A DNA stretch of 64,000 nt from Comamonas thiooxydans (GTDB taxonomy: Bacteria; Pseudomonadota; Gammaproteobacteria; Burkholderiales; Burkholderiaceae_C). Position 1 is the stretch's first letter. Each line of letters opens with the position of its first letter. The stretch is from the NCBI RefSeq assembly GCF_002157685.2, contig NZ_AP026738.1:4588001-4652000 (forward strand), read 5' to 3'. The notes beneath the pieces were generated by a model. It had not been told where the DNA came from, ran no database searches, and saw only the letters and a list, made by a program, of their open reading frames with translations. This document shows positions 1 to 64,000 of this stretch, in pieces. A program made the translations under genes and the position numbers.

Positions 1-882
1 GGTGGTCTTGTAGTTGAAAACATGCTCGACCAGCAGTTGAGCGGCAAGAAAAATGGCAATGGCAACCGCACACCCCAGCGGCAGCGTGACGCGGTGACGT
101 GCATGCGGCACCAGGGCGTAGACGATGTTGGCCACAAAGATGCCCATGAAGGCCGTAGGCCCCACAAGACTGGTGGAGAGCGCCACCAGAATGGCGATCA
201 GCGCCAGGTAGAGCTGCAAATACCGGCCATGCGGCACGCCCAGGGAAATGGCCTGCTCACGCCCCAGAGCCAGCACATCCAGCACCGCCAGCGTCTTGCG
301 GACCACGGCACAGGCAACCGCCACCGCAATGGCGGCATAGAGCAAAGTCGCTGGTTTGGCACGATTGAAGGATGTGTAGCTCACGCCCTGAAACACTGCA
401 AACTCGCCGGGGCTGATGCGCAGTTGCACAAACTGGGTGAACGTGCCGATCACCATGGTCAGCACCAGACCGAGCAGCAGCAGCACATAGACATCATTGC
501 GGCCGCGGCGCAACAGCCACCACTGCAGTGCCCATGAATAGGTCAGCATCAGCAGCACGGAGACGAGGAAATTCCCGTGTACGCCAAGCATGCTCAAGCC
601 ATGTGTACCCAGCAGCAACAGCAGCATGGCCTGCCACAGCAGATACACGGCCTCGTAACCCATGATGGAGGGCGTCAGAATGCGGTTGTTCACCAGCGCC
701 TGAAACACTATGGCCGACACTGCCACGCAGATGCCGCCAATGACAATCGACGCAAGGCGTACAAGGCGCTTGGGGATCACATAATCCGTATCCAGTCCGG
801 AGCCCAGCAGCACAAAAGCAAGCGCCAGGAGTGCAATCGACAGTGCTGCGAGCCAGCAGGTCTTGGTCAACGACATGCGCAT
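1..882 (-). CDS. FecCD-family iron-siderophore ABC permease (partial, C-terminus off the window)
   Basis: This is an inner-membrane permease subunit for import of an iron-siderophore complex. The minus-strand frame runs open from an ATG at 882 to the window edge, giving about 294 hydrophobic residues with several membrane segments and the FecCD-type stretch 'LALGREQAISLGVPHG' that forms the ATPase coupling loop. The start overlaps the stop of the upstream permease (TGATG), as in translationally coupled pairs such as FatC/FatD or ViuD/ViuG. The ATPase and periplasmic binding protein of the system are not visible and may lie beyond position 1. The family is clear; the siderophore is unknown. 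The true end is outside the window. Confidence 0.85.
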   Translation of the reverse strand, partial: MRMSLTKTCWLAALSIALLALAFVLLGSGLDTDYVIPKRLVRLASIVIGGICVAVSAIVFQALVNNRILTPSIMGYEAVYLLWQAMLLLLLGTHGLSMLGVHGNFLVSVLLMLTYSWALQWWLLRRGRNDVYVLLLLGLVLTMVIGTFTQFVQLRISPGEFAVFQGVSYTSFNRAKPATLLYAAIAVAVACAVVRKTLAVLDVLALGREQAISLGVPHGRYLQLYLALIAILVALSTSLVGPTAFMGIFVANIVYALVPHARHRVTLPLGCAVAIAIFLAAQLLVEHVFNYKTT

Positions 883-1826
883 CAGCGAAGTCCCCGCACA
901 ATCAGCGCCAGGAACATCACACCGCCCACCGCACCGGCAGTAAGGCCGATAGGCACCTCGAACGGATACATCACCAGGCGGCCTGCGATGTCGCAGGCCA
1001 GCAGCAGGGATGCACCTCCCAAAGCCACCAAGGGCAATGTGCGTCGCAAGTTCTCACCACAACGCATGGCAACAAGCTGTGGCACGACAAGGCCCACAAA
1101 AGGAATCGCCCCCACGGCAATCACCGTGGCAGAAACCGTCAATGCCACCAGCACCAAACCGATGATGGCCGTGGCGGCATAACCCAGGCCCAGACTCGTG
1201 GCCATGTCTTCGCCCATGCCCAGCACAGTGAAGCGGTGCGCATACAGATAGGCCAGCATCACCACCGGCAAAATGATGTAGAGAATCTCGTAATGGCCTT
1301 GCACCACGCGGGAAAAGTCACCCAGCAACCAGCCCTGCATGCTTTGCAGGATGTTGTGGCTGTATGCATAGAACTCGGCAATGGAAGTGAGCACGCTGCC
1401 GTACATCAGACCGACAACGGGCACCAGCACCAGATTGCGAAACTGGATGCGCCGGATCACGGCGATGAACAGCAGACTTGCCATCAGGCAGAACACCAGC
1501 GCAAACAGCATCCGGCTCAGGGTTCCCGCAGCAGGCATCACGGTAAGCGCCACCAAGATACCGAGCTTGGCCGCATCCAGCCCTCCTGTGGTGCCCGGCT
1601 CTACAAACTTGTTGCGCACGATATGCTGCAGGATCACGCCGCACACCGACAGACCCGCCCCCGTAAGCACCAGCGCCGCCAAACGTGGCAAGCGGCTTGC
1701 AGTCAGGGTGAGCCAGGCATCGCCAGAGAATGAAAGCAGATCCGACCACACCATCTGCCGCGCCCCCAGCAGCACGGACACCACGCACAGCACAGCAAAC
1801 ACCAGCAACCAACGCTTGCGCATCAC
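882..1826 (-). CDS. FecCD-family iron-siderophore ABC permease
   Basis: This 314-residue inner-membrane permease partners the downstream permease to form the heterodimeric channel of a siderophore importer. It has about nine hydrophobic segments, the N-terminal FecCD signature 'SRLPRLAALVLTGAGLSVCG', and the C-terminal 'GAIPFVGLVVPQLVAMRCG', which is the conserved cytoplasmic loop that contacts the ATPase. Its start overlaps the stop of the upstream ABC exporter gene by 4 bp and its stop overlaps the next start, so it is inside one tightly packed operon. The size is normal for the family. The substrate cannot be read from the sequence. Confidence 0.88.
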   Translation of the reverse strand: MMRKRWLLVFAVLCVVSVLLGARQMVWSDLLSFSGDAWLTLTASRLPRLAALVLTGAGLSVCGVILQHIVRNKFVEPGTTGGLDAAKLGILVALTVMPAAGTLSRMLFALVFCLMASLLFIAVIRRIQFRNLVLVPVVGLMYGSVLTSIAEFYAYSHNILQSMQGWLLGDFSRVVQGHYEILYIILPVVMLAYLYAHRFTVLGMGEDMATSLGLGYAATAIIGLVLVALTVSATVIAVGAIPFVGLVVPQLVAMRCGENLRRTLPLVALGGASLLLACDIAGRLVMYPFEVPIGLTAGAVGGVMFLALIVRGLR

Positions 1827-3592
1827 ACGGCATCCCCGGACATTTGCACTGCATCCATGCGCCAGCCCTTCGCAGCGCGGCTCTGCGCAAGAAATTGGGC
1901 ATAGCGACCCTGGCTTGCCTTTAACTGCACCGGTGATCCGTTCTCTACCACGCCGCCGTCTTCCAGCACCACAATCTGATCGGCCATGGCAATGGTGGAA
2001 AGCTGATGTGCGATCACGATGAGCGTGCGCTGCCCCTTCAGCCGTGCAAGTGTTTGAGCGATGATGGATTGGTTTTCCGCATCCAGCGCTGCAGTGGCTT
2101 CGTCCACCAGCAAGATGGGAGACTCCTTGATCAAGGCCCGGGCAATCGCTATGCGCTGGCGTTCGCCCCCGGAAAGGCGTGCGCCGTTTTCGCCCACCAT
2201 CGTCTGCACCCCGTCTGGCAATCGCGCAATGACTTCATCAAGTCCGGCCTGCTGCACAGCTTGCAGAACCTGCGTATCGCTGGCGTCCGATTTGCCAATG
2301 CGGATGTTGTCGGCAATGCTGCCGCAAAGCAGATAGCTATCCTGAAAGATCTGACTGATTTGCCCGGCCAGTTGCGCATCGCCAATGTCACGGACATCCA
2401 CGCCTCCGATCAAGACCTCGCCCTGCGTGGTATCGAAGAAACGGGCGATCAATCGCATCACCGTGGACTTGCCGGAACCAGATGCTCCTATCAGCGCCGT
2501 CATGCTGCGCGGCGGCACATGCAAGCTCACCCCGCTCAGCACTTCATCTGCAGACCCGGGATATTGAAACCGTACATCACGCAACTCCACGGAAGAATCG
2601 CCGACAAGAGCTGCCTGCTTCGCTTGCGGCAACGGCTGCACGGCAAATAGCTCCTGTACAGCTTCCAGCTGCGAGCCTGCACTTCTAAGCACTTCTGCGT
2701 AGCCGGCGATTTCCTGCAAGGGTTCGATAAAACGCACCACCAGCAATAACGAAACCGTCAGGGCAATGATTTGCGCTGTGGACAAAGAGCCACCGGATGC
2801 TGCGTTCAAACCGGATATCGCGACCACCAGCAGCACGGCAAAGATCAGCTGCACCGTCCATACGCAGAATACGGAGGACAGCGATGACAACACCACCAGC
2901 CGCAGTCCGGATTGACGTTGTTCGGTGATAGCCTGCTCCACAAAGCGCGTGCTGCGGCCATCGCCGCTGAACGCGCGCAGCACGGATTGGGCCTGTGCGA
3001 ACTCCACCACACGCTGACTGGCTTCGGCAAAGTCACGCTGGAAAGCGGTATTGGCGCGCGCCGACATGGACGATGTCAATGCGAACGATCCTGCAAGCAA
3101 TGGCAGCGCAATCAGCGCAGTCAGCCCCAGCACAGGATTCACAACCAGAAGTGCAATCAGCACGATCAAGGCCGTGGCCGCACCACTGATGAGTGGAGTG
3201 AAAACATGCGCTGGCAGTTGCGCAATGCTCATCATCCCCTGCGTCACCACATGGCCGATGCGCGCGGTATTTTTCGGCGTATACCAGCCTATGGGCAGGC
3301 TCGCCATATGGCGGCCCAGGCGATGGCGTCCGCTTTGCAGAACCGCCACGCCGACACGGATGCCCGCCTGCTCCACTACGCGTCTGGCAATCCATGACAG
3401 CAGCACACCCAGCAGCAGCACGCATAGCCAGCCCATGGCTGCACGCCAGTCACCTTGCAACCAATGCGTCAGCAACGGTTGCAGCGCCGCCATCGTCAGA
3501 CCACACAGCACACCGTAGGCCACAGCCAGCCATGCGTAGCGGCGCAGCAGGCGTGCATCATCACCCAGCAACTTCAAAAAGGTCTTCAGCAT
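1823..3592 (-). CDS. ABC transporter, fused permease/ATPase (YbtQ/IrtB-like)
   Basis: This 589-residue half-transporter has an N-terminal six-helix exporter-type membrane domain (about residues 1-310) and a C-terminal nucleotide-binding domain. Visible motifs are Walker A 'GASGSGKST', signature 'LSGGERQRIAIARAL' and Walker B 'ILLVDEATAALD'. It overlaps the 3' end of the upstream half-transporter by 7 bp and the following permease by 4 bp. Pairs of exporter-fold half-transporters next to siderophore permeases resemble YbtPQ/IrtAB, which paradoxically import ferric siderophores; that role is an inference from context. A plain siderophore exporter is the alternative. Confidence 0.85.
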   Translation of the reverse strand: MLKTFLKLLGDDARLLRRYAWLAVAYGVLCGLTMAALQPLLTHWLQGDWRAAMGWLCVLLLGVLLSWIARRVVEQAGIRVGVAVLQSGRHRLGRHMASLPIGWYTPKNTARIGHVVTQGMMSIAQLPAHVFTPLISGAATALIVLIALLVVNPVLGLTALIALPLLAGSFALTSSMSARANTAFQRDFAEASQRVVEFAQAQSVLRAFSGDGRSTRFVEQAITEQRQSGLRLVVLSSLSSVFCVWTVQLIFAVLLVVAISGLNAASGGSLSTAQIIALTVSLLLVVRFIEPLQEIAGYAEVLRSAGSQLEAVQELFAVQPLPQAKQAALVGDSSVELRDVRFQYPGSADEVLSGVSLHVPPRSMTALIGASGSGKSTVMRLIARFFDTTQGEVLIGGVDVRDIGDAQLAGQISQIFQDSYLLCGSIADNIRIGKSDASDTQVLQAVQQAGLDEVIARLPDGVQTMVGENGARLSGGERQRIAIARALIKESPILLVDEATAALDAENQSIIAQTLARLKGQRTLIVIAHQLSTIAMADQIVVLEDGGVVENGSPVQLKASQGRYAQFLAQSRAAKGWRMDAVQMSGDAV

Positions 3593-5364
3593 GTCAGCTC
3601 ACCCTTTGGCATCGGGCCGGCATAAGCACCAAGCTGCCACAGCCGCGCATAGGGACCGTCTTCGGCCAGCAGTTGCGCATGCCTGCCCTGCTGCGCAATC
3701 TCTCCATCGCGCAGCACCAGAATGTGATCCGCATGCACGATGGTGTCGAGCCGATGTGCAATCACCAGCAAGGTGCGTCCGCGTGCAAAGCGCGAAAGTG
3801 CGTCCTGAATGAAGGCTTCGCTTTCCACGTCTGCCGATGCGGTAGCTTCATCCAGCACGAGGATGGGCGGATTCAGCAGCACTGCCCGGGCAATGCTCAG
3901 GCGCTGGCGTTCACCACCGGAGAGCTGCGCATCTTCGCCCACCACGGACTCGTAGCCACGCGGCAACGCCAGAATGCGATCGTGGATGTGGGCTGCACGG
4001 GCTGCGGCCTCGATTTCCTGCATGGTGGCCGATGGACGGGCCAGCGCAATGTTCTCGCGCACACTGGCGTGAATCAGCTGCACTTCCTGCAGCACAAAGC
4101 CAATGCGTTGATACAAGGTTGCGCTGGTGATCTGCCGCAAATCGACTCCACCCAGAGTGATGCGCCCTTGCGCGGGATCGAAAAACCGCAACAGCAAACG
4201 TGCCAGCGTGGATTTTCCGGACCCCGAAGGGCCGACCACGGCCGTGACGGTGCCGGGCTGCATGCCGAAGCTGATGCCGGACAGCACCTGATGCTCTGCC
4301 GCATACGCATAGCCCACTTGCTCGAAACGCACGGCATTGCCTTCTGGATGCGATGGTTGTCCCGGCGCCGGTTGCGGCAGCACCGGAGTGTCCAGCAATG
4401 CCAGCACGCGCTGGGCCGCACCGGTTGCACCCTGCAGGTCATGCAACAAGGTATGCAACAGCAAAAGCGGTGCACAAATACCGGGCGCGACGAGTGCGAA
4501 CGGCAATACATCAAGAGGCTGCATCCAGCCCATGGCGACAAACGCAGCGCCAGAAGCCAGCACCACACCGAGTACGGTCACAGGCGCAATCAATGCATGC
4601 GCACGAGCCATGGAGATCACCAGCGGGCGAGTGAAATCCGTAAAGGCACTGGCAAATCCATCCACGGCATCTCTGTAACCGGCGTGGACCGGACTCGCTC
4701 CACCAAAGGCCTTGATGACCGGAATCCCGCCCGCAAACTCCACCGTAGCGCTGTTGATCCGCCCCAGCCGTGCAACGAACTCCTGCATGTGCGCATTGCT
4801 GGCTTTCATTGCGCGCCTGAGAAAAACGAAGAACCCGGGAAATGGCAGAAGCGCAAAGATCGCCATGCGCCAATCCAGCACAAACAGATAAATCACTGCA
4901 ATCACAATCGCCCCGGCCGCACGCCCCACGGCGGTATAGAAATGCGCGGTCAGGCTGTGCAGCGTCGCGATATCGTCCTGCAGTGCCTGCTTGACCTCCC
5001 CCGAGGCGCGGGCAGTAAACCAGCCCAAAGGCACTTGCGATAGCCGCTTGATTACAGCAATGCGCAGATCGTAAGTGAGGCGGTTGTCTGCCAGATGCGC
5101 GATCAGCTCGGCGACGATCACCAAACCCATGCCCACAAACATGCACAGCACTCCGACAGCGATGCTGACCCATATGCTTCCCAAGTCATCAAGCATGGCT
5201 TGCTTGACGATATGCGCGATGACCGCCAGTGGCACCAGCGTGAACATGGTGCCGACCGCAGCGCTCAGGCCAGCAAGCATCAGGCGCCCGCGAACAGGCG
5301 CGAATATCCGGGCAATCGGCTGCGCGGGTCTGGCAGCAACTGCAAGCGATTCAGAGGTAGACAT
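3586..5364 (-). CDS. ABC transporter, fused permease/ATPase (YbtP/IrtA-like)
   Basis: This is the first gene of the siderophore operon. It has an exporter-type membrane domain followed by an ATPase domain with Walker A 'GPSGSGKST', signature 'LSGGERQRLSIARAV' and Walker B 'ILVLDEATASAD'. It probably forms a heterodimer with the next half-transporter. I take the start at 5364 (MSTSES..., 592 residues); a longer frame begins at 5430, but that start codon lies inside the inverted repeat at 5418-5446, a likely operator, so the shorter form is preferred. The position as promoter-proximal gene opposite a TetR regulator suggests control by that regulator. Substrate unknown. Confidence 0.85.
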   Translation of the reverse strand: MSTSESLAVAARPAQPIARIFAPVRGRLMLAGLSAAVGTMFTLVPLAVIAHIVKQAMLDDLGSIWVSIAVGVLCMFVGMGLVIVAELIAHLADNRLTYDLRIAVIKRLSQVPLGWFTARASGEVKQALQDDIATLHSLTAHFYTAVGRAAGAIVIAVIYLFVLDWRMAIFALLPFPGFFVFLRRAMKASNAHMQEFVARLGRINSATVEFAGGIPVIKAFGGASPVHAGYRDAVDGFASAFTDFTRPLVISMARAHALIAPVTVLGVVLASGAAFVAMGWMQPLDVLPFALVAPGICAPLLLLHTLLHDLQGATGAAQRVLALLDTPVLPQPAPGQPSHPEGNAVRFEQVGYAYAAEHQVLSGISFGMQPGTVTAVVGPSGSGKSTLARLLLRFFDPAQGRITLGGVDLRQITSATLYQRIGFVLQEVQLIHASVRENIALARPSATMQEIEAAARAAHIHDRILALPRGYESVVGEDAQLSGGERQRLSIARAVLLNPPILVLDEATASADVESEAFIQDALSRFARGRTLLVIAHRLDTIVHADHILVLRDGEIAQQGRHAQLLAEDGPYARLWQLGAYAGPMPKGELTC

Positions 5365-5417
5365 TCGATATGGAAGAAGGCTATCTCTCACAAAGATGCG
5401 AACGAGAAGCTTTACGA

Positions 5418-5446
5418 GAATTAGTTGCATGATGATAAACTAATTC
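5418..5446. promoter_or_regulatory. Perfect inverted repeat, candidate TetR operator
   Basis: Arms GAATTAGTT (5418-5426) and AACTAATTC (5438-5446) are exact reverse complements separated by 11 bp. The repeat lies in the divergent region between the ABC operon (start 5364) and the TetR-type regulator (start 5524). A perfect 9-bp dyad in this position suits a TetR dimer site controlling both promoters. Fur control is also plausible for a siderophore system, but I do not see a convincing Fur box. Confidence 0.5.
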
Positions 5447-5523
5447 AAAACGATTCAAGCAATAGGTCTACGACAAGTGATGTGAATCACCGACAATCTC
5501 GCCCAGAGACTGAGAACAAGCGT

Positions 5524-6228
5524 ATGCCCCACACATCCAAGCCCTCGACTCGTGGGAGACCACGCTCCATCACCAGAGAGAAAATTGCAGACGCCGGAAT
5601 TTCCATCGGCCTTCCTGGCATCACGTTCGTCGGCGTTGCCGCTGCTCTGGGCGTCAGCCACATGGCGCTCTACAAGCATGTGCCAAGCCTGGAAGCACTC
5701 AAGCACCTGATTGCAGAGGAAATCTTCAAGCGCTGGGAGTTGCCGCAGGCAACAAGCCCTCAGCAGATCGGGCTGGAGCAATACCTTATGGGGTTCACTG
5801 CGTCCACACGACAGTTCGTAAAAGCGCACCCCGGCGTCACTCCCTTCGTGATTCGCCGCCTGGCGGCCACACCGGCCATGCTGGAGAAGATCAGCGCCCA
5901 TCAGGCCCATATTGCACAGGCCTACGGCATCACCAAGGAACAATCACGCTGGCTGCTCTCCACCGTGACCTTCTTTTGCATCTCTGCGGCCGACACGGTG
6001 TATGCCGCAGCCCGCCTGGAGCCGCTTGACGAAGCGGACGGGCAACTGCAAGAGGCAGAGATGGAGGCAGAATTGCTTGAGGGAACTCATGCCCTGATAG
6101 CAGGAGCCCTGGGTCTGCTCGAAAGCAGGCCAGACCCCAGGGTCGGCGCTCGCATCAACCAGAAATTCGAGCCCTGCGAGACCGGAGGGCAGGCGGCAGA
6201 GATGGACAGAGATGGAGCGAAGCTGTGA
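5524..6228 (+). CDS. TetR/AcrR-family transcriptional regulator
   Basis: This protein of about 234 residues carries an N-terminal TetR-type helix-turn-helix: after a basic stretch ('RGRPRSITREKIADAG') comes 'VGVAAALGVSHMALYKHV', the typical recognition helix region. The rest is a helical ligand-binding domain. It is transcribed divergently from the siderophore ABC operon with a dyad between them, so a role as local repressor is likely. I chose the ATG at 5524 because the upstream 33 residues of the longer frame are low-complexity and precede the DNA-binding domain. The ligand is unknown. Confidence 0.8.
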   Translation: MPHTSKPSTRGRPRSITREKIADAGISIGLPGITFVGVAAALGVSHMALYKHVPSLEALKHLIAEEIFKRWELPQATSPQQIGLEQYLMGFTASTRQFVKAHPGVTPFVIRRLAATPAMLEKISAHQAHIAQAYGITKEQSRWLLSTVTFFCISAADTVYAAARLEPLDEADGQLQEAEMEAELLEGTHALIAGALGLLESRPDPRVGARINQKFEPCETGGQAAEMDRDGAKL

Positions 6229-6232
6229 CCGC

Positions 6233-6910
6233 TCAATAAAGCTCGGTTCTTACGGCACTTGAGTAGCGCTCATTGGCGTGAACGATCTGTTCTGGTGTGA
6301 GTTGAGCGTCACCCTGCAATTGGGCCAAGCCAGCCATCACGTCTCCGACTGTAGGCAGATGATTTGGGTCCAGATGACTCTCGCCGCGCCACAACCGGGC
6401 GCGATTGATGGCTCGTCCACAGTGGAACAACACCTCATCGATCCGAATCACTATTGCAGTTTTTGGCAACTTGATCCCTTCTCGCAACTCTTGCATCAAG
6501 TCACTGTCCGATGAAACTCGACCACGTCCATTGATTCGCAAAAAGGTTTCCAGACCGGGGAAGAGAAACAGCATCGCCAACCGGTCGTCATTCTGAAGAT
6601 TGCGCAACGAGGCAATGCGATTGTTGCCGGGCCAGTCCGCAAAAGCCAAGGTGCGAGCATCCAGTACCCGCACGAAGCCGGGAGGGCCTCCGCGTGGCGA
6701 CGCATCCAAGCCATTCCCATCTCCCGTGGCAAGACAGAAAAACGTAGCTTTTGCCAAGTATTCCTTGTGGAAATCCATCAAGTGATCGAGAACCGCTTTT
6801 TGAATTCGCTCCGTTGGGCGCGCGTATAGCCGATTCAGATCAACCGCATCTGACTGACTGCTCTTCTGCAACCTTTGATCCGCCGAGTCTTTTGATGAAG
6901 GCACGTGCAA
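6233..6910 (-). CDS. Pyridoxamine 5'-phosphate oxidase-family flavin-binding protein
   Basis: This 225-residue soluble protein has the split-barrel flavin-binding fold: 'FFCLATGDGNGLDASPRGGPPG' (shown in part: 'DASPRGGPPG') followed by 'FADWPGNNRIASLRNLQND', characteristic of the MSMEG_1061-type branch of the PNPOx family. Family members bind FMN or F420 and act on small molecules or as flavin reductases; the specific substrate is unknown. It converges with the TetR gene (4 bp between stops) and is divergent from the AraC regulator at 6999, which may control it. Confidence 0.75.
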   Translation of the reverse strand: MHVPSSKDSADQRLQKSSQSDAVDLNRLYARPTERIQKAVLDHLMDFHKEYLAKATFFCLATGDGNGLDASPRGGPPGFVRVLDARTLAFADWPGNNRIASLRNLQNDDRLAMLFLFPGLETFLRINGRGRVSSDSDLMQELREGIKLPKTAIVIRIDEVLFHCGRAINRARLWRGESHLDPNHLPTVGDVMAGLAQLQGDAQLTPEQIVHANERYSSAVRTELY

Positions 6911-6998
6911 CTCCTGTGTTTGAGGAAAGTTGCAAGCGTAGGCCTAGGTGATATGGCGGCTGTAGAATTTATCGGCCATTAGATAACTCAAATCCGCC

Positions 6999-7796
6999 AT
7001 GCCTGATCTCATGCACCTGTTGGGCTCCTATATGGACTCCCCTGATGGACCCAGTGTTGTAGCAGCCACTCGGATGCTGGAAAGTGAGCTGTCTTCCGAG
7101 ATGCATCAGCATGCACGCGGTCAATTGTTTGGTTCAATCAAAGGCTTGATCTCCGTGCAGGTCGATGGCGGTCTCTGGGTGGTGCCGGCCATACATGCCG
7201 TTTGGCTTCCTCCCCATCATGCTCACGCGGGGCGCTCTTTCGGCCCCTACCATGGCTGGAGCGCCTATGTGACAGAAGCCGCATGCGCCAATTTGCCGGC
7301 ACAACCCTGCATCATCAGGGTATCGGGCCTGCTGCGCGAAGCGGTGCTGCGTATTGCCGGCTCCATGCCGCAAGCCTCCGATCTATCGAGTCAAGCACAC
7401 TCACATATATGCGCTGTGGTTCTGGACGAGATCAGAAGCCTGCCGGTTGAGGAGTTTGGCCTGCCCATACCAGCAGATGCGCGTCTGCAACGTATCGCCA
7501 GAGCGTTGATAGCCAATCCAGCCGACGAGCGCAACATCGATGACTGGGCAAGTTTCGGGGCCATCAGCTCGCGCACTCTCAGTCGCAGGTTTGTCAGTGA
7601 GACAGGCTTTAATTTCACTGCTTGGCGCCAGCGCGTACGCCTATTGCGATCACTTGAAATGCTGGCCGAAGGCATAAGCATTACAGCCATTGCACTTGAT
7701 CTCGGCTATGCCAGTATCAGCGCCTACATCAGCCTGTTTCGCCGGACCTTCGGTGAAACGCCGGCATGTTACCGATCACGCTTGAAAGACGTTTAG
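6999..7796 (+). CDS. AraC-family transcriptional regulator
   Basis: This 265-residue regulator has an N-terminal cupin-like sensor segment ('LWVVPAIHAVWLPPHHAHAG') and a C-terminal double helix-turn-helix of AraC type ('FGAISSRTLSRRFVSETGFN' and 'IALDLGYASISAYISLFRRT'). It is the usual size for short AraC regulators. It starts 88 bp from the divergent PNPOx-like gene, so local control of that gene is likely. The inducer cannot be predicted. Confidence 0.85.
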   Translation: MPDLMHLLGSYMDSPDGPSVVAATRMLESELSSEMHQHARGQLFGSIKGLISVQVDGGLWVVPAIHAVWLPPHHAHAGRSFGPYHGWSAYVTEAACANLPAQPCIIRVSGLLREAVLRIAGSMPQASDLSSQAHSHICAVVLDEIRSLPVEEFGLPIPADARLQRIARALIANPADERNIDDWASFGAISSRTLSRRFVSETGFNFTAWRQRVRLLRSLEMLAEGISITAIALDLGYASISAYISLFRRTFGETPACYRSRLKDV

Positions 7797-7902
7797 CAAG
7801 GATCGGTTGAGTCCTCAGCCCAAGGCAGACTTCGCACTTTCATTTGCTGCAGTCGTCTCGCTCAACACCGCATCACCGAAGCTTGAGTGTTGAATCTCAA
7901 TC

Positions 7903-7930
7903 AAAAAAGCGCTCACAAGGAGCGCTTTTT
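7903..7930. terminator. Rho-independent terminator hairpin
   Basis: The stem AAAAAGCGCT / AGCGCTTTTT flanks the loop CACAAGG, giving A-runs on one side and T-runs on the other, so it could act in both directions. It lies in the 229-bp gap between the AraC gene and the end of puuD, which are convergent. No other feature is seen in this gap. Confidence 0.75.
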
Positions 7931-8025
7931 ACGAGGAGAAGGAATCTAGGCTTTGCTGACGCAACCTAGCTCCGTAGAAAGCCGCATGGATACCAGATCG
8001 CTCCCTATGACTTCACAGCTGATGG

Positions 8026-9318
8026 TCAGTTCACGGCAGCGCCGGACTCGTACCAGGTCTTGATCAGGTTGCGTTCGTCATCCGACAGAGCCGCAGGGTT
8101 GCCGAAAGGCATCTTCTTCAGCTGAACCACCTGCTGGTAGATCTGCTGAGCGTGCGACTTCACCGCTTCGGGGGAGTCCAGGCGAACCGCTTTTTGCTGG
8201 ATGGCCGTGCCGTGGCACACCACACAATGCTGCTGGAAAATGGCATTGACCTTGGCAAAGCCTTCTCCACCAGCGGCTGCGGGAGCTGCAGCAGGTGACG
8301 CGGCTTCGGCGGCAGGAGTTGCGACTTCAGCTGCAGGGGCTGCGGGGGCCGCAGGAGCAGCCGCTACTGGAGCAGTTGCAGCCACAGGAGCAGGCTTGAG
8401 CCAGACAAACACGGCCAGCAGAGCAGCTACGCCGACAGCAGCGTAAGGCCAGGGGTGGCTGTTGCGACCCAGCTTGTAGCCATGGCGCATCACGAAGAAC
8501 TGGCGAATGGCAGCGCCGGCAAACATCATGCCGATCAGCACCAGCCAGTTCAGCTTGTGGCTGTACAACCAGCCATAGTGATTGGACAGCATGGCGAACA
8601 GCACGGGCAGCGTGAAATAGGTGTTGTGCACGCTGCGCTGCTTGGCACGTTGACCATGACGTGGGTCCACAGGCTCGCCAGCCTTGAGCGAGGCCACCAC
8701 CTTGCGCTGGCCAGGGATGATCCAGAAGAACACGTTGGCGCTCATGGACGTCGCGATCATCGCGCCCATCAGCAGGAAGGCGGCCTGGCCGGGGAAGATG
8801 TGGCAGGCCAGGTAGGCGGCGATACACACCAGAACCAGAACCATGGCACCGACGGTGGCGTCGCCATTCTTCTTCTGGCCGAAAGTGCGGCAGATGAAGT
8901 CATACAGCAGCCAGAAAACCACCAGGAATCCCAGAGCCGAAGCCACGGCAGCGCCGGTGCTCATGGCATTGGGGTCGCCGGGAGTGACCAGATAGATATT
9001 GGCGTTCCAGAGGTAGGAGACCGTCAGCAGGGCAAAACCGGACAGCCACGTGGTGTAGCTTTCCCAGTAGAACCAGTGCAGGTGATCCGGCATCTTGGGA
9101 GGAGACACATTGAACTTGACGGGGTGGTAGAAACCGCCACCGTGCACAGCCCAGAGTTCGCCGTTAACGCCCTGCTTCTTCAGGTCGTCATCCACGGGCG
9201 GCGTCAAGCTGCTGTCCAGGAACACAAAGTAGAAGGAGGAACCGACCCAGGCGATCGCGGTAATGACGTGGAGCCACCGCAACAGCAGGCCGGCCCAGTC
9301 GAGAATGTAGCTTTCCAT
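8026..9318 (-). CDS. puuD: Membrane-bound urate hydroxylase with C-terminal cytochrome c domain (PuuD)
   Basis: This 430-residue protein oxidises urate to 5-hydroxyisourate, passing electrons to a c-type heme instead of making peroxide. It has eight or so membrane segments ('WLHVITAIAWVGSSFYFVFL' near the N-terminus), an Ala/Pro-rich linker of about 50 residues, and a C-terminal periplasmic cytochrome c domain with the heme motif CVVCH. Start 9318 (MESYILDW) is preferred over a 16-residue extension because of AGGTTGAGAG just upstream. It feeds UraH, the UraD domain and PuuE in the same window. An upstream site at 9451 matches the motif shared with other purine genes. Confidence 0.92.
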   Translation of the reverse strand: MESYILDWAGLLLRWLHVITAIAWVGSSFYFVFLDSSLTPPVDDDLKKQGVNGELWAVHGGGFYHPVKFNVSPPKMPDHLHWFYWESYTTWLSGFALLTVSYLWNANIYLVTPGDPNAMSTGAAVASALGFLVVFWLLYDFICRTFGQKKNGDATVGAMVLVLVCIAAYLACHIFPGQAAFLLMGAMIATSMSANVFFWIIPGQRKVVASLKAGEPVDPRHGQRAKQRSVHNTYFTLPVLFAMLSNHYGWLYSHKLNWLVLIGMMFAGAAIRQFFVMRHGYKLGRNSHPWPYAAVGVAALLAVFVWLKPAPVAATAPVAAAPAAPAAPAAEVATPAAEAASPAAAPAAAGGEGFAKVNAIFQQHCVVCHGTAIQQKAVRLDSPEAVKSHAQQIYQQVVQLKKMPFGNPAALSDDERNLIKTWYESGAAVN

Positions 9319-9450
9319 AGCTCTCAACCTTGGCAGCGTGGGGCTGCCGAACAACCTGCTCACCACTGCGGGCGCTCTGAGCAGAAGAAAAGGCCGCGCT
9401 CCCGGACGTTACACACGGGGCACCGCTGCGACCATTCTGTCGACCGAAAG

Positions 9451-9467
9451 TGTATGCAATTTTTGCT
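9451..9467 (+). promoter_or_regulatory. Purine-regulon-like motif upstream of puuD
   Basis: The sequence TGTATGCAATTTTTGCT, preceded by AAAG, matches the sites at 13180, 21772 (reverse) and 29453 that share TGTATACA followed by a T-rich half. It lies about 130 bp upstream of the puuD start. It is the weakest of the four copies (G in place of A at the sixth base). Confidence 0.35.
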
Positions 9468-9609
9468 GCCGCAACTCTCGAATCAGGGATAAACCACCCT
9501 AGAGATTTCCCTAATACAAGAGCGATATGCAAGGATCGGGCCTGATTTTTAGGGCAGGTAACAGCATGTTTGCGGCAACACGCATCAGATCAGGGCATTC
9601 ATTGCACCA

Positions 9610-10476
9610 TCAGCTCGCAGACAAGCGCTGCAGAAGCTGTGCCGCCACCGCCACAGCGATCACCTCGGGTTCCTTGCCGGTAATGCCCGGCACGCCGATC
9701 GGACAGGTGATATGAGCCAGCTCTGCATCGCTGAACCCTCGTCTGCGCAAGCGACTGCTGAAACTGGCCCATTTGGTCTTGCTGCCAATCAACCCCACAA
9801 AAGGCAGATCTCCTCGCTCGCGCTGGCGCAACAGGCATTGCGCCACCACCTCCAGGTCTTCGGCATGGCTGAAGCTCATGATGAGCACCTGCGACTGCGG
9901 CGGCAACTCTGCCACCGCGGCCTGCACCGGATCGGAATGCTCGCACTGCACCCCTATCTGCTCCTCCACGGGAAAGACTGCATCACGGCTGTCCACCCAG
10001 ACCACGCGGTACGGCAAGCTGCGCAGAATGCGCACCAGCGCATGTCCCACATGGCCCGCGCCGAACAAGGCCACGCATTGCGACGGCTCGGGCATCAAGG
10101 CTCGTAGACGTTGAGCATCGCGGACGTCAAACCATGCAAAGTGCAGCTCCAGCGCACCGCCGCAACATTGGCCCAGACTGGGGCCAAGTGCATACTGCTG
10201 GATATGCTCGCGCAAGGCTGCGGGGTCTGCGTCCCACTGCGCCAGCAACTGGCGCGCCTGGGCAATGGCCTGCCACTCCAGATGACCACCGCCGATCGTC
10301 CCCATCACCTCATCGGCGAACACCGCCATCCAGGCCCCCTCCTCACGGGGCACGGAGCCACGAGTGGCCTGTACCTGCACCCAGCACAGCGGCTGCTGCG
10401 CCAGACGGTTCAAGATTCCTTGCTGTGTTTCACTCCACATGACCGAACGCCGATTGCTTTGATGACCGATGTTCAT
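9610..10476 (-). CDS. xdhC: Xanthine dehydrogenase accessory protein XdhC
   Basis: This protein of about 288 residues delivers and sulfurates the molybdenum cofactor for xanthine dehydrogenase. The N-terminal XdhC/CoxI part contains 'ATRGSVPREEGAWMAVF' and 'GTIGGGHLEWQAI', with the cysteine pair in 'GPSLGQCCGGALEL'; the C-terminal part has a Rossmann-like 'VALFGAGHVGHALVRIL'. Starts at 10440 (MWSETQQ) or 10494 are alternatives; none has a strong ribosome binding site. The xdhA/xdhB genes are not in the window, so the structural enzyme must lie elsewhere. Located upstream of puuD on the same strand. Confidence 0.88.
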   Translation of the reverse strand: MNIGHQSNRRSVMWSETQQGILNRLAQQPLCWVQVQATRGSVPREEGAWMAVFADEVMGTIGGGHLEWQAIAQARQLLAQWDADPAALREHIQQYALGPSLGQCCGGALELHFAWFDVRDAQRLRALMPEPSQCVALFGAGHVGHALVRILRSLPYRVVWVDSRDAVFPVEEQIGVQCEHSDPVQAAVAELPPQSQVLIMSFSHAEDLEVVAQCLLRQRERGDLPFVGLIGSKTKWASFSSRLRRRGFSDAELAHITCPIGVPGITGKEPEVIAVAVAAQLLQRLSAS

Positions 10477-10636
10477 GCATTTTGCGAGTCGCAATAGACA
10501 GACAAGCGTATGAGCACATTAATCGGATGCATATCCGGACCGGATTTGACGAGTCGTTGCAGATTTTTCACGAGGAGGCGTCAGAATTGTGCCTCCGGAC
10601 AGCTGCCTCCATTCATTTGCGGCTACGCTTGGCGGC

Positions 10637-11116
10637 ATGTCTGAAACCCACGACCCCACCCGCGCCACACCAGCCCGCCGCCCCCTGAAGTGGCTGCGGA
10701 CCGGGATGATGGCTGCCGTTGCAGCGGTACTGACCGCCTGTCAGATCGCACCTCAAAGCCCATCCATCGGCATAACGCCTGCCGACAAGGCCAGCCCCGG
10801 CTATCGCAAGCAGGCTGCCCAGCATCTGTATGAACGCAACTCCGGCCGCATCTACCAGGGCATGCTGCCGCCTATGCTGTATGCGATCGGCGTGCTCCAA
10901 GTTCAGCTCGACGGCCAGGGTCGCGTGAAAAACCTGCACTGGATGCGCAAGCCAAGCCATGCCCCCGAAGTGGTGGCCGAGATCGAGCGAGCCGTGCGCT
11001 CCGCTGCCCCCTTCCCTGCCCCGGGCCGCAGCGTGACCTATACCGACACCTGGCTGTGGGACAAGTCGGGACGCTTCCAGCTCGACACCTTGACCGAAGG
11101 TCAGCTGGGCCAGTAA
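10637..11116 (+). CDS. TonB C-terminal-like lipoprotein
   Basis: This 159-residue protein has an N-terminal basic region and hydrophobic stretch ending in the lipobox 'LTAC' (Cys35), so it is likely a lipoprotein. The remainder resembles the C-terminal domain of TonB-family proteins: 'GVLQVQLDGQGRVKNLHWMR' and 'AVRSAAPFPAPG'. It lacks the Pro-rich periplasmic spanning region of true TonB, so energy transduction is doubtful. The ATG at 10637 (MSETHD) is preferred over an upstream start at 10589. The function is unknown. Confidence 0.65.
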   Translation: MSETHDPTRATPARRPLKWLRTGMMAAVAAVLTACQIAPQSPSIGITPADKASPGYRKQAAQHLYERNSGRIYQGMLPPMLYAIGVLQVQLDGQGRVKNLHWMRKPSHAPEVVAEIERAVRSAAPFPAPGRSVTYTDTWLWDKSGRFQLDTLTEGQLGQ

Positions 11117-11147
11117 AGCGCACAGCGATGCAGCCCGCTGCATCGGA

Positions 11148-11182
11148 CAACAAAAAAACCGGCCAAGGCCGGTTTTTTGTTG
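11148..11182. terminator. Bidirectional Rho-independent terminator
   Basis: A long stem (ACCGGCC / GGCCGGT) with A-run on the left and T-run on the right lies between the convergent TonB-like lipoprotein and SYLF genes. It can terminate both. Confidence 0.85.
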
Positions 11183-11200
11183 CGACAAGCCAGACGAGGC

Positions 11201-11785
11201 TTATTCGACCACCTTGGTGATCTTGGTGCCCTGCAGCGACACGCCCGCCTCCAGACCCGCGTTGGTCAGCACATAGCTGGTGACGGGAGCCTGGGCGGTC
11301 GTGGTGTCCACGCTGCCGTTGGCTCCGATCTTGCCTGCAGCCACGGTGGCATCAGCCCCCACGGACCAGCCGTCGCTCTTGAGGAACTTGTCCAGTGCTT
11401 CCTGTGTGTTGAACACATAGATCACAGCCTTGGACTGACCACCAGCCTGCCATCCGATAGAGGCCGCTGTCGTGCTATAGAAACCACGGTTGTGACCGCC
11501 CACGCGCAGCACGCCGCGTCCATGCTCCACCCCGACCACAAAGCTGCCGCCAATCACCGACGGGAAGATCAGCACCCCCTTGGCGCGTTGCACCATCTCC
11601 TTGGATCCTGGTGCGGTCTGGTACAGGCGCTCCAGAGCTGCATTGGCACGGGTATTGACCGTTGTGGAATCGGCACGGGGAGCCGATGCCGTGTCAGGCT
11701 TGGTCGTGGTGCAGGCCGTCATGGTCATGGCACCGGCAGCCAGTGCAGCAGCCATCGCAACAGAACGCAGAGAAATTTGACGCAT
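11201..11785 (-). CDS. SYLF-domain (Ysc84-like) lipoprotein
   Basis: This 194-residue protein starts with a signal sequence and lipobox ('MTAC', Cys25), followed by the lipid-binding SYLF/Ysc84 domain: 'AKGVLIFPSVIGGSFVVGVE', 'GFYSTTAASIGWQAGGQSKA' and 'DGWSVGADATVAAGKIGANG'. Homologues in Burkholderia and Comamonas are annotated as BPSL1445-type lipoproteins of unknown function, probably on the inner leaflet of the outer membrane. It is transcribed alone; its leader contains a perfect dyad AATGTGT-AG-ACACATT at 11808-11823. Confidence 0.82.
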   Translation of the reverse strand: MRQISLRSVAMAAALAAGAMTMTACTTTKPDTASAPRADSTTVNTRANAALERLYQTAPGSKEMVQRAKGVLIFPSVIGGSFVVGVEHGRGVLRVGGHNRGFYSTTAASIGWQAGGQSKAVIYVFNTQEALDKFLKSDGWSVGADATVAAGKIGANGSVDTTTAQAPVTSYVLTNAGLEAGVSLQGTKITKVVE

Positions 11786-12111
11786 ACCTATATCCTTTCA
11801 TGGGATGAATGTGTAGACACATTTCAGAGGTAGAAGGTCCTGCAGTCCAACATTGAGTCGCTTTTGCACATCCCCCCGATGCAAAGCTGTCAGAAACAGG
11901 GTTGGCACGATGCTAGTGCGCAGCGTTGCCGATAAAACTCAGCAGTTACAGCTTGCGCCATTGGCCTACAGAAGGCAAGAGCAGTTGTCGAAAAAGACCT
12001 ACAACATGAACATAAAACAAGACTTGGCCCCATCCATAGGCAATCAGACGAATTGCCTGAAACAGGCGCTAGCATTGTTGATATAAGCATCGCGCGGACG
12101 ACAGGAAGTTC
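11786..12111. other. Intergenic region without a supported gene
   Basis: This 326-bp gap separates the divergent SYLF and DoxX genes. Apart from the short dyad at 11808-11823 in the SYLF leader I see no gene; the small open frame around 11853 is not supported by codon use or a ribosome binding site. Confidence 0.5.
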
Positions 12112-12501
12112 ATGAAGTTCTGGAATTACTTTCACCACCCCAAGGCAGCGCTGGTTGTGCTGCGTGTCACGCTGGCCTTGCTCATGCTGCTGCACGGCTG
12201 GGCCAAGATTCGTTATGGCATAGGCAGCATCGAGGCGAAGATCGAGAGTCTGGGTGCACCGGGCTTTCTCGCCTATGCGGTCTATCTGGGCGAAGTGGTC
12301 GCCCCCTTGCTGTTGCTGGTGGGCCTATGGGTGGTACCCGCCGCACTGGTGATTGCGGTGAATATGGTGGTGGCATTTGCGCTGATGCACACCCGGCAGA
12401 TTCTGATGCTCAACAACACCGGCGGCTGGGCACTGGAGCTGCAGGCCTTTTATTTTGTGAGCGCCCTGGTGGTGGCCATGGCCTATTCCAAGGGCAAATA
12501 A
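12112..12501 (+). CDS. DoxX-family membrane protein
   Basis: This 129-residue protein has four predicted membrane segments and the DoxX-type N-terminus ('LRVTLALLMLLHGWAKIRYG'), followed by 'GEVVAPLLLLVGLWVVPAAL'. DoxX proteins are small integral membrane proteins often linked to redox stress; the precise role here is unknown. It is followed by a strong bidirectional hairpin and converges with uraH. GGAAG upstream of ATG at 12112 acts as ribosome binding site. Confidence 0.78.
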   Translation: MKFWNYFHHPKAALVVLRVTLALLMLLHGWAKIRYGIGSIEAKIESLGAPGFLAYAVYLGEVVAPLLLLVGLWVVPAALVIAVNMVVAFALMHTRQILMLNNTGGWALELQAFYFVSALVVAMAYSKGK

Positions 12502-12513
12502 GTCCTTAAAAGC

Positions 12514-12596
12514 AGGAGCGGCTTGCGCCTGTCATATCTAGGTTTCAATGCCTTTTAATGCTGAAACCTTGAGATGACGTGCGCAAGCCGCTCTTG
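12514..12596. repeat. Long inverted repeat / bidirectional terminator, Comamonas-type intergenic repeat
   Basis: Arms GAGCGGCTTGCGC (from 12516) and GCGCAAGCCGCTC (to 12593) pair, with inner arms AGGTTTCA / TGAAACCT around a T-rich centre, and a T-run follows. It sits between the convergent doxX-like and uraH genes, so it likely ends both transcripts. The words 'ggtttcaat' and 'gcttg' recur in intergenic elements near 20160-20240 and 29255-29340, hinting at a dispersed repeat family. Confidence 0.65.
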
Positions 12597-12636
12597 TTTT
12601 TGCCATGTCTCCCTCGTCGAGAGACCCGCGACCCGG

Positions 12637-12987
12637 TCAGGAGCCGCGATAGGTGGAGTAGCTCCAGGGACTGACCAGCAAAGGCACGTGGTAGTGCTGC
12701 TCCACATTGGCCACGCCAAAGTCCAGGCTCACCTTGTTCAGGAAGCTGGGCTCGGGCAGTTGCACGCCACGGGCCTTGAAGTAGGCCGCAACATCAAAGG
12801 TCAGGCGGTAAGTGCCGACCTTGAGCGTGTTGTTGTCGAACAGCGGCGCATCGGTGCGGCCGTCATGATTGAGCACCAGGCTCTTGATCAGCGTGGCCTT
12901 GTCGCCTTCGGTGGAAAACAGCTCGACGGCCATGCCTGCGGCGGGGCAGCCATTCATGGTGTCGAGAACGTGGGTGCTCAGGCCCAT
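12637..12987 (-). CDS. uraH: 5-hydroxyisourate hydrolase (UraH)
   Basis: This 116-residue transthyretin-related enzyme hydrolyses 5-hydroxyisourate to OHCU, the second step after PuuD. It shows the family hallmarks: N-terminal 'LSTHVLDTMNGCPAAGM' with the active-site His, 'NHDGRTDAPL' with the Arg, 'YHVPLLVSPWSYSTYRGS' with the second His and the C-terminal YRGS tetrapeptide that separates enzymes from transthyretin. The length is exactly typical. The product passes to the UraD domain encoded at 23456. Confidence 0.95.
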   Translation of the reverse strand: MGLSTHVLDTMNGCPAAGMAVELFSTEGDKATLIKSLVLNHDGRTDAPLFDNNTLKVGTYRLTFDVAAYFKARGVQLPEPSFLNKVSLDFGVANVEQHYHVPLLVSPWSYSTYRGS

Positions 12988-13041
12988 GGAAATCTCCTCA
13001 CAGGCAGTTTGCCACTGCCCTTGGTTGTATCAAACACACGA

Positions 13042-13114
13042 CTTACGCAAAACGGGTTCAGGCAGGACGACTGCCTCAGACGGCAGGCCGTTGTTGCATT
13101 CCTGTTTGCGTAAG
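13042..13114. repeat. Inverted-repeat bounded intergenic element
   Basis: CTTACGCAAA (13042-13051) and TTTGCGTAAG (13105-13114) are a perfect 10-bp inverted pair enclosing about 53 bp that itself holds GC-rich small dyads (CTGCC/GGCAG). It lies in the 324-bp gap between uraH and ggt. It may be a small MITE-like remnant or a transcriptional structure. No gene is seen in the gap. Confidence 0.45.
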
Positions 13115-13179
13115 CCTTGAAACATCTATGCCATCACAAAGTCTGCCCGCGCGCGAGCGCAGCGCTTTGATTTCTAAAG

Positions 13180-13196
13180 TGTATACAGTTTCTGTA
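13180..13196 (+). promoter_or_regulatory. Purine-regulon-like motif between uraH and ggt
   Basis: TGTATACAGTTTCTGTA shares 15 consecutive bases (GTATACAGTTTCTGT) with the reverse complement of the site at 21772-21787 in front of the GntR-puuE operon. It is 116 bp before ggt and 193 bp from the start of uraH, so it could serve either. Confidence 0.5.
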
Positions 13197-13311
13197 CTCC
13201 ATCAAAGGCTTTTCTGCCTTGACTTTCAGGCACATAGCCAGCTCTGCCTGGTTGGCCTCTTTTCAGCCTCTATACACTGGCCCGATTCATCAAGCGAACA
13301 GGAGACAACGC

Positions 13312-15141
13312 ATGCAATTGCGCACCACCGCCCTGGCAGCCAGCCTGCTCATCGCCCTGGCCGGCCTGAGCGCCTGCAGCAGCACGGCAACGCTAGAGCC
13401 CGCCAGCAACGAACGCGCGGCCATCCGTAACGATGCCACTGCTCAGGCTGCAGCGCCTGCCGTCACCCAGACCGCCGCCGCCCAGGCAGCCGCTGCCGCA
13501 TATGACTTCGAGCTGGATGTCTTTCACCCCGTCATCGCCAAGAACGGCATGGTGGCCTCGGAGCAGGAGTTGGCCACGCAGATCGGCGTGGACATTCTCA
13601 AGGCGGGCGGCAATGCCGTCGATGCCGCCGTGGCCGTAGGCTTTGCGCTGGCCGTGGCCTTGCCCAATGCCGGCAATATCGGCGGCGGCGGCTTCATGAT
13701 GGTGCACGACGCCAAGAGCGGCAAGGACATTGCACTGGACTTCCGCGAAGTGGCACCCAGGGGCGCGTCACGCAATATGTATCTGGATGCAGGCGGCAAG
13801 GTCATCGACGGAAAATCGCTCTACACCCACTACGCCGTGGGCGTGCCCGGCACCGTGGCCGGCATGACGCACGCGCTCTCGCGCTGGGGCAGCATGCCGC
13901 TGGCCAGGGTCATGGCACCGGCGATTGCGCTGGCGGACAAGGGCTATCCCGTCAGCATCACCCTGGCCAAGACCCTGGAGCAGGAAAAAAAGAATATGGG
14001 CCACTGGCCCGCCACCCAGGCCGTTTTCTGGAAGAACGGCACGCCGCTGCAAAGCGGCGAGAGGCTGGTGCAAAAGGATTTGGCGCAGTCCCTGCGCCTG
14101 ATCAGCCAGCAAGGTGCCAAGGCCTTCTACGAAGGGGCGATCGCGCAGAAGATCGTGGCGGAGATGGCGCCGCACGCCAATGCCCTCAGCCTGCAGGACC
14201 TGCGCGACTACAAGGTGGCAGAGCGCGAGCCCGTGCGCGGCAGCTATCGCGGCTACCAGATCGTGACCATGCCTCCGCCCTCTTCGGGCGGCGCGCACCT
14301 GATTCAGATCCTGAACATGATGGAGCACTGGCCCATGAATCAATGGGGGGCCGACAGCGCGCAAAGCGTGCACTACATGACCGAGGCCATGAAGCTCGCC
14401 TATGCCGACCGCTCCGAGTATCTGGGCGACCCGGACTTCGTGAAGATTCCGCTCAAGGGACTGATCTCCAAGAGCTATGCCAGCGAGCTGGCCGCCAGCA
14501 TCAGGCCCCAGCAGGCCAGGCCTGCCAAGGACATCCGGCCCGGCAAACCCCAGCCTTATGAAAGCGACCAGACCACCCATTACTCCGTGGTGGACAAGGC
14601 CGGCAACGCGGTGGCCGTGACCTACACGCTGAACACCAATTTCGGCAGCGGCATCGTCGCCAGGGGCACGGGGATTTTGCTCAACAACGAAATGGACGAC
14701 TTCTCGGCCAAGCCCGGTGTGGCCAATGCCTACGGCCTGGTGGGCGGCGATGCGAATGCCGTGCAGGCTGGCAAGCGGCCGCTGTCCTCCATGACACCGA
14801 CCCTGGTGCTCAAGGACGGCAAGCCGGTTCTGGTCACCGGCAGTCCGGGCGGAGCGCGCATCATCACCACGGTGCTGCAGCAAGTCGTCAATCACATCGA
14901 CTTCGGCATGAACCCGGCCGAGGCTGCGGCCACGCCGCGCTTTCATCACCAGTGGACGCCTGACGAGTTGCGCGTTGAAAAGGGCTTCAGTCCCGATACA
15001 CTGGCCCTGCTCAGGCAATGGGGCCACAAGGTGGCACTGAAGGCATCCATGGGCCGCACGCAGACCATCGAGATCCGCGACGGCCTGCTTCGCGGCGCTT
15101 CGGACCCGCGCAACCCCGATGGAAAGGCCATGGGGTTCTGA
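13312..15141 (+). CDS. ggt: Gamma-glutamyltransferase (glutathione hydrolase) lipoprotein
   Basis: This 609-residue enzyme cleaves gamma-glutamyl bonds of glutathione and related compounds in the periplasm. It begins with a signal sequence and lipobox 'LSAC', then a low-complexity Ala-rich spacer and the Ntn-hydrolase proenzyme. The autoprocessing site is clear: 'DQTTHYSVVDKAGNAVAVTY', with the nucleophile Thr421, followed by 'TNFGSGIVARGTGILLNNEM' and 'GKRPLSSMTPT'. The ATG at 13312 has AGGAGA upstream; a longer frame from 13219 is unlikely. It is unrelated to purine breakdown, although a purine-type motif lies upstream. Confidence 0.93.
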   Translation: MQLRTTALAASLLIALAGLSACSSTATLEPASNERAAIRNDATAQAAAPAVTQTAAAQAAAAAYDFELDVFHPVIAKNGMVASEQELATQIGVDILKAGGNAVDAAVAVGFALAVALPNAGNIGGGGFMMVHDAKSGKDIALDFREVAPRGASRNMYLDAGGKVIDGKSLYTHYAVGVPGTVAGMTHALSRWGSMPLARVMAPAIALADKGYPVSITLAKTLEQEKKNMGHWPATQAVFWKNGTPLQSGERLVQKDLAQSLRLISQQGAKAFYEGAIAQKIVAEMAPHANALSLQDLRDYKVAEREPVRGSYRGYQIVTMPPPSSGGAHLIQILNMMEHWPMNQWGADSAQSVHYMTEAMKLAYADRSEYLGDPDFVKIPLKGLISKSYASELAASIRPQQARPAKDIRPGKPQPYESDQTTHYSVVDKAGNAVAVTYTLNTNFGSGIVARGTGILLNNEMDDFSAKPGVANAYGLVGGDANAVQAGKRPLSSMTPTLVLKDGKPVLVTGSPGGARIITTVLQQVVNHIDFGMNPAEAAATPRFHHQWTPDELRVEKGFSPDTLALLRQWGHKVALKASMGRTQTIEIRDGLLRGASDPRNPDGKAMGF

Positions 15142-15152
15142 CGCCGAACAAA

Positions 15153-15181
15153 AAAGCCGCGCTCCCCCGAGCGCGGCTTTT
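15153..15181. terminator. Rho-independent terminator between ggt and glxR
   Basis: Stem AAAGCCGCGCTC / GAGCGCGGCTTT with a C4 loop and flanking A/T runs lies between convergent ggt and glxR, so it can serve both strands. Confidence 0.88.
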
Positions 15182-15237
15182 ACTTGAGGCGGCTGCTGGC
15201 CGTACGCGTGGCCAGTGGCCGCCCTCCCCACCTCTCT

Positions 15238-16149
15238 TTATTCAGCCTTCTGACCGATTTCGAAGTTGGCCTGGATTTCCAGGGCACGCACCATGCCCGA
15301 ATGATCCCAGCCAGCGCCGCCGTGAGCCACGCAGCTGTTGAACAGTTCCTGTGCCTGTGCGGTGTTGGGCAGGGACACGCCCAGCTGACGAGCGCTGGAC
15401 AGAGCCAGGTTCAGGTCCTTCTGGTGCAGGGCAATGCGGAAGCCAGGATCGAAGGTGCGCTTGATCATGCGTTCGGCATGCACTTCCAGGATCTTGGAAG
15501 AAGCAAAACCGCCCAGCAGGGCTTCACGCACACGTGCTGGATCGGCACCGGCGCGCGATGCGAACAGCAGGGCTTCGGCCACGGCTTCGATGTTCAGAGC
15601 CACGATGATCTGGTTGGCCACCTTGGCAGTCTGGCCGTCGCCGTTGCCGCCCACCAGGGTGATGTTCTTGCCCATCTTGTCGAACAGGGGCTTGACGCGC
15701 TCGAAGGCTGCATCGGGGCCGCCGACCATGATGGACAGGGTGCCGTTCTTGGCGCCGACTTCACCGCCGGAGACGGGAGCGTCCAGGTACTGGGCGCCTG
15801 CGGCTTCGATGCGCTTGGCGAAGTCCTTGGTGGCCACGGGCGAGATCGAGGACATGTCGACCACGATCTTGCCGGAGCTGCCCTTCAGGCCGGCTGCCAC
15901 GCCGTCTTCACCGAACAGCACCTTCTCCACGTCGGGAGTGTCGGGCACCATGATGAAGATGATGTCGGCACGCTCGGCCACACCGCGAGCGGTGGTGCAC
16001 TGGGTGGCGCTGGTTTCGGCGATGTTGGCAGGCACCTTGCCCACGGTGTTGACGAACAGCTGGTGGCCGGCCGCAATCAGGTGACCGCACATGGGCGCGC
16101 CCATGATGCCCAGACCGATAAAGCCCAGCTTGAGAGACGATGCGTTCAT
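15238..16149 (-). CDS. glxR: 2-hydroxy-3-oxopropionate (tartronate semialdehyde) reductase
   Basis: This 303-residue enzyme reduces tartronate semialdehyde to D-glycerate with NAD(P)H. It has the N-terminal dinucleotide motif 'LGFIGLGIMGAPMCGHLIAA', the beta-hydroxyacid dehydrogenase substrate motif 'YLDAPVSGGEVGAKNGTLSI', and the catalytic Lys region 'GNGDGQTAKVANQIIVALNI'. It is third in the minus-strand operon gcl-hyi-glxR, 84 bp after hyi, so it directly uses the product of Gcl. GAGGAG lies upstream of the start. Confidence 0.93.
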   Translation of the reverse strand: MNASSLKLGFIGLGIMGAPMCGHLIAAGHQLFVNTVGKVPANIAETSATQCTTARGVAERADIIFIMVPDTPDVEKVLFGEDGVAAGLKGSSGKIVVDMSSISPVATKDFAKRIEAAGAQYLDAPVSGGEVGAKNGTLSIMVGGPDAAFERVKPLFDKMGKNITLVGGNGDGQTAKVANQIIVALNIEAVAEALLFASRAGADPARVREALLGGFASSKILEVHAERMIKRTFDPGFRIALHQKDLNLALSSARQLGVSLPNTAQAQELFNSCVAHGGAGWDHSGMVRALEIQANFEIGQKAE

Positions 16150-16233
16150 GGTTGTACTCCTCAGTTTTCTTGATACTCAAATTCGATGGCCGATGGCGCT
16201 TGGCGAGTAAGCGCCACAGGCCTGGTCATCCAT

Positions 16234-17037
16234 TCATGCAGCCACGGCAACCTTGTTCCAGCCGCCGATTTTCTGCAGCCAGCCCAGGCCGGCCTCGGTG
16301 CCGTTGGCGGGCTTGTATTCGCAACCGATCCAGCCGTCGTAGCCGATGCGATCCAGGTGTGCGAACAGGAAGGGGTAGTTGATCTCGCCGGTGCCGGGTT
16401 CGTTGCGACCGGGGTTGTCAGCCAGCTGGATGTGACCGATGCGGCCCAGCTGCTTTTGCATGGTGGCAGCCAGTTCGCCCTCCACGCGCTGGGCGTGGTA
16501 GATGTCGTACTGCACAAAGGCGTTGGGTGCACCCACTTCGTCCAGGATGGACAGGGCATCGTCCGTGCGGTTCAGGTAGAAGCCGGGGATGTCGAAGGGG
16601 TTGATGGGCTCGATCAGCAGGCGGATGTTGGCGGCGCTCAGGGCGGCGGCAGCAAAACGCAGGTTTTCCACGAAAGTGCGGCGCACCACGGCAGCGTCCA
16701 CTCCGGCAGGAACCTTGCCGGCCAGGCAGTTGAGCTGGGGCACACCCAGGGCGTGGGCATAGGTCACCGCCTTGGCCACGCCGGCGCGGAACTCGTCCAC
16801 GCGCTTGGGGTCGCAGGCAATGCCGCGCTCGCCCGCGTCCCAGTCACCTGCTGGCAGGTTGTGCAGAACAATCTTCAGGCCGGTGGCGTCCAGGCGCTCC
16901 TTGATCTCTTCCACGGTGTGAGCGTAGGGGAAGAGAAACTCCACGGCTTCAAAGCCTGCGTTTGCGGCACGCTCAAAACGCTCGAGGAAAGGCACCTCGG
17001 TGAACAACATGCTCAGGTTGGCTGCAAAACGGGGCAT
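16234..17037 (-). CDS. hyi: Hydroxypyruvate isomerase
   Basis: This 267-residue TIM-barrel enzyme interconverts hydroxypyruvate and tartronate semialdehyde. It matches the Hyi family: 'MPRFAANLSMLFTEVPFLER', 'LLIEPINPFDIPGFYLNRTD' and 'GHIQLADNPGRNEPGTGEIN', which holds the metal-binding His/Asp/Glu residues. It lies between gcl and glxR in a conserved glyoxylate operon. Size is standard (about 260). Confidence 0.92.
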   Translation of the reverse strand: MPRFAANLSMLFTEVPFLERFERAANAGFEAVEFLFPYAHTVEEIKERLDATGLKIVLHNLPAGDWDAGERGIACDPKRVDEFRAGVAKAVTYAHALGVPQLNCLAGKVPAGVDAAVVRRTFVENLRFAAAALSAANIRLLIEPINPFDIPGFYLNRTDDALSILDEVGAPNAFVQYDIYHAQRVEGELAATMQKQLGRIGHIQLADNPGRNEPGTGEINYPFLFAHLDRIGYDGWIGCEYKPANGTEAGLGWLQKIGGWNKVAVAA

Positions 17038-17128
17038 GATAAAAGTCTCCGGTAATCGTTAATAGTTGCAGGCGCTAGACGCCAAGCAAGGGCCTAAGCC
17101 GGCCGCGCCACCCCGCAGCGAAGGCGTC

Positions 17129-17168
17129 ACCCCCTCCCACTGGGAGAGGGGGAAGCGGCAAAGCCGCT
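17129..17168. terminator. GC-rich double hairpin in the gcl-hyi gap (family-typical intergenic repeat)
   Basis: CCCCCTCCC / GGGAGAGGGGG and AGCGGC-AAA-GCCGCT form two adjacent hairpins immediately after the gcl stop, in the 147-bp gap before hyi. Similar CCCCCT...AGGGGG repeats follow many genes in Comamonadaceae, and a related one lies at 20003-20090. It may attenuate rather than fully end the operon transcript. Confidence 0.5.
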
Positions 17169-17184
17169 CAGGGGGAGTTTCCTA

Positions 17185-18975
17185 TCAGTCCAGCAGGGCC
17201 AATGCGCTGGGCGCGTCGGCCTTTTCGGTCGCCAGGTCTTCGAACTCGACCACGTTGTCGATTTCGGCGCCCATGGAGATGTTGGTCACACGCTCCAGGA
17301 TGCACTCGATCACCACAGGGGTCTTGTGCTCGGCCATCCAGGCTTCGGCCTGCTGCATGGCAGGGGCAAAGTCTTCGGCGCGATGAACGCGGATGGCCTT
17401 GCAACCCAGACCTTCAACGACCTTAACATGGTCAACGCCGTAGCCGCGGGTCGCATCACCCTCATCCATGTTGATATTGTCGAACGCCAATTGCACGCAA
17501 TAGTCGATCGAGAAAGCGCGCTGTGCCTGACGGATCAGACCCAGGTAGCTGTTGTTCACCAGCACGTGAACATAGGGCAGCTTGAACTGAGCGCCCACGG
17601 CCAGCTCTTCGATCATGAACTGGAAGTCGTAGTCGCCGGACAGCGCCACGATCTTGCGCTGGGGGTCAGCCACACGCACGCCCAGGGCGGCGGGAGTGGT
17701 CCAGCCCAGAGGGCCGGCCTGGCCGCAGTTGATCCAGTTGCGGGGCTTGTACACGTGCAGGAACTGGGCACCGGCGATCTGCGACAGACCGATGGTGGAC
17801 ACATAGGTGGTGTCGCGATCCAGGGTGCGGTTCATGCACTGGTAGACGCGCTGGGGCTTCATCGGCACGTTGTCGAAGTTGGTCTTGCGCAGGTACTCGA
17901 CGCTGTTCTTGCGACCCTGGCACTCGGCCACCCAGGCCTTGCGGCACTTGAGCTTGCCGGCAGCCTTCCACTCCTTGGCGACGGCAACGAATTGCTCCAG
18001 AGCCGCCTTGGCGTCGGAGACGATGCCGTAGTCAGGCGCGAACACGCGGCCGATCTGGGTGGGCTCGATGTCCACGTGGATGAACTTGCGGCCCTTGGTG
18101 TAGACCTCGACCGAGCCGGTGTGGCGGTTGGCCCAGCGGTTGCCGATACCGAACACGAAGTCCGAAGCCAGCATGTTGGCGTTGCCGTAGCGGTGGCTGG
18201 TCTGCAGACCGCACATGCCGACCATCAGGGGGTGATCGTCAGGGACGGTGCCCCAGCCCATCAGGGTGGGGATCACGGGCACGTTCAGGATCTCGGCCAG
18301 CTCGACCATCAGATCGGAAGCATCGGCGTTGATCACACCGCCACCGGAGACCAGCAGGGGACGCTCGGATTCGTTGAGCATCTCGATGGCCTTCTCGGCC
18401 TGCTTGCGCGAAGCTGCTGGCTTGTAGGCAGGCAGGGGCTCGTAGGTGTCGATATCGAACTCGATCTCGGCCAGCTGCACGTCGATGGGCAGATCGATCA
18501 GCACGGGGCCGGGGCGGCCGGAGCGCATCAGGTGGAAAGCCTGCTGGAAGGCGCGGGGCACCTGGGCGGGTTCCAGCACGGTGGTGGCCCACTTGGTCAC
18601 GGGCTTGGCGATGGAGGCGATGTCCACGGCCTGGAAGTCTTCCTTATGCAGACGCGAGCGAGGTGCCTGACCGGTAATGCACAGGATTGGAATGGAGTCG
18701 GCGCTGGCCGAGTACAGACCGGTGATCATGTCGGTGCCGGCAGGGCCGCTGGTGCCGATACACACGCCGATATTGCCGGCCACAGCACGGGTGTAGCCTT
18801 CGGCCATGTGGCTGGCGCCTTCGACGTGACGGGCCAGAATGTGACCGATGCCGCCGTGGTTCTTCATTGCAGCGTACAGCGGGTTGATGGCCGCGCCGGG
18901 CACACCAAACGTCACGGTTACACCTTCTTTTTCGAGCACCAGGACTGCGGCGTCGATTGCTTTCATTTTGGCCAT
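17185..18975 (-). CDS. gcl: Glyoxylate carboligase (tartronate-semialdehyde synthase)
   Basis: This 596-residue ThDP enzyme condenses two glyoxylates to tartronate semialdehyde and CO2. The N-terminal pyrimidine-binding domain has '[20 protein letters not shown]' and '[13 protein letters not shown]', in which the usual catalytic Glu of ThDP enzymes is a Val, a feature specific to Gcl. The central FAD-type domain and C-terminal '[20 protein letters not shown]' (ThDP/Mg motif) complete the enzyme. First gene of gcl-hyi-glxR, divergent from a LysR regulator with an operator-like dyad between. It links allantoin-derived glyoxylate to glycerate. Confidence 0.95.
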
Positions 18976-19048
18976 GAGGGTCTCCTAAAAACTTGGTTGA
19001 ACTTTAGTCAAGACCTTTGCTTGCTGGAAGCCGCCCTCAGACCATAAA

Positions 19049-19071
19049 ATTTATTCCACCCAAGAATAAAT
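19049..19071. promoter_or_regulatory. Dyad in the gcl/LysR divergent region, candidate LysR-type site
   Basis: ATTTATTC (19049-19056) and GAATAAAT (19064-19071) are a perfect 8-bp dyad with a 7-bp spacer and fit the T-N11-A form of LysR operators. It directly precedes the ribosome binding site of the LysR gene and is 74 bp from gcl, fitting autorepression plus control of gcl. Confidence 0.55.
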
Positions 19072-19084
19072 AGGAGACAAATCC

Positions 19085-20002
19085 ATGGACAGACTCGACG
19101 CGATGCACATGTTTGTGCGCGTGGTGGAGACCGGCAGCTTCACCAAGGTCGCACAGGAATTCGCCACCACCCAGCCCACCGTCACCAAGCAGGTCGCGGC
19201 CATGGAAGCGCGCCTCAAGGTGCGCCTGCTCAACCGCAACACACGCGGCGTGAGCCTGACCGAAGCCGGTGCGCTGTACTACGAAAAATGCAAGATCATC
19301 GTCAGCGACGTGGCGGAGGCGGAGAACGTGGTCAAGGTACGCCAGACCCAGGTTCAGGGTCAGTTGCGCATCGGCAGCTCGGTAGCCTTCGGGCGCCGTG
19401 TACTCATTCCGCTGGCCATGGATTTCATGAAGCACAACCCGCAGGTGCAGGTCGATCTGAGCTTCGAGGACCGTTACACCGATCTGGTGGCCAACGGTAT
19501 CGATGTGGCGCTGCGCCTGGGCAAGCTGGCCGACTCTTCACTGGGCGCGCGCATGCTGGGCGTCAATCCCTGGGTGCTGGTGGCCTCCAACACCTATCTG
19601 CGCAAGCACGGCACGCCGCGCCGCCCCTCGGACCTCAAGGAGCATTCCACGCTGATCTACAGCAGCGTGCAGGGCAACGATATCTGGCGTCTGCGCAATG
19701 CCAGCGGCGAGCCGGTGTCGATTCCCGTCACCGGGCGGCTGCGCTCCAACAATCTCTCGGCCCTGCTGGCCGCGGCCCGCTCGCACATGGGCATTGCGGC
19801 CCTGCCGCGCTACGTGGCCCAGGACTCGCTCAAGGACGGTCGCGTGGTGGAAGTGCTCAAGACCTGCCGCCTGCCCGAGCAGGAAATCCACGCCGTCTAC
19901 CCCTCACCGCGGCTGGTGCCGCAGAAGGTGCAGTCCTTCATCGCCTTTTTGCAGGGCAAGTTCGACGATGCCTGGTGGGAGGATCTGCCAAGAGGGGGCT
20001 AG
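19085..20002 (+). CDS. LysR-family regulator divergent from the gcl operon
   Basis: This 305-residue regulator has an N-terminal winged helix ('TGSFTKVAQEFATTQPTVTK', 'KVRLLNRNTRGVSLTEAGAL') and a periplasmic-binding-like effector domain. AGGAG at 19072 precedes the ATG. It is transcribed away from gcl-hyi-glxR and is a likely activator of glyoxylate use; the effector may be a glyoxylate-pathway intermediate. The CrgA-like effector domain gives no clear ligand. Confidence 0.88.
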   Translation: MDRLDAMHMFVRVVETGSFTKVAQEFATTQPTVTKQVAAMEARLKVRLLNRNTRGVSLTEAGALYYEKCKIIVSDVAEAENVVKVRQTQVQGQLRIGSSVAFGRRVLIPLAMDFMKHNPQVQVDLSFEDRYTDLVANGIDVALRLGKLADSSLGARMLGVNPWVLVASNTYLRKHGTPRRPSDLKEHSTLIYSSVQGNDIWRLRNASGEPVSIPVTGRLRSNNLSALLAAARSHMGIAALPRYVAQDSLKDGRVVEVLKTCRLPEQEIHAVYPSPRLVPQKVQSFIAFLQGKFDDAWWEDLPRGG

Positions 20003-20252
20003 CTCCCCCCTGAGGCGCTTCGCGCCTAGGCGGCCCCGCCTTCCCCTCTCTGTACGCGCTGCGCGCTAACGGAGGGGGACTGCTCCTTCGCCGCGAGGCG
20101 GCTCTTGCTCGGAGCACTGGGATGGGTAGCGCCAGTTTTACACTGCAGCTATATAAAAATAGCAGCTACCGCTTGATGAACGGTGGCTGCAGATATTTTT
20201 CTATTTGAAACCGCTGAATAGCCTGCGCAAGCAGCTATCCAATTTGATGGTT
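20003..20252. other. Intergenic repeat-rich region between convergent LysR and glycerate kinase genes
   Basis: No gene is seen. The region starts with GGGGG/CCCCC and AGGCGC-TTC-GCGCCT hairpins, typical intergenic repeats of this family. It then holds GCAGCTACCG (20162) / CGGTGGCTGC (20181), a near-perfect stem, and AT-rich sequence ending in 'gcctgcgcaagcagc', words shared with the elements near 12514 and 29255. It probably terminates both flanking genes. Confidence 0.6.
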
Positions 20253-21605
20253 TCAAAGAATCAGAATGGCGCGGAAGTCGTTGACATTGGTGTGCGTGGG
20301 ACCGGTGATCACCAGATCGCCCAGTGCCGAGAAATAGCCATAGGCATCGTTGCGGTCCAGGTGATCGCTGATGCGCAGATTCAGCTCTGCCGCGCGCTTG
20401 AGCGTGCAGGGCGAGACGCGGGCTCCCGCATTGTCCTCGACACCGTCGATACCATCGGTGTCCGCCGCCAGTGCCCAGACTTTTTCCTGACCCTGCAGGG
20501 CCTGGGCCAGACCCAGGCAGAACTCGCCGGCACGCCCGCCGCGCCCCTTGGCCGCACCGGGTTGGCGCGGGCGGATGGTCACCGTGGTCTCGCCACCCGA
20601 GAGAATCACGCAGGGCCTGGCAAAAGGCTGGTCATGCCTGGCCACGGCACGCGCCAGTGCTGCATGGACCTTGCCCACCTCGCGCGACTCGCCTTCCATC
20701 TCGTCGGACAGCACATGCACGGCAATGCCGGCCGCGCGGGCGGCAGCCGCGGCCGCTTCCAGCGACTGCTGGGGCGTGGCGATCAGATGCACCTCATGGC
20801 CTTCAAAGCGGGCATCGCCGGGCTTGGGCGTCTCCAGCTCGCCAGCTTGCAGCGCAGCGCGCACGGATTCGGGAATCCCGATCTGGTAGCGGTCCAGGAT
20901 GGCCAGTGCGTCGGCACAGGTCGAGGCGTCCGGCACCGTGGGTCCGCTGGCAATCACCGAAGGATCGTCACCGGGCACATCGCTGATGGTCAGCGTCACC
21001 ACCTTGGCGGGATGGCAGGCCGCAGCCAGACGACCGCCCTTGATGCGCGACAGATGCTTGCGCACGCAGTTCATCTCGCCAATCGCCGCGCCGCTCTCCA
21101 GCAGCGCCTTGTTGATGCGCTGCTTCTCGGCCAGGTCGATGCCCTCGGCGGGCAGCGTCAGCAGGGAGGAGCCGCCGCCGGAGATCAGGCAGATCACCAG
21201 ATCGTCGGCCGTCAGGCCCTCGGTCAGCGCCAGAATGCGCTCGGCCGCAGCCAGACCTGCCGCATCCGGCACCGGGTGAGCAGCTTCCACCACCTCCAGG
21301 CGCTGGGCCAGCCCTTCGGGGCGTGGGGGAATGTGCGCGTAGCGCGTCACCACCAGACCCGACAGCGGAGCATCCTGCGGCCACAGAGCTTCCAGCGCCT
21401 GCGCCATGGAGCCGCCGGCCTTGCCGGCACCCAGCACCAGCGTGCGCCCCTTGGGCGGCTTGGGCAGATGACGCGCCAGACCCTCGATAGGCAGGGCATT
21501 GCGCACCGCCACGTCATACAGATGACGCAGAAAGCCAGCCGGGTCTTGCTGGGGAACAGGCGTTGCCGCGGCCTGCGCGCGCGAGGATGTATTCTGTGCT
21601 TGCAT
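20253..21605 (-). CDS. Glycerate 2-kinase (MOFRL family, TtuD/GckA-type)
   Basis: This protein of about 450 residues phosphorylates D-glycerate to 2-phosphoglycerate, bringing glyoxylate carbon into glycolysis. It matches the DUF4147/MOFRL kinase family: 'GRTLVLGAGKAGGSMAQALE', 'DDLVICLISGGGSSLLTLPA', 'ISDVPGDDPSVIASGPTVPD' and the C-terminal MOFRL part 'LAADTDGIDGVEDNAGA'. I start at 21605 (MQAQNTSS); the 61-residue upstream extension is Cys-rich noise. It is divergent from the GntR regulator. Some relatives are hydroxypyruvate reductases by old annotation (ttuD), but the kinase fold is clear. Confidence 0.9.
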   Translation of the reverse strand: MQAQNTSSRAQAAATPVPQQDPAGFLRHLYDVAVRNALPIEGLARHLPKPPKGRTLVLGAGKAGGSMAQALEALWPQDAPLSGLVVTRYAHIPPRPEGLAQRLEVVEAAHPVPDAAGLAAAERILALTEGLTADDLVICLISGGGSSLLTLPAEGIDLAEKQRINKALLESGAAIGEMNCVRKHLSRIKGGRLAAACHPAKVVTLTISDVPGDDPSVIASGPTVPDASTCADALAILDRYQIGIPESVRAALQAGELETPKPGDARFEGHEVHLIATPQQSLEAAAAAARAAGIAVHVLSDEMEGESREVGKVHAALARAVARHDQPFARPCVILSGGETTVTIRPRQPGAAKGRGGRAGEFCLGLAQALQGQEKVWALAADTDGIDGVEDNAGARVSPCTLKRAAELNLRISDHLDRNDAYGYFSALGDLVITGPTHTNVNDFRAILIL

Positions 21606-21771
21606 AGCTGCGCATTGTGCATTCGGGCTTTTTTCCCTTACAGAGGCCCCCCAGTCACAACACTGCTGATCTTTGCAATACCAATGTTGCAAGCCCTTGC
21701 TCCCATTGGGTTTGCGCGCTTGCGCACAGCTTTCTGCGCCTGAACATCGATACAAACACCATGTTTGGTGA

Positions 21772-21787
21772 ACAGAAACTGTATACA
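21772..21787 (-). promoter_or_regulatory. Purine-regulon-like motif in the glycerate kinase/GntR divergent region
   Basis: The minus strand reads TGTATACAGTTTCTGT; 15 of its bases equal the motif at 13181-13195. It lies 31 bp before the GntR start and 167 bp from the kinase start, well placed for autoregulation of the GntR-puuE-uraD/allC operon. Confidence 0.55.
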
Positions 21788-21817
21788 AAACTTGTCTTCA
21801 ACCGCTATGATGGATTT

Positions 21818-22495
21818 ATGGAAACTTCCACCACCAGTTTCATTGTCGAAAGCCTGACCAAGGCCATCGTCGAGCATCGCCTGATGCCCGGCACCAAGCT
21901 GGCCGAGCAAAAGCTGGCCGACCACTTTGGAGTTTCCCGCACCCTGGTTCGCCAGGCCCTGTTCCAGCTTTCACAGAACCGTCTCATCCGGCTCGAGCCC
22001 GCCCGCGGCGCCTTTGTGGCCACGCCTTCGGTGGACGAGGCGCGCCAGGTGTTTGCCGTGCGTCGCATGCTCGAGGCCGAGATGGTGCGCAGCTTTGTCA
22101 AGCAAAGCAGCGCCGCCAAGATTCGCGCCCTCAAGCAGCATGTGGCTGCCGAGAAGAAGGCCATGGAAGCCAATGACGTGGGCCAGCGCACCGAGCTGCT
22201 GGGCGACTTCCACGTGCGCATGGCCGAACTCATGGGCAACGAGGTGCTGGCTCAGCTGCTGGGCGAGCTGATTTCCCGCTGCGCATTGATCACCCTGATG
22301 TACCAGTCTGCATCGGCGGCCGAGCATTCGCACGAAGAACATGCCGACATCGTGACCGCGCTGGCTGCGGGCGATGCCGAACATGCGGTGCAGCTGATGC
22401 AGCTGCACCTGGACCACGTGGAAGCAGGCCTGACCTTCGACCGCGATTTGCCAACGAACGATTTGTCGATGGCACTTTCATCCGTATCCCTATGA
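21818..22495 (+). CDS. GntR-family (FCD) regulator of purine/allantoin use
   Basis: This 225-residue regulator has a winged helix ('LAEQKLADHFGVSRTLVRQA') and an FCD effector domain ('RQVFAVRRMLEAEMVRSFVK', 'FHVRMAELMGNEVLAQLLGE', 'EEHADIVTALAAGDAEHAV') whose His/Asp positions bind metal and ligand in relatives. Start 21818 follows TGATGGA. Its stop overlaps the puuE start (ATGA), so it is co-transcribed with the purine genes and is the best candidate to bind the TGTATACA motif. Ligand unknown; allantoin or urate-like compounds are reasonable. Confidence 0.87.
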   Translation: METSTTSFIVESLTKAIVEHRLMPGTKLAEQKLADHFGVSRTLVRQALFQLSQNRLIRLEPARGAFVATPSVDEARQVFAVRRMLEAEMVRSFVKQSSAAKIRALKQHVAAEKKAMEANDVGQRTELLGDFHVRMAELMGNEVLAQLLGELISRCALITLMYQSASAAEHSHEEHADIVTALAAGDAEHAVQLMQLHLDHVEAGLTFDRDLPTNDLSMALSSVSL

Positions 22496-23448
22496 CTTAC
22501 GATTCCACCGCCTCCTACCCACGCGACCTGATTGGCTACGGCCGCAACACGCCCCATCCCGAATGGCCCGGCAAAGCCCGCGTGGCCGTTCAGTTCGTGC
22601 TGAACTACGAAGAAGGCGGTGAGAACCATATCCTGCATGGCGACCCCGGCAGCGAGCAGTTTCTGTCGGAGATGTTCAATCCCGCCAGCTACCCGGCCCG
22701 TCACATGAGCATGGACGGCATCTATGAATACGGCTCGCGCGCCGGCGTCTGGCGCATCCTCAAGGAGTTCGAGAAGCGCGGTCTGCCGCTGACCGTGTTC
22801 GGCGTGGCCACAGCGCTGCAAAAGCATCGCGAGCTGGCCCAGGCCTTTGACGAGCTCGGCCACGAAGTGGCCTGCCACGGCCTGAAGTGGATTCACTACC
22901 AGAACGTGCCCGAGGAGATCGAGCGCGCCCACATGCAGCAATGCGTGGACATCTTTGAAGAGCTGTACGGCGCGGGCGGCGACCACGGCCTGGGCTGGTA
23001 CACCGGCCGCGACAGCCCCAACAGCCACCGCATCGTGGCGGACGCAGGTCGCTTTACCTACGACAGCGATTACTACGGCGACGACCTGCCCTTCTGGATG
23101 AAGGTTGCCAAGAGCGACGGCACGACGCACCAGCAGCTGATCGTTCCCTACACGCTGGACGTGAACGATATGCGCTTTGCCCTGCCCCAGGGTTATTCGC
23201 ATGCCGATCCGTTCTTCCAGTACATGAAGGACACATTCGATGTCCTGTACGCCGAGGGCAATGCCAGCGGCGACAACGCCCCCAAGATGATGAGCATCGG
23301 CATGCACTGCCGACTGCTGGGCCGCCCCGGCCGGATTACAGCGCTGCAGCGCTTCCTCGACCACATCCAGAAGCACGACAACGTGTGGGTGTGCCGCCGT
23401 ATTGATTTGGCTCGTCACTGGGCCGAGCGTTTCCCCTGCAAGGATTGA
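22492..23448 (+). CDS. puuE: Allantoinase PuuE (polysaccharide-deacetylase fold)
   Basis: This 318-residue enzyme hydrolyses allantoin to allantoate. It belongs to the metal-independent PuuE branch of the polysaccharide deacetylase fold: 'YPRDLIGYGRNTPHPEWPG' at the N-terminus, 'VALNYEEGGE'-like 'FVLNYEEGGENHILHGDPGS', 'GHEVACHGLKWIHYQNVPEE' and 'MMSIGMHCRLLGRPGRITAL'. It overlaps the GntR gene by 4 bp and precedes the uraD-allC fusion by 7 bp. Confidence 0.95.
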   Translation: MTYDSTASYPRDLIGYGRNTPHPEWPGKARVAVQFVLNYEEGGENHILHGDPGSEQFLSEMFNPASYPARHMSMDGIYEYGSRAGVWRILKEFEKRGLPLTVFGVATALQKHRELAQAFDELGHEVACHGLKWIHYQNVPEEIERAHMQQCVDIFEELYGAGGDHGLGWYTGRDSPNSHRIVADAGRFTYDSDYYGDDLPFWMKVAKSDGTTHQQLIVPYTLDVNDMRFALPQGYSHADPFFQYMKDTFDVLYAEGNASGDNAPKMMSIGMHCRLLGRPGRITALQRFLDHIQKHDNVWVCRRIDLARHWAERFPCKD

Positions 23449-23455
23449 TTGCGAC

Positions 23456-25231
23456 ATGGCTTTGACCCTGGAACAACTGAATGCCGCCGATGCGGCAACC
23501 GCCACCGACCTGCTCGATGGCCTGTACGAGCACTCGCCCTGGATTGCCGCCAAGGCACTGGAGCAGCGCCCCTTCAAGTCCATGGCGCATATCAAGCACG
23601 CCATGGCCAAGGTGCTGGCCGAGTCCAGCGAGCAGGCACAGCTCGATCTGATCCGCGCTCACCCGGAGCTGGCCGGCAAGCAGATGGAGACCAACACGCT
23701 CACCGCCGAATCGACGAATGAGCAGAAGAAGGCAGGCCTGACCAACTGCACGCCCGAAGAGCTGGAGCACATCCGCAAGCTCAACGCCGAATATGGCAAG
23801 CGCTTCGGCTTCCCCTTCATCCTGGCCGTGCGCGGCGCGCGCGGTCTGGGTCTGAGCAAGGCCGAGATCATTGCGACCTTCGAGCGTCGCATGTTCAACC
23901 ATCCGGCCTACGAACAGGCCGAGGCACTGCGCAACATCCACCGCATCGCCGAGATCCGCCTGAACGACAAGTTCGGCTATGAGCCCGTCGAAGGCAACGA
24001 AGTCTGGGACTGGCAGGAACGCCTGTCCACCAACAGCGACCCCGGCTACGCCGAAAAAGGCCAGCTGACGGTGACTTATCTGACCGACGCCCACCGCGCC
24101 TGCGCCCAGCGCATCAGCCACTGGATGCGTGAAATCGGCTTCGACGAGGTCGAGATCGACGCCGTGGGCAATGTGGTGGGCCGCTACAAGGCCGCCACCG
24201 AAGGCGCCAAGACCCTGCTGACCGGCAGCCACTACGACACCGTGCGCAACGGCGGCAAGTACGACGGCCGTCTGGGCATCTTTGTGCCCATGGCCTGCGT
24301 CAAGCAACTGGCCCAGCAAGGCAAGCGTCTGCCCTTCAACATCGAAGTGGTGGGTTTCTCGGAAGAGGAAGGCCAGCGCTACAAGGCCACCTTCCTGGGC
24401 TCTGGCGCCCTGGTGGGCGACTTCAAGCAGGAATGGCTGGAGCAAAAGGATGCGGATGGCATCACGCTGCGCGAAGCCATGCTGCATGCCGGCCTGTGCA
24501 TCGACGATATCCCCAAGCTGGAGCGTGACCCGGCCAAGTACCTGGGCTTTGTGGAGGTGCACATCGAGCAGGGCCCCGTGCTCAACGAGCTGGACATCCC
24601 CCTGGGCATCGTCACCTCCATCAACGGCAGCGCCCGCTATGTCTGCGAATTCATCGGCATGGCCAGCCACGCCGGCACCACACCCATGGACCGCCGCCGC
24701 GACGCCGCAGCCGGCGTGGCCGAGCTGTCGCTGTACATCGAAAAGCGCGCCGGCCAGGATGGCGACAGCGTGGCCACCATCGGCCAGCTGAACGTCCCCT
24801 CGGGCTCGGTCAACGTGGTGCCCGGCCGCTGCCAGTTCTCGCTGGACCTGCGCGCGCCAACCAACGAGCAGCGCGACGCAATGATCAACGACATCATGGC
24901 CGAGATGGCGGCGATTGCCGAACGCCGTGGCCTGCGCTACACCACCGATCTGTCCATGAAGGCAGCGGCTGCACCCAGCGCTCCCGAATGGCAGAAACGC
25001 TGGGAAAACGCTGTAGACGCACTGGGCGTGCCCCTGTTCCGCATGCCCAGCGGCGCCGGTCACGACGCCATGAAGCTGCACGAAATCATGCCCCAGGCCA
25101 TGTTGTTCGTGCGCGGCATGAACGCCGGCATCAGCCACAACCCGCTGGAAGCCTCCACCTCCGACGACATGCAACTGTCCGTGGACGCCTTCACCCACCT
25201 CCTCCACCAACTGGCTCAAGAACAGCAATGA
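23456..25231 (+). CDS. Fusion of OHCU decarboxylase (UraD) and allantoate amidohydrolase (AllC-like M20)
   Basis: This 591-residue protein joins two purine enzymes. Residues about 1-170 are OHCU decarboxylase: 'FKSMAHIKHAMAKVL', 'RAHPELAGK' with the catalytic His, and 'FGFPFILAVRGARGL'. Residues about 180-590 are an M20 amidohydrolase of the allantoate/carbamoylase group: 'LLTGSHYDTVRNGGKYDGRL' (metal His and Asp), 'VVGFSEEEGQRYKATFLGS' (catalytic and metal Glu), 'VEVHIEQGPVLNE' and 'SGAGHDAMKLHEI'. So it makes allantoin and then, after PuuE, consumes allantoate. Start 23456 follows AGGATTG. Next gene overlaps by 4 bp. Confidence 0.93.
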   Translation: MALTLEQLNAADAATATDLLDGLYEHSPWIAAKALEQRPFKSMAHIKHAMAKVLAESSEQAQLDLIRAHPELAGKQMETNTLTAESTNEQKKAGLTNCTPEELEHIRKLNAEYGKRFGFPFILAVRGARGLGLSKAEIIATFERRMFNHPAYEQAEALRNIHRIAEIRLNDKFGYEPVEGNEVWDWQERLSTNSDPGYAEKGQLTVTYLTDAHRACAQRISHWMREIGFDEVEIDAVGNVVGRYKAATEGAKTLLTGSHYDTVRNGGKYDGRLGIFVPMACVKQLAQQGKRLPFNIEVVGFSEEEGQRYKATFLGSGALVGDFKQEWLEQKDADGITLREAMLHAGLCIDDIPKLERDPAKYLGFVEVHIEQGPVLNELDIPLGIVTSINGSARYVCEFIGMASHAGTTPMDRRRDAAAGVAELSLYIEKRAGQDGDSVATIGQLNVPSGSVNVVPGRCQFSLDLRAPTNEQRDAMINDIMAEMAAIAERRGLRYTTDLSMKAAAAPSAPEWQKRWENAVDALGVPLFRMPSGAGHDAMKLHEIMPQAMLFVRGMNAGISHNPLEASTSDDMQLSVDAFTHLLHQLAQEQQ

Positions 25232-26505
25232 CCAATATGAATCAAGACAAGCAAGCCACCTACGCCGCCATCGATGCATGGATTGACGAGCACTTCGACG
25301 AAGAAGTGAAGTTTCTGCAGGCCATGGTGCAAGTGCCCACGGACACGCCTCCCGGCAACAACGCACCCCACGCGGAACGCACTGCCGAGCTGATCAAGGG
25401 CTTTGGCTTCGACGCCGAGAAGCACGTCGTTCCCGAAGCCGACGTCAAGGCCTACGGCATGGAGTCCATCACCAACCTGATCGTGCGCCGCCCCTACGGT
25501 GACGGTGGCCGCACCATCGCCCTGAACGCCCACGGCGACGTGGTGCCTCCGGGCGAAGGCTGGACCAAGGACCCCTATGGCGCCGAAATCGAAGACGGCA
25601 AGCTCTATGGCCGCGCCGCTGCCGTGAGCAAGAGCGACTTCGCATCCTTCACCTTCGCCGTGCGTGCCCTGGAAGCCGTGGCCAAGCCCAGCAAGGGCGC
25701 CGTGGAACTGCACTACACCTACGACGAAGAGTTCGGCGGCATCATGGGCCCCGGCTGGCTGCTGGAAAAGGGCCTGACCAAGCCTGACCTGATGATTGCG
25801 GCGGGCTTCAGCTACGAAGTAGTTACCGCTCACAACGGCTGCCTGCAGATGGAAATCACCGTGCAGGGCAAGATGGCTCACGCCGCCGTGCCCCACACCG
25901 GTGTGGACGCACTGCAAGCCACGGCCGTGCTGCTGACCGCTCTGTACGGCGAAAACGTCAAGTACAAGCAAGTCACTTCGCAAGTGCCCGGCATCAAGCA
26001 CCCCTACCTGAACGTCGGCCGCATCGACGGCGGCACCAACACCAACGTGGTGCCCGGCAAGGTCATGCTCAAGATCGACCGCCGCATGATTCCTGAAGAG
26101 AATCCCGTGGAAGTGGAAGCCAGCATCCGTGCTGTGATCGCCAAGGCCATCGAAGACTTCAATACCCAGGGCGGCTACACCGGTGAAGACGCCGTGCGCG
26201 TGGACATCAAGCGCCTGCTGCTGGCCAACGCCATGACTCCCCTGGACGGCAACAAGCCCCTGGTGGACGCCATCCAGAAGCATGGCGAAGCCATCTTCGG
26301 CGAAGTGCCTCCTGCAGTGGGCACGCCTCTGTACACCGATGTGCGCCTGTATGTCGAGCGCGGCATCCCCGGCGTGATCTACGGCGCCGGCCCCCGCACC
26401 GTGCTGGAATCGCATGCCAAGCGCTCCGACGAGCGCCTGGTGCTGGAAGACCTGCGCCGTGCCACCAAGGTGGTGGCACGCTCTCTGGTGGACCTGACTG
26501 CCTGA
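25228..26505 (+). CDS. M20-family metallohydrolase of unknown substrate (purine operon)
   Basis: This 425-residue protein has the M20 fold of ArgE/DapE-type hydrolases: 'TIALNAHGDVVPPGEGWTKD' (metal His and the next catalytic Asp), 'LHYTYDEEFGGIMGPGWLLE' (catalytic Glu pair) and a C-terminal 'YTDVRLYVERGIPGVIYGAG'. The usual bridging-Asp motif GRGAxDxKG reads 'YGRAAAVSKSDFASF', with Val in the Asp position, so metal binding may differ. It overlaps the UraD-AllC gene by 4 bp. No ureidoglycolate lyase is visible in the window, so hydrolysis of ureidoglycolate or a related ureide is a reasonable guess. Confidence 0.8.
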   Translation: MTNMNQDKQATYAAIDAWIDEHFDEEVKFLQAMVQVPTDTPPGNNAPHAERTAELIKGFGFDAEKHVVPEADVKAYGMESITNLIVRRPYGDGGRTIALNAHGDVVPPGEGWTKDPYGAEIEDGKLYGRAAAVSKSDFASFTFAVRALEAVAKPSKGAVELHYTYDEEFGGIMGPGWLLEKGLTKPDLMIAAGFSYEVVTAHNGCLQMEITVQGKMAHAAVPHTGVDALQATAVLLTALYGENVKYKQVTSQVPGIKHPYLNVGRIDGGTNTNVVPGKVMLKIDRRMIPEENPVEVEASIRAVIAKAIEDFNTQGGYTGEDAVRVDIKRLLLANAMTPLDGNKPLVDAIQKHGEAIFGEVPPAVGTPLYTDVRLYVERGIPGVIYGAGPRTVLESHAKRSDERLVLEDLRRATKVVARSLVDLTA

Positions 26506-26562
26506 GCCTCAACTACCGTTTGAACGCCTAGCCTTCTTCTGTCTGGATGGAGGTTTTTCAAG

Positions 26563-26592
26563 GAGCCTGGATTCGTCCGGGCTCTTTTTTTA
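26563..26592. terminator. Rho-independent terminator after the purine operon
   Basis: Stem GAGCCTGGA / TCCGGGCTC with loop TTCG is followed by eight T residues. It ends the GntR-puuE-uraD/allC-M20 operon and abuts the stop of the convergent LysR gene. Confidence 0.88.
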
Positions 26593-27564
26593 TGCGCGCC
26601 CAGAGAGCAGGCCGGCGGGCATTTGCTCGGCATGGCTCAGGTCCACATGGCTGGCCAGAAAATCCAGCACCGCCCGCGTCCTCACCGGCAACTGGCCGGG
26701 CTTGCCCACATACACGGCATGGATGGGCTGCAGATCGCCGGGATTGAAATCCTCCAGCAATGCCTGCAGCCTGCCTGCATGCAAATCGTCCCAGGCGTGA
26801 TAGAGCGACAGCCGCGCCAGACCCGCCCCGGCCTTGGCAAGATTGGCCATGGCTTCGCCATCGTTGACGCGCAGTACCTCCCCCATGCTCACCGTCACCG
26901 CCTTGCCCGCCACCACAAACGGCCAGTGCGGTATGGCCCGCGGGTAGTTCCAGCCAATGCGCACATGGCCTGACAGCTCATCGGGATGCGCCGGTCTGCC
27001 AAAGCGCTGCAGATAGTCCGGCGAGGCTACGATCACCTGGCGCGTGTGACCCAGCTTGCGCGCCACCATGTCCGAAGACGGAAGCTCCCCCCAGCGCAAG
27101 GCGATATCGGCGCGAGCCGCTATCAGGTCCACGACGTGATCGGTAAAGCTGAGGTCCAACTGCAGGCCCGGCCAGGTCCGCATGAGCGGGCCGACCAACG
27201 GCACCAGCAGGCGATTGCCGGTGGAGGAGCTGGCATTGATGCGCACCACGCCGGTGGGCTGGCCCTGCCGGGTGACCGAGGACTCCAGCGCCAGCCAGTC
27301 CGCCAGCAGCTGCCGGCCCTGGTCCAGCAACTGCTCTCCTTCCGCAGTCAACTCCAGCCGCCGGGTGCTGCGACGCAGCAGCTGCACGCCCAGCCGGGCC
27401 TCGAGCCGGGCCACGATCTTGCTGACGGCCGAGGGCGAGACTTCGCGCAGACGCGCCGCCGCCGAGAAGCTTCCCTGCTGGGCCACCAGCACAAAGGTCT
27501 GCAGCTCCGCAAAGCGGTCCGCGCTGTGCTCCTGCAGCGAAGGCATAGCCGTTGATTTCTTCAT
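26590..27564 (-). CDS. LysR-family transcriptional regulator
   Basis: This 324-residue regulator shows the LysR winged helix ('QQGSFSAAARLREVSPSAVS', 'LGVQLLRRSTRRLELTAEGE') and a CrgA-like effector domain ('DIALRWGELPSSDMVARKLG'). It is divergent from the MFS exporter at 27694, with an operator-like dyad between them, so it likely controls that exporter. A start at 27546 (MPSLQEH) is possible. Effector unknown. Confidence 0.86.
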   Translation of the reverse strand: MKKSTAMPSLQEHSADRFAELQTFVLVAQQGSFSAAARLREVSPSAVSKIVARLEARLGVQLLRRSTRRLELTAEGEQLLDQGRQLLADWLALESSVTRQGQPTGVVRINASSSTGNRLLVPLVGPLMRTWPGLQLDLSFTDHVVDLIAARADIALRWGELPSSDMVARKLGHTRQVIVASPDYLQRFGRPAHPDELSGHVRIGWNYPRAIPHWPFVVAGKAVTVSMGEVLRVNDGEAMANLAKAGAGLARLSLYHAWDDLHAGRLQALLEDFNPGDLQPIHAVYVGKPGQLPVRTRAVLDFLASHVDLSHAEQMPAGLLSGRA

Positions 27565-27584
27565 GAATCACATCATAAATATGC

Positions 27585-27609
27585 CATTTATTCCGCACAG
27601 GAACAAATG
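27585..27609. promoter_or_regulatory. Dyad in the LysR/MFS divergent region
   Basis: CATTTATTCC (27585-27594) and GGAACAAATG (27600-27609) form a 9-of-10 dyad with 5-bp spacer and the T-N11-A shape of LysR operators. The ATTTATTC core equals that of the dyad upstream of the other LysR gene at 19049. Confidence 0.5.
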
Positions 27610-27693
27610 CATGTCCGCATCAAGGGCTAGCGTGCCTTCTGCCGCAGGTTCACAGTTCAGCCTTTCGCGGAATTTTCACAAGGACGGTTCTCC

Positions 27694-28878
27694 ATGCCTG
27701 CAGCATTGCTTGCTCTGGCCGCCGGTGCCTTCGGCATCGGCACCACGGAATTCATCATCATGGGCCTGCTGACCCAGGTCAGCCAGGATCTCCATATCTC
27801 CATCCCCACGGCGGGCACGCTGATCTCGGGCTATGCCGTGGGCGTCGCCGTGGGCGCACCCGTGCTCACGCTGGCCTCGCGCCGCTGGCCACGCAAGCTG
27901 CTGCTGCTGAGCCTGATGCTGCTGTTCATCGCCGGCAATGCCGCCGCCGCCCTGGCGCCGAGCTATGGCTGGCTGCTGGCGGCACGCGTGCTGACTTCGC
28001 TGACCCACGGCACCTTCTTCGGCGTGGGTGCGGTCGTCGCCACGCAACTGGTGGCGCCCGAAAAGAAAGCCTCGGCCATTGCACTGATGTTTTCCGGCCT
28101 GACCCTGGCCACGCTGCTGGGCGTTCCCTTCGGCACCTGGATCGGCCAGCACTGGGGCTGGCGCATGGCTTTTGCCAGCGTCAGCGGCATCGGCGTGATC
28201 GCGCTGCTGATCCTGCTGCGCCATGTGCCACGCGCACTCAGCATGCCCAGCCCTCAGGGCCTGACGCAGGAACTGGCCGTGCTGCGCAATCGCGCCATGT
28301 GGCGCGGCCTGCTGTTGACGGTGATCGGCTTTGCTGGCGTCTTTACCCTCTACACCTATATAGAGCCGCTGCTGACCCAGATCACGGGAATGGACAACCG
28401 CATGATCGCCTTCACCCTGCTGCTGTTCGGCGCGGGCCTGGCCCTGGGCAACCATGCGGGCGGCAAGCTGGCCGACCGCTTTGGCGTGCAGCGTGCACTC
28501 TGGGTGTCGCTGGCTGCCTTGATGCTGGTGCTGATCGCGGGCCGCTGGATGTTTGCCAGCACGCCCCTGGCCATCGCCTTTGTGCTGCTGCTGGGCATTG
28601 CCGCCTTTGCCACCGTGGCGCCGCTGCAGATGGGCGTGCTGCAATCTGCGGGCGAGGCCGGCATGAATCTGGCGTCCAGCCTCAATATCGCGGCCTTCAA
28701 TCTGGGCAATGCCCTCGGTGCCTGGCTGGGCGGAGCGGTGATCGCGCAGGGCCTGAGCCTGACTTCGCTGGCCTGGGCTGCAGCCCTGCCAGCGGCCGCA
28801 GCGCTGCTCATGGCCAGCTTCGCGCCACGCCAGAGCAGTCCAGTTCAGACTTCGGCCATGGCGGCGGGCATGCACTGA
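27694..28878 (+). CDS. MFS transporter, DHA1-type exporter
   Basis: This 394-residue inner-membrane protein has twelve predicted membrane segments and the DHA1/AraJ-type N-terminus 'AAGAFGIGTTEFIIMGLLTQ', with the motif-A-like 'ASRRWPRKLLLL' and 'GKLADRFGVQRALWV'. Such proteins export sugars, drugs or arabinose-like compounds by proton antiport; the substrate is not predictable. It is controlled probably by the divergent LysR gene. AAGGACGG precedes the start. Confidence 0.85.
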   Translation: MPAALLALAAGAFGIGTTEFIIMGLLTQVSQDLHISIPTAGTLISGYAVGVAVGAPVLTLASRRWPRKLLLLSLMLLFIAGNAAAALAPSYGWLLAARVLTSLTHGTFFGVGAVVATQLVAPEKKASAIALMFSGLTLATLLGVPFGTWIGQHWGWRMAFASVSGIGVIALLILLRHVPRALSMPSPQGLTQELAVLRNRAMWRGLLLTVIGFAGVFTLYTYIEPLLTQITGMDNRMIAFTLLLFGAGLALGNHAGGKLADRFGVQRALWVSLAALMLVLIAGRWMFASTPLAIAFVLLLGIAAFATVAPLQMGVLQSAGEAGMNLASSLNIAAFNLGNALGAWLGGAVIAQGLSLTSLAWAAALPAAAALLMASFAPRQSSPVQTSAMAAGMH

Positions 28879-28949
28879 AACTCAGGCGCGGCACCAAGAC
28901 GGCACAAGGCGGCAGCCTGCCCTGCAGCAGCGCAAACGACCCCCACTCC

Positions 28950-28976
28950 AAGGCGACCGCAAGGTCGCCTTTTTTG
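28950..28976 (+). terminator. Rho-independent terminator after the MFS gene
   Basis: Stem AAGGCGACC / GGTCGCCTT with loop GCAA and six T residues follows the MFS gene by about 70 bp. Confidence 0.88.
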
Positions 28977-29452
28977 CTTGTGCTGCAGCTCGGCATGGTT
29001 TTTGCACTGATTGAGGTCCCATGGCAAGGCATGAGCTCTTTGCAGGCCCCATGCACGCTTTTGCACAGCGGTGCACCAATTCTGGACTTGATGCCTTTTT
29101 TTGCACCTTCTTCAACGCTAATGCATGCGAGCGATCCCCGCCTGGCTGCCCGCTTTCTTTCACTAGATGTTTCAAGACCCGAAACCTGGGCGCGCATAAC
29201 CGAAGCCAGATCTGCGCCGATTGCATATCGCGCAAGATTTGCTATGAAAAACAAAGCACCTACCGCTTGATATCAAAAGGTTTCAATATGTTTTATTCTG
29301 AAAATTAGAAAAACAAAGAGTCAGAAGCTACATATTTAATAGCAATCAGTAATTACCTTAGATGGTTATGCGCGAAAAACATAACTATTGACATCCCATC
29401 CGGAAACTGAATTTTGAGCAGGGTTTACCGCTAGATGCTGTGCGTTATGAGC
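28977..29452. other. Long non-coding region upstream of the NCS2 permease gene
   Basis: I see no supported gene here. The stretch contains a dyad TGCAC-AGCG-GTGCA at 29062-29075 that resembles an NtrC-type half-site pair, an AT-rich segment 29250-29345 with the words 'taccgcttgat' and 'ggtttcaat' shared with repeats near 20160 and 12540, and then the purine motif at 29453. It is probably a regulatory leader with a repeat remnant. Confidence 0.45.
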
Positions 29453-29469
29453 TGTATACACTTTTTGTA
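29453..29469 (+). promoter_or_regulatory. Purine-regulon-like motif upstream of the NCS2 permease
   Basis: TGTATACACTTTTTGTA matches the TGTATACA core plus T-rich half found at 9451, 13180 and 21772 (reverse). It lies 69 bp before the permease ribosome binding site. Confidence 0.5.
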
Positions 29470-29537
29470 TGGATTGCATGCCATTCGCGAATCGCATGCC
29501 AACCTGAAGCCAATATCGAGTGAGGAGACATGTTTTT

Positions 29538-31025
29538 ATGACATCCCAAGTGCATCCCGTGGATGAGGTTCTGCCATTTGGCAAGCTCACCGCCTTAGGT
29601 CTGCAGCACGTTCTGGTCATGTATGCCGGCGCCGTCGCCGTGCCGCTGATCGTGGGCCGTGCCCTGAACCTCCCCCCTGAGCAGGTCGCGCACCTGATCT
29701 CCGCCGACCTGTTCGTCTGCGGCCTGGTCACCCTGATCCAGGCCATGGGCGCAACCCAGTGGTTCGGCATCAAGCTGCCCGTGATGATGGGCGTGACCTT
29801 TGCCAGCGTGGCCCCCATGGTGTCCATGGCACAGAGCACCGGCGGCAATGCCGGCGCAGGCCTGATCTTTGGCTCGGTGATAGGCGCGGGGGTGATCTCC
29901 ATCCTCATTGCTCCGCTCATCAGCCGCATGCTGCGCTTCTTCCCACCGGTCGTGACCGGCACCATCATCGCCGTCATCGGCATCAGCCTGATGCGTGTGG
30001 GCATCAACTGGATCTTCGGCAACCCCGTGGGCCCGACCGCCCCCTCCGTGCCCAACCCTGAGCACCTGAAGTGGCTGGCCGAGGCCCAGGCCATGGCCGG
30101 CGCTCCCGGCTCCTCGCTGCCCGCCATCCCCAAGGGCTTCTCGGTGCTGCCCACCATGCCCAACCCCAAGTACGCCGATCTGCAAGGCGCTGCGGTATCC
30201 GGCATCGTGCTGCTGTCCATCCTGCTGATCGCACGCTTTGCCAAGGGCTTCCTGGCCAATATCTCGGTGCTGATGGGCATTCTGATCGGCGGCGTGATCT
30301 CCGTGGCCATGGGTCTGATGAACTTCGAGAAGGTCGCCAAGGCAGAGTGGTTCACCCTGGTGCTGCCCTTCCAGATCGCCATGCCCGTGTTCGACCCCAT
30401 CCTGATCCTGACCATGAGCCTGGTGATGGTGGTGGTGATGATCGAGTCCACCGGCATGTTCCTGGCCCTGGGCGACATGGCCAAGCGCGACATCACGCAG
30501 GACGAGCTGACCCGCGGTCTGCGTACCGACGGTCTGGGCACCCTGATCGGCGGCATCTTCAACACCTTCCCCTACACCAGCTTCTCCCAGAACGTGGGCC
30601 TGGTGGCCGTGACTGGCGTGCTCAGCCGCTGGGTCTGCGTGGCCGGTGGCGTGATCCTCATCGTTCTGGGCGTGCTGCCCAAGATGGGTGCGCTGATCGA
30701 ATCCCTGCCCACCGTGGTGCTGGGCGGTGCGGGTCTGGTGATGTTCGGCATGGTGGCTTCCACCGGCATCCGCATCCTGGCCAACGTGGATTTCCGCAAC
30801 AACAAGAACAACGCCATGATCGTGGCAGTGTCCATCGGCGTGGGAATGATTCCTCTGGTTGCCCCTAATTTCCGTCAGTGGATGCCCCATTCCATCCATC
30901 CACTGATTGAATCCGGTATCCTGCTGTCCTCGATTACCGCCGTGGCATTGAATCTTTTCTTTAACGGAGCCGCCAAAGACAACAGCGCTGCCATCAACGC
31001 AGCACGTGAGGCTGACGCTCACTAA
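29538..31025 (+). CDS. NCS2-family xanthine/urate permease
   Basis: This 495-residue inner-membrane symporter imports oxidised purines for the catabolic pathway. It has about twelve to fourteen membrane segments and NCS2 signatures: 'LTALGLQHVLVMYAGAVAVP', 'FFPPVVTGTIIAVIGISLMR' and 'SQNVGLVAVTGVLSRWVCVA' (the Q-N-x-G motif). Start 29538 follows GAGGAGA; an ATG at 29530 hits a stop at once. Similarity is to the XanQ/UacT group rather than uracil permeases. A motif shared with puuD and puuE operons lies upstream. Confidence 0.9.
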   Translation: MTSQVHPVDEVLPFGKLTALGLQHVLVMYAGAVAVPLIVGRALNLPPEQVAHLISADLFVCGLVTLIQAMGATQWFGIKLPVMMGVTFASVAPMVSMAQSTGGNAGAGLIFGSVIGAGVISILIAPLISRMLRFFPPVVTGTIIAVIGISLMRVGINWIFGNPVGPTAPSVPNPEHLKWLAEAQAMAGAPGSSLPAIPKGFSVLPTMPNPKYADLQGAAVSGIVLLSILLIARFAKGFLANISVLMGILIGGVISVAMGLMNFEKVAKAEWFTLVLPFQIAMPVFDPILILTMSLVMVVVMIESTGMFLALGDMAKRDITQDELTRGLRTDGLGTLIGGIFNTFPYTSFSQNVGLVAVTGVLSRWVCVAGGVILIVLGVLPKMGALIESLPTVVLGGAGLVMFGMVASTGIRILANVDFRNNKNNAMIVAVSIGVGMIPLVAPNFRQWMPHSIHPLIESGILLSSITAVALNLFFNGAAKDNSAAINAAREADAH

Positions 31026-31067
31026 ACGCCAGCCCCAAGCGAACGCTGGCTTACCCGCCAGCCCAAG

Positions 31068-31100
31068 CCCCCTGCCGCCCCACAGTGCGCCAGGGGGTTT
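31068..31100 (+). terminator. Probable terminator after the permease gene
   Basis: CCCCCTG (31068) pairs with CAGGGGG (31091) and is followed by TTTGTTG. The small hairpin AGCG/CGCT just upstream may help. Confidence 0.6.
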
Positions 31101-31194
31101 GTTGTCGATACAGTTGAAGCAAAACAGACCTGACTCAAAATGCTTCTTGCCATCCGGTAAGCTCCGAGAAGCAACTTGCTGATAAATATTTCGT

Positions 31195-33492
31195 ATGACA
31201 CAAAACCTGTCCTCCGCCGAACAAGCCCTGCGCGATGCGGCCCGCGAATACCACCGCAGCCCCGTCAAAGGCAAGATTTCCGTCACCCCTACCAAGCCCC
31301 TGTCCAACCAGCGTGACCTGTCCCTGGCCTACTCGCCAGGCGTGGCCTATCCCTGCCTGGACATCGAGGCGGACCCCTCCACTGCAGCCGAGTACACCTC
31401 GCGCGGCAACCTGGTCGGCGTGATCACCAACGGCACTGCGGTGCTGGGCCTGGGCGATATCGGCCCGCTGGCTTCCAAGCCCGTGATGGAAGGCAAGGGT
31501 TGCCTGTTCAAGAAGTTTGCCGGCGTGGACGTGTTCGACATCGAACTGGCCGAGCGCGATCCCGACAAGCTCATCGACATCATTGCCTCGATGGAGCCCA
31601 CCCTGGGCGGCATCAACCTGGAAGACATCAAGGCTCCCGAGTGCTTCTACATCGAGCAGGAGCTGTCCAAGCGCATGAACATTCCGGTGTTCCATGACGA
31701 CCAGCACGGCACGGCCATCATCTCCAGCGCTGCTTTGCTCAATGGCCTGGAACTGGTTGGCAAGGACATCGGCGCCGTCAAGGTGGCCGTTTCCGGCGCC
31801 GGCGCGGCTGCCATTGCCTGCGTCGACGTGATGGTGGGCCTGGGCATCAAGCGCTCCAACGTCTACATGGTGGATTCCAAGGGCGTGATCTATGAAGGCC
31901 GCCCCGGTGGCCTGGACGCCTCCAAGCAGCGCTACGCACAGAACACCGAAGCCCGTACCCTGGCCGACGTGGTCGACGGTGCCGACGTGTTCCTGGGCTG
32001 CTCCGCTCCCGGCGTGCTGACTGCCGACATGGTCAAGACCATGGCCGACAAGCCAATCATCCTGGCCCTGGCCAACCCCGAGCCCGAAATCCGCCCCGAA
32101 CTGGCCAAGGCCATCCGCCCGGACTGCATCGTGGCCACCGGTCGCTCCGACTATCCCAACCAGGTCAACAACGTCCTGTGCTTCCCCTACATCTTCCGTG
32201 GCGCGCTGGACTGCGGCGCCACCAAGATCACCGAAGCCATGAAGCTGGCCTGCGTGCGTGAAATCGCCGCGCTGGCCAAGCAGGACGTCAGCGACGAAGT
32301 CGCCGCCGCCTACCAGGGCAAGGAGCTGACCTTCGGCCCCGACTACCTGATCCCCACGCCCTTCGATACGCGCCTGATCCTGCGCATCGCTCCCGCCGTG
32401 GCCCAGGCTGCCGCCGAATCCGGTGTCGCCACCCGCCCCATCGAGGACATCGCCGCTTACCGCGAAAGCCTGACCCGCTTCGTCTACCAGACCAGCATGT
32501 TCATGCGCCCCGTGTTTGCAGCCGCCAAGGCCAATCTGCAACGCGTGGCCTATGCCGAAGGTGAAGACGAGCGCGTGCTGCGTGCCGTGCAGGTTGCCGT
32601 GGACGACGGCCTGGCCAAGCCCATCCTGATCGGTCGCCCTGCCGTCATCGAAGCCCGCATTGCCAAGGCCGGCCTGCGCATGCAGCTGGGCAAGGACGTG
32701 GAAATCTGCAACCCCGAAGATGATCCCCGCTTCCGTCAGTACTGGGAAACCTATCACAAGCTGATGGGCCGCAACGGCGTCACCCCCGAGGCCGCCAAGG
32801 CCGCCGTGCGCCGCTCCAACACCCTGATCGCCGCCCTGATGGTGCACCTGGGTGATGCCGACGCCATGCTGTGCGGCCTGGTGGGTCGCTTCGACAGCCA
32901 CCTGGCCCATCTGGAAGACGTGCTGGGCCTGAAGAAGGGTGCCAACGAGTTCGCAACCGTGAACGCTGTCATGCTGGAATCCGGCACGCTGTTCGTGGCC
33001 GATACCTACATCAACGACGCCCCCAGCGCCGAAGAACTGGCCGAGATCGCCAAGATGGCTGCCGACGAAGTGGCCCGCTTCGGCCTGCCACCCAAGGTTG
33101 CTTTCCTCTCGCACAGCAACTACGGTTCGTCCACACGCGGCTCGGCCCGCAAGATGCGCGCTGCACGCGACCTGTTCGCTGCCGCCAACCCCGGCATCGA
33201 ATGCGATGGCGAAATGCATGGCGATGCGGCCCTGGACGCCAACGTGCGCAGCCACTCCCTGCTGGAGTCCTCGCTGACCGGCGCAGCCAACGTGCTGATC
33301 TGCCCCAACCTCGACGCCGCGAACATTCTGTTCAACGTGCTCAAGACCACGGGCGGCCATGGCACCACCATCGGCCCCATCCTGATGGGCTGCTCGGCTT
33401 CCGCCCACGTGCTGACCCCCTCCTCCACCGTGCGCCGCGTGGTCAACATGACCGCTCTGGCAGCAGCTCAGGCCATCGCACTGCGCAGCTGA
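31195..33492 (+). CDS. maeB: NADP-dependent malic enzyme with C-terminal phosphotransacetylase-like domain
   Basis: This 765-residue enzyme decarboxylates malate to pyruvate with reduction of NADP. Residues about 1-430 hold the malic enzyme domains ('[11 protein letters not shown]'-like '[20 protein letters not shown]', '[20 protein letters not shown]' with the metal Asp, '[20 protein letters not shown]'). The C-terminal 330 residues resemble phosphotransacetylase and lack activity in known MaeB proteins, serving in acetyl-CoA regulation. Size and domain order are standard. Single-gene unit ended by a terminator. Confidence 0.95.
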
Positions 33493-33531
33493 TCCTGCGC
33501 AATCTCTCGGGCATCCCGCCCGAGGCAGCAA

Positions 33532-33555
33532 CAGAACGCCCTTAGGGGCGTTTTG
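33532..33555 (+). terminator. Terminator after maeB
   Basis: AACGCCC / GGGCGTT with a 4-base loop is followed by TTGTTTT. A second hairpin CTCGGGC/GCCCGAG lies just upstream at 33506-33524. Confidence 0.8.
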
Positions 33556-33765
33556 TTTTGCCCCATGCCGAGCCTTGAGCTTTGAACCCTGCGCTCATTC
33601 ACGGCGGCCTATAACGCACGCAGCAAACGATCATGGCAAACGCCATGGTGAAAAGTGAACGCCAGTCGAGATACCGCAAGCGCCATGCGCTATGGTTTTC
33701 ATAGACAAAGCAAAATGCGCACAATGCCAAACAGCACACAATCCTTGTGTAGAATCCTGCCATCC

Positions 33766-33855
33766 GGAGGTTTGGGTGAGTGGTTTAAACCAGCAGTCTT
33801 GAAAACTGCCGAAGGAGTGATCCTTCCGTGAGTTCGAATCTCACAGCCTCCGCCA
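33766..33855 (+). tRNA. tRNA-Ser (anticodon TGA)
   Basis: The 90-nt sequence folds as a class II tRNA: acceptor GGAGGTT pairs with AGCCTCC, anticodon arm GCAGT-CTTGAAA-ACTGC with TGA anticodon, a long variable arm (GAAGG/CCTTC) and the T-loop GTTCGAATC, then discriminator G and encoded CCA. The 3' end forms the left attachment core of the adjoining prophage; the gene is kept intact. Its expected downstream terminator lies beyond the prophage at 41662. Confidence 0.97.
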
Positions 33856-34149
33856 GTCGTTAGGAAAAGCTGCCAGCATGGCCTTCAGGCCCTCGGCGGC
33901 TTTTTTTTCGTCCTCGTTCTCAGAGCCTTCGAGGTCTTCGAGCATCGCGCTCGTGAACGCGTGTGCAGGGTCTTCGCCCAGTACCGCCCGCAGCTTTCCC
34001 CTCACTCTCCAGTTCACATGGCGCTTGCCTTGCTTCATCTGCGTGATGTGGCTCTTCGGTATTCCGGTGATGTCGGCTAGTCGTGTCTGACTTCCTACTG
34101 CCTCTGCCGCTTTTTCGATCAGTAGACTAATTTCTTCGTTTGTTGCCAT
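33841..34149 (-). CDS. Prophage XRE-type repressor (DUF3693-like), ending inside attL
   Basis: This 102-residue protein has a helix-turn-helix 'GSQTRLADITGIPKSHITQM' and a tail resembling phage repressor-like DUF3693 proteins. It is divergent from the ssDNA-binding gene, with TTTGAT repeats between, and is the likely lysogeny repressor. Start 34149 follows GAGGA. Its last four codons (WRRL) lie in the 14-bp att core and its TGA stop uses two bases of host tRNA outside the core. In an excised circle the frame would instead continue for 41 codons (YLKDRLRR...) antisense to the recombinase gene. Confidence 0.82.
   Translation of the reverse strand: MATNEEISLLIEKAAEAVGSQTRLADITGIPKSHITQMKQGKRHVNWRVRGKLRAVLGEDPAHAFTSAMLEDLEGSENEDEKKAAEGLKAMLAAFPNDWRRL
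33843..33856. repeat. attL core (14-bp direct repeat)
   Basis: ACAGCCTCCGCCAG at the tRNA-Ser 3' end recurs exactly at 41638-41651. The copies bound the inovirus genes, so they are read as attL and attR. The core also encodes the last codons of the prophage repressor on the minus strand. Confidence 0.9.
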
Positions 34150-34199
34150 TTTGATAAATCCTCTGTAGCATCCAGTTGCCAATTTGATAATTTGATCAA
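34149..34199. promoter_or_regulatory. Repressor/ssb divergent control region with TTTGAT repeats
   Basis: Three related words, TTTTGATAAA (34149), TTTGATAAT (34183) and TTTGATCAA (34191, including the palindrome TTGATCAA), sit between the divergent repressor and ssDNA-binding gene. They are natural candidates for repressor operators. Confidence 0.5.
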
Positions 34200-34230
34200 T
34201 TTGGTTACGCAAAGTCTACAGGAGCGATCA

Positions 34231-34539
34231 ATGATTCAAGTCTCGGTGAAGTCGACCGACGTCCGCAACCAAAGCGGCAATGCAAAAGCCTCCGGCAAGC
34301 CCTACAGCCTGAACTTTCAGACCGTCTGGGTTCACACGGTTGACCGCAATGGCAACCCCAATCCGTACCCCGAAAAAACCGAGGTCATCCTCGAAAAGAA
34401 CGAACAGGGCGCAGCTCTGTTTTATCCCGTGGGCGAATACACGTTCGCTCCAGCATCGATCTACGTGTCCCGCACTGGCGATCTGGCTCTCAGCCCCAAG
34501 CTGGTGCCGATCAAGCCTAAAGCTGTCTCTGCGCAGTAA
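34231..34539 (+). CDS. Filamentous phage ssDNA-binding protein (gpV-type)
   Basis: This 102-residue protein resembles helix-destabilising proteins of filamentous phages: 'SGNAKASGKPYSLNFQTVWV', 'KTEVILEKNEQGAALFYPVG' and a proline/lysine tail. It coats single-stranded progeny DNA before packaging. It is the first rightward gene after the repressor, the usual location, with AGGAGCG before ATG 34231. Confidence 0.78.
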   Translation: MIQVSVKSTDVRNQSGNAKASGKPYSLNFQTVWVHTVDRNGNPNPYPEKTEVILEKNEQGAALFYPVGEYTFAPASIYVSRTGDLALSPKLVPIKPKAVSAQ

Positions 34540-34550
34540 AGGGTCGCGTC

Positions 34551-34742
34551 ATGGAAACCGCAGCACGCGAGGCCATGGCTCAAGGGGCGCTTCTGGCGCT
34601 CCTTTTTGCATGGAACGAACACCAGCCGCCCGGCGTCAAGGCAGACCGCGTGACGGTCACTTTGCACATTGATGACGGCGTGACGTACAGCGAGGTCACG
34701 TACTGGGCCGGTGATCACGCTATCGGCGGTGAGGGCTTCTGA
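34551..34742 (+). CDS. Small prophage protein, unknown
   Basis: This 63-residue protein (METAAREAMAQGALLALLFA...) has an N-terminal Ala/Leu-rich helix and a C-terminal part 'VTVTLHIDDGVTYSEVTYWA' that looks like a beta-rich segment. It starts 12 bp after the ssDNA-binding gene and its stop overlaps the next start. I do not recognise the family. Confidence 0.6.
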   Translation: METAAREAMAQGALLALLFAWNEHQPPGVKADRVTVTLHIDDGVTYSEVTYWAGDHAIGGEGF

Positions 34743-34864
34743 TGAGCGCTCTCGATCTCGCTTTTGCGCTTCTGGGCCTTGGAATGGTTGCCTGCAACTC
34801 ATTTGTTGGCTTCTGCTTTGTGGCCTTTCTCTGGGTCATCACTCGTTTTCCGGTGGTTGCATGA
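34742..34864 (+). CDS. Small prophage membrane protein
   Basis: This 40-residue protein (MSALDLAFALLG...) is almost entirely one hydrophobic helix. Its ATG overlaps the preceding stop (TGATGA arrangement) and its TGA overlaps the next ATG, a packed chain that supports translation. It could be a minor virion or inner-membrane accessory protein. Confidence 0.55.
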   Translation: MSALDLAFALLGLGMVACNSFVGFCFVAFLWVITRFPVVA

Positions 34865-35085
34865 GTGAGATTGGCCGCATTGCCCCCGTGCCTGAACGGC
34901 TCAAATTTGCCCCCAGCAATGGGGCGCAATACCTCGACTATCTGCGCGCTCGTGCCCATGAGCTGGACTTCCCTCCAGCTCGTAAAAACCTCCCGCCCGA
35001 CTACGACCAGCAGTGCTACCAAGCGCACTGCGCTTTGCGTCGTCATGCGGTGTACCTGATCGAAGTGGGGGTGCGCCATGTCTGA
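34861..35085 (+). CDS. Small prophage protein, unknown
   Basis: This 74-residue protein (MSEIGRIAPVPERLKFAPSN...) starts at an ATGA overlap and ends 8 bp into the next gene. The sequence 'GAQYLDYLRARAHELDF' suggests a helix; it is soluble and basic. No family recognised. Confidence 0.6.
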   Translation: MSEIGRIAPVPERLKFAPSNGAQYLDYLRARAHELDFPPARKNLPPDYDQQCYQAHCALRRHAVYLIEVGVRHV

Positions 35086-35257
35086 GCAGGCTCGTTTTCT
35101 TGAGAAAACCCGTCACATGCTTGAGTCCGTGTCGAAGAGATTTGGCCCTTCTCATTCGTGGACGATTTTCTGGCGTCAAGAGTGCCAGCGTGAAGCTGGT
35201 TATCTGATTTCAGGCGCTTATTGCTCAGGTGTCTGCGGCTGGGGGTGGAAAGCATGA
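35078..35257 (+). CDS. Small prophage protein, unknown
   Basis: This 59-residue protein (MSEQARFLEKTRHMLESVSK...) overlaps the previous gene by 8 bp and the next by 4 bp. It is charged at the N-terminus and Trp/Gly/Cys-rich at the C-terminus ('YCSGVCGWGWKA'). Function unknown. Confidence 0.6.
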   Translation: MSEQARFLEKTRHMLESVSKRFGPSHSWTIFWRQECQREAGYLISGAYCSGVCGWGWKA

Positions 35258-35874
35258 CTGAGGTCTCCGTTCTCTTCGCGCGCTCCGACTCTTGTTACAA
35301 CGACCTGGCTGCAGATGTGTGGGACATCCGTCGCGATGCCCGCAACTACGCCGGTAGCAACCCGGTCGTTTGCCATCCTCCTTGCCGTGGCTGGGGTCGT
35401 CTGCGTCATCTGGCAAAACCCCGTCCCGACGAAAAGGCCTTGGCTCTCTTTGCGGTTGAGCAGGTTCGTCGTTGCGGTGGAGTTCTCGAGCATCCGCTCG
35501 GTTCTGCGCTTTGGCCTGAGGCTGGCCTGCCCGTACCTGGGTTGGTGGATGAATTCGGTGGCTGGACTCTTCGCGTAGATCAGGGCTGGTGGGGTCACCC
35601 AGCGCCTAAGCCGACATACCTCTACATGGTCGGAATCACACGCGAGCAGGTCGGTGAGTTGCCTGTTCAGTTACACCGAGCTGGAGGCCGGACGGTTGCA
35701 CTCTCCGCTGCTGAACGCGAACGCACGCCGATAGCCTTCGCGCAGTTTCTCGTCGGCCTCGCCAGTGTCAGCCAGGTCGGTGTAACAGTGGCTCCAGCTC
35801 GCAGTAACAGCGACCTGGCTGCGCAATCCGCTGCGGCAAAACGTGCGGCATTCCGTGCATGGGCGGGCGCATGA
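35254..35874 (+). CDS. Prophage protein with PPC motif, possibly methyltransferase-like
   Basis: This 206-residue protein contains 'VVCHPPCRGWGRLRHLAKPR' and 'RCGGVLEHPLGSALW', an arrangement reminiscent of the PPC/catalytic and 'ENP'-like motifs of cytosine-5 DNA methyltransferases, and 'DEFGGWTLRVDQGWWGHPAP'. The canonical S-adenosylmethionine motif (FxGxG) is not seen, so enzymatic function is unproven. It overlaps both neighbours by ATGA, between early genes and rep. It could alter phage DNA, or only share a fold. Confidence 0.6.
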   Translation: MTEVSVLFARSDSCYNDLAADVWDIRRDARNYAGSNPVVCHPPCRGWGRLRHLAKPRPDEKALALFAVEQVRRCGGVLEHPLGSALWPEAGLPVPGLVDEFGGWTLRVDQGWWGHPAPKPTYLYMVGITREQVGELPVQLHRAGGRTVALSAAERERTPIAFAQFLVGLASVSQVGVTVAPARSNSDLAAQSAAAKRAAFRAWAGA

Positions 35875-36905
35875 ACTGGATTCAAAGAGTCGAAGCCCTG
35901 CCTCAGGGGCCATTCAAATTCGATGAGTCGAAATTTGAGCCCTGGGCGCACGTTCAATACAAGGGTGTGTCTCCACGCATGGCGGCTGCTCGTGCGCGCT
36001 ACGTGGCCCGTTCTGAGGCTAATGCGCGTGTCCAGCATGCACGCATGGCCGCGTTGTTGGGCGAGGCGCAGGCAGCGCGCGAAGCGCGCGGGCTTGTCTC
36101 ACTATCAACAACTTGCAAGAGTGGAAATTCAGGTCTTTCGGCTGTTGATTTCTTGGCTCAAGAGAGCATAGAGATTGACCACCAAAAGGCCCGCATCACG
36201 CGCATGCAAAAGAGTGTGGGTATCTCGGCCAAAGCCCTGCACAACCTGGGCAAGAAAAATCAGCGCGTTTGGATGCTCACGCTGACCTATCGCGGCACAA
36301 ACCGCGATTGGAGAGCAGAGCACATCAGCCGCTATCTCGATGGCCTGCGCAAGTGGCACTACAGCCGCACCGGCTGCAAAAAGGTTCGCTATGTCTGGGT
36401 CGCTGAGCTGCAAAAGCGAGGCGTCATCCATTACCACGTGTGCGTGTGGCTGGACAACGGCCTGACCCCTCCAAAGCCAGATAGCGCCTGGAAGAAGAAG
36501 GGCGCATTTCAAGCGCCCATGTGGGCACATGGCATGTCAAACCGGGTACGTGCAACACATCCCGTTGCGTACCTCATGAAGTACGCCAGCAAAGGCACAT
36601 CAGAAGGGAAGTTTCCGCATGGCGCTCGCATCAGTGGTGTTGGTGGGCTTGATGAAGTTGGCCGTGGTTGCCGTCGCTGGGTTCTGTGGCCTGCGTATGT
36701 GCAGGGCAATGCTTCGATCAAAGACAAGTTCAGACCTGCGCCGGGAGGCGGCTATCTCAATGCTGAGACGGGCGAACTCTTACGGTCTGAGTTCGTGCCA
36801 ACGGGCGGCGGTTTTACGCGATTTGTGCGCGTCAGGACAACGCCTAGACGGCTTGAAAACGTCGGGGGGCCGTTCGAGTGGCTTCCCGATGCCTCGGCTC
36901 ATTGA
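35871..36905 (+). CDS. Rolling-circle replication initiator (HUH Rep, gpII-type)
   Basis: This 344-residue endonuclease starts phage plus-strand synthesis by nicking the origin. It has 'RVWMLTLTYRG' (motif 1), the HUH metal motif 'RGVIHYHVCVWLDNG' and the catalytic tyrosine region 'VAYLMKYASKGTSEG' (Y-x3-K-Y type). Start overlaps the previous stop. A cluster of inverted repeats directly after the gene at 36898-36953 is a candidate origin or terminator. Confidence 0.88.
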   Translation: MNWIQRVEALPQGPFKFDESKFEPWAHVQYKGVSPRMAAARARYVARSEANARVQHARMAALLGEAQAAREARGLVSLSTTCKSGNSGLSAVDFLAQESIEIDHQKARITRMQKSVGISAKALHNLGKKNQRVWMLTLTYRGTNRDWRAEHISRYLDGLRKWHYSRTGCKKVRYVWVAELQKRGVIHYHVCVWLDNGLTPPKPDSAWKKKGAFQAPMWAHGMSNRVRATHPVAYLMKYASKGTSEGKFPHGARISGVGGLDEVGRGCRRWVLWPAYVQGNASIKDKFRPAPGGGYLNAETGELLRSEFVPTGGGFTRFVRVRTTPRRLENVGGPFEWLPDASAH

Positions 36906-36953
36906 ATGAGGAGGGGCCCCCGCTTGCGGGGAGGTGCCTCATTCGATGAGGTG
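36898..36953. repeat. Triple hairpin region after rep, candidate phage origin or terminator
   Basis: CTCATT-G-AATGAG (36898-36910), then CCCCCGC-TTG-CGGGG, then CCTCATTCGATGAGG form three adjacent dyads, and the outer two resemble each other. Filamentous phage origins contain such hairpins near rep or in the intergenic region, but the position equally allows a terminator. No T-run follows. Confidence 0.5.
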
Positions 36954-36983
36954 GTTCTTTGGATGACATGAGGAGACGGTTAG

Positions 36984-37106
36984 ATGAATTGCGACAACTG
37001 TGGGGCTGAGTTTGACGCCGAAGACATTGATTGGGACATGGAGGGCGATGGTGATGACATCGAAGGTCAATGTTCTGAGTGTGGCTCCAAGGAAATTCAT
37101 TCGTGA
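36984..37106 (+). CDS. Small prophage zinc-ribbon-like protein
   Basis: This 40-residue protein has CDNC near the N-terminus and CSEC near the C-terminus around an acidic centre ('DAEDIDWDMEGDGDD'), a minimal two-CxxC zinc ribbon. GAGGAGAC precedes the ATG and its stop overlaps the next GTG. It is shorter than typical annotation limits but well supported by context. Role unknown, possibly regulatory. Confidence 0.6.
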   Translation: MNCDNCGAEFDAEDIDWDMEGDGDDIEGQCSECGSKEIHS

Positions 37107-37315
37107 AATTCATCACCTGCGCCGCTGATGTACTGCCTTGCCCTCTGGATCAACAGCAGCTCGTGTCGCTGGCTGAGCTGGTGGCAGAAGCAGTCGCCCA
37201 GATTGATGCCGCGTCCATTGCGCAAGCCTATGCGTTTGGAGCTGGGTCTGTCGCTACGTGGTGGGGCTTTGGCTATGCCTTGGCGGTCGCAATCAAAGCT
37301 GTCAACAAAGCTTAG
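37103..37315 (+). CDS. Minor coat-like prophage protein
   Basis: This 70-residue protein begins with GTG in a TCGTGA overlap with the previous stop. A soluble helix ('SLAELVAEAVAQIDAASIAQ') is followed by one membrane segment ('GAGSVATWWGFGYALAVAI') and a short basic end, as in minor coat proteins placed before the major coat gene. Confidence 0.62.
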   Translation: MKFITCAADVLPCPLDQQQLVSLAELVAEAVAQIDAASIAQAYAFGAGSVATWWGFGYALAVAIKAVNKA

Positions 37316-37399
37316 CCGGTAGGGGCCTTTGCAGGCTCACTCCGGGTGCGCTTTCTTGAGCACCGATTTTCAAACTTCAACCTTAGTAAAGGAAAAATC

Positions 37400-37534
37400 A
37401 TGACCGAAATCTTTGCAGCAATCGACCTGAGCACTGTGGCAACCGCCGTCATCGGCATTGGCGTGGTGGTGATGGCCATCACCATGTCCTACAAGGGCAT
37501 TGATCTGGGCAAGCGTGGCGTGAAGAAGGCCTAA
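37400..37534 (+). CDS. Major coat protein (pVIII-type)
   Basis: This 44-residue protein has the layout of mature filamentous coat proteins: short acidic N-terminus (MTEIFAAIDL), one hydrophobic helix ('TAVIGIGVVVMAITM') and a basic C-terminus ('GIDLGKRGVKKA') that contacts DNA. No cleavable signal is apparent, as in Pf3-type phages. AAAGGAAAA precedes ATG 37400. The position before the pIII-like gene is typical. Confidence 0.82.
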   Translation: MTEIFAAIDLSTVATAVIGIGVVVMAITMSYKGIDLGKRGVKKA

Positions 37535-37544
37535 GGGGTAGGCC

Positions 37545-37640
37545 ATGCTTACAGGGGCACTGATTGTTTTCATAAAGGTCATTGCGGCCTTGATTGGGGC
37601 AATCAGTGCCCTTGTCTTTTGCTTGATGGTGCGGCCATGA
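37545..37640 (+). CDS. Small hydrophobic prophage protein (pIX/pVII-like)
   Basis: This 31-residue protein (MLTGALIVFIKV...) is nearly one membrane helix ending in a basic 'MVRP'. It lies between the major coat and pIII-like genes, 10 bp after the former and overlapping the latter by 4 bp, matching the tiny tip proteins of filamentous phages. Shorter than usual annotation limits. Confidence 0.6.
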   Translation: MLTGALIVFIKVIAALIGAISALVFCLMVRP

Positions 37641-38989
37641 AGCGCATATTCAGGTTTCTTATTTCGTTGACATTGGCTCTGCTGGGTTGTTCAGCCTTGG
37701 CACAGACTTGTCAAATCGCGTCCAGTCAGATCGGTGGCGTGATGGTCTATGGCGAAATGAATATTTGCAGTACAGCGGCTTCCCGATACAACCCTCCGCT
37801 TAGTGTCACAAGTTTCCGAATTGTGAACTCACAAATTGAGTGCCGGGGGCCAAGCAAGCAGGGTGATGGCTCTACTGTTGACGTAGTGAAGCTGTATGCC
37901 GATTACAGCGTTCGCCCGTGCCCGGTTTGTCCTTCCGGTCAGACTTTCGACAAAACGGCGGGGCAGTGTGTTGCTTCTCAACAGTGCTCCGGTGTTTCGT
38001 CCTATTGCTCCACATTGAAGGGCAGTGTTGCCATGTTTGAGAGGCCGGGGCAAGTCGATATGTCCGGCGGCTCCTGCTTGAAGGCTCCCGATTTTCAAAG
38101 CTGCAGCCAGGGGTGCGCGACCTCCGCGGTCGGCATGGGCGTGCAGTACAAAAACAATGCTGGGCAGTGGATGAGCGCGCAGGAATTGAAGGTTACGGGC
38201 GGCACTTGCAATGTGCCTCCTGAGTCCGATCAGCCGGCCCAAAAAGATACCGATTGCGCTGGCGGCTATGCCGAGATGAACGGCGTCAAAAAGTGCGTTC
38301 CTGCCGAGGCAGCAAAGGGCGACACCAAAGAGAAAACCACCGAAAAAGCAGACGGCTCAAAAGAGACGGTGAAGACAGAAACCAAGTGCGAAAACGGCGT
38401 CTGCGAAACCACCAAAACCACCACCAAAACTAATGCAGACGGAAGCAAGAGTGTGGACTCTTCCAAGACCTCTCAAGACCAGAACAGCTATTGCTCCAAG
38501 AACCCTACGAGCACTGTCTGTGCGGCTGCAAACGGTGGCAAGAATCCTGGCTCTGGTGGGTCTGGTTCTGGCTCCGGGAGCGGCTCTGGGACCGGGTCTG
38601 GCAATGGCGACGGCAGCGGCAATTGCACGGGTGATAAGTGCGAGGGAAACGGTAATGGAAGCGGCAACGGCTCGACCACTGTGGAAGTGCCGGATATCGA
38701 GGTGAAAAAGCTCTATGAGCGCAAGTACCCAGAGGGCATTAAGAGTGCTTGGAATAGCTCGGGAATCAAGGCTGCATCAGGCAAATTTGAGGCGCTTGCA
38801 GCTGCGTTTGTGCCGCCTTGGCAGGATGCAAAAGGCCAGTGTCAGAGCTTTGGAATGAGCGTTGATGTGGGCTTCGTGAGCTTTGGCCGGCACGACTTCT
38901 CGCCGCCTTGCTCTATCTGGCTTTTCATCTGGGTTTGCATGCAAGTTGGCGCGCTGCTCCTGTTCCGCGCTCTGGTGTTTGGAGGCTAG
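37637..38989 (+). CDS. Adsorption protein, pIII/TspB-like
   Basis: This 450-residue protein is the likely tip protein that binds the host receptor. It has a signal peptide ('ISLTLALLGCSALAQ'), a Cys-rich N-terminal domain, a charged Lys/Thr/Glu stretch, a Gly/Ser repeat linker around residues 300-350 ('GSGGSGSGSGSGTG'), and a C-terminal membrane anchor ('IWLFIWVCMQVGALLLF'). Overall it resembles G3P and the neisserial TspB group. Receptor specificity cannot be inferred. Confidence 0.8.
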   Translation: MKRIFRFLISLTLALLGCSALAQTCQIASSQIGGVMVYGEMNICSTAASRYNPPLSVTSFRIVNSQIECRGPSKQGDGSTVDVVKLYADYSVRPCPVCPSGQTFDKTAGQCVASQQCSGVSSYCSTLKGSVAMFERPGQVDMSGGSCLKAPDFQSCSQGCATSAVGMGVQYKNNAGQWMSAQELKVTGGTCNVPPESDQPAQKDTDCAGGYAEMNGVKKCVPAEAAKGDTKEKTTEKADGSKETVKTETKCENGVCETTKTTTKTNADGSKSVDSSKTSQDQNSYCSKNPTSTVCAAANGGKNPGSGGSGSGSGSGSGTGSGNGDGSGNCTGDKCEGNGNGSGNGSTTVEVPDIEVKKLYERKYPEGIKSAWNSSGIKAASGKFEALAAAFVPPWQDAKGQCQSFGMSVDVGFVSFGRHDFSPPCSIWLFIWVCMQVGALLLFRALVFGG

Positions 38990-38991
38990 AA

Positions 38992-39465
38992 ATGCAGCTA
39001 CTGATAACGCTGATTTTGATGCTGCTCGCCATGCCTGCATGGTCCGCAGGCGATAGCGGCTCAGGCGACGCGAACACGGGAATACTGTCCAAGATATCTG
39101 CGGCCATCGATCAGGTTGTCGCCTACATCAAGGGCATCTTTGAGAGCATCAAGAAGTTCGTTGATTGGCTCGGGAAAATATTCTTGGAGGTGTTCTCTGC
39201 CCTCTGGGACATGATTACGGATGCCTTCGTATGGTTGCTAGAAGGTGTGTTCAAGCTGGCGGCCGGCCTGCTTGATGGTGTCGCTGATGGCTTCGGATTT
39301 GCAGAGCTTAAGAGCACGTTCTTGAACGTTTGGAACCAGATTCCGCCGGAGGTCATTGCAATGATGCAAGTCATCGGGGTTCCATCGGCGTTCAGCATCG
39401 TGGTGCTGGGTATCCTGATTCGCATCTCAATGCAGCTCATACCGTTCGTAAGGCTTGGCTCATGA
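38992..39465 (+). CDS. pVI-like minor virion protein (DUF2523-type)
   Basis: This 157-residue protein has a signal-like hydrophobic start, an amphipathic middle ('FESIKKFVDWLGKIFLEVFS') and a C-terminal membrane helix ('PSAFSIVVLGILIRISMQLI'). This arrangement matches DUF2523 proteins next to zot in filamentous phages. It starts 2 bp after the pIII-like stop and overlaps zot by 4 bp. Confidence 0.78.
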   Translation: MQLLITLILMLLAMPAWSAGDSGSGDANTGILSKISAAIDQVVAYIKGIFESIKKFVDWLGKIFLEVFSALWDMITDAFVWLLEGVFKLAAGLLDGVADGFGFAELKSTFLNVWNQIPPEVIAMMQVIGVPSAFSIVVLGILIRISMQLIPFVRLGS

Positions 39466-40727
39466 TCAACCTGCTTGAAGGCGTTCCCGGCTCAGGCAAG
39501 AGCTATGAGGCCGTGGTCTACCACGTGCTGCCAGCGCTGCAGAGTGGTCGCAAGGTCATCACAAACCTGCCGCTCATTATGGAAGCGTGGCAGTTCCTGT
39601 ATCCCGATTTGGTGCCACTCATTGAGCTGCGTAGATCAAGCGCGCCAGTCCTTGGAAAGTGGGATGCTGAGGCTGCAAACAGAGGTGAGCAGGCTTATAT
39701 CGTCGGTGAGTTTGATGGTGAGGCTACAGGCAAGACAGAAGACGATTTGCCTTGTCAGCAGCCTCCGGCTAACACGCGCTTGTTTGGTTCCGTCTGGGAC
39801 TTCTACAGCACATGGCGCGGTAAGAACAATATTGGCCCGCTGTATGTCATTGATGAATGCCATGTGAGCTTTCCAAAGATCACTAGGCGCAATCCGATGG
39901 GCACGCCAGAGCAGATCATTCAGTGGTTCAAAATCAGCCGTCACTTCGGCGCTGATGTGCTACTGATGACCCAGCGTATGGGCGCGCTGGATGAAGACAT
40001 TGCCGGCCTGGCTGAATTCCATGTGCGGGTTCGTAAAGCGGCATTTCTGGGGCGTCCGCAGAACTATGTGCGCAAGACCTTCGCGGGCCTCAAGGGCGGT
40101 GAAGTCAGCAGCGAAGAGCGTGAGTACCTGAGCCAATATTTCCCACTGTACAAGAGCCATACGCAAGGCAGCACAGTCAAGGAAGCATCTGTGCAGGACG
40201 TAAACCCTGCCTATCTGAAATGGCGCAAATGGAGCCGGATTTTCTTTGTCCTGGGCGCTCTGTTCTTGGGCTGGACGCTCTACAAGATCTTCTTTGCCGA
40301 CAGCAAGCCCAAAATGGCCGCGCTGCAGACCGCAAACACGCCTAAGCCGCTCCTGCCATCCATGAAGCCGGCGCAGCCACAAATCGCGCCTGCGCCCGCG
40401 TCAGTGCCTTCGCAGGAGGCTTCGAAGGCTCCAGAGGCACCGTCGAGGCGCTCAATGGGGCCTGACCCTCTCGAAAACCGTTTAATTCATCTGACGGGCT
40501 GTATGGAGAGCAGCAAGACACATGATCGCGTCTGCACTCTGACGGTGAGCCAGAACGGCATGCCCATATTCCACATCACGAATAAAGAGCTGGAACAGGT
40601 CGGGTTTCAGTTTAAGTACCTAGGCCACTGCGCCGCGCATCTGAGCTGGGACGGCGTTATGCGGGCCGTAGTCTGCGATTCACCCAGCGTGGGGATGCGA
40701 GTCGCAGGCGTCAAAAACTCCAGCTGA
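39462..40727 (+). CDS. zot: Zot/pI-type assembly ATPase
   Basis: This 421-residue inner-membrane ATPase drives phage extrusion. It carries Walker A 'LLEGVPGSGKSYEAVVYHVL', Walker B 'LYVIDECHVSF', a sensor-like 'ADVLLMTQRMGALD', a membrane segment ('IFFVLGALFLGWTLYKIFF', about residues 262-281) and a periplasmic C-terminus with paired Cys. The name reflects the V. cholerae zonula occludens toxin domain; assembly is the known phage role. The gene starts at an ATGA overlap. Confidence 0.92.
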   Translation: MINLLEGVPGSGKSYEAVVYHVLPALQSGRKVITNLPLIMEAWQFLYPDLVPLIELRRSSAPVLGKWDAEAANRGEQAYIVGEFDGEATGKTEDDLPCQQPPANTRLFGSVWDFYSTWRGKNNIGPLYVIDECHVSFPKITRRNPMGTPEQIIQWFKISRHFGADVLLMTQRMGALDEDIAGLAEFHVRVRKAAFLGRPQNYVRKTFAGLKGGEVSSEEREYLSQYFPLYKSHTQGSTVKEASVQDVNPAYLKWRKWSRIFFVLGALFLGWTLYKIFFADSKPKMAALQTANTPKPLLPSMKPAQPQIAPAPASVPSQEASKAPEAPSRRSMGPDPLENRLIHLTGCMESSKTHDRVCTLTVSQNGMPIFHITNKELEQVGFQFKYLGHCAAHLSWDGVMRAVVCDSPSVGMRVAGVKNSS

Positions 40728-41038
40728 TGGGGGTATCGGGGGCTGCGCCCCTGATGTCAACCGTCGATCAGGCATTGCCAGTTACACCGACCTGGCTGCA
40801 AGCGGCACCTTCCGCAGTTACATGGACCTGGTTCGCGTGGCGCGCTTCTGGCAAAGATCGGGCCTTCGCTCCGTGTCCTGAGAACAACCGCCGTAGGCGC
40901 TCAATCCCCAGCAAGTGATTGTGCTCACTTTTTGGTAGCGCATTTTCGCTATGAAAAGAGAAGCTGCAACGCTAATTCAGGCCTCAAGAATTGCCTGTCT
41001 CAATAGCATTCCAACTATCAAAACAACGGAGAGAGAAA
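40728..41038. other. Prophage intergenic region with hairpin and repeated GTTACA..GACCTGG motifs
   Basis: About 310 bp separate zot and the recombinase. ATCGGGGGC-TGC-GCCCCTGAT at 40735-40755 is a near-perfect hairpin. GTTACACCGACCTGGCTGCA at 40781 and GTTACATGGACCTGGTTCGC at 40817 are copies of a motif also found at 35294, 35804 and inverted at 35769-35786. A 63-codon frame from 40727 overlaps these repeats and I do not accept it as a gene. The region may contain replication or packaging signals. Confidence 0.5.
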
Positions 41039-41611
41039 TTGCTGATTGGATATGCTCGCGTTAGCACTCAGGAGCAGGACACTTCAGTGCAGATTGCTGC
41101 GTTAAATGCTGCAGGAGTTCACACGATATTTGAAGAGAAAGCTAGTGGTGCAAAGTTTGATCGTCCTGTTCTTCGGCAGTGTCTTGCCTCGTTGAAAACG
41201 GGAGATCAGTTCGTTTTTTATAAGCTCGATCGCGTTGCACGATCTCTGTCGGATCTGTTGAAAATTCTTGATCGAGTGGAACGGGCCGGGGCCGCAATTC
41301 GTTCGCTGACAGAGCCAATTGATACCACTACGCCAACTGGACGATTGATGCTTCAGATTCTGGGAGCTATGGCGGAATTTGAGCGCTCTTTGATTCGGGA
41401 GCGATGCATGGCCGGTCAGAAGGAGGCCATGTCCCGAGGGGTGCACTGTGGTCGTGCTCTTTCGGTCGATGCTGCAACTGCTGTTGCGATTGTGGATGCT
41501 TACGCTACTGGCCTATATACCTTGAAGGGTGTGGCTCAGCGATTTGGAGTTTCTGATTCGGTCGTGAAGCGCCTTGTCTACAAGAAGACAAAGCCTGATT
41601 ACCGCTCTTGA
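41039..41611 (+). CDS. Prophage serine recombinase (resolvase/invertase family)
   Basis: This 190-residue recombinase has the catalytic serine in 'IGYARVSTQEQ', the 'YKLDRVARS' arginine motif, 'GAMAEFERSLIRERCMAGQ' and a C-terminal helix-turn-helix. The start is a TTG at 41039 with GGAGAGA upstream; a TTG at 40991 is an alternative. It ends 26 bp before attR, the normal place for an integrase gene, and no tyrosine integrase is present. Small resolvases rarely target tRNA genes, so its role as the integrase is an inference. Confidence 0.85.
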   Translation: MLIGYARVSTQEQDTSVQIAALNAAGVHTIFEEKASGAKFDRPVLRQCLASLKTGDQFVFYKLDRVARSLSDLLKILDRVERAGAAIRSLTEPIDTTTPTGRLMLQILGAMAEFERSLIRERCMAGQKEAMSRGVHCGRALSVDAATAVAIVDAYATGLYTLKGVAQRFGVSDSVVKRLVYKKTKPDYRS

Positions 41612-41637
41612 AGTCCGTCGAAGTCTGTCCTTTAGGT

Positions 41638-41651
41638 ACAGCCTCCGCCAG
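41638..41651. repeat. attR core (14-bp direct repeat)
   Basis: ACAGCCTCCGCCAG duplicates the tRNA-Ser 3' end at 33843-33856. It marks the right end of the prophage. Confidence 0.9.
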
Positions 41652-41661
41652 ATAAAAAGAT

Positions 41662-41686
41662 AAGCCATTGATTTTCAATGGCTTTT
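41662..41686 (+). terminator. Terminator of tRNA-Ser displaced by the prophage
   Basis: AAGCCATTGA / TCAATGGCTT with a short loop and T-run lies 11 bp after attR. It probably ended the tRNA-Ser transcript before integration. From 41687 to 41907 I see no gene. Confidence 0.8.
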
Positions 41687-41907
41687 TCTTTTTAACGTAA
41701 GCCTATTGACGATTTATTGCCATTTCTTCAGCGCCCAATTGACGAATGCCGAATGCGGCGACAAAACCGACCGTGTGTCGGTTTTTTTTCGTCCAAGTCG
41801 GGCAAAGCTTCGTTGGAAGCCCAAGTCGCATAGACTGATACAAGGGACAATTCTGGCCGGTTGCCATCTCAGCTACGTTGCAGAACGACGGAGAACAAGG
41901 GGGACTA

Positions 41908-42492
41908 ATGGCTCTTTTGAAATGCTCAGAATGCGGCGGGAAAGTAAGCTCTACCGCAAAGGCATGTCCACATTGCGGCGCTGAACCGTCGCCTGCACCC
42001 GAGGTTTTTTCACCCAAGTTCACCGTACCACCACAAAAGAAGAAAAAGCGCCGCATCTGGCCTTGGGTGCTTGGCGTCTTCGTTGTATTCGTAATTGTGG
42101 CGGCAAATCAAGACGTCACACCCGAAGAGCAGGCAGCAAGGGAACAGCGCAAAGCTGAACGTGCCGCAGCAAAAGCGAAGGAAGAACAAGAAGATGCAGC
42201 AAAGAACGCTGCGCGAGACAATGAAATTAAAGAAATGGTATGGGTCGAAAAGGGAAAAGATGCAGTAAAGGCTAGGCTCAAGGACCCAGACTCAGCTAAA
42301 TTTCGAGAGGTGTATTTTTTCCGAGGGAAAGACAACATTCCCATGACATGCGGTCAAGTCAACTCTAAGAATTCCTTTGGAGGATTTAGCGGATTTCAGC
42401 ATTTCGTGTCAGGTGGATCGGCCGAGCTGACCTTTCTTGAGAAAGAGGTCAAAGATTTTCATAGAGCTTGGAATCGCTACTGCACGAACTAA
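41908..42492 (+). CDS. Zinc-ribbon membrane protein, unknown
   Basis: This 194-residue protein starts with a zinc ribbon (CSECGGKVSSTAKACPHCG), then a basic stretch and one membrane segment ('IWPWVLGVFVVFVIVA'), a charged coiled coil ('EEQAAREQRKAERAAAKAKE') and a C-terminal domain with two Cys. It stands alone beyond the prophage. Zinc-ribbon/TM proteins of this shape occur in many proteobacteria without known role. Confidence 0.72.
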   Translation: MALLKCSECGGKVSSTAKACPHCGAEPSPAPEVFSPKFTVPPQKKKKRRIWPWVLGVFVVFVIVAANQDVTPEEQAAREQRKAERAAAKAKEEQEDAAKNAARDNEIKEMVWVEKGKDAVKARLKDPDSAKFREVYFFRGKDNIPMTCGQVNSKNSFGGFSGFQHFVSGGSAELTFLEKEVKDFHRAWNRYCTN

Positions 42493-42537
42493 AAACCCGG
42501 CGCAAGGCCGGGCAAAGTCCCACGGTACTAGGAGAAA

Positions 42538-42682
42538 TCAGACGCGCCCCCACGTCGAAGCCTTCGCGGCCATCGCTGGGTTGTAGAAACTGATTCGAAC
42601 GCCGTTGATGGCTTTTTCATAGCTCGCAGGGAGTTTGAATAGTTCAGTCCCAGCACCCATCTTCGCCCACACTTGGGGCAGA
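42538..42682 (-). pseudogene. 3' gene fragment cut by the IS3-family element
   Basis: The minus frame just left of the IS reads '...VWAKMGAGTELFKLPASY' and 'INGVRISFYNPAMAAKAS', ending in a stop at 42538. Codon use looks real, but only about 45 residues remain because the IS starts at 42683. I do not recognise the gene, and it is not the missing C-terminus of the M4 peptidase on the other side, so a deletion accompanied the insertion. Confidence 0.45.
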
Positions 42683-42756
42683 TGGGCTGCAGCCGGTTTC
42701 GATGACACCTTGTCAAGGTGGAAGATGAAACCGGAGGTGGCTCCTGGAGAGAGGAA

Positions 42757-43032
42757 GGGCATTCAGTCGAGAGTTCAAGCTCGAGGCAGTCAAGCTGGTC
42801 ACCGAGCGTGAGATGAGAGTGGCCCAGGCAGCCAAGGACCTGGACGTGCACGAGAACGTGTTGCGCAAATGGGTTCGCGAGTTGCATGAGGCGCTGCAGG
42901 AGGCCTTGCCGGGCAACGGCAAGCAGATGGCCCAGGACGCTGAGATAGCCCGGCTGCGCAAGTGAGTGGCCAAGCTCAAGATGGAGCGCGACATCTTGAA
43001 AAAAGCTGCGACCTACTTCGCGAGGAGTCGAT
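42757..43032 (+). pseudogene. IS3-family orfA, broken
   Basis: The frame 'SREFKLEAVKLVTEREMRVA' ... 'VHENVLRKWVRELHEA' is a typical IS3 helix-turn-helix protein. It is interrupted by TGA at 42963 in place of an expected Glu codon ('RLRK*VAKLKMERDILKKAA') and by a one-base loss near 43023 at 'ATYFAR'. It cannot make the full protein. Confidence 0.8.
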
Positions 43033-43888
43033 GTGAAGTTCGGCTTCGTGGCGAAGCACCGAGGGGCCTGGCCGGTCAATCTGATGTGCGATGCGCTCGG
43101 TGTCTCGCGAGGTGGCTTTTATGCCTGGCTCATACATCCCAGAAGCCGACGCAGCCTTGAGGATGAGAAGCTGGACGCGCAGGTGCACCAGAGCTTCATG
43201 CGCAGCGCGCCCTACCTACGGCGCCAGACGCGTGTGGCGCGGTGTGCTGGCGCAGGGTCAACCTTGTGGCCTGCACCGCATCGAGCGGCTCATGCGAGAG
43301 CAGGCTCTTCGTGCCCGTCCCTGGCGCAGAGGCTTGCCCAAGGACCGCGGAGAGATCTGCGCGGTGGCCGACAACGCACTGGACCGCCAGTTCCAGGCCG
43401 ATGCACCGAACCAGAAGTGGATGGCCGACTTCACCTACATCTGGACAGCCGAAGGCTGGCTGTACGTGGCAGTGGTGCTGGACCTGTACTCGCGTCGCAT
43501 CGTGGGCTGGTCGATGCAAGAGAGCATGACCTCGCAGTTGGTGATGGACGCGCTAATGATGGCCGTATGGCGCCAGGGAAAACCGGTGGCACTGCTGCAT
43601 CACTCGGACCAAGGAAGTCAGTACACCAGCGCGCACTTCCAGCAGTTGCTGCTCGAGCAGGGCATTACCCACAGCATGAGCAGAGCAGGTGAGGTCTGGG
43701 ACAACTCGGCCATGGAGAGCTTCTTCAGCTCAATGAAGACCGAGCGCACGGCCAGGAAGGTGACCGCAGCAGGGAGCAGGCTCGCGCCGACGTGCTCGAC
43801 TATATCGAGCACTTCTACAACCCAACGCGTCGGCATTCGACGCCGGCTACGTCAGTCCCGTATTGTTCGAACAAGCTCAAGAAGCTTA
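43033..43888 (+). pseudogene. IS3-family orfB transposase, frameshifted
   Basis: The DDE integrase core is readable: 'APNQKWMADFTYIWT' (first D), 'LLHHSDQGSQYTSAHFQQLL' (second D) and 'WDNSAMESFFSSMKTER' (E). The N-terminus ('FGFVAKHRGAWPVNLMCDAL') lies in another frame, and the C-terminus ('FYNPTRRHS', then 'GYVSPVLFEQAQEA') shifts twice more. It is therefore inactive despite the complete catalytic triad. Confidence 0.85.
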
Positions 43889-43919
43889 GGTCGGTATCAA
43901 CGAAACCGGCAGCAGCCCA

Positions 43920-44745
43920 TGATTGGGAATACCTGGATTGATGTGCACGCCGCCATTGTCTTCCCGGGTTTTTACATAGTCCCGCATATGGCCGGGCTGC
44001 GGGTCTTTGCCCAGTACCGGATCGTCATAAGAGCTGCCCGGCGCAGCTATGGAGCGCAGTCCTCGTGCGTTCATATCGGGAAGAAACAAGCCAACGCCGA
44101 TCAGCCAATCCGCACTGCTCACCCTTTGTTGTAGATGGAATTGCTTGGTCAGGATCTCGAACACATCGGCCAGTGACTCGTTGAGCGCGCCTGACTGACC
44201 TTGGTAGCTCAGGCCACCTTCGCGGTCAATCACGCCATGCGTAAGCTCATGAGCAATCACGTCCAGCGCCACGGTGAAACGGTTGAATATCCGTCCGTCA
44301 TCATCACCAAACACCATCTGGCGTCCATTCCAGAAGGCATTGTCATGGTGTCCTGTCCATAATGCACGCTTCCCACCAGGGGCATGCCAGCTCCATCGAT
44401 GGAGTTGCGACCGTACACGTCATGAAGCATCTGCCGGGTCATACCCATGTAGTCATAGGCTTCGTCTACGGCCTCGTCTCCGGTGGCAGGCTTTCCTTCC
44501 GTACGCACCAGAGTACCAGGCAGCGCAGTACCGTTCTTGGCGTCATGAATCGCACGCTCCAGCTCTGGGCTTTCCGCTATTCCTTGCCGTCGCACCGATG
44601 ATCTGGAGCTTGTCTGCGCACGCTGTGTGCGAATCTGCTGGTCCGGCAGTAGGGTCTGGGCTGCGCTGCGGCTCAATTCGGAGTCCGGATGGGCTACCAG
44701 CCTTTTCAACAGGTACAGGGGAATGAAGAAATAGCTTCCTGACAT
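43920..44745 (-). pseudogene. M4-family (protealysin-like) metallopeptidase, frameshifted and truncated
   Basis: The N-terminal part (MSGSYFFIPLYLLKRL...) has the short propeptide of protealysin-like enzymes. Near 44355 the frame shifts by one base, and reading continues as 'DNAFWNGRQMVFGDDDGRIF' and the zinc motif 'DVIAHELTHGVIDREGG' with 'GALNESLADVF'. It ends at 'NGGVHINPGIPNH' where the IS begins. The last third of the enzyme is missing, so this is a relic. Confidence 0.85.
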
Positions 44746-45040
44746 TCGAGTCCTCCTGTCTAGAGTGCCCATCCTGAACATCTGCACTGACAAGGGCAAC
44801 ACGAATTTCAAGAGAGGGGGGGTCGTCAGCACGCAAGCGGTCGTCGAACAGTGCAGCAGCCGCTTCGAGAGCGGCTACGGTTTGCTGCGGAAAAACCTGT
44901 AACCCGGGCTAGCTAGAAAGGCCCGACCATTGGGGTCAATATCAACACAGGCTGCAAGGAAGCAAGTACGTTATCAATGCCGTGAATGCATTTATACCTG
45001 CCTCAATCCCGCCGTGTTGATATCGAATGAATAGCTACTT
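44746..45040. other. Intergenic region left of the tph operon
   Basis: No supported gene. A short plus-strand frame ending at about 44902 ('VVEQCSSRFESGYGLL') may be a gene remnant, but I cannot assign it. No obvious terminator for tphA1 is visible. Confidence 0.4.
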
Positions 45041-46051
45041 CTAATGGTTGCCAGTCGGATCTGTAGCGAACACATCCGCATGAAAGTCTTGTGCTAGCAG
45101 CCCCATATTGGAGGCTGCTGTGCGCACGGATTGAACGAGGGCGGCTGAGCCACAGCAGTGCACAACATGATCGTGTAAGTTGTCAAAGTGCATGCGTAGC
45201 GCGTCATCCACCCGACCGGCGTGAGCATCCGCAGGCACATTGCTTAGGTCAGTGATGGCTGCAATGTAGCGAAACTGCGGCCAAGCTTTGCGCCACTTGT
45301 CGATGGCACTAGGAAGATACAGGCCAGAGGGGTTGCGAGCACCCCAAATCAGCGTGATGTCGCGCTGTACCTTGCGTTTGGCCAGGTCATCCAGAACGGA
45401 CTTGATGGGTGCAAATCCGGTACCTCCTGCAACGCAAACTAGGGGTCTGCTGTCGTCAGGCTTCAACGCGATGCTACCGAATGGCAGTTCGATCTCCAAT
45501 GTGTCACCAGACTTTAGTTGCTGGACGATGGCACTGAAGCGGCCACCCGGCACATGCCTGATATGCAGCGTGATGCCATCGCTCTCATGGGGTGGATTGG
45601 CCATAGAGTAGCTGCGGCTTTTCCCGTCATCGAGGTGAATCAGCAGGTATTGGCCGGCTTCAAATTTGGCGCGCTTGCCCACAGGCAGGCGCAGGCGCAG
45701 CAGTGACACATCGGGAGCCGCCAGTGTATTGCTGTACACCTTGGCCATAAAACGTTTTCGGGCTTCCGGGTCAAGGCGGCGAAAGGAGCTCGGCTGGATA
45801 CGTATATCGCTGGCGGCGGTGCAGCCGCACAGCAATACCTGCTCCGAGGTGCAGAGTTCGCTGCGCACGGCCATGCCATTGAAAGAAGTAATATTTCCGT
45901 CGAGCAAGGCGCTCGCACAGTTGCCACAGCTACCTTTGCGACAGGAATAAGGCAGCTCGATGCCTGCCTGCAGGGCTGCATCCAGTACGGATTGCCCGGG
46001 CGCGCAGGTGAACGCGATGTCAGAGTCGTGGATATGGATCTGGTGGTTCAT
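45041..46051 (-). CDS. tphA1: Terephthalate 1,2-dioxygenase reductase component
   Basis: This 336-residue flavoprotein passes electrons from NADPH to the oxygenase TphA2A3. The N-terminus is a plant-type 2Fe-2S ferredoxin ('SCRKGSCGNCASALL', Cys37, 42, 45, and Cys75 in 'LLCGC'); then an FAD domain ('SRSYSMANPP') and an NAD(P) domain ('LVCVAGGTGFAPIKSVL'). The length equals that of TphA1 from Comamonas sp. E6 as I remember it. Last gene of tphC-A2-A3-B-A1. Confidence 0.93.
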   Translation of the reverse strand: MNHQIHIHDSDIAFTCAPGQSVLDAALQAGIELPYSCRKGSCGNCASALLDGNITSFNGMAVRSELCTSEQVLLCGCTAASDIRIQPSSFRRLDPEARKRFMAKVYSNTLAAPDVSLLRLRLPVGKRAKFEAGQYLLIHLDDGKSRSYSMANPPHESDGITLHIRHVPGGRFSAIVQQLKSGDTLEIELPFGSIALKPDDSRPLVCVAGGTGFAPIKSVLDDLAKRKVQRDITLIWGARNPSGLYLPSAIDKWRKAWPQFRYIAAITDLSNVPADAHAGRVDDALRMHFDNLHDHVVHCCGSAALVQSVRTAASNMGLLAQDFHADVFATDPTGNH

Positions 46052-46060
46052 GGAGGGTCC

Positions 46061-47008
46061 TCAGCCCGGTTGGGCTCCGAGCAGGGCGATCGTGCGTAGG
46101 AGGGCCGTGGAGTCGGCCACGCCCCGGCCGGCAATGTCCATGGCGCTGCCATGGCCCACGCTGGAAAGCACCACCCTGCCGCCGATGGAGAGCGCGCTGG
46201 CTCCGTTAGGAGCCAGCAGCTTGATGGGGATGTGCCCTTGGTCATGCAGCATGGCCACATACAGGTCGTGCTTGCGCTGTGCCAGAACCATGTCGGCCCC
46301 CATGGGACCATCTACCGCCAGGCCGCACTTGCGCAGTGTCTCGACGGCAGGAGCGGTGATCTGGGAGTCCTCCAGGCCGAACAACTGTCCTTCAGATGCA
46401 TGAGGGTTGATCCCGAATACAGCGACTTGTGGTTTAGGCACTCCGAGTAAGGTGCATGTCTGCACGGCGGCATCCACCGCGTCGACCACCAACTGAGGAG
46501 AGAGCCGCTCTAGTGCGCTACGCACGCTTTCATGCAAAGTGACATGCACTATGCGCAGGCCAGCACCCACCAGCATCAGGAATACCTCGTCTTCGTTCAT
46601 GCCAAGAACATTGGCGAGCAAAGATGGGTAGCCGCTGAACGCTATGCCTGCGCGGTGAATGGCCGTTTCATGGTGGGGGCAGGCAATGACGGCATCGACC
46701 TCGCCGTTTTCGCACGCCCGGATGGCTGCTGTTGCGGATTGCACCGTGGATAGGCCTGCCTGCGGGGTGATCTCTCCCCATTGCGCTGGTTGTGCAAGCG
46801 AGCCGGCTTCCTCATGAATGAGGTCTTGAAGAAGGGACTCCATTTGGCAGATCTGCGCTGCTTGTTCAAGAGCGCTCCACGGTCCATAGACCTTGATAAG
46901 GGACCTTTCGGTGGCAGACAGCTGCTGGAGAGCTTTCAGTGCGATTTCTGGGCCAATACCGTGGGGATCGCCGATGGCCAAAGCCAATCTACGGTGCACT
47001 ATTGTCAT
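46061..47008 (-). CDS. tphB: 1,2-dihydroxy-3,5-cyclohexadiene-1,4-dicarboxylate dehydrogenase
   Basis: This 315-residue PdxA-fold dehydrogenase converts the cis-diol made by TphA to protocatechuate with loss of CO2. PdxA-type motifs are '[20 protein letters not shown]', '[18 protein letters not shown]' and '[17 protein letters not shown]', with metal-binding His residues. Start 47008 overlaps the tphA3 stop; a longer frame to 47050 is not used. The size matches E6 TphB. Confidence 0.93.
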
Positions 47009-47469
47009 AGCGGCAATGCCATCAGCGTGTCCGTCACCGTGCTGTCGCAAACCGCGACGCGCTCTTGCAGACGTAACTTGCCATCGATCGTGGTGAATTT
47101 GTCGTGGTACTCACCGCTGGCAAAGACCTCCGTTTCCCCGGTATGCATGATGCGCAGCACCATGAACGGCGTGGAAGCACGGGCCTGTGTTGCATCGGTT
47201 GACTGGATCGAAGGCAGACCCAGGATATGGCGATAGCGGTGGCGCTCATAGATATTGGCTTCGCGCAACGCAGAAATTCGGTCGGTGAGCATGTCCTGCG
47301 AATCCGCCCAGACAATGCCGGCAGCAAGTCCCTCATCATGGTTGTCGACATTGGTGACGCAATAGTGGCAATCCTTGGTGAAAAAGGTTGGCCATTGCTC
47401 CATTGCATCACTGTCTATGGTCTTCGCGTAGGCGGCATTGAAGGCCGCGATTTGAATTTCATTGATCAT
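47005..47469 (-). CDS. tphA3: Terephthalate 1,2-dioxygenase small (beta) subunit
   Basis: This 154-residue protein is the structural beta subunit of the oxygenase. It has the aromatic-ring-dioxygenase beta fold, with '[20 protein letters not shown]' near the N-terminus and '[17 protein letters not shown]'. It carries no cofactor. It overlaps tphA2 and tphB by 4 bp each, supporting coupled synthesis of subunits. Confidence 0.93.
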
Positions 47470-48707
47470 GCTTGCATCTCCTGTCCCATATGCTTGCGGT
47501 AGGCCTTCCAAAAGCCGCGTACCGAGGCTTCCGTGGCGCGGCCCTCGCTAGAGCCTTCGTGGTCTCCGCCCATCTCGATGACTGCATCAAGGTTGGCAGC
47601 GCCTGCGATGCCACGCTGCACGAATCCACCGACAGCTCCGTCTTCCATGGAAATGAATCCGGCCGGGCCGATAAGGTTGGCCTGTTTGAGTCTGACCTTG
47701 CGTTGCTCGGCACTGTCATCTGCATAGCCAAGATAGGTCCAGTTGAGTTCCGAGCTGGAGATGCTCTTGGGCAGCAACTGACGCACGGCGATGCTGTTCT
47801 GAATCTGCTGCAGCACAAAGCCAGGGAACACAGAAAGGATCTGCAGGGTCACGCCGTCCTCGAACTCCTCGAAGCCCTCTAGAAGGCTGGGATCTTTGAG
47901 CCGGTAACGCTCGTTGTCGGAGCGGATGGCCTGGTCCTTATACGAGTCGTCTTTGGCGCTGCGATCGATCATGGAATAGCTCACATGGTGACCACCCGAC
48001 TCGTCGACGATGACACCGCCTTTTTGTGAGAGGCGATTCAGCTCGAAGGTGGTGAAGAACATATGCAGGAGGCTGGCGTGATAGCTGTCCTTCACGTTCT
48101 CGAAGTAGAGCTTCCAGTTGTTAGGCAGCTTTTGCGTGAAGCGACCGATGACTTCTACGGGCTTGTGCAGCACGCGCTCTATGCGCTCGCAAATCTCAGG
48201 GCCAAGGTAATCCTCAATGCTGGGTACATCCTCGGAAAAACTGCCAAAGACCAAACCGCAAAAGACAGCCACGCGGAGCTTGCGCGGGCCATGCTCTTCT
48301 TTGCAGAACGAGGCCGGCATGCCACCCTGGCCCTTGACACCTTTCTCGAAGGCAACGCCGGTCAGATCTCCCTGTCGGTTGTAGCTCCAGGCGTGATAGA
48401 CGCACTGGAAACTATCCGTACGACCCGATTTCTCCAGAGCGATGAGAGCGCCGCGATGCGCGCAGCGGTTCTCGAAGGCGTAGATTTCCTGGTCGGCATC
48501 CCGTACGACAACTATCGGTGTTTCACCGGCAAAGGTAGTGCGGAAATCACCGGCCCCGGGAATTTCAGATTCCAGGCACAGGTAGTTCCAGACCTCGCCG
48601 CGATAGATTCGCTGCTGTTCCTGATCAGCATTGGCTGTGTCAGTGTAGATACCGAAAGGCACACGTGTATTAGTGGCCCCATGCCACTGGATGATGGATT
48701 CTTGCAT
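47466..48707 (-). CDS. tphA2: Terephthalate 1,2-dioxygenase large (alpha) subunit
   Basis: This 413-residue Rieske oxygenase dihydroxylates terephthalate at C1 and C2. Rieske ligands are Cys82, His84, Cys102 and His105 ('CAHRGA', 'CVYHAW'); mononuclear iron ligands are His210, His215 and Asp356 ('[11 protein letters not shown]', 'FISMEDGA'). Arg309 and Arg390, which I recall as carboxylate-binding residues in structural work on TphA2, are present. The start at 48707 (MQESIIQW) gives the known size; an 86-residue upstream extension is spurious. The sequence matches my memory of the E6 protein almost throughout. Confidence 0.95.
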
Positions 48708-48721
48708 GTTGGTTCCTGGGA

Positions 48722-49690
48722 TTAGAGCTTGACGTTGGCGGCCTTCATCACCTTCTTCCACTTCTCGGTTTCCTGACGGAGGAACTGAGCAGTCTTGGTT
48801 GGATCCCAGCCACAGGGCACGGCGCCCTGCTCCTGAAAGTGCTTGCGGATGTCGTTCGATGACAGAGCCAGGGCCATCTGCTTCTGAAGCTTCTGAGCGA
48901 TTTCTGAGCTCGTGCCTGGGGGAGCGACGACAGAAAAGAAAGTCACGGCTTGCATGGCTGGCCATTGCTGCTCGACGAAGGTAGGGACTTGGGGCAATAT
49001 TTGAGAACGCTGCTCGTCGGCAATGGCCAGAATGCGCACTTTGCCGGCCTGGTGATAGGTGGCCGATGAGCTGATGTTGTCGAAAAACACATCCACATTG
49101 CCGCCAATCAGGTCGATCAATGCCGGGGCCGTTCCCTTGTAGGGAACGACGGTTAGCTCAACACCAGTCAGCTGCATGAACATGGCTGCAGTCAGGTGGG
49201 ATGTCGATCCGTCACCTTGCGTAGCCACAGTCACTGTTTTGGGGTGGGCTTTGGCGTATGCAATGAACTCGCCAAGGGACTTAATAGGTAACTTGGGGTT
49301 GATGACCAAGACATTGGGCACTGTGGCCAAAATCGTCACAGGAACCCAGCGAGTCGGGTCGAAGCTGAGCTTTTGATAGAGGTTGTGGTTGATAGCGATG
49401 GGGCCCGGAGGGGAAGCCAGCACCGTCATGCCGTCCGGCGGTGCTCGGAACACTAGATCCGCGCCGATGTTTCCGCCCGCCCCGGGCTTGTTTTCAATGA
49501 TCACGCCACCTGCGTAGTCCGTGCGGATTTTTTCGGCTACTAGACGCGGCAGTACATCGGCGGTACCTCCGGCCGAGAAAGGCACGACGATCTTGAGAGG
49601 TTGATTTGACTGAGCCAGGCTGCCGGTTGCCGCAACCGCTGCGGCAATGCAGATCAATGCTTCGCGTCTGCGAATGGATGCGTTGCGCAT
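48722..49690 (-). CDS. tphC: Terephthalate-binding periplasmic protein (Bug/TctC family)
   Basis: This 322-residue solute-binding protein captures terephthalate for a tripartite (TTT) uptake system. A signal peptide ('[16 protein letters not shown]') is followed by the Bug fold with '[20 protein letters not shown]', '[20 protein letters not shown]' and '[19 protein letters not shown]'. The membrane partners (TpiA/TpiB-type) are not in the window. First gene of the operon, 15 bp before tphA2. Confidence 0.93.
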
Positions 49691-49751
49691 CTTGTCTCCT
49701 TCTTGTGTGTGGAGCTGCAGTATGGGGATGTCGTACTTTGTGTTAAACCTG

Positions 49752-49772
49752 TTTTTGCGCTATGCGCAAAAA
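49752..49772. promoter_or_regulatory. Palindrome in the tphC/tphR divergent region, candidate TphR operator
   Basis: Arms TTTTTGCGC and GCGCAAAAA are perfect complements around TAT. The dyad lies 28 bp before tphR and 62 bp before tphC. The 9-3-9 geometry equals that of the iph operator candidates and suits an IclR dimer, which could activate tphC-A1 and repress tphR. Confidence 0.65.
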
Positions 49773-49799
49773 TGTTGAAAACACCTTGATTTGATTGCT

Positions 49800-50564
49800 A
49801 TGCAGGACAAGAACTTTGTGGAATCGCTGCGCAAGGGATTGGAGGTGCTGACCTGCTTTGACCGTCGGCATACCCGGCTGACGCTGTCAGAGGTAGCCAG
49901 GCTCACACAGTCCACACCAGCATCGGCTAGACGCTCGCTCAGTACACTGGTACAGCTTGGCTATCTAGAGAGCGACGGGAAACTGTTCTGGATGCAGCCC
50001 AAATCGTTGCTGATTGCCTATTCATTTCTGTCATCGCGCCCCATGCCTGCGTTGGCTCAGCCTCTACTGGATGCACTGTCGGAGCGCACCAGAGAATCCG
50101 CTTCGCTTGGTACTTTGTTGGAGGACGATGCCATCATCATTGGCCGCTCGACCGCTCGGCGCAGCTTGAGCACGGGTCTAGGAATAGGATCCAGGTTGCC
50201 GGTGTACTGTTCTGCGATTGGTCGGATGCTGTTGTCAGGACTGCCTCAACATGAGGCGCGTGCAAGGCTGGAGATGATCGAGCGGGTGGCTCTGACCCCT
50301 CAGACGGTGACTGACTTGGAGGAGCTGCTAGGTCTGCTTGAAACTTGCCGGCAATCAGGGTGGTCATGCAGCGACGGAGAGCTGGAGCTGGGGGTGCGCT
50401 CTATGGCAGCGCCGGTGCGCGACCCTCAAGGCAACACTATTGCTGCCATGAGCATTGCAGTCAGGGCCGAGAGACTCAGCATGAGCGAGTTCAAAGAGAC
50501 TTTTTTGATGCCGTTGAAGCGCGCTCGCAATGAGTTGGAAAAAAAGCTATATCCGCCCTGTTGA
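49800..50564 (+). CDS. tphR: IclR-family activator of the tph operon
   Basis: This 254-residue regulator responds to terephthalate and activates tph genes in E6. It has the IclR winged helix ('LTLSEVARLTQSTPASARRS') and effector domain ('LGIGSRLPVYCSAIGRMLLS', 'GVRSMAAPVRDPQGNTIAAM'). It is divergent from tphC. ATG 49800 (MQDKNF) is preferred to a TTG at 49791. Confidence 0.9.
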   Translation: MQDKNFVESLRKGLEVLTCFDRRHTRLTLSEVARLTQSTPASARRSLSTLVQLGYLESDGKLFWMQPKSLLIAYSFLSSRPMPALAQPLLDALSERTRESASLGTLLEDDAIIIGRSTARRSLSTGLGIGSRLPVYCSAIGRMLLSGLPQHEARARLEMIERVALTPQTVTDLEELLGLLETCRQSGWSCSDGELELGVRSMAAPVRDPQGNTIAAMSIAVRAERLSMSEFKETFLMPLKRARNELEKKLYPPC

Positions 50565-50815
50565 TTTACACGCAAAGCTGACCCGCTGAGATGAATCACC
50601 GGCACTACTGAATTCCAGATTCCTGCTGGCAAGTTTTACCTGTCGCCAGTCATTGATTGCTTTGACAGGCTGGTGGCGAGCTAGTCGATAGGGACTCATC
50701 CCAATGCAAATCCAACACAATGCTGGATGCGGCCATTGATGCTGTTCAAGGCAGCGAGAGCCGCCCTTTGATTCATTCTGGTCGTGAAGCTCACTATCGC
50801 TGATCAGGCTGGCTC

Positions 50816-51160
50816 TTGAGGGGCCATGATGCAAAGCTGGTTCGCTCGATGTCCCGCAAAGGGTGCTCGCCAGACAATGCTGCATGTGAAGACTTCTTCG
50901 GAAGGCTGAAAATGGAGCTGTTTTATCCCGGCAATTGGCAATCAACGACGATTGGGCAGTTCATCGAAGCTGTCGATACTTGCATTCGTTGGTACAACGA
51001 AAAAACGTATCGTGGTATCTCTGGGACGTTTAAGTCCTGTGGAATATGGAAGGACTGCGAGCGGCTGCTCAATGCTAGCTTGCAGTTTGTCCATTTGGCC
51101 TTCTGGGTTCTATTGCTCAAAAGACTTTGAACAGACTCTTAGTATTGTGCGCTCTAACCT
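50816..51160 (+). pseudogene. IS3-family transposase C-terminal remnant
   Basis: 'SMSRKGCSPDNAACEDFFGR' and 'FIEAVDTCIRWYNEKTYRGI' correspond to the last third of IS3-family (IS150-like) transposases, including the final catalytic Glu region. It then shifts frame ('VSLGRLSPVEYGRTAS'). Only this tail remains, between tphR and iphR. The spaces 50565-50815 and 51161-51387 hold nothing I can name. Confidence 0.8.
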
Positions 51161-51387
51161 CAAGGTTTCCTCGAATAGCAGACTGGGCGCCGTTGCTACC
51201 CGTCTCTAGGAGATAAAAGATAAGCGTCATACATCCAAGAGCGTCCGATCGACTCCAACAGCTAGGCGGTCTCAAACCCTCAGCTAAATTTGCAGCACCT
51301 AGAGCGTGGTCTTCGCAGATCCCTCTTGGAAAAAGAGATCGGTAAAGATTTCCGAAACGGCAACACCGTCCAGTATGAGACTGGACA

Positions 51388-52176
51388 TCATGGCTCCAGG
51401 CTCTTGAATCCCAGTGCCGCTGAAAGCTGGGCCGCCTCCTCCCTGAGGAGCACAGCATAGCCCCGAACAACCTCTTCGCTGAGTCTTGCGCTAGGGCCAA
51501 ACAACCCAAGTGATCCCACCACACGACCGCTACTGTCGAAAAATGGTGCGGCAATGGCGACAGCTCCCTGAATCAGCTCATCACGGCTTGTTGCATAGCC
51601 TTCGATGCGAATTTGCCTCAGTTGCTCCGTGCACCGCTTGGCTTCTTCGGTACTTTCCGCGCCGTAGACAGAAAGATCCTGCTTGTCCACGTTCAGCCAG
51701 GCGAGAATGGACCGTCCACTGGCCCCCCGCACCAGATTCTCACGATAGCCCACGCCGCGCTTGAAACTCAGGGGCTGTGTACTGGGGAGTTCGGCAACAC
51801 ATGTCCTGGAGACACCTTCCTGCACATGCAGGGAAACGGTCTCACGGGTTTTCTCCCACAGGCGGCGCATCATGGGTTGGGCAACGGTTTCGTAGCTCAT
51901 GCCTGCGGACCAGGCATGGGCCACCTGCGCGACTGCCGGGCCGAGCCGGAAACGCTGGGGTTCGCCCTCGGAAACGAGAAACCCCTTAGTGTTGAGCGTA
52001 TCGAGCAAGCGATAGAGGGTCGGCCGGCTCAGGTCGACCCGCTTTAGCAGTTCGGCCACCAGCAATCCATCGTCTCCAGGCCTGAAAGCGAGAAGCACGT
52101 CAAGAGCCCGCTGGACTGCGCGCACCCCGCCTTCGGATTTATCGGATTCGGCCATGTCAACGGTTTTCTGATTCAT
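51388..52176 (-). CDS. iphR: IclR-family repressor of the iph operon
   Basis: This 262-residue regulator corresponds to IphR, which represses isophthalate genes in E6. Motifs are the winged helix ('VAELLKRVDLSRPTLYRLLD') and effector domain ('RENLVRGASGRSILAWLNVD', 'GAVAIAAPFFDSSGRVVGSL'). It lies last in iphACBDR, 122 bp after iphD, and has its own operator-like dyad upstream at 52195. Confidence 0.88.
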   Translation of the reverse strand: MNQKTVDMAESDKSEGGVRAVQRALDVLLAFRPGDDGLLVAELLKRVDLSRPTLYRLLDTLNTKGFLVSEGEPQRFRLGPAVAQVAHAWSAGMSYETVAQPMMRRLWEKTRETVSLHVQEGVSRTCVAELPSTQPLSFKRGVGYRENLVRGASGRSILAWLNVDKQDLSVYGAESTEEAKRCTEQLRQIRIEGYATSRDELIQGAVAIAAPFFDSSGRVVGSLGLFGPSARLSEEVVRGYAVLLREEAAQLSAALGFKSLEP

Positions 52177-52194
52177 GCCGATACTCTACCCGCA

Positions 52195-52215
52195 ATTGTC
52201 CACCTGATGGACAGC
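52195..52215. promoter_or_regulatory. Candidate IphR operator upstream of iphR
   Basis: ATTGTCCAC-CTG-ATGGACAGC repeats the TGTCCA/TGGACA dyad found twice in front of iphA. It lies 19 bp upstream of the iphR start, so it fits autoregulation. Confidence 0.55.
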
Positions 52216-52298
52216 AAACATGGGCAGAGCAAGAGGCTGGCGGTATTCCCTGGACGCTGCCACCCCTTCCTGCCATCCGCACACTGTTCCGATGTCGC

Positions 52299-53276
52299 TC
52301 AGCAATCCAGGACCAGGTTGCCTGAACGGCATCCAGAGACGCAGATCATCATGCTCTTGTTCACGGCCCGCTCCTGCTCGCTCAGTATCTGGTCGCGGTG
52401 CTCCACATCGCCGGAAATGACCCGGACCTCGCAGGCCCCGCATACACCTTCACGGCAGCTGTACTCGGGGTTCATGCCCGCGTTGATCAGGGTATCCAGC
52501 AAGGAAGTCCCCGCAGCCACCTGCACGGTCCTGCCGGTCCTGCGCAATTCGACGGCATAGCCGACTTCCGGCGTCCGGGGGGCGGCCAGTGGTGCGGCAG
52601 CAAAGCGCTCCAGGTGCACATGCGCCAGCCCCAGTTTCCCGCAACTGTCTTCATACGAATCCAGAAAGGCCAGGGGCCCGCAGGCATAGAAGTGCGTGCC
52701 TTCGGCATGTTCCTGGAGAAGGTTGTGCAGATCGGCACGCACGCCTTTTTCTTCCTTGAAGTGCCAGTCGAGTGTCACCCTGCCGCCGGCCTGGGCTGCA
52801 ATGGCCTCGATCTCCGGCACAAAGGCGGCGCTCGCGCGGCTGGATGCGCAATAGATGAGGTGCGCCGTCCTGCCCAGGGCATTCAGCCTCCTGAGCATGG
52901 CAAGAACAGGCGTGATGCCGATCCCTCCGGCTACCAGCACGCTATGGGGGGCAGTCTCGACCAGGGGGAAATGATTGCGCGGCCCGCCAATCTGGATGAC
53001 GTCCCCGACCCTCAGCCTTTGATGGACAAAGCGTGAACCGCCACGGCTGGTCGGGTCGAGGGACACCGCCACCACATAGCGATGGCGTTCCCCCGGATTG
53101 GTCAGCGAATAGCTTCGGATCAACCCATCGGCCAGGTGGAGGTCGATATGGGCACCCGCCTGCACAGACTGGGAAAACTCCTGTGCCGCAGCAAGCGGCC
53201 GCAGCTCCACGCTGAGGATGCCTGCCGCTTCGTAGCGCATCTGGTGGACGCGCGCCTGAAGATATGTAGAGGCCAT
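52299..53276 (-). CDS. iphD: Isophthalate dioxygenase reductase component
   Basis: This 325-residue reductase of the phthalate-dioxygenase-reductase type has an N-terminal FMN domain ('LIRSYSLTNPGERHRYVVAV'), an NAD domain ('SVLVAGGIGITPVLAMLRRL') and a C-terminal plant-type ferredoxin ('SCREGVCGACEVRVISG', final Cys in 'MICVSGC'). This domain order is opposite to TphA1. Start 53276 (MASTYLQ) is chosen over 53303. It supplies electrons to IphA. Confidence 0.9.
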   Translation of the reverse strand: MASTYLQARVHQMRYEAAGILSVELRPLAAAQEFSQSVQAGAHIDLHLADGLIRSYSLTNPGERHRYVVAVSLDPTSRGGSRFVHQRLRVGDVIQIGGPRNHFPLVETAPHSVLVAGGIGITPVLAMLRRLNALGRTAHLIYCASSRASAAFVPEIEAIAAQAGGRVTLDWHFKEEKGVRADLHNLLQEHAEGTHFYACGPLAFLDSYEDSCGKLGLAHVHLERFAAAPLAAPRTPEVGYAVELRRTGRTVQVAAGTSLLDTLINAGMNPEYSCREGVCGACEVRVISGDVEHRDQILSEQERAVNKSMMICVSGCRSGNLVLDC

Positions 53277-53280
53277 GGCG

Positions 53281-54060
53281 TTACATGATATGCAGGCCAC
53301 CATCGACCATCAGGGTGGTCCCGGTGATGAAAGACGCCTCGCGGCAAGCCAGCCAGAGGATGGGCCAGGCGATTTCCTCCGGCGACGCCCAGCGCCCTAT
53401 GAGCGATGTGTCCTTGCGCTCCGTCCTGAGCTGCTCCACGCTCTTGCCTGTGCTCCGTGCCCTGCCGACGTGGAAGTCGGTCAACGTGGAGCCCGGGCAC
53501 ACCGCATTGGCGCGCACGCCGTGAGCGGCTTCCTCGAATGCCAGGCTACGGGTATAGGCCAGTTGCGCCGCCTTGGTCGCGTCATACAGGGCCATGCCCT
53601 TGCGACCCGTGACCGCGTAGCAGGAGGACACGTTGACGATGCTGCCTGTTCCCGACTGCCTCAGCGCAGGAAGCGCAGCCCTGCAGTAGTTGGACATGCC
53701 CACCAGATTGACGCCGACCATGGCCTGCCATTCGGCTGCAGTGGCATCGGCTGCGGCACTGTAGTTACGCATGGCTGCGTTATTCACCAGGGTATCGAGA
53801 CCGCCCCACTGTTGCACGCACTGCCCTACGGCTGCTGCTGCAGCCGATTCGTCCGACACATCGGCCGTAGCGCAGGCCAATCGGGCTCCCGGCACAGCCT
53901 GCAAAATGGCCTCACGTGTGCGCTCCAGAGCCTCGGCATTCGCGTCCAGCATCAGCACCGCAGCTCCTTCCTGGCAGAAGAGATGGGAGGCGGCGGCGCC
54001 TATGCCCGCACCGGCGCCGGTAATCAAGGCGGTGCGTCCCGCCATTCTGGATTCACTCAT
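53281..54060 (-). CDS. iphB: Isophthalate cis-diol dehydrogenase (SDR family)
   Basis: This 259-residue short-chain dehydrogenase oxidises the 1,5-dicarboxylate cis-diol to protocatechuate. SDR motifs: 'ALITGAGAGIGAAASHLFCQ' (cofactor), 'LVNNAAM', catalytic Ser/Tyr/Lys in 'IVNVSSCYAVTGRKGMALYD' and 'ATKAA'. It lies between iphC (3 bp) and iphD (4 bp). Unlike TphB, which has a PdxA fold, it is an SDR. Confidence 0.9.
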   Translation of the reverse strand: MSESRMAGRTALITGAGAGIGAAASHLFCQEGAAVLMLDANAEALERTREAILQAVPGARLACATADVSDESAAAAAVGQCVQQWGGLDTLVNNAAMRNYSAAADATAAEWQAMVGVNLVGMSNYCRAALPALRQSGTGSIVNVSSCYAVTGRKGMALYDATKAAQLAYTRSLAFEEAAHGVRANAVCPGSTLTDFHVGRARSTGKSVEQLRTERKDTSLIGRWASPEEIAWPILWLACREASFITGTTLMVDGGLHIM

Positions 54061-54063
54061 TGT

Positions 54064-55053
54064 TCAATCCGCCTTTGCATTCGTTGCCTTGATGACCTTG
54101 CCCCAGCGCACGATTTCAGTGGCTATCCAGTCGCTGAACTGCTTGGGCGTGCTGGCAATGGTCTCGAACTCCATCTCGTCCAAGTGCTTGCGTATATCCG
54201 GCGAGTTGAGGATGCGAACCATGGCCTGGTGGTAGGTATTGATGACCACAGGCGGCGTTCCGGCAGGCGCTAGCAGTCCGATCCAGGACGTGGCCTCGAA
54301 GTCCTTGAGGCCGGATTCGGCCAGCGTAGGAATCGTGGGCGTGCTTGGAAAGCGCTTTGTTCCCGTGGAGGCAAGCAGCTTCAGGCGCCCTTCCTTGACG
54401 AAGCCCTGAACATTGCCCGGAACAAAGAAGCCGCCCTGGATATTGCCTGCAATCAGGTCCGTCACCGCAGGCCCTGCGCCACGGTAAGGCACATGAGTCA
54501 TCTGAAAGCCCGCCGCCGATTTCATCATCTCCATGGTGAGGTGCGAGGCGCTGCCCATGGCCACGGAGCCATAAGAGTACTTGCTGGGATTCGCCTTCGC
54601 CTTGGCAATGAAGTCCTTCACATCCTTGAAGCCAGCGTCGGGATTGGCCACCAGGTACTGCGGCGACTTCACCGCCAGCGTGATGGGCACCAAATCCTTG
54701 AGCGGGTCATAGGGCATCTTGTCAAACAGGGTGACATTGATGGCCAAAGGCCCGTTGTAGCCGATCAGCAAGGTATGGCCGTCCGGAACCGAGCGGCTGA
54801 CTTCGTAAGCTCCAATGTTCCCGCCAGCTCCAGGCTTGTTCTCTACCACGAAGGGTTGTCCCAATGCCTCCTGTAGCTTGGGCGCAATCAGACGCGCCAG
54901 TACATCATTCGTGCTGCCCGTAATGGGCACGACGATGCGCACAGGCTTGGTGGGGCGCCATTCGGACGCTGCTGCGGTGGCCTGGCCCCAGGCCGCAGTC
55001 GCCATACAGGCTGCTGCGACCAGGGCGGCCTTGAGTTTCGTGGGGAACTTCAT
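54064..55053 (-). CDS. iphC: Isophthalate-binding periplasmic protein (Bug/TctC family)
   Basis: This 329-residue solute-binding protein has a signal peptide ('LVAAACMATAAWGQATAA') and Bug motifs 'VRIVVPITGSTNDVLARLIA', '[18 protein letters not shown]' and 'GSVAMGSASHLTMEMMKSAA'. In E6, IphC is needed for isophthalate uptake and is thought to work with the same membrane proteins as TphC. Second gene of the operon. Confidence 0.9.
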   Translation of the reverse strand: MKFPTKLKAALVAAACMATAAWGQATAAASEWRPTKPVRIVVPITGSTNDVLARLIAPKLQEALGQPFVVENKPGAGGNIGAYEVSRSVPDGHTLLIGYNGPLAINVTLFDKMPYDPLKDLVPITLAVKSPQYLVANPDAGFKDVKDFIAKAKANPSKYSYGSVAMGSASHLTMEMMKSAAGFQMTHVPYRGAGPAVTDLIAGNIQGGFFVPGNVQGFVKEGRLKLLASTGTKRFPSTPTIPTLAESGLKDFEATSWIGLLAPAGTPPVVINTYHQAMVRILNSPDIRKHLDEMEFETIASTPKQFSDWIATEIVRWGKVIKATNAKAD

Positions 55054-55094
55054 GTTGCTTTGTCTCCGTCATTTCTTGTCTTGGTACTTCTCGT

Positions 55095-56369
55095 TCAGAG
55101 GCTGAAGACCGGCTTCTTTGTCGCGTCCGCCAGTTCCTCGCGGGCCCAGGCCACGGGATCCTGCTCTCTGGGCAGCAAAACGCCTGCTGGGCGCACATGC
55201 TGTTCGCTCGCGTCAAGGGCAGGAGGTGTCTCGCCCTGCTCCAGGCCCAAAGCAGCTTCATTGAGCATGCGGCGGGCCATCACAATGGCCTTGTCCGTGG
55301 GTAGCAGCCTCTCCGCGGCATGGTCCTGGATGGAACCCATGCTTTCCTGCAGCGAATAGTCCTGTGCGGAAAAGCCAAAGATGCCGCTGTAGGAGCGCTC
55401 CTCGCGCTGCGCAACGCGGTCCATGCCGTAGTCATTGTTGCGATTGGCCTTGGGGATGAAGCTGCCGGGCGCTTCATACTCCACGTGTATGCCTTTGCCC
55501 TCCTCCATGGATGTACGTTCTTCTTCGGTAAGCGGCTGGTCCGGCTGCCAGTTGATGCTCCAGGCCCAGCAATTGTGGTCGTCGATAGGCACCCACACAT
55601 GGCCGCCCAGCGCATGGTTGCCGAACGGTGCAATGAGCGTGAACCAGGGGAACAGCCACTGCGTGATGCGCCAGTAGTAGGAATCTGGCTCGCCATTGCG
55701 GCGCCCGAACAGGCTCAGACCGAATGGCGTCTGCTCTATCTCGAACTTCACATTGCCATCGGCCTTGATGTAATCCAGCGCCTTGACACCCTGGTGCATG
55801 GGATCGGTATCCACCTCGAAGCGGTGCACATATGACACATGGGCGGTGTCGATACCGCCTTCCATGGCCTGCAGCCAGTTGCTGTATTGCAGGCGTTTGG
55901 AGACAAATACATGCTCCGGTGGCAGGGTGCACCACTCCAGCTCTGGAGGAGATGGCTTGTGCTCCTCGGGGCCCATGTAGGTCCAGACGATGCCCCCACG
56001 CTCCACGCACGGATAGCCCTTGATGTGCATGCGGGCGCAGGATTGCGGCGACGAGGGAACGTCCACGCACTGGCCATCGCCATCGAACTTGACGCCATGG
56101 TAGGCGCAGCGAATGCCGTTCTCCTCGTTACGACCAAAGTACAGCGACACGCCGCGATGAGAGCAGAACTCGCTGATCAAGCAGGCCTTGCCATCCGTAT
56201 TGCGAAAAGCCAAAAGTTTCTCGCCAAGAAGTTGGACTCGCACCTGCGGACCGTCCGCTTCGGCGATCTCACTGGACATCAATGCCGGCACCCAGTAGCG
56301 GCGCAGCAAATTTCCCATTCGTGTATTGGGGCCGACGCGGGTGAGCGTCTCGGACATTTCCTTGTTCAT
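55095..56369 (-). CDS. iphA: Isophthalate dioxygenase terminal oxygenase
   Basis: This 424-residue Rieske oxygenase of the phthalate 4,5-dioxygenase type starts isophthalate degradation. Rieske ligands are Cys69, His71, Cys88 and His91 ('CSHRGV', 'CAYHGV'); mononuclear iron ligands include His177 and His182 ('GIDTAHVSYVHR'). It needs no beta subunit. Start 56369 follows GGAGAC; 56357 is an alternative. First gene of iphACBDR. Confidence 0.92.
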   Translation of the reverse strand: MNKEMSETLTRVGPNTRMGNLLRRYWVPALMSSEIAEADGPQVRVQLLGEKLLAFRNTDGKACLISEFCSHRGVSLYFGRNEENGIRCAYHGVKFDGDGQCVDVPSSPQSCARMHIKGYPCVERGGIVWTYMGPEEHKPSPPELEWCTLPPEHVFVSKRLQYSNWLQAMEGGIDTAHVSYVHRFEVDTDPMHQGVKALDYIKADGNVKFEIEQTPFGLSLFGRRNGEPDSYYWRITQWLFPWFTLIAPFGNHALGGHVWVPIDDHNCWAWSINWQPDQPLTEEERTSMEEGKGIHVEYEAPGSFIPKANRNNDYGMDRVAQREERSYSGIFGFSAQDYSLQESMGSIQDHAAERLLPTDKAIVMARRMLNEAALGLEQGETPPALDASEQHVRPAGVLLPREQDPVAWAREELADATKKPVFSL

Positions 56370-56421
56370 GCCTTGTCTCCGTGAGGTGGTTTGATTTCGA
56401 TCATGTTCGTCTGATGAGACC

Positions 56422-56442
56422 AATGTCCATCTTATGGATTAT
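56422..56442. promoter_or_regulatory. Candidate IphR site 1 upstream of iphA
   Basis: AATGTCCAT-CTT-ATGGATTAT has the same TGTCCAY-N3-RTGGA layout as sites at 56467 and 52195 and lies 53 bp upstream of iphA. Its right arm is less perfect. Confidence 0.5.
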
Positions 56443-56466
56443 CTGATCTGTGTCAAATTTATTGTT

Positions 56467-56487
56467 TTTGTCCACTCTGTGGACAAA
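56467..56487. promoter_or_regulatory. Candidate IphR site 2 upstream of iphA
   Basis: Arms TTTGTCCAC and GTGGACAAA are perfect complements with TCT between. This is the strongest dyad in the iph region, about 98 bp upstream of iphA and 45 bp from site 1. Confidence 0.62.
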
Positions 56488-56524
56488 CTACACAGCAGCA
56501 AGGTTTCACATGAGAGGTTTCATA

Positions 56525-57056
56525 AGTAAGGAAATCCGGCCTCAACCTCTCCACCAAGAACACGCGCAAGCGCCTGCCGACTGAAGCCGAATGGGAGTAC
56601 GCTGCCCGAGGCGGACTGGAGCAACAGCGCTATGCCTGGGGAGCCCTTAAGGAACCCAATGGCGACGTCATGGCCAGCATCTGGAAGGATCAAACAGGTA
56701 GCTTCCCTCAAGCCCAGCCCAAGATCCTTCCGGGAACCGAGCCCGTCGCCAGCTACGAGTCCAATGGATATGGTCTATTCGACATGGCTGGCAATGCTTG
56801 GCAATGGACGGCAGACTGGTACCGCTATGACGCCTTCGGCATGCAAGCTCGCTTGAAGCACGTCAGCAACCCCAAAGGCTCCTTCGACCTCGACGGTTTG
56901 CGCAGCGATGCTCCCAAACGTGTCATCCGTGGAGGATCCTTCTTGTGCAATGAAGACTATTGCGAAGGCTACCGGGTCAGCGCCCGACAGGGACAGGCCC
57001 CATGGAGTGCAAGCAACAATGTAGGCTTCAGGCTCGTCATGGATAGGGGCCGATAA
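56525..57056 (+). pseudogene. Formylglycine-generating-enzyme/SUMF1-like fragment
   Basis: The frame encodes the C-terminal half of an FGE-sulfatase domain: 'RLPTEAEWEYAARGG', 'GYGLFDMAGNAWQWTADWY' and 'RVIRGGSFLCNEDYCEGYR' with the active-site cysteine pair, ending in 'NNVGFRLVM'. The N-terminal half is absent, replaced by the iph promoter side, so the gene is truncated. It marks the right edge of the island. Confidence 0.82.
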
Positions 57057-57145
57057 GGACCAACAGATGCTCAATCCACCCAATGAGAGCCGCATCGCAG
57101 GTCAAGCGACCTGCGCGCCCGCTACAAGCTTGGTGATCGCTGCCC

Positions 57146-57151
57146 TCTAGC
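57146..57151. repeat. 6-bp target site duplication of the IS481-family element
   Basis: TCTAGC stands directly before the left end (57146-57151) and directly after the right end (58191-58196), fixing the element's borders. Confidence 0.85.
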
Positions 57152-58190
57152 TGTGAAGCTTCAATAGGTTGTATCCGGTGTTCATCCGGGTTGGATTTGA
57201 GAGACTGGAAGTCGCCAAACACCCAACCTACTCAGGACACCCAACCGGATGAACACCCATAAGCAGCCCGGCCTACCTTCGCCCGCCGACTTGGGATGGC
57301 TAAACAAATGACCATTCATGGCCTGGACGTCGCCCAGGCTGGTCTTTGCCAAGGCGTCACGGCGCAGACAACCAGGAAGTGGTTGGGCCGGTATTTGACC
57401 GGTGGCGAAGCCGCCCTGGTCGATGCGTCCTCCAGGCCCGCGCGCTCGCCCCGGACTATTGACCAGTCCAAGGCACTGCTCATCGTCGAGTTGCGCCGTC
57501 GTCGGATGCTTCAGTCGCGCATTGCCAGCTATGCCGGTATCTCGGCCACCACCGTCAGCCGTGTGCTGACCCGTGCAGGCCTGTCTCGCCTCAGTGACCT
57601 GCAGTCTGCTGAGCCGGTGATTCGCCACAAGCACGAGGCTCCTGGTGACATGCTGCACATCGACACCAAGAAGCTCGGGCGCATCGTCAGACCCAGTCAC
57701 CGCGTAACCGGCAACCTGCGCGACTCGGTCGAGGGTGCAGGCTGGGAGACGTTGTTTGTGGCTATCGACGACCACGCACGCATCGCCTTCACTGCCATGC
57801 ATCGCGACGAGAAGAAGCACGAAGCCGTCGCGTTTGTGCACAACGCGGTGGCGTACTACGCGGGGTTGGGTGTACGCATCAAGCGCCTGCTGACCGACAA
57901 CGGCGCAGCCTTCCGCTCCAAGGAGTTTGCTGCCGCCTGCAAAGCCTTGGGCATGCAGCACAAGTTCACCAGACCGTACCGGCCACAGACCAATGGCAAG
58001 GCGGGGCGATTCATCCAGTCAGCACTACGGGAATGGGCCTATGGCTGGACCTACCAGAACTCAGCTGAGCGGACCCATGCCCTGGCGAACTGGCAGCACC
58101 ATTACAACTGGCACAGGCCGCACAGCGGCATCGGTCACATTGCTCCGATGTCCAGGCTCAAATCTGCAAATAACCTCTTGACGGTTCACA
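57152..58190 (+). mobile_element. IS481-family insertion sequence
   Basis: The 1039-bp element starts TGTGAAGCTTCAATAGGTTG and ends with the inverted relative CTTGACGGTTCACA. It has a single transposase gene and the 6-bp duplication TCTAGC. Upstream, CCAACCGGATGAACACCCAT-like repeats near 57180-57260 are internal. The transposase is defective, so the copy needs help in trans to move. Confidence 0.88.
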
Positions 58191-58195
58191 TCTAG
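57249..58195 (+). pseudogene. IS481-family transposase, frameshifted and lacking catalytic Glu
   Basis: Homologues begin MNTHK...; here that start (57249) is separated by a one-base deletion near 57265 from the main frame, which opens at 57296 (299 residues). DDE motifs: 'DMLHIDTKKLGRIVRP' (D), 'KRLLTDNGAAFRSKEF' (D), but 'QTNGKAGRFIQSALREW' has Gly where the family has the catalytic Glu. The TAG stop is formed by the target duplication, outside the IS itself. Confidence 0.83.
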
Positions 58196-58246
58196 CACTG
58201 GGTTTCACATTTCAGAAAACGAACCTGCCGCCATCCGATGCGCCCT

Positions 58247-59080
58247 TCACCGGGATTTCAATTTTGCAATTTTGATGAGCTGCACAAATTCGTTGAAACC
58301 ATTGAGATACGTGCTCAGATTTTTCCGACTCGATTCATCCATCAACTCACCTTGAGCATCGAACGCATTTTGTGCACGAGACACCAGTACGGAGCTACCG
58401 CTGTACAGCGTAACGCCCAACATCTTGAGAGTGGGCAACCAGGCGGCCTGGGACGACAAAGTACCAAAGCCCCCCATCGATGCGCCAATCATGCCTGTTG
58501 GACGCCTGGCAAAAACGGCTTTCATATCTGCACGCGAGAGCCAGTCAATGCCATTTTTGAACACACCCGGTACGCCGTTGTTGTACTCAGGGGTGACCAT
58601 CAGCAAAGCGTCTGCATCCAGAATCTGCGCTTTCAATTTGAGTACCGCGGCCGGAATGCCTTCACTGGCTTCCAGGTCCGCGTCATAGAGCGGAATTCCG
58701 TGCAAGGTTGCGACTTCGATATTCATACCTTGTGGTGCCATTGCCTGCGCTGAACGGGCCAGGGCTGTATTGAATGATGAATGACGCAAACTTCCCGAGA
58801 GAGCTAGTACGCGACAGGTACCGAACATGTTCCGGTTGCCCGAATTTTCCCGAAGCGCTTCACTGAGCTGGTCGATCAGTTGAGTCCACTCCGGCGAGTC
58901 TTCGAGCTTTTTTTCACGAATGAACTGTGCTTGTGGTTCATCCCAAAAATCAGCGTCTGCCAGAAGCACGTCATTGGGCAATGGTCGGTGCTGGTTGAGA
59001 AAAGCTGCGATCGCATCTGGCGAATTGGGAAGACCCAGTTGAGCAAACAAGTCGTGAAAGCGAAAGAAGTTATCGGACAT
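58247..59080 (-). CDS. DUF2789-NADPH-dependent FMN reductase fusion
   Basis: This 277-residue protein joins an N-terminal DUF2789-like domain (about 1-75: 'FHDLFAQLGLPNSPDAIAAF', 'LADADFWDEPQAQFIREKKL') and a flavodoxin-fold FMN reductase ('VLALSGSLRHSSFNTALARS', 'VTPEYNNGVPGVFKNGIDWL'). The reductase part resembles chromate/quinone reductases. ATG 59080 is used; a TTG at 59089 is possible. Its partner for the fused domain is unknown. Confidence 0.8.
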   Translation of the reverse strand: MSDNFFRFHDLFAQLGLPNSPDAIAAFLNQHRPLPNDVLLADADFWDEPQAQFIREKKLEDSPEWTQLIDQLSEALRENSGNRNMFGTCRVLALSGSLRHSSFNTALARSAQAMAPQGMNIEVATLHGIPLYDADLEASEGIPAAVLKLKAQILDADALLMVTPEYNNGVPGVFKNGIDWLSRADMKAVFARRPTGMIGASMGGFGTLSSQAAWLPTLKMLGVTLYSGSSVLVSRAQNAFDAQGELMDESSRKNLSTYLNGFNEFVQLIKIAKLKSR

Positions 59081-59207
59081 AGATATCAATTGTTGGTGAG
59101 CACAAAAACATATCGAGGCCAGGATTGCTCCTGAGCTTGCTCGCTCTCATTCCCACAGCCTCTTGGGACGAAGTAGAAGTAGCCGCGATATCACTACCCA
59201 TTGGCTA

Positions 59208-59603
59208 CTAGATGCATACCTTGATCATTTCACCATCCACCATAACGTCATAGCGTGGGCAGTCATGAGTCCTGATCGGTGCAGAGAGGCGTCCCGCCTT
59301 TTGCAAGTACGGCAACATTTCCGCCGGGGCTTTTTCGATGCCAGGCGGAGGAAGAACAACAGCATCCGACACTTTTCTTCCCGTTGTGACATCGAAGCGC
59401 GCAGAGTGGAACGCGCAGGTCACAACATGACCGACCAGCGCGCCTTCGGCCAGTGAAGCATTCATATGTCCACATCGATTACCCACTGCATGGATGGATC
59501 CGTCAACATGGGTCAGCAAAACCTCCACATTCCCAACGTTGATGGCGCGCATAGAGCCCTCTGGAAGCTCGGCGAGCCTGATGGCTTCGATCCACTGAGT
59601 CAT
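59208..59603 (-). CDS. Rieske 2Fe-2S ferredoxin-like protein
   Basis: This 131-residue protein carries one Rieske cluster: 'GNRCGHMNASLAEG' and 'VVTCAFHSARFD' (Cys-x-His ... Cys-x2-His), with the usual 'GRKVSDAVVLPPPG' edge. It resembles NirD/biphenyl-ferredoxin-type small Rieske proteins. AAGGAGAC precedes MTQWIEA at 59603; a longer frame upstream is noise. It may serve an oxygenase outside the window. Confidence 0.83.
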   Translation of the reverse strand: MTQWIEAIRLAELPEGSMRAINVGNVEVLLTHVDGSIHAVGNRCGHMNASLAEGALVGHVVTCAFHSARFDVTTGRKVSDAVVLPPPGIEKAPAEMLPYLQKAGRLSAPIRTHDCPRYDVMVDGEMIKVCI

Positions 59604-59739
59604 GACGGTCTCCTTGATCGTTGATGGTGGCAATAGCTTCCGCGCTTCAGCACCAATTGGCAAGGCATCTGGTAAGCCACAGCACCTACAACTGTAGATT
59701 TGGCATAGCTCATTAGGGCCCTGAGCAAGGGATCTGCCT

Positions 59740-59982
59740 TCATACAAAGCCATCGAACGCAGCATCACGTGACAGGCCGTAGGCTGCAATGAAAAACTCG
59801 TATGTCGCCCCAGTTGTTGGGTCTGTTGCAGCTTCGATGCCGATGGTATCCAGCGCGCCATCCAGAACCTGCGCCGCACTCAACGGCTTGGCGTCAATCT
59901 GCTGAGCCAGCACGTAACTTCCATCGGCGGTGCGAAAGATCACGTCGCCCAGCGAGTTCACAAACTCAATAGTGTTCTGCAT
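59740..59982 (-). CDS. Small hypothetical protein
   Basis: This 80-residue acidic protein (MQNTIEFVNSLGDVIFRTAD...) has no membrane segment or motif I recognise. 'QQIDAKPLSAAQVLDGALDT' suggests helices. It precedes the Rieske gene on the same strand by 136 bp and follows the isochorismatase gene by 71 bp, so it may be part of the same unit. Confidence 0.5.
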   Translation of the reverse strand: MQNTIEFVNSLGDVIFRTADGSYVLAQQIDAKPLSAAQVLDGALDTIGIEAATDPTTGATYEFFIAAYGLSRDAAFDGFV

Positions 59983-60053
59983 AGCACTCTGTTGATTAAT
60001 CAGGCCGAATCGCCCCGCTCGACAGCATTGTCAAGGCGAGGCGTCAAACAGCT

Positions 60054-60683
60054 TTACTTGGCGCTCGTCAGCGTGTTGTAGCTGGTGATCAAGTTGCGGT
60101 AGTCAGGGATGTGGTTGGAGAACAGAGTCCCCAGACCTTCAATATCGTTGCGCCAATCGCGGTGCAATTCGCAGGCTGCTCCGAACCAGGTCATCAGTTG
60201 AGCACCGGCCTGCTCCATGCGGCTCCAGGCGGCCTGCTGGGTCATGGAGTTGAAGGTGCCCGAGGCATCGGCGATCACGAACACCTCAAAGCCTTCGGCC
60301 AGGGCCGACAGCACGGGGAAGGCCACGCAGACCTCGGTCACCACGCCGGCCACGATGAGCTGCTTCTTGCCCGTGGCCTTGACGGCCTTGACGAAGTCCT
60401 CGTTGTCCCAGGCATTGATCTGGCCGGGACGGGCAATATATGGGGCATCAGGAAACATCTCCTTCAATTCAGGCACCAGAGGCCCGTTGGGGCCGTTCTC
60501 GAAACTGGTGGTCAGAATTGTGGGCAGTTTGAAGTATTTGGCCATATCGGCCAGGGTCAGCACGTTGTTCTTGAACTTGTCGGGGTCGATGTCACGCACC
60601 AGGGACAGCAGGCCGGTCTGGTGATCGACCATCAGCACGGCAGCGTTGTTCTTGTCGAGGCGGACATAAGGTTTGTTGCTCAT
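60054..60683 (-). CDS. Isochorismatase-family hydrolase (YcaC-like)
   Basis: This 209-residue cysteine hydrolase has the family triad: Asp in 'VLMVDHQTGLLSLVRDI', a Lys-containing central region, and Cys in 'VAGVVTEVCVAFPVLSALAE'. The YcaC-like branch has no settled substrate. AAGGAGAT precedes ATG 60683. Confidence 0.87.
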   Translation of the reverse strand: MSNKPYVRLDKNNAAVLMVDHQTGLLSLVRDIDPDKFKNNVLTLADMAKYFKLPTILTTSFENGPNGPLVPELKEMFPDAPYIARPGQINAWDNEDFVKAVKATGKKQLIVAGVVTEVCVAFPVLSALAEGFEVFVIADASGTFNSMTQQAAWSRMEQAGAQLMTWFGAACELHRDWRNDIEGLGTLFSNHIPDYRNLITSYNTLTSAK

Positions 60684-60782
60684 GGAAATCTCCTTGGAGA
60701 GCATGGATGCCCAGATGGGCGGGGAAGCCTGGCCCTTTTGAGGTCAGGATGAAACCGATGGTTGAAACGCGGAGGTAGCGGC

Positions 60783-61205
60783 TCAGTGTTTGCTCAAAGA
60801 CTGACGTCGCTGGTGAGCCAGGATGGCCGCCACCGCCAGCCCACCTATGACGCTCATGTGGTCCTGCACTAGAGCTTTTTCGAGAAAGCCTTCCATGCCA
60901 CTCATTTCCCAGAAGCGGTGGGCAATGGGAATCGTGGCCAAAGTGAAGCCCGCCAGCGCTGCGGCGCCCAGCCATGCCCAGCGGCTGCAGGTAATGATCG
61001 CCAGTGGAGCCACAAGCTGGACTGCAATGGTGACTATCGCGAACAGGGTGACAGGCTGAAGACCGAAGTGCTCCATTTCTCCGATGGCAGCTTGAAAGTC
61101 AACAACTTTGTTCAAGCCACTCCACCAAAAGATATAGGTCAGCAAGGTCGTAGCCAACAGGTAGAAAAAACGGGAACGCAGCATGTTGTCAATCAAGGCA
61201 TTCAT
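60783..61205 (-). CDS. DoxX-like membrane protein
   Basis: This 140-residue protein has four hydrophobic segments ('FFYLLATTLLTYIFWWSGLN', 'LFAIVTIAVQLVAPLAIITC', 'AALAGFTLATIPIAHRF'). The DoxX family accompanies redox enzymes. Start 61205 follows GGAGC; a TTG at 61217 is less likely. It sits between the EamA and isochorismatase genes. Confidence 0.75.
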   Translation of the reverse strand: MNALIDNMLRSRFFYLLATTLLTYIFWWSGLNKVVDFQAAIGEMEHFGLQPVTLFAIVTIAVQLVAPLAIITCSRWAWLGAAALAGFTLATIPIAHRFWEMSGMEGFLEKALVQDHMSVIGGLAVAAILAHQRRQSLSKH

Positions 61206-61234
61206 GGCAAGCTCCAAACTGATAACGGCTTTAT

Positions 61235-62122
61235 TTAATCTTGCGCCACGGTGTTGCGCACATGACGTGTGGATTTGTTACCGGGCTTACCGGCCGATTT
61301 TTGGCTCAGCATCAGGCCCCCCATGACCAGTACCGCCCCAGCTACTTGCAAAGCCGTGGGTTGAACCCCTTTGACCAGTGCGTCCAGCACGAAAGCTGTG
61401 ACCGGCACCAGCAGCATGAAAGGCGCAACCGCCACCGCACCGGCTCGCTCAATGGCTCCGAACCACAAGGCAAAGGGAACGGCAGTCAGTGCCACAGCCA
61501 GTAGACCCAAGCCCAAAACATTGGCCGCATTCAGTTGTGCAGGCACATCTTGAGCGACAGCTGCAACAAGAGACAACTCCACACCGGCAATCAGCAACTG
61601 CCAGCCTGTGAAGCCCAGCAAAGGCATGGGTGGCTGCCCCCACTTGTTCAACAGTACGCCACCAGCGGCGATGGACAGCATGCCTCCAATGGCGGCTGCA
61701 ATACCCAGCGAATCAAGCTGCGCGTTACTTGACAGAACGACCAGCGAAACACCCAAAGCACCTAGCAAAACTGAACCAATCTTGGTAGCGGTGGGGCGTG
61801 CTCCCAGAATGCCCCAGGCAATGAAGATCACCGCCAATGGCGTCAAGGCCTGGAAGATTGCGGCGACGCCGCCCGGCAAGCGGGTTGCAGCCACAAAGAA
61901 CAGGCCAAAGAAAAGCCCAGCGTTCAACGTGCCCAGCACCGCCAGTCGTCCCCACCAGACACGCGGAGGCACGCAGCGAACAATGGCCAGCAAGACCAGG
62001 GCTCCTCCCAGAGCACGAAATGCAGCGAGGAACAGGGGATGCGGAGGCAGCCACGTAGTGGTCAGCACATAGGTGAATCCCCAGAGAATGGCTGCGGCGG
62101 CAGCTGAAAGTTTGGCGTTCAT
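61235..62122 (-). CDS. EamA/DMT-family transporter
   Basis: This 295-residue inner-membrane protein has ten predicted helices in two EamA repeats, with 'AAAAAILWGFTYVLTTTWLP' at the start, 'LGTLNAGLFFGLFFVAATRL' and 'PFMLLVPVTAFVLDALVKGV'. Such proteins export metabolites such as amino acids; YdfJ/RhtA-like. Ends 17 bp before the DoxX-like upstream region. Confidence 0.87.
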   Translation of the reverse strand: MNAKLSAAAAAILWGFTYVLTTTWLPPHPLFLAAFRALGGALVLLAIVRCVPPRVWWGRLAVLGTLNAGLFFGLFFVAATRLPGGVAAIFQALTPLAVIFIAWGILGARPTATKIGSVLLGALGVSLVVLSSNAQLDSLGIAAAIGGMLSIAAGGVLLNKWGQPPMPLLGFTGWQLLIAGVELSLVAAVAQDVPAQLNAANVLGLGLLAVALTAVPFALWFGAIERAGAVAVAPFMLLVPVTAFVLDALVKGVQPTALQVAGAVLVMGGLMLSQKSAGKPGNKSTRHVRNTVAQD

Positions 62123-62248
62123 TGTTTATCCCAGGTAAAGGCGCGGCTCTCCCACGCTTCGAAGTTGAAGACGAAACACGGCTGGCAAGGATTGAGAAAA
62201 GAGGTGGCAATAACATCAGCCCTTGGCTGATTTCATGCGCTGTGCGGT

Positions 62249-63127
62249 CTAGGAGGCTGGAACATGGATCTGGCCAAATCTGCCGCTGTTGAAGTCTGTG
62301 ATGGCCATGCGAATTTCCTCCTCGCTATTCATCACAAACGGGCCATATCCAACAATGGGCTCCGAGATCGGTATCCCGCTGAGAACAAGCAACGAGCTGT
62401 CGTTGTTCGCCTCCAGCAACACCTGCGTACCGTCCACACTCAGATGTGCCACTTGGTCGGTACGAACAGCATCCCGGCCATTGATCAGCAACGAGCCTTG
62501 CAGCATCGCCACAGCCAGTGTGTGCCCTTCCGGCATATGCAGCATTGCGGACTTGCCGGCTGTCATCCGTACATCCCAGACGTTGATGGGCGTATGGGTA
62601 TGTGCCGGGCCTGTATGACCCTGATGGTTTCCGGCAATGACTCGCACTCGCCCGGCATTGCCGGGAAGTGGGACATCGGGAATTTCTGCATTGGTGATCG
62701 ACTGATAACCAGGCTTGACCATCTTGTCGCTGGATGGCAGATTGACCCACAACTGAACCATGTGGAAGGGGCCACCACTCTCGGCATAGGCAGATGAATG
62801 GAATTCCTCATGCAGGATGCCACTAGCAGCAGTCATCCACTGCACGTCACCGGGGCCGATGACTCCACCTGCACCTGTGGAATCACGATGCTCGACCTCC
62901 CCCTCGTAGACGATTGTTACCGTCTCAAATCCACGATGCGGATGTTGACCCACACCCCTACGTTTGCTGGTAGGCGCGAAGCTGTATGGACCAGCATGGT
63001 CCAGCAGTAGAAAAGGACTCAGCTGGGTTCCGTGCTGACTGTAGTGAAACAGGGAGCGCACGGGGAATCCATCGCCGACCCAGTGCTGCTGAGGTGCGCT
63101 GTAGATTCCTTGAATGGTCTTTTGCAT
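62249..63127 (-). CDS. Pirin-family protein
   Basis: This 292-residue bicupin has the pirin signature 'GVGQHPHRGFETVTIVYEGE', with metal His residues, and 'MTAASGILHEEFH'. Bacterial pirins such as YhhW act as quercetinases or redox-linked regulators. It has the usual length (about 290). AGGAGAA precedes the ATG. The LysR gene at 63284 lies upstream on the same strand. Confidence 0.9.
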   Translation of the reverse strand: MQKTIQGIYSAPQQHWVGDGFPVRSLFHYSQHGTQLSPFLLLDHAGPYSFAPTSKRRGVGQHPHRGFETVTIVYEGEVEHRDSTGAGGVIGPGDVQWMTAASGILHEEFHSSAYAESGGPFHMVQLWVNLPSSDKMVKPGYQSITNAEIPDVPLPGNAGRVRVIAGNHQGHTGPAHTHTPINVWDVRMTAGKSAMLHMPEGHTLAVAMLQGSLLINGRDAVRTDQVAHLSVDGTQVLLEANNDSSLLVLSGIPISEPIVGYGPFVMNSEEEIRMAITDFNSGRFGQIHVPAS

Positions 63128-63283
63128 TGACTTCTCCTGAAGTGCGCAAGAACGTAGGACTTGCGAACGAGTTAGAAGTAACTGTAGAGACGCACACGAG
63201 CGCTGAATAGCCTGGAATTCTTGCCACCAGCGTTCATTAATTGGAACGATAGTGCATCGTCCCTTTTGAGCTGGTCCTGGACG

Positions 63284-64000
63284 TCATGCCTGCTTGATTT
63301 GTGCCTGCAAAGCAGTGAACTCCACGCCAAGAAAGTCAAGCAGCAACCTTACCGAAGGCAGCAGCCCACGGCGGGACGGGAATACGGCGTGAACGATGCC
63401 AGCACGAGGCTTCCAGCCGGGCATGACGTCGACCAGGCGCCCGCTACGCAAATCATCCAGGATCATCATGGCCGGCAACTGCACTACGCCAACGCCATGC
63501 AAAGCCGCCTGAAGCAAGGCAATACGGTCTTCGCAAACCATACGAGGCTGGTAATGCACCTCCGCCGTTGCGCCTTGTGGCCCCTGCAACTGCCAAATTT
63601 CACTGCGTTGCAGCCGACCGTCGCCCAGGCTTGGCCACTGCGAAAGATCCGCCAGTTGAGGCATCCCGCCCATTGCGCTCACGAGCTTGGGACTAGCCAC
63701 CAAAAATTGCGTGCTCTCACCTAAAGTCTTCATTACCAACTCGCTGTCTTCGAGCGGCGGAAAACGTACACGCAGAGCCAGGTCCAGTCCCTCACGGATC
63801 ACATCTACCCGGCGGTTTGTGCTGTCCACCTGAAGTTGAACACGCGGATGCTGCACCATGAAGCGCGCCAACATGTCACCGACTTGGTAGTCCAGCAGCG
63901 CCAGCGGGCAACTTAGACGCACGATGCCTTGAGGATCCTCGTGGGTACGATCAATGACTTCCTGCGCAAACTCCGCCTCCACCAGCATGGCCTGACAGCG
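63284..64000 (-). CDS. LysR-family regulator (partial; N-terminus off the window)
   Basis: The frame is open to the window edge and shows the effector-binding domain of a CrgA-type LysR regulator ('GIVRLSCPLALLDYQVGDML', 'DSTNRRVDVIREGLDLALRV', 'ESTQFLVASPKLVSAMGG'). The DNA-binding domain lies beyond 64000. It may regulate the pirin-EamA-DoxX-isochorismatase group downstream. Confidence 0.85.
   Translation of the reverse strand, partial: RCQAMLVEAEFAQEVIDRTHEDPQGIVRLSCPLALLDYQVGDMLARFMVQHPRVQLQVDSTNRRVDVIREGLDLALRVRFPPLEDSELVMKTLGESTQFLVASPKLVSAMGGMPQLADLSQWPSLGDGRLQRSEIWQLQGPQGATAEVHYQPRMVCEDRIALLQAALHGVGVVQLPAMMILDDLRSGRLVDVMPGWKPRAGIVHAVFPSRRGLLPSVRLLLDFLGVEFTALQAQIKQA

What the first reader, a model, noticed from the sequence alone, without database searches (positions are those of the whole stretch)
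33841..34149. Prophage repressor gene runs through the att core: integration would truncate it
Seen: the minus-strand repressor's codons WRRL lie in the 14-bp att core at the tRNA-Ser 3' end, and its TGA stop uses two host bases outside the core. Joining attR to attL as in the excised circle, the frame goes past this point for 41 more codons (starting YLKDRLRRTSRAV) antisense to the recombinase gene, up to a TAG near 41517. Known: mycobacteriophages such as BPs use integration-dependent immunity, where att lies in the repressor gene and integration makes the stable short form. Inference: a similar switch in a filamentous phage.
Basis: partly seen in the sequence, partly recalled or inferred. 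Interest (0 to 1): 0.88.

Follow-up and report, generated by a model that had tools for sequence, protein, structure and literature searches.

The report
Phage repressor tail swapped by integration
In a family of small filamentous viruses of Comamonas-like bacteria, the virus's off-switch gene reads out a long tail when the viral DNA is a free circle and a short one once the DNA sits in the host chromosome, and the reading frame of the long tail looks preserved by evolution, so the protein may report whether the virus has integrated.

Summary
The repressor (33841-34149, minus) runs through the 14-bp att core at the tRNA-Ser 3' end; its prophage stop uses two host bases, and the circle would encode 143 instead of 102 residues. 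A circular relative (L006) encodes 143.

Comparison goes beyond coincidence. In 16 of 16 readable loci (17 entered) the circle form is longer (31-63 against 4-19 codons from the core start). In 22 of 22 phages the tail is codon-aligned antisense to the recombinase despite variable spacers. In group B the tail's usual stop lies opposite a leucine that is CTA/TTA in 12 of 19 (other leucines 23 of 374).

Against: free phage Dulem virus 61 has a stop right after the core; tail residues show no extra conservation. Stability and activity are untested.

It works like BPs integration-dependent immunity. Repressor change on integration is already published for filamentous phages phiRSS0 and XacF1. Not seen by me in print: its union with a phiRSM-type serine-recombinase/tRNA-Ser unit, the tail encoded antisense inside the integrase gene. 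New variant of a known kind.

The parts
33766..33855 (+). tRNA-Ser (anticodon TGA), host target, 3' end restored by the att core
   Evidence: ARAGORN
33843..33856 (.). left att core (attL), 14 bp; codes WRRL and the T of the TGA stop on the minus strand
   Evidence: direct repeat D2; translation
33841..34149 (-). repressor, prophage (short) form, 102 aa, HTH-like protein; stop codon completed by host bases 33841-33842
   Evidence: weak HTH_3 and YdaS_toxin matches in Pfam, both below the curated cut-off; PHROG transcriptional regulator phrog_638 E 1e-8
41513..41638 (-). 41-codon tail plus TAG stop that the repressor frame acquires in the excised circle; antisense, codon-aligned, to the recombinase 3' end
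   Evidence: a 143-aa frame of the same make-up in circular contig L006
41638..41651 (.). right att core (attR)
   Evidence: direct repeat D2
40991..41611 (+). resolvase/invertase-type small serine recombinase, presumed integrase (a start at 41039 is also possible)
   Evidence: Pfam Resolvase PF00239 E 1e-42; PHROG DNA invertase E 7e-61
33862..33912 (+). phage-supplied intrinsic terminator, antisense inside the repressor 3' end; would end the tRNA-Ser transcript in the prophage and the recombinase transcript in the circle (inferred)
   Evidence: fold -23.0 kcal/mol, z -3.1; similar hairpins in relatives
41662..41684 (+). presumed original host tRNA-Ser terminator, displaced to attR
   Evidence: z -6.7
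34142..34202 (.). candidate operators at the repressor start: GTTGCCATTTTGATAA and GTTGCCAATTTGATAA, and a near-palindrome AATTTGATCAATTT
   Evidence: function inferred
34231..34539 (+). ssDNA-binding protein, divergent from the repressor
   Evidence: Phage_DNA_bind PF02303 E 9e-10
35859..36905 (+). rolling-circle replication initiator
   Evidence: PF23343 E 6e-27
38992..39465 (+). DUF2523 protein, presumed minor coat protein
   Evidence: PF10734 E 6.5e-8
39462..40727 (+). Zot/pI-like assembly ATPase
   Evidence: PF05707 E 3e-29

Best explanation
The prophage is a filamentous phage whose integrase joins a short core in attP to the identical 3' end of tRNA-Ser. attP lies inside the 3' end of the convergent repressor gene. 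In the circle the repressor is translated through the core into a 41-residue tail encoded antisense in the integrase gene; after integration the tail is cut off and a host-completed stop leaves the short form. Shown: the DNA rearrangement, the long frame in real attP-bearing relatives, the preserved phase, and the stop hotspot. Inferred: the long form is made, is weaker, less stable or different in function, and the short form maintains the prophage, so that full repression waits for integration. Because the specific tail residues are not conserved, the tail probably acts by its presence, for instance as a destabilising or interfering C-terminus, rather than as a folded domain.
For: Junctions: of 17 loci entered, 16 could be read; the attL form ends 4-19 codons after the core start, the attP form 31-63, longer in 16 of 16. 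Real long frames: L006 circular, 143 aa; L065, 150 aa, and L106, 137 aa. Phase: distance from the conserved recombinase KR codons to the core end is 48, 54, 60, 75, 78, 84, 99 or 102 nt in 21 of 22 phages, all divisible by 3; the exception, L052 (79 nt), reads its core in the +1 repressor frame, which restores alignment. Repressor frames of the phages not were seen. Variation confined to noncoding DNA keeps the frame too: 24, 42, 63 nt in group W; 24, 27, 33, 48, 51 plus compensated 28 in group B phages with equal recombinase length. The aligned frame is open for a median of 45 codons (22 frames), the other two for 16 (44 frames). Stop hotspot: group B leucine column 186 is CTA/TTA in 12 of 19, other leucines 23 of 374; group W column 180 is CTA in 10 of 13, others 29 of 232; after dereplication at 85% identity 11 of 18 against 21 of 353 and 6 of 9 against 21 of 164. 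Antisense stop codons are rare between hotspot and gene end: 2 of 68 against 44 of 344, and 0 of 67 against 53 of 578.
Against: Dulem virus 61, circular and 62.5% identical in the repressor, has TGA right after the core in its own attP, so the switch is not universal; its aligned frame and CTA codon remain behind the TGA, which fits secondary loss but does not prove it. Fourfold third-position diversity is not reduced in the overlap (0.552 against 0.590, P 0.17; 0.634 against 0.649, P 0.33). The hotspot columns were chosen after seeing the data, and sequences share ancestry. Of the 12 group B phages whose core follows the recombinase, six lack the hotspot stop (L018, L023, L052, L054, L091, L094) and end elsewhere. 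The outgroup control (0 of 7 leucines at column 186 are CTA/TTA) is weak: at that outgroup's own rate, 35 of 198, none in seven is expected about one time in four. In three phages another antisense frame is open for 90 codons or more (L048, L049, L063). L018 and L026, counted for phase, have damaged repressors. L098 is extended too, but its tail lies in noncoding DNA. Distant relatives at another site (L004, L055) have the stop inside the repeat, so their repressor should not change. No transcript, protein or half-life data exist here.
Confidence: 0.6

Rival explanations
1. Incidental overlap: attP and a terminator are squeezed between two convergent genes, the repressor's last residues are dispensable, and the tail in the circle has no function.
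For: Dulem virus 61 has a stop at the core; tail residues are not conserved; codon-aligned antisense frames are stopped only by TTA, CTA and TCA, so they are often open.
Against: Phase kept in 22 of 22 phages with about seven noncoding length changes, one of them compensated in the repressor; stop hotspot; reading through the core also in repressors with long linkers (L052-L054, L094) and of other types (L098, L106).
Confidence: 0.24
2. The long form is not an inactive precursor but a working protein with another job, for example regulating host genes, restraining replication of the circle, or helping recombination; the short form serves immunity. This is close to the published hypothesis for phiRSS0. 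It is a version of the two-form reading, so its odds overlap with the best explanation.
For: Yamada 2013 proposes it for phiRSS0 ORF13 (PMC3816273, passages); deletion of the 5' part of XacF1 ORF12 makes the prophage unstable (PMC5666396, passages). BPs long form binds DNA like the short one (PMC4557955, passages).
Against: A working tail should show residue constraint, and none was seen.
Confidence: 0.3
3. Selection acts on a DNA or RNA signal near the recombinase 3' end (a binding site or antisense promoter) and only mimics a stop codon and frame.
For: The hotspot codon is the same CTA in 10 of 13 group W phages.
Against: Hotspots lie at different recombinase positions in groups W and B, group B uses both CTA (7) and TTA (5), and a local signal would not explain preserved phase.
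Confidence: 0.08

Closest known systems
Mycobacteriophage BPs integration-dependent immunity (gp33 136/103; PMC4557955, passages read)
   Same: attP inside the repressor frame; integration shortens the repressor by 33 residues (here 41); similar sizes (136/103 there, 143/102 here).
   Different: dsDNA tailed phage (recalled); BPs repressor and integrase are transcribed in the same direction, here they converge and the tail is antisense inside the integrase gene; the ssrA-like tag and instability of BPs are demonstrated, here untested.
phiRSS0 of Ralstonia (ORF13; PMC3816273, passages read)
   Same: Filamentous phage; attP at the 3' end of a reverse-oriented regulator; a new stop on integration trims the C-terminus (156 to 130 residues).
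   Different: Integration by host XerC/D at dif; here a phage serine recombinase and tRNA-Ser; no antisense overlap with an integrase is described in the passages read.
phiRSM1/phiRSM3 and phiRs551 of Ralstonia (PMC3816273, PMC4471427, PMC5608472, passages read)
   Same: Filamentous phage; resolvase-like serine recombinase; 13-bp core equal to the tRNA-Ser 3' end; attP between integrase and repressor.
   Different: Repressor ORF15 is stated to be unchanged by integration; in phiRs551 the repressor (7458-7748) stops short of the core (7410-7422) and both genes lie on the same strand.
XacF1 of Xanthomonas (ORF12; PMC5666396, passages read)
   Same: attP in the coding region of a putative regulator that is split by integration; the regulator affects prophage stability.
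   Different: Uses host XerC/D at dif.
Dulem virus 61 (PP511899.1)
   Same: Recombinase 77.1% and repressor 62.5% identical, convergent around a core GCCTCCGCCAG.
   Different: Stop codon immediately after the core in its own attP, so no long form.

Membership tests
Integration-dependent immunity (BPs type) | attP lies within the repressor reading frame | tested here: met
   circular relative
Integration-dependent immunity (BPs type) | free-phage form is longer than prophage form | tested here: met
   by sequence, 16 of 16 readable loci of 17 entered; exception among relatives: Dulem virus 61
Integration-dependent immunity (BPs type) | long form carries a C-terminal degradation tag and is inactive | not testable with these tools
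   15 of 16 long forms end in an uncharged residue, short forms 8 of 16 (read by eye); suggestive only
Integration-dependent immunity (BPs type) | short form confers immunity | not testable with these tools
   no expression data
Integration-dependent immunity (BPs type) | repressor and integrase transcribed in the same direction (BPs layout) | tested here: not met
   convergent here
phiRSM-type Int/attP unit | resolvase-like small serine recombinase as integrase | tested here: met
   family by PF00239; integrase activity itself not tested
phiRSM-type Int/attP unit | core equals the 3' end of a tRNA-Ser gene | tested here: met
   tRNA-Ser found at the junction in 12 of 13 further loci scanned, none in L048
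phiRSM-type Int/attP unit | repressor unchanged by integration (as published for phiRSM) | tested here: not met
Inoviridae | Zot/pI ATPase, rolling-circle initiator and ssDNA-binding protein present | tested here: met
   Dulem virus 61 is classed Inoviridae
phiRSS0/XacF1-type dif integration | XerC/D and dif site | tested here: not met
   own recombinase and tRNA-Ser core

The most novel reading that the evidence does not exclude
A state-specific overlapping gene: the strand opposite the phage's own integrase gene encodes a repressor tail that exists only when the phage DNA is a closed circle. Selection keeps its frame and its stop codon but not its residues, so the tail works as a removable handicap that integration itself removes, coupling repressor strength physically to integration in filamentous phages.
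Probability: 0.48. Interest if true: 0.78.

Novelty: new variant of a known kind. Interest (0 to 1): 0.66.

Why it matters
In the papers seen here, integration-dependent repressor forms are worked out experimentally for mycobacteriophage BPs and proposed for dif-using filamentous phages. Here a clade of serine-recombinase filamentous phages in Comamonadaceae shows evolutionary traces that both forms count, and the tail is written antisense in the integrase gene, which ties the two genes together. It makes Yamada's two-form hypothesis testable in environmental bacteria with small phage genomes, and warns that annotation of a prophage gives only the short repressor.

Tried and rejected
Considered and dropped: (1) that distant relatives L004, L055 also make their stop from host bases; the shared 9-bp word TGAATTACG contains the stop, so the repressor should not change. 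(2) That openness of the tail is itself significant; with 44 antisense-stop codons among 344 leucine/serine codons upstream (group W) an opening of some 40 codons is not surprising (my estimate, not computed). (3) That tail residues are conserved; third-position diversity is not lower. (4) A fold of the long form: job accepted but not finished at eight collecting calls, so no structure is used. (5) phiRSM1 and phiRSS0 records for direct comparison are not in the collection; I rely on passages of papers. (6) Plasmids: no repressor match. (7) Order-wide sample: 3 of 399 genomes at E 1e-12, all from the window's genus. (8) The group B sequences whose core is not on the contig (6 of 7 with CTA/TTA at column 186; group W 2 of 3) are no true held-out test: L009, L011 and L014 were in view when the column was first noticed; of the four fetched later (L112, L115, L116, L122), 3 of 4 have it. 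Rows dropped: recombinases identical in their last 300 nt to another locus, and the truncated L017; eight distant recombinases were kept apart as outgroup (L058 has no leucine at column 186, so 7 counted); L015 was unreadable for lack of the anchor motif. Terminators: a hairpin with z of -3.0 or lower (letter shuffles) before a T-run was found in 18 of 19 phage left arms; in L094 the simple scan took another T-run. One search stopped with an error after 14 left arms; the remaining five were run. In one search the L093 line used a wrong core position and is not used; one search has the right one.

Full report
WHAT IS THERE. The window lies in a chromosome of the Comamonas/Delftia group: genomes of its genus include contigs with the length and hit position of C. 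testosteroni CP044131.1 (G048) and Delftia tsuruhatensis NZ_BCTO01000049.1 (G051). At 33843-41651 lies a filamentous prophage of 7.8 kb with ssDNA-binding protein, rolling-circle initiator, DUF2523 and Zot/pI proteins and a resolvase-type serine recombinase. It is flanked by 14-bp repeats ACAGCCTCCGCCAG, the left one completing tRNA-Ser(TGA). A query of the joined flanks finds the uninterrupted site in related genomes.

CHECK OF THE OBSERVATION. The minus-strand repressor ends FPNDWRRL-TGA with WRRL in the core. Joining the arms gives 41 further codons to a TAG at 41513-41515. L006, a metagenomic contig with a 95-bp terminal direct repeat and hence a 7537-bp circle, has the junction GGTACAGCCTCCGCCAG and a 143-codon repressor frame, the length predicted for this phage.

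RELATIVES. Repressor relatives were collected from IMG/VR (14 loci; 3 further), GTDB species genomes (10 loci, of which two Streptomyces matches over 47 residues look like chance), the genus (16 of 53 genomes, own genome included), the family (19 of 399 at E 1e-8) and two more genera (1 of 5; 4 of 29). In an order-wide sample 3 of 399 genomes matched, all in the window's genus. The phages fall into group W (like the window; tRNA-Ser TGA where scanned) and group B (tRNA-Ser GCT where scanned); tRNA-Ser was at the junction in 12 of 13 loci scanned. In the prophages the repressor is read antisense through the tRNA end: WRRL-stop, WRKRRDSNPR-stop and variants.

TWO FORMS. In 16 of 16 readable loci of 17 entered, the circle form is longer: 31-63 codons counted from the core start against 4-19. 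Where both arms and the core are contiguous in real sequence, six of seven are extended (L006, L008, L018, L026, L065, L106), one is not (Dulem virus 61, L003). Four of the seven have an intact repressor (L003, L006, L065, L106), and three of these are extended. L065 (150 aa) and L106 (137 aa) are contiguous long frames. L106 carries a different repressor (29% identical to L065) joined in frame to a group W recombinase.

IS THE LONG FRAME SELECTED? Three tests. (1) Phase. The tail is codon-aligned antisense to the recombinase in 22 of 22 phages whose core follows the recombinase closely; core-to-gene distances vary from 48 to 102 nt, and the one distance not divisible by three is compensated by the repressor frame. 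A further phage, L098, is extended but its tail lies in noncoding DNA. Counting only noncoding changes, about seven length changes all keep the frame (one through the repressor); if phase were free this would have a chance near (1/3)^7, about 5 in 10,000 (my arithmetic; independence is assumed). (2) Stop site. The tail often ends opposite a leucine codon that is CTA or TTA far more often than other leucines (group B 12 of 19 against 23 of 374; group W 10 of 13 against 29 of 232). Among fully conserved leucine columns the next highest are 4 of 19 (12 columns in all) and 5 of 13 (15 columns in all). It survives dereplication. Two of the three group W phages without CTA there could be read, and their stop lies three columns away (L093 at 177, L106 at 183). 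In group B, six of 12 phages whose core follows the recombinase lack it and end elsewhere. The columns were chosen after the data had been seen. (3) Residues. No reduction of fourfold diversity in the overlap. So presence, frame and, less strictly, end of the tail are kept, not its residues.

COUNTEREVIDENCE. Dulem virus 61 has TGA immediately after the core. Behind the TGA its frame is aligned and runs to the CTA codon, as expected of a recent loss, for example by uptake of more tRNA sequence into attP; this is inference. L004 and L055, distant relatives at another site, have the stop inside the shared word.

TERMINATOR. On the plus strand, inside the repressor's 3' end, lies an intrinsic terminator (window z -3.1, L003 z -5.5). 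Hairpin plus T-run was found in 18 of 19 left arms. The presumed host tRNA terminator is displaced to attR (41662-41684). The phage thus brings a new terminator for the tRNA; the same element would end the integrase transcript in the circle (inferred). The T8 tract is the antisense of the repressor residues EKK (sequence; alignment). In L053, L054 and L098 a hairpin lies closer to the core and the frame still passes through it.

MECHANISM. Most likely the tail handicaps the repressor while the phage is a circle, and integration removes it. Steps shown: rearrangement, long frames, frame and stop conservation. Steps inferred: translation of the tail, lower stability or activity, effect on lysogeny. 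Fifteen of 16 long C-termini end in an uncharged residue, short ones in 8 of 16 (by eye); compatible with a degradation signal but not evidence for one.

COMPARISON. BPs (PMC4557955, passages) is the functional model. phiRSS0 (PMC3816273, passages) and XacF1 (PMC5666396, passages) are filamentous precedents with dif/Xer. phiRSM and phiRs551 share the integration unit but, as published, not the change of repressor. In the listings, and in passages of PMC6813254 and PMC10011098, I saw no description of an integration-dependent repressor tail antisense to an integrase; only the open-licence part of PubMed Central is held, and I read passages, not whole papers, so this is a limited negative.

VERDICT. 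Observation confirmed, interpretation partly supported, a new variant of a known kind.

Noticed in passing
G000:C1 about 2308688-2317300 (locus L004: repressor 8688-8972, recombinase 16540-17202): A second filamentous prophage in the same chromosome with a 38%-identical repressor and a related recombinase, beside a short-chain dehydrogenase-like gene; the 9-bp word TGAATTACG shared by its two sides contains the repressor stop, so its repressor should not change on integration.
   Followed up: partly
35294-35311, 35769-35786, 35804-35821, 40781-40798: Four near-identical 18-nt copies of GTTACANCGACCTGGCTG, none expected by chance, three inside the phrog_12600 gene and one upstream of the recombinase; possible binding sites.
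   Followed up: partly
33901-33908 (T8; A8 on the repressor coding strand): A run of eight A in the repressor coding strand could allow transcriptional slippage and further forms of the repressor.
   Followed up: no
33862-33912 and 41662-41684: Integration would swap terminators: the phage brings one, embedded antisense in the repressor gene, for the tRNA-Ser transcript, while the presumed host terminator ends up behind the recombinase.
   Followed up: partly
L106:3074-3487 and L098: Repressors of other types sit at the same att arrangement, still in frame through the core, suggesting modular exchange of repressors upstream of a fixed 3' end.
   Followed up: partly
L048 (G037:C1:4111500-4122242) and L005: The left core is not beside a tRNA gene (none in L048) but beside unidentified DNA, giving the prophage repressor an eight-residue different end (CPLKSSPD); perhaps elements stacked at one tRNA site, since G037 also has an uninterrupted tRNA-Ser site at 4030258.
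   Followed up: partly
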